A DNA stretch of 12,113 bases, from contig JAQSXN010000046.1 in NCBI GenBank assembly GCA_029256665.1, forward strand, positions 1-12,113, in the 5' to 3' direction. Below the pieces are notes generated by a model, which searched no databases, was not told where the DNA came from, and worked only from the letters and a program-made list of their open reading frames with translations. Below are positions 1-12,113 of this stretch, piece by piece. This stretch comes from Paenibacillus sp. GTDB lineage: Bacteria; Bacillota; Bacilli; Paenibacillales; Paenibacillaceae. Numbering within the stretch: position 1 is the stretch's first letter; each line of letters starts with the position of its first letter. The position numbers were made by a program, and so were the translations under genes.

Positions 1-53
1 AGTTCCGCATGAAAAGCCGTATTATGATTCCAATAGACAGTCCCGTTCGTCAT
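1..53 (-). CDS. Class I SAM-dependent methyltransferase-like protein, N-terminal 18 codons (partial)
   Basis: A minus-strand gene starts with ATG at 53 and runs off the left edge. A very strong ribosome binding site (GGGGAGGAGG, 71-62, core AGGAGG 67-62) lies 8 nt upstream. The visible peptide begins MTNGTVYWNHNTAFHAEL. A YWNHN-x-A-(F/Y)-H start is what I recall from a group of bacillar class I SAM methyltransferases; that assignment rests on memory of the family, since the SAM-binding motifs lie outside the window. The start codon is secure, the function is not. It is downstream of, and in the same direction as, the sugar dehydrogenase operon, but has its own putative promoter in the 100-bp gap. 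Confidence 0.55.
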   Translation of the reverse strand, partial: MTNGTVYWNHNTAFHAE

Positions 54-83
54 TTCGCGAGCCTCCTCCCCATTCTACCTACC

Positions 84-112
84 ATTGTAGCGGGCGAAGC
101 AAGCTCTGTACA
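84..112 (-). promoter_or_regulatory. Putative promoter of the methyltransferase-like gene
   Basis: Read on the minus strand, TGTACA (112-107, 4 of 6 matches to the -35 consensus) is followed by a 17-nt spacer and TACAAT (89-84, 5 of 6 matches to -10). The start codon at 53 is about 30 nt downstream of the -10 box. Three 9-bp direct repeats lie immediately upstream and touch the -35 box, which is a usual place for activator binding. Prediction by eye only. Confidence 0.4.
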
Positions 113-144
113 TGTCCCTATAGATGTCCCTACATATGTCCGGT
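112..144 (-). repeat. Three 9-bp direct repeats with 12-bp period (possible regulator sites)
   Basis: ATGTCCCTA occurs at 112-120 and 124-132, and the related ATGTCCGGT at 136-144, all starting exactly 12 bp apart. On the minus strand the unit reads TAGGGACAT followed by 3 nt. The array sits between the end of the dehydrogenase gene and the putative methyltransferase promoter. Phased direct repeats upstream of a -35 box resemble activator sites, but 12 bp is not a whole helical turn, and no regulator can be named. Confidence 0.5.
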
Positions 145-154
145 AAACCTCCGG

Positions 155-1174
155 TTAAAACTCCACCACCGCTTTGATCACTTTCGAGGCAGGGTCCAGC
201 CATTCATCAAACGCTTCGATCATCCCGTCGAACGAGGAACGATGCGTGACGAATCGGCCCATGTCGAGCGCTCCCGTCGCCAGCACCTCAAGCACATGCT
301 CGAAGTCGGCCCGCGTCGCGTTGCGGCTGCCCATCAGCGTCAGCTCTCGCTTGTGGAATTCGGGATCCGAGAAAGCGATCTCCCCCTTCACCAGCCCAAC
401 GAACACCAGCTTGCCCCCATGCGCCGCATACTCGAAGGACTTGGCCATCGAAGCGGCGTTGCCCGTGGCGTCGAATACCGCGACTGGAAATTCGCCATCC
501 GTGAGCTCGCTTAGTCTCTGGAGCACATCGTCACCCAGCGCGACGATCGTCTCGTCCACTCCTGCCCACGAAGCGCAGAAGGCGAGCCGCTGCTCCGAAA
601 TATCCATCGCGATGACCCTTGCGCCGGCATGCCGGGCAAACGCCATGACGCCGAGTCCGATGGGACCAGACCCGATGACAAGCACCGTATCGCCCGCCGC
701 CACCTCCGCTCTTCTCACCGCATGGGCGCCAATCGCGAGCGGCTCCGCCATCGCGGCTTCGTCCAGCGTCAGCGCGTTCGCAAGAAGTAGATGTCTCACA
801 GGCACGGCGATCCGCTCGCGCATCCCGCCGTCGCGATGCACGCCGAGCACTTGCATGCTCGTACAGCAATTGCTTTTGCCCCTCCGGCAAGCCACGCATC
901 CGCCGCAATGCAGGTAAGGGAGGATAGCAACCTGATCCCCTACCGCAAAGCCCTGCGTATCATCGCCAATCGCTTCAATAACGCCGGACAGCTCATGCCC
1001 CAATATGCGGGGATATTCAAAAAACGGCTGATTGCCCTTAAACGCGTGATAATCCGTCCCGCAGATGCCGATCCGCCGGATGGCGACGATGGCGTGTCCC
1101 TCCGCGAGCTCCGGCGCGGGCAAGTCGTCCCTCATGCGGAACGTCCCCGTTTGCTCGCAAACGATTCCTTTCAT
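155..1174 (-). CDS. lgoD: Zinc-dependent L-galactonate 5-dehydrogenase-type oxidoreductase (MDR family, LgoD/YjjN-like)
   Basis: 339-residue medium-chain zinc alcohol dehydrogenase. Catalytic zinc ligands are visible as Cys38 in GICGTD and His60-Glu61 in LGHE; the structural zinc set is Cys90, Cys93, Cys96 and Cys104; the NAD(P) loop is GSGPIG at 168-173. Beyond family level, GNQPFF (47-52), FSDPEFHK (268-275) and MGSRNAT (281-287) match what I remember of E. coli LgoD (YjjN), which oxidises L-galactonate to D-tagaturonate with NAD+. It would be the third step after the L-galactose dehydrogenase and lactonase encoded just upstream; the gap to the reductase stop is only 19 bp, so it is the last gene of the operon. 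Start: ATG at 1174 with GGAGG 6 nt upstream. Alternatives are other polyol or sugar-acid dehydrogenases of the same family (RspB-like, or an L-fuconate route). Enzyme class is near certain; substrate is good inference. Confidence 0.85.
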   Translation of the reverse strand: MKGIVCEQTGTFRMRDDLPAPELAEGHAIVAIRRIGICGTDYHAFKGNQPFFEYPRILGHELSGVIEAIGDDTQGFAVGDQVAILPYLHCGGCVACRRGKSNCCTSMQVLGVHRDGGMRERIAVPVRHLLLANALTLDEAAMAEPLAIGAHAVRRAEVAAGDTVLVIGSGPIGLGVMAFARHAGARVIAMDISEQRLAFCASWAGVDETIVALGDDVLQRLSELTDGEFPVAVFDATGNAASMAKSFEYAAHGGKLVFVGLVKGEIAFSDPEFHKRELTLMGSRNATRADFEHVLEVLATGALDMGRFVTHRSSFDGMIEAFDEWLDPASKVIKAVVEF

Positions 1175-1193
1175 ATGTCCCCTCCTTCGCGAA

Positions 1194-2138
1194 TTAGGCG
1201 AAAATCCCTTTGTTGTACCGCGGCAAGCCGCTCTCCCACGTTCGGTTATGAATCGGCTTCAGCAGCTCCAGTACCTCCGCCAGAAGTTCCCGGTCCATCG
1301 GCTCGTCCGTCCAAGCCGCGTTACGCGCGATATTCACGGGGTTGGCGGTGCTGACCAACGTGGTCGGAATCCGATCATTCGACGTGGAGTACTGAATCGC
1401 CAGCTTCGCGATGTCTTCCCCCCGCTCCGCCACGAGCTCCGCTGCTTTCAGACAAACCGCCTTCAGCTCCGGATCGGCGGGATGCCAATCCGGCGTGCCG
1501 CGAGTGCTAAGCAGCCCCATCGATAGCGGCGAAGCATTGACCAGGCCGACGCCGCTCTGCTCCAGCAGCGGCAGCAGCTCCAGCAATGACGTGTCATTTA
1601 GCGAATAATGGCAATATGAAATGATGACGTCGATCTGCGCTTGCGGCAGCATCTCCTCGAACAAGGCAAGCGGCAAGCCGCAGATGCCGGCGAACCGGAT
1701 TTTGCCCTGTTCCTTCAGCCGCTGCAGCGCCGGAATCGCTTCCTCCAGAATGATGGCAGGCTCTACGAACTCGATATCGTGCAGAAACAGCATGTCGACG
1801 TAATCCGTCCGGAGCCTGCGCAAGCTCTCCTCCAGGCTCGACGCGATCCGGCCGCCCGAGAAGTCGAACGTATTCTCGCCGTAACGCCCGGCCTTCGTCG
1901 ATAGATAGAACCGGTCTCGCGAGGTCTGGGCGATCGCTTGGCCAAGCACGGTCTCGGCTTTGGTCGCTCCGTAATAAGGCGAGACGTCGATCAAGTTGAT
2001 ACCCGCGTCCAAGGCCGCATGAACGGCGCGAATCCCCTCCGCGTCATCCGTTTGCCGGAACACCGAGCCGAGCGATGACGCGCCGAAGCTCAGGCTCGAC
2101 ACGTCCAAGCCCGTATTTCCCAATTGGCGATACTTCAT
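1194..2138 (-). CDS. Aldo/keto reductase, L-galactose (or L-fucose) dehydrogenase type
   Basis: 314-residue TIM-barrel aldo/keto reductase. The catalytic tetrad is in place: Asp51 and Tyr56 (in DVSPYYG), Lys82 (STK) and His120 (LFLHDIEF). The whole chain resembles plant L-galactose dehydrogenase as I recall it: N-terminal LGNTGLDVSSLSFGASSLGSVF, central LHDIEF, IISYCHYSLNDTSLLELLP, WHPADPELK and a C-terminal TWESGL. That family oxidises L-galactose at C1 to L-galactono-lactone with NAD(P)+; bacterial relatives also act on L-fucose and D-arabinose, which share stereochemistry. It lies between the lactonase (15-bp gap) and the zinc dehydrogenase (19-bp gap), so all three are probably on one mRNA. 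Start: ATG at 2138 with GGAGGG about 8 nt upstream. No frameshift or missing residue seen. The most likely first step of the pathway. Confidence 0.87.
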   Translation of the reverse strand: MKYRQLGNTGLDVSSLSFGASSLGSVFRQTDDAEGIRAVHAALDAGINLIDVSPYYGATKAETVLGQAIAQTSRDRFYLSTKAGRYGENTFDFSGGRIASSLEESLRRLRTDYVDMLFLHDIEFVEPAIILEEAIPALQRLKEQGKIRFAGICGLPLALFEEMLPQAQIDVIISYCHYSLNDTSLLELLPLLEQSGVGLVNASPLSMGLLSTRGTPDWHPADPELKAVCLKAAELVAERGEDIAKLAIQYSTSNDRIPTTLVSTANPVNIARNAAWTDEPMDRELLAEVLELLKPIHNRTWESGLPRYNKGIFA

Positions 2139-2153
2139 CTTGATCCCTCCTTA

Positions 2154-2984
2154 TTAGAGTTTGTAAAACCGTTTGGCGTTCTCCCCAAACAGGTTCGCCC
2201 GTTCGCGATCTCCCCAGCTCCCCGGGATCGCTCCTTCCAGCAGCTCCACGACTTCGTCGTAGCTGGCCGCGAGCAGGCAGACCGGCCAATCCGTGCCGAA
2301 TATGACCCGTTCAGGCCCGAACAGCCGCAATACATGGTCGACGTAACGCTGAAAGTGCTCCGGCCGCCAATCCCGATGATCCGCCTCCGTCACCATGCCG
2401 GACAGCTTGCAATACAGGCCGGGATGCCGCGAAGCCCTCTCCATTTGGGAAGCCCACGGCTCGAACTCTCCCGCGGCGATTCTCGGCTTGCCGATATGGT
2501 CGATGACGCCTCGCAGACCGGGAACGGCGTCAAGCAGCTCGTTCAACGGCTCCAGTTGATCGGCTTTGACAAGCAGATCGACGGGCACGTCCATCGCGGC
2601 ATAAGAACGAAGCGCTTCCACGAACGAGGGTTGCAGGATGGCGCCGGCATCCTCCATATCCTGAATCATGATCCGGAAGCCGACATACTTCGGATGCTCC
2701 CGGCAACGCTCGTAATGGCTACGATGATCGGGACGGAACAAATCCAAATAGCCGACCACGCCCAGAATGCTGTCCGCCCCATCCGCCAGCGACAGCAGAT
2801 ACTCCGTTTCTTCAATGGTAGGAGCAGCCTGGACGACTATGGTTCCGTCGAGATTGTGCCGCTTCCTATGCATGTCGAGGTCTTCCGGCAAGTAATCCCG
2901 ATACAATACCGGCAGCTCCGGCGTGATCCAGCCGTAATCCGTTCGCGACATGGACCAATAATGCTGATGGGCGTCAATTCGCAT
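2154..2984 (-). CDS. Amidohydrolase-family sugar lactonase (L-galactono-/L-fucono-lactonase type)
   Basis: 276 residues, usual length for the COG3618-type lactonases of the amidohydrolase superfamily. Landmarks in order: metal-binding HQH at 6-8 right after the start (RIDAHQHYW), KLSG at 193-196, IDHIGKP with His163, and the metal-ligand Asp232 in FGTDWPV. These enzymes open 1,4- or 1,5-lactones of L-fuconate, L-galactonate or L-rhamnonate. It is the first gene of the operon; the reductase that would make its lactone follows after 15 bp and the acid dehydrogenase after that, so the expected product is L-galactonate. Start: ATG at 2984, AGGAG 11 nt upstream. No signal peptide, so cytoplasmic. 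It diverges from the AraC-type gene at 3120. Family call is strong; the specific lactone is inferred from neighbours. Confidence 0.85.
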   Translation of the reverse strand: MRIDAHQHYWSMSRTDYGWITPELPVLYRDYLPEDLDMHRKRHNLDGTIVVQAAPTIEETEYLLSLADGADSILGVVGYLDLFRPDHRSHYERCREHPKYVGFRIMIQDMEDAGAILQPSFVEALRSYAAMDVPVDLLVKADQLEPLNELLDAVPGLRGVIDHIGKPRIAAGEFEPWASQMERASRHPGLYCKLSGMVTEADHRDWRPEHFQRYVDHVLRLFGPERVIFGTDWPVCLLAASYDEVVELLEGAIPGSWGDRERANLFGENAKRFYKL

Positions 2985-3038
2985 GCCAATGTTCGCTCCT
3001 CTCTCTTCTTCACTCTCATTTTACTACCCTATTAGGAG

Positions 3039-3057
3039 AATGAAATATCATTTCATT
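3039..3057. promoter_or_regulatory. Perfect 19-bp dyad in the divergent intergenic region (candidate operator)
   Basis: AATGAAAT-ATC-ATTTCATT is a perfect inverted repeat with 8-bp arms, halfway between the divergent lactonase and AraC-type genes. It overlaps the putative -35 box of the regulator gene (3056-3061), a position from which a bound protein could affect both directions. AraC proteins more often bind direct repeats, so a dimeric regulator encoded elsewhere is equally possible. The dyad is seen; its role is inference. Confidence 0.5.
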
Positions 3058-3085
3058 GCGGTTTTATATCCGATTTTGATATATT
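3056..3085 (+). promoter_or_regulatory. Putative promoter of the first AraC-type gene
   Basis: A near-consensus -10 box TATATT (3080-3085, 5 of 6) is preceded by an 18-nt spacer and a weak -35, TTGCGG (3056-3061, only TTG matches). The leader to the TTG start at 3120 would be about 28 nt and holds GGGAGG at 3105-3110. The -35 overlaps the 3039-3057 dyad, suggesting control or autoregulation there. Predicted by eye. Confidence 0.35.
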
Positions 3086-3119
3086 GGTGGCATATCAATC
3101 TTACGGGAGGCCGACTTGC

Positions 3120-3989
3120 TTGCAACCGATCCGCAAACCGTTCATGCTCGATCCGATCTTTCCGTTTGATCTCGTCTATCAAGGCATCCGGTATTCGGAG
3201 AACGAGCTGCCGGATCATCTGCACGACCTGTATGAGCTAGTCTATATTCACCGGGGGACCGGCAAATTTTTTATCGATCATACGATCTACGAGAAGGGAC
3301 CGGGCGACCTGTTCCTCATTCCCGGCAATACCGTTCATCGCGCCTTTCCCTTGGGCGACCAACCTATCGTATCCACCGCCGTCTTCTTCGCCCCTTCGCT
3401 CATGCGGAGCGACCCGCTCGGCGATGGCTATAAGCCTCTCGGCACTTTCGAGCTCGCCCGGAAGCGCAAACAATATCGGATAACGCTGGAGGAACCGGCG
3501 CGCGGCCAGTTGGAGGCATGTCTCCTCGCAATGGCGGAGGAGCTGGGCAATCGCGCTGCAGGTTACCGCCACGCGTTATGGCTTCGCCTACAGCAGCTAT
3601 TGCTGGAGCTAAGCTGGCAGCCGTTCTCGCAAGCGGAGCCGTCGACGCCATCGGCCGGCGGCTATGGTCCTCCATGGATCCGCAAGGCGCTGAGCGACAT
3701 GAACCGGGATCCCGTCGGCTGCGGCGGACTTGCGGAGCTGGCAGGCCGTGCCTCCGTCAGCGCGAGCCACTTCTCGCGCGTATTCAAGGAGCTCACGGGG
3801 ATGAACGTGACCGATTATATCAATGCCAAGCGGCTCGTGCTGGCCAAAAATTTGCTGCTCGAGACGGACGATAATATCGAGACGATCGCGCTGGCCTGCG
3901 GATACCAGGGCATGCGCCACTTTTATCAGCAATTCAAGAAATTAACGGGGCTAACGCCGAAGGCTTACCGGGATCAGACGGACGTATAG
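3120..3989 (+). CDS. AraC-family transcriptional regulator with N-terminal cupin domain
   Basis: 289 residues from a TTG start. TTG at 3120 is preferred because GGGAGG (3105-3110) lies 9 nt upstream; the same frame is open back to another TTG at 3084, but that has no comparable site and would place the ribosome binding site inside the gene. N-terminal part (to about residue 130) is a cupin-type sensor, with HLHDLYELVYIHRGTG and a PGDLFLIPGNTVHRAF strand pattern. The last 100 residues are the two-helix-turn-helix AraC domain: ASVSASHFSRVFKELTGMNV, then the second helix set in NIETIALACGYQGMRHFYQ and the closing KKLTGLTPKAYR. It is divergent from the lactonase/reductase/dehydrogenase operon, the usual setting for a sugar-responsive activator, so L-galactose, the lactone or the acid is a candidate ligand. 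The target is inferred. Confidence 0.88.
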   Translation: MQPIRKPFMLDPIFPFDLVYQGIRYSENELPDHLHDLYELVYIHRGTGKFFIDHTIYEKGPGDLFLIPGNTVHRAFPLGDQPIVSTAVFFAPSLMRSDPLGDGYKPLGTFELARKRKQYRITLEEPARGQLEACLLAMAEELGNRAAGYRHALWLRLQQLLLELSWQPFSQAEPSTPSAGGYGPPWIRKALSDMNRDPVGCGGLAELAGRASVSASHFSRVFKELTGMNVTDYINAKRLVLAKNLLLETDDNIETIALACGYQGMRHFYQQFKKLTGLTPKAYRDQTDV

Positions 3990-3995
3990 CGGAAG

Positions 3996-4010
3996 GTTAA
4001 TCTCATTAAC
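3996..4010. promoter_or_regulatory. 15-bp perfect inverted repeat between the two regulator genes
   Basis: GTTAAT-CTC-ATTAAC fills much of the 45-bp gap between the two AraC-type genes, 10 nt before the second gene's ribosome binding site. Arms are 6 bp and AT-rich, and only a short CTTTCTT follows, so it is a poor terminator; an operator or mRNA-processing site is more plausible. Function unknown. Confidence 0.35.
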
Positions 4011-4034
4011 GCTTTCTTGTGGAGGGGGATGTCT

Positions 4035-4934
4035 GTGCCGCGCAATACGGAGGATAACCAGCAGCAGTATGACAGAGACGACATCACGAATATTCATCTG
4101 GAGAGGCATCCCGTCTATTGCGAGTTCCGGTCGGGCGATCTGCGCCGCAAGAGGCTGCACTTCCATGAGGGATACGAGGTTTATATATGCCTGGGGGGGA
4201 GCGGCTCCTATATCGTGGAGGACAAGCTGTTTCCGCTTCATGCGGGAACGCTCACCGTGATCGGACCGAACGTCGTGCATCATCCGTTCTCCAAGGAGGA
4301 CTCCGAATTCAGCCGCTATATCTTGACGATCGGCGAGCCCTATCTCGCCTCGATTGCCGCGCTCTGCGCGGGTTCGGAAGAGACCGCGCCTCCGCTTGCG
4401 AGTCTAGCTGGCGGCGGACACTATTTCTTGTCGGCATCGCAGCTTGAGCGAGCGCGCTCTGCCGCCGCGGCGATTGCCGGACGGCTTGATTTGGCGGAGT
4501 CGCAGCGCGGTCTCTCGATTCTGCACCGCGTCACGGAGCTGCTGCTCCTGATCGGCGAGCTGCGGGATGATCCGCTGTCGCAGCAGAGCGCGAGCGGTTC
4601 CCATGAAGGGCTGATTAGAGAAGTCGTCGCGTACATGACCGCTTCCTACCGCGAGCATATCTCCATTGACGGCTTGCTGGAGCGCTTCCCCCTATCGCGT
4701 TCGCAACTGCTTCATCTCTTCAAGGCGACGACCGGCTACACGGTCACGCAATTTCTTACGGAGTACCGGCTCAACAAGGCCAAATGGCTGCTCGTCGATA
4801 CCGACTTGCCCATGACCGAAATCGCGGCAAGGTCCGGCTTCGGCGATCTGTCCCACTTCTACCACCTGTTCCGCAGGGAGAGCGGCATGACCCCGAGGCA
4901 GTACCGCCAGCGGGCATTGGAGCGGCGGTCGTAA
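4035..4934 (+). CDS. Second AraC-family transcriptional regulator with cupin domain
   Basis: 299 residues from GTG at 4035. Start choice: GGAGGGGG (4021-4028) is 9 nt from GTG 4035 when measured from its GGAGG core, but only 3 nt from the in-frame ATG at 4029, so GTG is preferred. The N-terminal cupin shows LHFHEGYEVYICLGGSG and IGPNVVHHPFS, a metal-binding-like His-rich pattern around a sugar-binding barrel. The C-terminal AraC domain shows FPLSRSQLLHLFKATTGYTV, then LPMTEIAARSGFGDLSHFYH and the end motif GMTPRQYRQR. It follows the first AraC gene by 45 bp in the same direction, probably cotranscribed, but the two proteins are only distantly alike apart from domain layout, so this is not a recent tandem duplication. 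It may govern the sugar operon or the GH105/lyase genes further right. Confidence 0.87.
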   Translation: MPRNTEDNQQQYDRDDITNIHLERHPVYCEFRSGDLRRKRLHFHEGYEVYICLGGSGSYIVEDKLFPLHAGTLTVIGPNVVHHPFSKEDSEFSRYILTIGEPYLASIAALCAGSEETAPPLASLAGGGHYFLSASQLERARSAAAAIAGRLDLAESQRGLSILHRVTELLLLIGELRDDPLSQQSASGSHEGLIREVVAYMTASYREHISIDGLLERFPLSRSQLLHLFKATTGYTVTQFLTEYRLNKAKWLLVDTDLPMTEIAARSGFGDLSHFYHLFRRESGMTPRQYRQRALERRS

Positions 4935-4950
4935 TAGCAGCAGGCCGGCG

Positions 4951-4983
4951 AGCGGCCAGGAAGCGGCGGTGGCCGCTCTTTGC
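4951..4983 (+). terminator. Possible terminator after the AraC pair
   Basis: AGCGGCC (4951-4957) and GGCCGCT (4971-4977) form a perfect 7-bp stem with a 13-nt loop; a tighter alternative pairs AGCGGC (4962-4967) with GCCGCT (4972-4977). The tail is CTTTGCCGCTCTTTG, with no continuous U run, so an intrinsic terminator is only weakly supported. It lies in the convergent gap between the AraC gene and the DUF4166 gene and could serve both. Confidence 0.35.
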
Positions 4984-5031
4984 CGCTCTTTGACGCTCTC
5001 CGGCTCTTCCTCCGCGCGCCTCCTTCCCCGC

Positions 5032-5709
5032 TTACTCGCGTCTCTCTTCCCTCAGCGGCCTCACGTCCAGCGGAATAAACTCGGGGCCGGCATCGACGAG
5101 ACGCGCCTGGAACGATCCTTCGTATTCGAAGACGGTTCCGAGCAGCGGGTTGCTGACCTCCACCGTTATGCGGTACCGGTCCGCCCGGTCGTCGTACCAT
5201 TCGCAAACGTCGGCGATGCCGGTAAGGCTGGCCGGAAAGCGGAACTGCAGCAGCCCCTCGTAGAATCGCTGCTCGCCTGAACGGATGCGGATTCCCCCGT
5301 TCGAAGCGGCGGAGATTTCCAGATCGACGGCCAGATGCTGCTTGGTGCCCAGATAATCGACGATCCGGTCGCGCTCCCTGCTGTAGATCATGGTGGCGTC
5401 GAACCTTCGGATGGCGTTCGGGAATTTGAAGCTGCGGATCCAGGTCACCGTTTCGCGGCCGAACCGGTCGACGTAAGCGAAGTTCTCGATCGTAAACGGA
5501 ATGTTCCTGCCGCCCTGCGGGAACATGATGTTCCTCGTCGCCCCGGCATAGAGCGGAAGCATGGCCAGCTTGGAGAAACGAATATGCTCCATAACGCCAT
5601 GTCCGACGGAAGCGACGCGGTCCCCGCTGCCGAATCCGAACCGCTCCCGGATGCGGGGGTGGAGTTTGTGAAAGTCAGCGCCCAGCGCCTGCTCGTAAAT
5701 GGAACTCAT
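5032..5709 (-). CDS. DUF4166 domain protein
   Basis: 225 residues from ATG at 5709. The same frame is open to an upstream ATG at 5808, giving a 258-residue version, but the family-like start is MSSIYEQALGADFHKLHP, and AGGGGAG (5725-5719) sits 9 nt before ATG 5709. The chain matches the DUF4166 pattern as I know it: LHPRIRERFGFGS, an MFPQGG motif, FAYVDRFGRETVTWIR, and a C-terminal stretch on peripheral strands (EVSNPLLGTVFEYEGSF). No membrane segment or signal peptide. The biochemical role of the family is not known. In bacilli such genes often sit beside SRPBCC/DoxX-type genes; here that partner is 3.6 kb away, behind the GH105/lyase pair, yet both genes carry the same copied promoter. Confidence 0.82.
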   Translation of the reverse strand: MSSIYEQALGADFHKLHPRIRERFGFGSGDRVASVGHGVMEHIRFSKLAMLPLYAGATRNIMFPQGGRNIPFTIENFAYVDRFGRETVTWIRSFKFPNAIRRFDATMIYSRERDRIVDYLGTKQHLAVDLEISAASNGGIRIRSGEQRFYEGLLQFRFPASLTGIADVCEWYDDRADRYRITVEVSNPLLGTVFEYEGSFQARLVDAGPEFIPLDVRPLREERRE

Positions 5710-5808
5710 GCGAATCGGCTCCCCTTTTTGCTTGCTCAGACGGCCCCCTTCGCGTGCAGCAGCGTCCGGCTCGATGTCCAGTTCTGCGTAAATCGACTTC
5801 CCTCTCAT
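5710..5808 (-). pseudogene. 33-codon in-frame leader: remnant of an SRPBCC-DoxX gene start, fused to DUF4166
   Basis: Translating from ATG 5808 gives MRGKSIYAELDIEPDAAA, nearly the same as the start of the SRPBCC-DoxX protein at 10249 (MRGKPIYVELDIAADMEA). Similarity then stops, and 15 unrelated residues (REGGRLSKQKGEPIR) lead without a stop into the DUF4166 start. The initiation region (AAGGGAG, 9 nt before the ATG) is identical to that of the DoxX gene, so the leader is probably translated. Simplest reading: the body of a DoxX-type gene was deleted here, leaving its promoter and first codons joined in frame to the next gene. A leader peptide coupled to the DUF4166 start, or a functional 258-residue protein, are alternatives. 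Confidence 0.55.
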
Positions 5809-5933
5809 GCGCGCTCTCTCCCTTCCCCGTTACCGAGGCTGTTAAACCAATTGTATCGGCTACCTAGAGGACGCGGCAGTTCCAACTATTATAGGTCCGT
5901 ACGCGGCGGGGGTACTATGCGGCGTAGTACCTG
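5772..5933. repeat. 162-bp direct repeat, copy 1 (promoter, leader and first codons)
   Basis: Aligns without gaps to 10213-10374, with 7 differences in 162 bp by my count (about 96%). Read on the minus strand it holds a 19-bp near-palindrome, a TATAAT -10 box, an untranslated leader of about 75 nt, AAGGGAG, an ATG and about a dozen codons. Four of the changes fall in the non-coding part, so the sequence was conserved or copied recently. No transposase or terminal inverted repeats accompany it. Confidence 0.92.
5888..5930 (-). promoter_or_regulatory. Copied promoter with 19-bp palindromic operator (DUF4166 copy)
   Basis: Consensus TATAAT lies at 5893-5888 on the minus strand. No good -35 hexamer lies 16-18 nt upstream; instead the -35 region is covered by GTACTATGCGGCGTAGTAC (5912-5930), in which 8 of 9 base pairs about the central G are symmetrical. 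A perfect -10, absent -35 and a dyad centred near -40 suggest an activator- or repressor-controlled promoter. The dyad is fully kept in copy 2. Regulator unknown. Confidence 0.6.
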
Positions 5934-6337
5934 CAGGTTGTGAAGATAACGACAACGGGTAGTAGCGATCGTTTGCTGGTATGCTACATGGACAAATTCG
6001 GTATGGATGATTACGACGGAGGCGCAAGCGTCCAACGTTTAGAGCTTGCGATGGCAGCAGCCTCGGGGTAATTGCGAAGTCTGCTTGTGAGCGTAACGGT
6101 TGCCACGACGGCTAATCGCCTCTATTGGGCTATTTTACAAATGTAACGGTTGCGGTGGAGCTAATATTGTTTCTTGGTACCCGAAATCGCGACATTTGAG
6201 TACAATAAGCCCCAGAGCAACCGTTAGATTTTGGGCACGAGCCTTTTCGCCGAAATAGGCTCGATGGCAACCGTTAGCGCGCCCAGTCCCGCAACGTATG
6301 ACGACAGGACGCCGAACAAAGTCCGCTGCCTCGCCCC
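5934..6337. other. Gene-free stretch between copied promoter and terminator
   Basis: No credible coding frame. It contains a 7-bp-stem hairpin (CGCAAGC 6023-6029 with GCTTGCG 6044-6050) and then the TAACGGTTGC repeat cluster described separately. I see no tRNA, riboswitch or insertion-sequence end in it. Confidence 0.6.
6093..6277. repeat. Cluster of four TAACGGTTGC repeats, two direct and two inverted, 50-bp spaced
   Basis: GTAACGGTTGC occurs at 6093-6103 and 6143-6153, and its inverted form GCAACCGTTAG at 6217-6227 and 6267-6277. The starts within each pair are exactly 50 bp apart and the pairs face each other, making a mirror arrangement about position 6185. The 50-bp units also share weaker features after the 11-mer (CCA, then a GCTA/GCCTAT element and an AAAAT-like end). 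The last unit includes a small hairpin, GAGCC with GGCTC, near 6239-6262. Looks like a dispersed intergenic repeat family; no protein is encoded. Confidence 0.75.
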
Positions 6338-6381
6338 ATAAAATAAAGACAGGCAAGCGCACTCGTCTGCGCTTGCCCGTC
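6338..6381 (-). terminator. Intrinsic terminator of the GH105/lyase-like operon
   Basis: On the minus strand, a stem of ten uninterrupted pairs (6352-6361 with 6368-6377), extended by three more pairs after one mismatch, closes a 6-nt loop and is followed by TTTATTTTATG. It lies 37 nt beyond the stop of the large lyase-like gene. A clear rho-independent terminator. Confidence 0.88.
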
Positions 6382-6417
6382 TCCCTCACTCTTAACCGTT
6401 CCGCGCCTTGGCTAAAC

Positions 6418-8148
6418 CTAATTGCTCGCTATCGGCAACCGGACGCGGCTGTTCCTCAGCCGCTCTCGCGTCTCGCCCGGCGCCACCGGAAACGTGACGG
6501 ACATCCGCCCGTCGCCGGCTCCCAGCGAAGCCCCGATCGCATCGGCGCTCTGTTCCACTACCGGCTCCGCCAGCTCTTCGCCCTCCGCAAGCAACGCTAG
6601 CTGGAACATCCAAGCCGCTTCCTTCACCTCATGGAAATCGAAATCGCGCTCTTCGCCGGCGTATAAAACATAATCCACGTACAGCGCCCGGTTATCCGCG
6701 TCCGGCACGCCGTCCGCTTCGGGATGCCCGGAATCCGCTCCGTAGCGAATATCCAGCTGCAAGCGGCCGTAATCGCTGCGCTCCGCGAGCAGTCTGACGG
6801 CAAGCTCGCGCGAGCCCAAGCCCAGCCGCATCAGCCGTCCATCGTCGCTTGTCTCCGGCGCCAGCCCCTCCCGCGCCCCGCCGATCTTGAAGCGAATCCG
6901 CAGATCGCTGCTCCGGAACCGGCCGTTGATGATATCCAGATCGGAGTGCCATGCGCCGTTATCCGTCAGCAGGTTCAATCCGAACAAGACGTCCGTGCCT
7001 GACTGCGCGCCCGCGAACATCGCCGAGCAGAAGTCCGCCCCGTCCTTCAGGAACTGCAGCTGCACGAAGCTCGTTCGGCCGTCCTCCTTCAGGTAGGCAA
7101 TCAAATTGCGCCGCTGGTTCCACATCAGGCCTTTGCTGAACGTGCCAAGCGACAAACTTTCGTTCCTATACAAAGTCGCATGGACCTGATACCCCGTCAG
7201 CTCCTCGTTCAACGTAGGCTCGGCGATGGTTCTAGTCCCTAAAGCAAGGAACAAGCGGCGATGCTCTAGCGGACAGCGGATATTTTCGCCAAACTCGAAC
7301 GTCTCGTCCAGCAGCGCCTCCTCCAGAAACTGCCGCTCGTCCGCGCGAAGCCAGGAGCTGTAGGTTCGGCTGTGCGGTCCGCTCCACTGGCCCGTTCCGG
7401 CGTGATAATGCTCGCCGGCCATTCGCCAAGCCAAGTCCATCAGCTCGTCCGCGTATCCCGCCGCTTCCAAGCTCGACGAATACGCGGAGATGCTATGCAG
7501 CTCCTTGATCGCGATCGGCGTGTAGCAAGGGCTGTTATATTCGGAGAACGTGCCGATCCCGAACGTAAAGTCGTAGAAGCGCTTGAGGCGGGCAAGCCCG
7601 TACTCGCGGAATACGTCATTGCCCAGCAGCTCTCCGCCCGCCAAAGTAACGAAAGCGCCCATAATGGCGATATTGGTGTAATGGGGACCGACATTCCGTT
7701 TCATGATCGCCCTGCACGCATGCCCGATCGCTTCCCGCACCGCGGCCGCAAGCTCCGCTCCCAGCTTTTCCTCGTGCTTGATCAGCGTGAGGATGAGACG
7801 TTTGCCATGGAAGTCCGCCATGTTCCAATCCGGCCGGTCCATCTTCTCGAGCGGCTCCTCGTAGAAGTACGGCCAGACGCCGTACGTATCGGATGCCGGA
7901 TTGCGATCCTGAAGGGGCACGACCTTCTCCAGCAAGCCGATCGCGCGCTCGATGCCCGAAGGCTCGCCCTCCTCCAGCAAATAATAGGCGTGCTCCGCGG
8001 AAGTCAGCAAAAAGTGCACCTCCGGCGTCGTTTCCCGCTTCAGCGCCGTGTGATAAGTCGCCGTCAGTTGCGTACGGATCAACCCTACGGCCTCGTCGAA
8101 CGACTCCGTCCCTTGGCGGATAACCTCCAGCAGCTTCTCCTTATTCAT
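6418..8148 (-). CDS. Large uncharacterised protein, possible (alpha/alpha)-toroid polysaccharide lyase
   Basis: 576 residues from ATG 8148, which overlaps the end of the GH105 gene by 8 bp; a longer frame from TTG 8184 is less likely. A GGAGGGGGGTGG stretch lies upstream, with GGTGG 9 nt from the ATG. I do not recognise an exact family. The first 300 residues are helical with aromatic-rich segments (VWPYFYEEP at 91-99, RNVGPHYTNIAIMG at 151-164, EYNSPCY at 203-209), and the rest looks beta-rich. That layout, with Asn, His and Tyr in conserved-looking clusters, resembles heparinase- or alginate-lyase-like toroid enzymes with a beta-sandwich tail; this is an inference. No signal peptide, so it would act inside the cell on imported oligosaccharides. 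Coupling to a GH105, which removes the unsaturated uronic acid that lyases create, supports a lyase role. Confidence 0.8.
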   Translation of the reverse strand: MNKEKLLEVIRQGTESFDEAVGLIRTQLTATYHTALKRETTPEVHFLLTSAEHAYYLLEEGEPSGIERAIGLLEKVVPLQDRNPASDTYGVWPYFYEEPLEKMDRPDWNMADFHGKRLILTLIKHEEKLGAELAAAVREAIGHACRAIMKRNVGPHYTNIAIMGAFVTLAGGELLGNDVFREYGLARLKRFYDFTFGIGTFSEYNSPCYTPIAIKELHSISAYSSSLEAAGYADELMDLAWRMAGEHYHAGTGQWSGPHSRTYSSWLRADERQFLEEALLDETFEFGENIRCPLEHRRLFLALGTRTIAEPTLNEELTGYQVHATLYRNESLSLGTFSKGLMWNQRRNLIAYLKEDGRTSFVQLQFLKDGADFCSAMFAGAQSGTDVLFGLNLLTDNGAWHSDLDIINGRFRSSDLRIRFKIGGAREGLAPETSDDGRLMRLGLGSRELAVRLLAERSDYGRLQLDIRYGADSGHPEADGVPDADNRALYVDYVLYAGEERDFDFHEVKEAAWMFQLALLAEGEELAEPVVEQSADAIGASLGAGDGRMSVTFPVAPGETRERLRNSRVRLPIASN

Positions 8149-9202
8149 AACTTGTCGCCACCCCCCTCCTGATCGCTTCGGCAAGCAGCATCAGCGTTAA
8201 TCCCTGCCCGTACAACGTCGGGTAGACCGGAATTTCGTTGTACGCCTCTACCGATTCCATGACGGGCGTTCCGCCGGAAACCCCTCCGACGACGCCGTTA
8301 TCCCCAATGTACGGCAAAATAGCGCGAACCGCCCTACCCGCGGACTCCTCGTATCTTGCTTCGTCAGGCAGCAGGCCCAAGTCCATCCCCAGCCAAAAGC
8401 CGCAAGCGATGCCCGCGCTGCCGGATACCTCCCTATAAAAGTCCGGTACGTCCATCACCGTGCTCCAAAGCCCGTCTTCTTGCTGGAACCCGGCAAGTCC
8501 GGCCATCATTCGGCCATACCGCTCGCGCAGCTCGGCTTCGACCGGCACGAGGTCCGCGATCTCTTGCACGATCATCGGCACGCCCACCGCGATCCAGGCG
8601 TTCGCGCGCGTCCACCTTGCCGCGGACATATGGTCTCCCGCCGCGCAATTCCAGCCGTGGAACAGCACGCCCGTCCCCGGGTCCTCCAGCAATTGCAGAT
8701 GAAGCAGCGCTTGCCGCTGCGCCTCCGCCGCATAAGCCGCGTTGCCGAGCATCGACGCCGTTCTCGCCAGGAACAGCACCGCCATAAAGATCGTGTCCGC
8801 CCACACCTGCTCCGCAAACGCCACGTTTTCCGTAACCGTATGCTCGAATGCTTCTTCGCGAGTGCGCGGCGCCTGCTCTACTAACCAATTCGCGACGCGT
8901 TCCGCCTCGTCCTTGAACCAGACATCTCCCGTCTCCCGGTACAACGCGGGAAAAATCGCGTAAGGCGCCACCGCGTTAATGACGGGCTCGGGAGCGGCCT
9001 TCCCTTTGTTGCGTCCCACCCACTCGGCCAGAAAAGCCAGAACCTCCGGCTCCTTTGCCTTCTCCGCGTACTCCAACAACGCGATGACGCCAACGCCGGG
9101 CACCCAATCCCACTTATGGATGTCCATTCCCCAGTTGCCGGAGTGATCCCGCACCATCTGGCGCCATACCTTATTCGCTATCGCTTCCATTCGTTTCCCC
9201 AC
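8141..9202 (-). CDS. GH105/GH88-type unsaturated uronyl hydrolase
   Basis: 353 residues (GTG 9202, AGGAG 6 nt upstream; ATG 9190 gives 349 and is also possible). The (alpha/alpha)6-barrel signature of YteR-like enzymes is present: WADTIFM with the likely catalytic Asp136, LFHGWN at 180-185, RWTRANAW at 196-203, SGSAGIACGFW at 260-270 and PTLYGQGLTLMLLAEA near the end. Such enzymes hydrate the double bond of unsaturated glucuronyl or galacturonyl ends left by lyases. At the place where YteR has a second Asp, this protein reads PVINAVAPY, without Asp; I believe some relatives share this, so it may mark a subfamily rather than loss of activity. No signal peptide. Its end overlaps the next gene by 8 bp, implying translational coupling. 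Upstream, 114 bp separate it from the DoxX gene. Confidence 0.86.
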   Translation of the reverse strand: MGKRMEAIANKVWRQMVRDHSGNWGMDIHKWDWVPGVGVIALLEYAEKAKEPEVLAFLAEWVGRNKGKAAPEPVINAVAPYAIFPALYRETGDVWFKDEAERVANWLVEQAPRTREEAFEHTVTENVAFAEQVWADTIFMAVLFLARTASMLGNAAYAAEAQRQALLHLQLLEDPGTGVLFHGWNCAAGDHMSAARWTRANAWIAVGVPMIVQEIADLVPVEAELRERYGRMMAGLAGFQQEDGLWSTVMDVPDFYREVSGSAGIACGFWLGMDLGLLPDEARYEESAGRAVRAILPYIGDNGVVGGVSGGTPVMESVEAYNEIPVYPTLYGQGLTLMLLAEAIRRGVATSYE

Positions 9203-9316
9203 ACCTTTCTCCTGCTGATGCCCCTATGCTACCATCCCGGACGGGCTTGACGCTTGGGGCGGCATCCGCAAAAAGTGGGGAATCGTCCAGCCTTGCCGCT
9301 CCGCGTTTCCTCGACA

Positions 9317-10249
9317 TCATTTCGATCGCAAAACGGAATCTGGCGGCATCCTTCGTTTGCAGCGTCCGGCGCTGGGCAAATCCGTGGCCGTCCGAGAGGC
9401 GATATAGGCCAGCGCCAGCATCGGAACGCTCAGCGTGACGGGGTTGAACGGCGATGCCGGAAGCGCTGGCGCCGCGGCAATCGCGGCGATGGCCAGGCTG
9501 ACAAGCAGCAGGCTCTGAATGCCATAGAGCGACTTGCTCCGATGTCCGACGAGAATGGCGACGGCGAGAACGATCTCCGCGAGCCCCAGCAGGCGGAGCG
9601 TGGCGCTTTCGGCCGCCGCGGGTACCATCGCCGCCGCGCGGAGCAGCTGCAGCTCGCCCCCTTGCGGGAATAGCAGCTTGGGCACAATCCCTTGATATAG
9701 CCAAAGGAACGTCAGCGTCAGGACGCAGACGTAATGGATTGCCGCTCGCTGCAGCGTGACGGCTGGCGCGATGCCTCGCTCCAGCCAGATGCGCAGCATA
9801 TCGAAGCTCCAGGCGGTCGCATAGCCGAACATCGGGCGGAACACGAGCGTATCCAGCAGCCTGCCGAGCGCTCCGAACCGCGTCGCGTAATCGAATTTGG
9901 TGCTGAAGGCGACGCCTTGCCCCTTCGGCCGGTAGCGCCAATAGCCGCCTCCCCGCCGGATCAACGAGATTCGCTGCTCGGAGCCGAACGCCAGCGTGGA
10001 GATGCCTTCGCCCGTCACGGCAGACCTTGCCGATTTGGACTCCCCGGTGCCCGAGATGTCGAGGCCGAAGCCGATGCGCGTCCGATAGAGGAAACGTTGG
10101 GGCTCCTCCGGCGCCTCCCGCGGCAAATAGTCGATTTCGGTGAAGCGCAGATCCCATTGCCGGTGCAGCTGGGGATTCTGCGTATGCTCCCATATAGCCT
10201 CCATGTCGGCGGCGATGTCCAGTTCTACGTAGATCGGCTTCCCTCTCAT
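9317..10249 (-). CDS. SRPBCC - DoxX-like fusion membrane protein
   Basis: 310 residues. Residues 1 to about 150 look like an SRPBCC-type lipid/ligand-binding fold (MRGKPIYVELDIAADMEAIWEHTQNPQLHRQWD is spread over 1-33), and the second half is a four-helix DoxX-like membrane domain, with hydrophobic segments near 170-188, 216-235, 243-262 and 270-286. The ending TATDLPSAGRC and following basic tail is the normal end of this family, so the gene looks complete. Start: ATG 10249 with AAGGGAG 9 nt upstream. The function of the family is not established; DoxX domains occur in redox-linked membrane proteins. Its promoter and first codons are the second copy of the 162-bp repeat. It may be cotranscribed with GH105, but no functional link is evident. 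Confidence 0.83.
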   Translation of the reverse strand: MRGKPIYVELDIAADMEAIWEHTQNPQLHRQWDLRFTEIDYLPREAPEEPQRFLYRTRIGFGLDISGTGESKSARSAVTGEGISTLAFGSEQRISLIRRGGGYWRYRPKGQGVAFSTKFDYATRFGALGRLLDTLVFRPMFGYATAWSFDMLRIWLERGIAPAVTLQRAAIHYVCVLTLTFLWLYQGIVPKLLFPQGGELQLLRAAAMVPAAAESATLRLLGLAEIVLAVAILVGHRSKSLYGIQSLLLVSLAIAAIAAAPALPASPFNPVTLSVPMLALAYIASRTATDLPSAGRCKRRMPPDSVLRSK

Positions 10250-10374
10250 GCGCGCTCTCTCCCTTCCCCGTTACCGAGGCTGTTAAACCAATTGTATCGG
10301 CTGCCTAGAGGACGCGGCAGTTCCAACTATTATAGGTCCGTGCGCCGCGGGGGTACTATGCGGCGTAGTACTTG
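10213..10374. repeat. 162-bp direct repeat, copy 2
   Basis: Gap-free match to 5772-5933. This copy precedes an intact SRPBCC-DoxX gene and includes its first codons, so it is probably the parental version, while copy 1 heads only a remnant. Similarity ends about 14 codons into the gene on one side and just past the palindrome on the other. Recombination between the copies would remove 4,441 bp, including the DoxX, GH105 and lyase-like genes. Confidence 0.92.
10329..10371 (-). promoter_or_regulatory. Copied promoter with 19-bp palindromic operator (DoxX copy)
   Basis: TATAAT at 10334-10329 and GTACTATGCGGCGTAGTAC at 10353-10371, the same arrangement as copy 1. The two differences between copies in this stretch lie between the dyad and the -10 box; the dyad itself is identical. 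No TTGACA-like -35 is present on the minus strand. Transcription would give an untranslated leader of about 75 nt before the DoxX start. Confidence 0.6.
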
Positions 10375-10450
10375 ACTTATTGTTCGGTGAAAATAAGTTT
10401 TCGTTCGATCTCTGAATCCAACAAGAAGCCTTGTCTTATTTCTCCTCCAT

Positions 10451-10504
10451 TAATTAAAAACAGCGACCGCACAGGATGAGAAAACAAGTCCTGGACTGTC
10501 GCTA
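10451..10504 (-). terminator. Intrinsic terminator of the MerR-type gene
   Basis: A two-part stem, AGCGAC (10462-10467) with GTCGCT (10498-10503) and inner CAGGA (10472-10476) with TCCTG (10489-10493), lies 4 nt beyond the MerR stop. On the minus strand it is followed by a run of five Ts and TTAATTAATGG-like sequence. On the plus strand ATTTTT also follows, so it could act in both directions. Confidence 0.75.
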
Positions 10505-10507
10505 TTT

Positions 10508-10873
10508 TTAATGTTTTCCAAACCCATCCTCGCACGTAATATCCGACTCAAGAATTTCGTATAAGTTTTTTTTGGAAGTATCTAATTTTTTTTGAGCGTC
10601 TTCTATTTCCGATATTTTTTCTTTAATGATGCGTGTTTGCTCGTCTTTTGACATTCCGTTTTTCAAGATCATAGCTTTAATATCATTGATTGAAAAACCG
10701 ACAGCTAAACAATTTTTTACAACGTCTAAATGATGAGTAACTTCTTCCGTATAATCCCGGTAATTATTCAGTTCTCTCCGTATGAACTCGTCCGTAATAA
10801 TGCCTATTTTCTCATAGTAACGAATAGTTGATATCGGAAGGTCAACTCTTTTCGCGACTTCGCTTATCTTCAT
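10508..10873 (-). CDS. MerR-family transcriptional regulator
   Basis: 121 residues from ATG 10873 (GAGGGG 6 nt upstream). The frame is open to 10933, but the extra 20 codons would cover the promoter, and MerR proteins start as here, MKISEVAKRVDLPISTIRYYEK. Residues 1-70 are the winged helix-turn-helix (RYYEKIGII, YRDYTEE, GFSINDI), and 75-110 a dimerising coiled coil; the C-terminal effector part is very short. Two cysteines are present, Cys55 and Cys114; Cys55 lies one position off the redox/aldehyde-sensing Cys of AdhR/NmlR in my hand alignment, so thiol sensing is possible but unproven. It is divergent from a nitroreductase, which fits an electrophile or redox stress switch. Strongly AT-rich codon use, unlike the genes to its left. 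Confidence 0.87.
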   Translation of the reverse strand: MKISEVAKRVDLPISTIRYYEKIGIITDEFIRRELNNYRDYTEEVTHHLDVVKNCLAVGFSINDIKAMILKNGMSKDEQTRIIKEKISEIEDAQKKLDTSKKNLYEILESDITCEDGFGKH

Positions 10874-10912
10874 ATTAATCCCCTCAGTGCTTGCTATTGC
10901 TATAAAGTATAC

Positions 10913-10944
10913 TTCATAGTTTACACTATTCATAGTGAGGTCAA
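10913..10944 (-). promoter_or_regulatory. MerR-type promoter with dyad in an overlong spacer
   Basis: On the minus strand TTGACC (10944-10939) and a -10-like TATGAA (10918-10913) are 20 nt apart (19 if CTATGA is used), longer than the usual 17. Within the spacer lies the perfect inverted repeat CACTAT-TC-ATAGTG (10924-10937). A dyad inside a 19-20-nt spacer is the hallmark of MerR-controlled promoters. Here it drives the MerR gene itself; the nitroreductase start is 46 nt away on the other side, so binding could serve both. Confidence 0.65.
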
Positions 10945-10989
10945 ACGAACAGAGCTCACGGCTAATATAGATAAAGGAGAGAACATTAC

Positions 10990-11640
10990 ATGAGCACTAT
11001 TGTCAGAGAATTCCACAAAACCAACAATTTTAATGAAATCGTCTTGGAGCGCCGTTCGGTTAAAGTTTACGATCCGGAAGTGAAAATTAGCCGGGAAGAA
11101 ATGACCGAAATATTAGCGGAAGCTTCCCGTGCTCCTTCTGCCATTAACATGCAGCCATGGAGATTTCTTGTTATAGACAGCGCTGAAGGCAAAGAAAAAC
11201 TTGCGCCGCTGGCTTCCTTTAACCAGACGCAAGCTCTGACTTCCTCGGCTGTCATTGCGGTATTTTACGATGCTAACAACATTGAATATATCGACGAGAT
11301 TTTTGGCAAAGCTGTGGAACACGGGTACATGTCAGAGGACATCATGGACATGCAGTTGCGACAAGCGAAACCTTATTATGCGAACATGTCCGCATCCGAG
11401 CTGCGAGACATGAACCTGATCGACTCGGGTCTCGTATCCATGCAACTCATGCTTGTTGCACGCGCCCATGGATATGACACTAACCCGATGGCCGGATATG
11501 ATAAAGAACGAATTGCTGAGGCTTTTGGACTTAATAAAGACCGGTTCCAACCGGTTATGTTGATCTCGATCGGAAAGGCAGCCAAAGAAGGCTATCCTTC
11601 CTACCGCCTGCCCGTTGAAACGATTGCTACTTGGGCATAA
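10990..11640 (+). CDS. Nitroreductase-family NAD(P)H-dependent FMN oxidoreductase
   Basis: 216 residues, ATG 10990 with AAAGGAG 10 nt upstream. The FMN-binding start ERRSVKVYD (about 19-27) is followed by the family's signature ASRAPSAINMQPWRFLVI (about 46-63), and a late GYDTNPMAGYD loop and LISIGKA end strand complete the fold. These homodimeric flavoenzymes reduce quinones, nitro compounds or similar electrophiles with NAD(P)H; closest in style are bacillar YdgI/YodC/MhqN proteins, but I cannot choose among them. Divergent from the MerR-type gene, its probable regulator, and followed by its own terminator, so it is a single-gene unit. Less GC-rich than the sugar genes. Confidence 0.9.
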   Translation: MSTIVREFHKTNNFNEIVLERRSVKVYDPEVKISREEMTEILAEASRAPSAINMQPWRFLVIDSAEGKEKLAPLASFNQTQALTSSAVIAVFYDANNIEYIDEIFGKAVEHGYMSEDIMDMQLRQAKPYYANMSASELRDMNLIDSGLVSMQLMLVARAHGYDTNPMAGYDKERIAEAFGLNKDRFQPVMLISIGKAAKEGYPSYRLPVETIATWA

Positions 11641-11662
11641 TCATCCAATGAATAAAACGAAC

Positions 11663-11703
11663 GACTGCTCCCCATTAAGTGTCGGGGAGCAGTCATTTCT
11701 TTT
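11663..11703 (+). terminator. Intrinsic terminator of the nitroreductase gene
   Basis: A perfect 11-bp stem, GACTGCTCCCC (11663-11673) with GGGGAGCAGTC (11684-11694), 10-nt loop, followed by ATTTCTTTT. It begins 22 nt after the stop codon. Textbook rho-independent terminator. Confidence 0.93.
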
Positions 11704-12113
11704 AGCATGTTGCGTCTAATTCATTCTCCTATACTTACCAAGCAATTTTATCGAAGTCTGGTGTATAACCTAAGTCATTCGAGAACGGTCTCCGGGGAGA
11801 AATGATACTGGCCTCGGTATGTTTCAGACTATCGATTCTTGCTCTAACGGTTCGGGAGGCAGTTGTCCAGTGTCCTTTGACAATAACATATATTCTTAAA
11901 AGACAAGAACAGATATCCTTTCCTGCAAATGTACTCCCGTTCGATTTATTTGAAATTGAAAAATGGCCATCTCGCGATCGAGACGGCCATCGAATGAAAC
12001 AGCATTATATTATTGAACACCGGTGATTGTACTCAAAAACTGTCATGCGATCGCTTCGGCCTCGCGCAGCCGGATGCGTTGGTGTTGGCCTCTTTTCATC
12101 TACCTGTGAGAAA
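11704..12113. other. Gene-free right end
   Basis: No frame with a convincing start, ribosome binding site or recognisable protein. A minus-strand frame is open from the right edge to a stop at 12005-12007 (35 codons) and could be the tail of a gene outside the window, but its translation suggests nothing. Composition is AT-rich to about 12,030 and GC-richer after that. Confidence 0.5.
11950..11990 (-). terminator. Minus-strand intrinsic terminator for a gene beyond the right edge
   Basis: Arms 11963-11974 and 11979-11990 pair over 12 positions around a 4-nt loop. The one imperfect position is a G-U wobble on the minus strand but an A-C mismatch on the plus strand, and the minus strand continues into TTTTTC. 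Both facts point to termination of leftward transcription. Confidence 0.7.

Follow-up and report, generated by a model that had tools for sequence, protein, structure and literature searches.

A small operon in a Paenibacillus contig is predicted to serve the catabolism of L-galactose, a rare plant and algal sugar, by a chemistry known from other bacteria. Taken as a whole, the data are best explained by an L-galactose catabolic operon that leads to D-tagaturonate, with an AraC-family protein probably acting through a site at 3065–3080 and with an exit by UxaB–UxaA or probably by UxaE; we consider this explanation likely. The conversion of L-galactose to D-tagaturonate, proposed in the initial annotation, is supported mainly by the gene context in relatives: of the 43 genomes of the genus that have the reductase, 24 carry uxaB (tagaturonate reductase) and uxaA (altronate-dehydratase-like) within the orthologous operon. 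The operon is a widespread variant of the pathway known from Phocaeicola vulgatus and Luteolibacter.

Three genes predicted to convert L-galactose to D-tagaturonate

The analysed stretch of DNA (the window) is a whole contig of 12,113 bp, in which we distinguish the following features:

155..1174, minus strand: zinc dehydrogenase of the LgoD type, predicted L-galactonate 5-dehydrogenase (from motifs and identity)
1194..2138, minus strand: aldo/keto reductase, predicted L-galactose 1-dehydrogenase (from its best PDB matches)
2154..2984, minus strand: COG3618-type lactonase, first gene, predicted L-galactono-lactonase (PF04909, 163.7 bits)
3065..3080, minus strand: operator-like site ATCAAAATCGGATATA; the lactonase start lies 96 bp downstream of it
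3144..3989, plus strand: divergent AraC-family regulator, candidate for control of the operon (AraC_binding and HTH_18)

The three minus-strand ORFs are separated by gaps of 19 and 15 bp and diverge from the AraC-family gene. Their Pfam families (ADH_N/ADH_zinc_N, Aldo_ket_red and Amidohydro_2) all score over the cut-off and the same three genes recur in the genomes of relatives, confirming a compact three-gene operon. The earlier statement that this operon covers one complete route and contains no other gene cannot be upheld, because the contig begins 154 bp past the dehydrogenase stop and the downstream part of the operon is therefore unseen; moreover, the operon of relatives often carries further genes. 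In the genus, the operon most often comprises five genes, and the form with three is a shorter version of it.

All enzyme activities in the route are predictions from sequence. The aldo/keto reductase would oxidize L-galactose at C1 to the lactone. With this protein as the query, the five top PDB entries all bear the name L-galactose dehydrogenase (290–341 bits) and the sixth match scores 126 bits, so that L-galactose dehydrogenases surpass other reductases in the PDB by about 165 bits. The proposed likeness to plant L-galactose dehydrogenase thus holds, the protein being nearer to those enzymes than to the other structurally characterized aldo/keto reductases. The amidohydrolase, whose identity as a COG3618-type lactonase gene is supported by its PF04909 score and which heads the operon in most relatives, would open the lactone to L-galactonate. 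The LgoD-like dehydrogenase would then oxidize L-galactonate at C5 to D-tagaturonate. Its assignment to the LgoD type was borne out: the motifs GNQPFF, FSDPEFHK and MGSRNAT are all present in the window dehydrogenase and in Escherichia coli LgoD (L-galactonate oxidoreductase, NC_000913 b4358), whereas E. coli RspB has none of them, and the window dehydrogenase is 42.4% identical to LgoD versus 30.7% to RspB. All three motifs, as searched, occur in only 6 of 13 dehydrogenases of relatives. The best NCBIfam model for the dehydrogenase, PRK10083, is a general model for Zn-dependent oxidoreductases and not specific to LgoD, and the score (210.4 of 376 bits) lies below its cut-off.

Linkage to tagaturonate reductase and distribution

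The genus sample comprised 51 genomes, 43 reductase-positive and 8 reductase-negative. uxaB over the cut-off was found in 39 of the former and in none of the latter. A tagaturonate reductase near the operon, for which a search had been suggested, was thus found in relatives, within the operon in the 24 genomes mentioned above; the visible operon of the window contains neither uxaA nor uxaB, nor any other tagaturonate-using gene. In one relative (G014), it is the dehydrogenase gene that adjoins uxaB–uxaA. Paenibacillus agaridevorans T-3040 has the operon in its three-gene form, and a search of it yielded no uxaB.

Of the 394 genomes of the wider family, 214 encode the reductase; therefore, the trait may be common. 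No account of L-galactose use by Paenibacillus turned up in the literature searched. L-galactose is found in red-algal galactans. It also occurs in rhamnogalacturonan II (PMC6353982) and in corn xylan (PMC4491172).

Two possible tails for tagaturonate

In most relatives, tagaturonate would proceed via UxaB and UxaA (altronate). uxaB over the cut-off is absent from 4 of the 43 reductase-positive genomes, including the window's own. Because the latter is 63.9% complete, the absence of uxaB from it carries little weight by itself; the other three (G001, G040 and G045) are 97–99% complete. UxaE (tagaturonate–fructuronate epimerase) is over the cut-off in exactly 4 of the 51 genomes, namely those with the reductase and without uxaB, and UxuA is present in all four. 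In the window's own genome, the UxaE protein matches PF16257 with 656 bits, and UxuA adjoins a D-mannonate oxidoreductase. A genome of another genus (G326) has UxaE directly upstream of this operon. These observations point to UxaE as the exit in the window's lineage, where tagaturonate would probably be epimerized to fructuronate and then converted by UxuB and UxuA to KDG. A point against this is that G040 and G045 retain uxaA-family proteins of about 400 aa.

On a more general model we are evenly divided. It posits a fixed three-enzyme head with two interchangeable tails, UxaB–UxaA or UxaE–UxuB–UxuA (mannonate), in which uxaB–uxaA is mobile and sometimes shares the AraC operator, and the window's lineage has the epimerase tail. 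The main alternative, to which we give roughly one chance in three, keeps the tagaturonate pathway as proposed and denies UxaE the role of exit: UxaE would serve pectin (galacturonate) only, or an unrecognized reductase or an unassembled uxaB would be used. The incompleteness of the window's own genome leaves room for this, and the operator pattern is missing at UxaE in G000, G001 and G040. Moreover, 4 of the 10 family genomes with UxaE have no reductase, for which reason we also rejected UxaE as a general marker of the operon. Set against these points are the absence of uxaB over the cut-off from the three nearly complete genomes, the presence of UxaE together with UxuA in all four uxaB-less genomes, and the position of UxaE in G326.

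An rpoB protein tree did not separate a single origin of the UxaE state from independent ones. In an rpoB DNA tree, G001 and G045 were joined (99) and G040 stood apart, with weak nodes (77 and 41), and two independent events are likely. We know of no description of an epimerase tail for L-galactose. With one head and two tails, these genes would allow pathway modularity to be tested.

Relation to known pathways

A lactonase step is also reported for the L-galactose pathway of Phocaeicola (Bacteroides) vulgatus. This pathway corresponds to BVU_0219 to BVU_0222 (Hobbs et al. 2014, as cited in PMC12632266) and takes L-galactose to D-tagaturonate in the same three predicted steps, a likeness of steps and not of compared sequences. 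P. vulgatus belongs to another phylum, and the Paenibacillus operon is AraC-linked and often includes uxaB–uxaA or GH95 genes. A scan of genome contigs returned Paenibacillus orthologues and distant reductases and none of BVU_0219, BVU_0220 and BVU_0222.

The lguABCDEF cluster of Luteolibacter sp. LG18 encodes an L-galactose dehydrogenase, an L-galactonate dehydrogenase, a tagaturonate reductase and an altronate dehydratase and has a divergent regulator, an arrangement that resembles the Paenibacillus operons (PMC12632266). However, no lactonase is named for it in the main text, while the window operon has one; it also includes a KDPG aldolase. The visible window operon lacks uxaA and uxaB. 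A 4-epimerase encoded elsewhere permits L-glucose use in this strain (PMC12632266). Unlike the window operon, E. coli starts from L-galactonate, with the reductase and lactonase absent beside lgoD. UxaE of Thermotoga maritima links the galacturonate and glucuronate routes (Rodionova et al. 2012, as described in PMC6353982); the UxaE of the window's own genome is of the same type by PF16257 and is here proposed as an exit of L-galactose catabolism.

Alternative substrates

Use of L-glucose, as in the dual L-glucose/L-galactose pathway of Luteolibacter, is improbable here: LguA and LguD accept both sugars or acids, but LguA shows a 40-fold preference for L-galactose, and L-glucose is presumed absent from nature (PMC12632266).

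Oxidation of L-fucose (or D-arabinose), in which the reductase would act on L-fucose, the lactonase would yield L-fuconate and the dehydrogenase would act on the 6-deoxy acid, is very improbable. The sole curated match of the lactonase is indeed the L-fucono-1,5-lactonase model, but at 229.8 bits it does not reach the cut-off of 400. In G326, the operon begins with a FucU-type (L-fucose mutarotase) gene, a mild point for L-fucose, and 10 of the 43 genomes have genes of GH95, a family mostly of fucosidases, next to the operon. The linkage to tagaturonate reductase speaks against L-fucose, because tagaturonate cannot arise from a 6-deoxy acid, which could therefore not feed that enzyme. In addition, Luteolibacter LguA, a relative by cluster, is inactive on L-fucose (PMC12632266). 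L-fucose, initially named as the main competitor, is thus put low as the main substrate.

A candidate AraC operator

Most relatives, too, have an AraC-family gene that diverges from the operon. In the window, the first ATG of this gene is at 3144, a TTG start upstream at 3084 is possible, and the domain scan was run from 3111. In 1.31 Mb of relatives' DNA, all 34 matches to the operator-like site precede genes of the operon or uxaB–uxaA, including detached uxaB loci in G019, G027, G044 and G014; many relatives' operons have no exact match. We infer that the divergent AraC protein contacts this site, which would then be an AraC operator whose targets are clear.

Adjacent GH95 genes

The GH95 genes adjacent to the operon are candidate alpha-L-galactosidases. 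We rejected the Thr/His site of GH95 as proof of L-galactosidase activity, because a strict fucosidase with Thr at this site is reported in PMC8245568. As we read an alignment, the GH95 protein of the G019 operon also has Thr at this position.

Organization and identity of the operon genes

The operon and its divergent candidate regulator occupy the following positions in the window, which makes up the whole of contig C593 (12113 bp).

155-1174, minus: zinc dehydrogenase
1194-2138, minus: aldo/keto reductase
2154-2984, minus: lactonase
first ATG at 3144, divergent from the operon: AraC-family regulator gene (AraC1)

The ORF positions and the intergenic gaps of 15 bp (lactonase/reductase) and 19 bp (reductase/dehydrogenase) bear out the initial annotation of a compact three-gene operon; an AraC gene is divergent from it. 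A Paenibacillus-type host is likewise confirmed, the closest named match being Paenibacillus agaridevorans T-3040 (86% identity). The source assembly (G000) is 4.14 Mb in 630 contigs and 63.9% complete. Because the contig begins 154 bp past the dehydrogenase stop, the DNA 3′ of this gene is out of view. Contig C288 of the related genome G001 stops here too, in its case inside the dehydrogenase gene (locus L173, about 16609); thus, both assemblies break close to the operon 3′ end. A second AraC gene lies beside AraC1 at 4017-4934, with a close counterpart (66-67%) only in G001 among the mapped operons.

Among PDB sequences, the five best matches of the reductase are all L-galactose dehydrogenases (290-341 bits), and the sixth scores 126 bits. 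The dehydrogenase is closer to LgoD than to RspB (42.4% vs 30.7% identity), and the motifs GNQPFF, FSDPEFHK and MGSRNAT, proposed earlier as LgoD-specific, all occur in the window dehydrogenase and Escherichia coli LgoD and are all missing from RspB. All three, the third searched as MGSRNA, were found in 6 of 13 relatives’ dehydrogenases, indicating that the motifs are shared, yet not strictly conserved. The dehydrogenase scores below the cut-off of PRK10083, its best NCBIfam model (210 of 376 bits), as does the lactonase for the NCBIfam L-fucono-1,5-lactonase model (229.8 of 400 bits). On the evidence of sequence and gene context, the predicted route from L-galactose to D-tagaturonate holds.

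Operon layouts in the genus and wider family

In a genus set of 51 genomes, own genome included, the reductase was found in 43 at E ≤ 1e-50 and a lactonase homologue, in some cases distant, in 43 at E ≤ 1e-40. The operon was mapped in the 42 other reductase-positive genomes and, with our own, in 43. In the family grouping, the reductase at E ≤ 1e-90 occurs in 214 of 394 genomes, which belong to 13 of the 19 genera; layouts were inspected in 19 reductase-positive genomes from outside the genus.

Table. Operon layouts (G, genome)
Genus, 43 genomes
lactonase-uxaB-uxaA-reductase-dehydrogenase: 24/43
three-gene form, uxaB-uxaA elsewhere: 6/43 (G019, G005, G027, G049, G015, G020)
three-gene form, no uxaB over cut-off: 4/43 (G000, G001, G040, G045)
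reductase-dehydrogenase-lactonase-GH95: 7/43
reductase-dehydrogenase, then about 3.4 kb further lactonase-GH95: G044
reductase-lactonase, dehydrogenase adjoining detached uxaB-uxaA: G014
Outside the genus, 19 genomes
five-gene operon: 4/19 (G056, G126, G346, G310)
lactonase-reductase-dehydrogenase: 9/19
lactonase-reductase-dehydrogenase behind fucU and UxaE: 1/19 (G326)
reductase-dehydrogenase, no lactonase seen: 4/19
no dehydrogenase seen: 1/19 (G349)

The names uxaB and uxaA are based on scans of two operons. There, uxaB scored 564 and 579 bits with the NCBIfam tagaturonate reductase model, whose cut-off is 359; uxaA matched Pfam GD_AH_C in one and, with sub-threshold scores, the NCBIfam galactarate dehydratase model in both, and from its family and neighbour we infer that it would encode an altronate dehydratase. 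uxaB exceeds the cut-off in 39 of 43 reductase-positive vs 0 of 8 reductase-negative genomes. The tagaturonate reductase that the initial annotation proposed to look for nearby lies within the operon in 24 genomes; in our own, none passes the cut-off. At the detached uxaB loci of the split group, a divergent AraC gene is present in five of six, 44-100% like that of G019 (100% being the G019 reference itself), and was not seen in G020. A GH95 gene sits next to the operon in 10 of the 43 genomes; in G000 and G001 the contig stops short of that place.

Besides an intact three-gene operon elsewhere, G045 carries near a contig end a second, five-gene copy (L041, contig C65, 4548-7990) with an intact lactonase and uxaB, uxaA and reductase in pieces.

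A candidate operator upstream of the operon

Side-by-side reading of upstream regions yielded the pattern ATCAWAANNRRRYAYA, which occurs once in the window (3065-3080, minus), 96 bp ahead of the lactonase start, with no match in 200 shuffles. The 102 fetched loci (1,312,754 bp) contain 34 matches, all 69-267 bp upstream of a lactonase (29), uxaB (4) or fucU-lactonase (1). In the first 40 loci, 16 matches were observed vs a mean of 0.64 (maximum 6) for column-permuted patterns. The 18 named operon loci gave three, all of them in the interval separating the operon from its AraC gene and one belonging to the P. agaridevorans locus already used; the 62 other loci (730,202 bp) gave one. Since some of the sequences scanned had served to derive the pattern, more weight falls on this near-empty background; the pattern was derived independently of G272, G392 and G326. 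An exact match is missing from 11 of 37 lactonase upstream regions examined and, at detached uxaB, is present upstream in only 4 of 15 genomes. These placements suggest that related sites are recognised by the AraC proteins encoded at the operon and at detached uxaB-uxaA loci, in which case a split operon could remain co-regulated.

UxaE as a proposed alternative exit from tagaturonate

The reductase-positive genomes with no uxaB over cut-off are our own, G001 (97% complete), G040 (99%) and G045 (99%), and UxaE, of the tagaturonate-fructuronate epimerase family, exceeds its cut-off in exactly these 4 of the 51 genus genomes. The hand-computed chance of this coincidence, for four random genomes among 43, is 1 in 123,410, but these genomes are relatives: in an rpoB DNA tree G001 groups with G045, whereas G040 branches elsewhere, with weak support. 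UxuA was present in all four; as the search covered these genomes alone, it does not serve as a contrast with uxaB-positive ones. In our own genome it adjoins a D-mannonate oxidoreductase of the SDR type, which scores 438 bits against a cut-off of 281. In G326, UxaE lies 216 bp upstream of fucU-lactonase-reductase-dehydrogenase on the same strand; it may have a promoter of its own because the operator match falls between UxaE and fucU. G052 combines UxaE with a three-gene operon that has no uxaB within it.

However, 4 of the 10 UxaE genomes of the family (G063, G219, G329, G393) are without the reductase, and in G000, G001 and G040 the UxaE locus has no operator match, both of which argue against a dedicated role. 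GD_AH_C proteins were not found in our own genome or G001; G040 and G045 each retain an intact member of ~400 aa, with broken pieces besides in G045, and this size also occurs beside a ~510-aa uxaA in other genomes. We propose a fixed three-enzyme head with interchangeable UxaB-UxaA and UxaE-UxuB-UxuA tails, the window’s lineage using UxaE, and regard this scheme as evenly poised, its odds being lowered slightly by the uxaA-family proteins retained in G040 and G045.

All on a single strand of G326 (L290, contig C3, 2229-11820) lie genes for an SDR, a LarA-like protein, a gluconokinase-like FGGY kinase, LarE, UxaE, a FucU-type mutarotase, lactonase, reductase and dehydrogenase; the Lar-type genes hint at additional sugar-acid epimerisation.

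Relation to described pathways

An L-glucose/L-galactose pathway has been described in Luteolibacter, in a study citing that of P. vulgatus (PMC12632266); its main text has a single mention of Bacillota, concerning relatives of LguA, and does not mention Paenibacillus, and its authors found no organism with the six orthologues but without the 4-epimerase. PMC5069468 concerns 3,6-anhydro-L-galactose. GH95, according to portions of PMC4491172, PMC10063614 and PMC8245568, comprises fucosidases and an alpha-L-galactosidase, the proposed Thr/His determinant being unreliable. UxaE joins two hexuronate routes, according to part of PMC6353982. No account of this pathway in Paenibacillus was found among the titles and abstract openings listed (20 of 50 in one search), a scope outside which the subscription literature mostly lies. 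Judged from genes and their neighbourhoods, the pathway would be a known one in a widespread and modular setting, and the most testable new point is the proposed replacement of UxaB-UxaA by UxaE in the window’s lineage.

Other features of the window

A 162-nt direct repeat (96% identity; 5772-5933 and 10213-10374) spans the starts of a DUF4166 ORF (5032-5808) and a DoxX_3 ORF (9317-10249). These genes are directly adjacent in G001 and separated in the window by ~3.5 kb with a GH88/105-like gene, which reflects an insertion, a rearrangement or an assembly fault. A Glyco_hydro_88 protein (8141-9202; nearest NCBIfam name BglB, 263 of 420 bits) is followed by a 588-aa protein (6418-8184) for which neither Pfam nor NCBIfam gave a match at 0.001. 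At 10508-11640, a MerR-looking ORF (minus) is divergent from a nitroreductase-looking ORF (plus), both named by eye.
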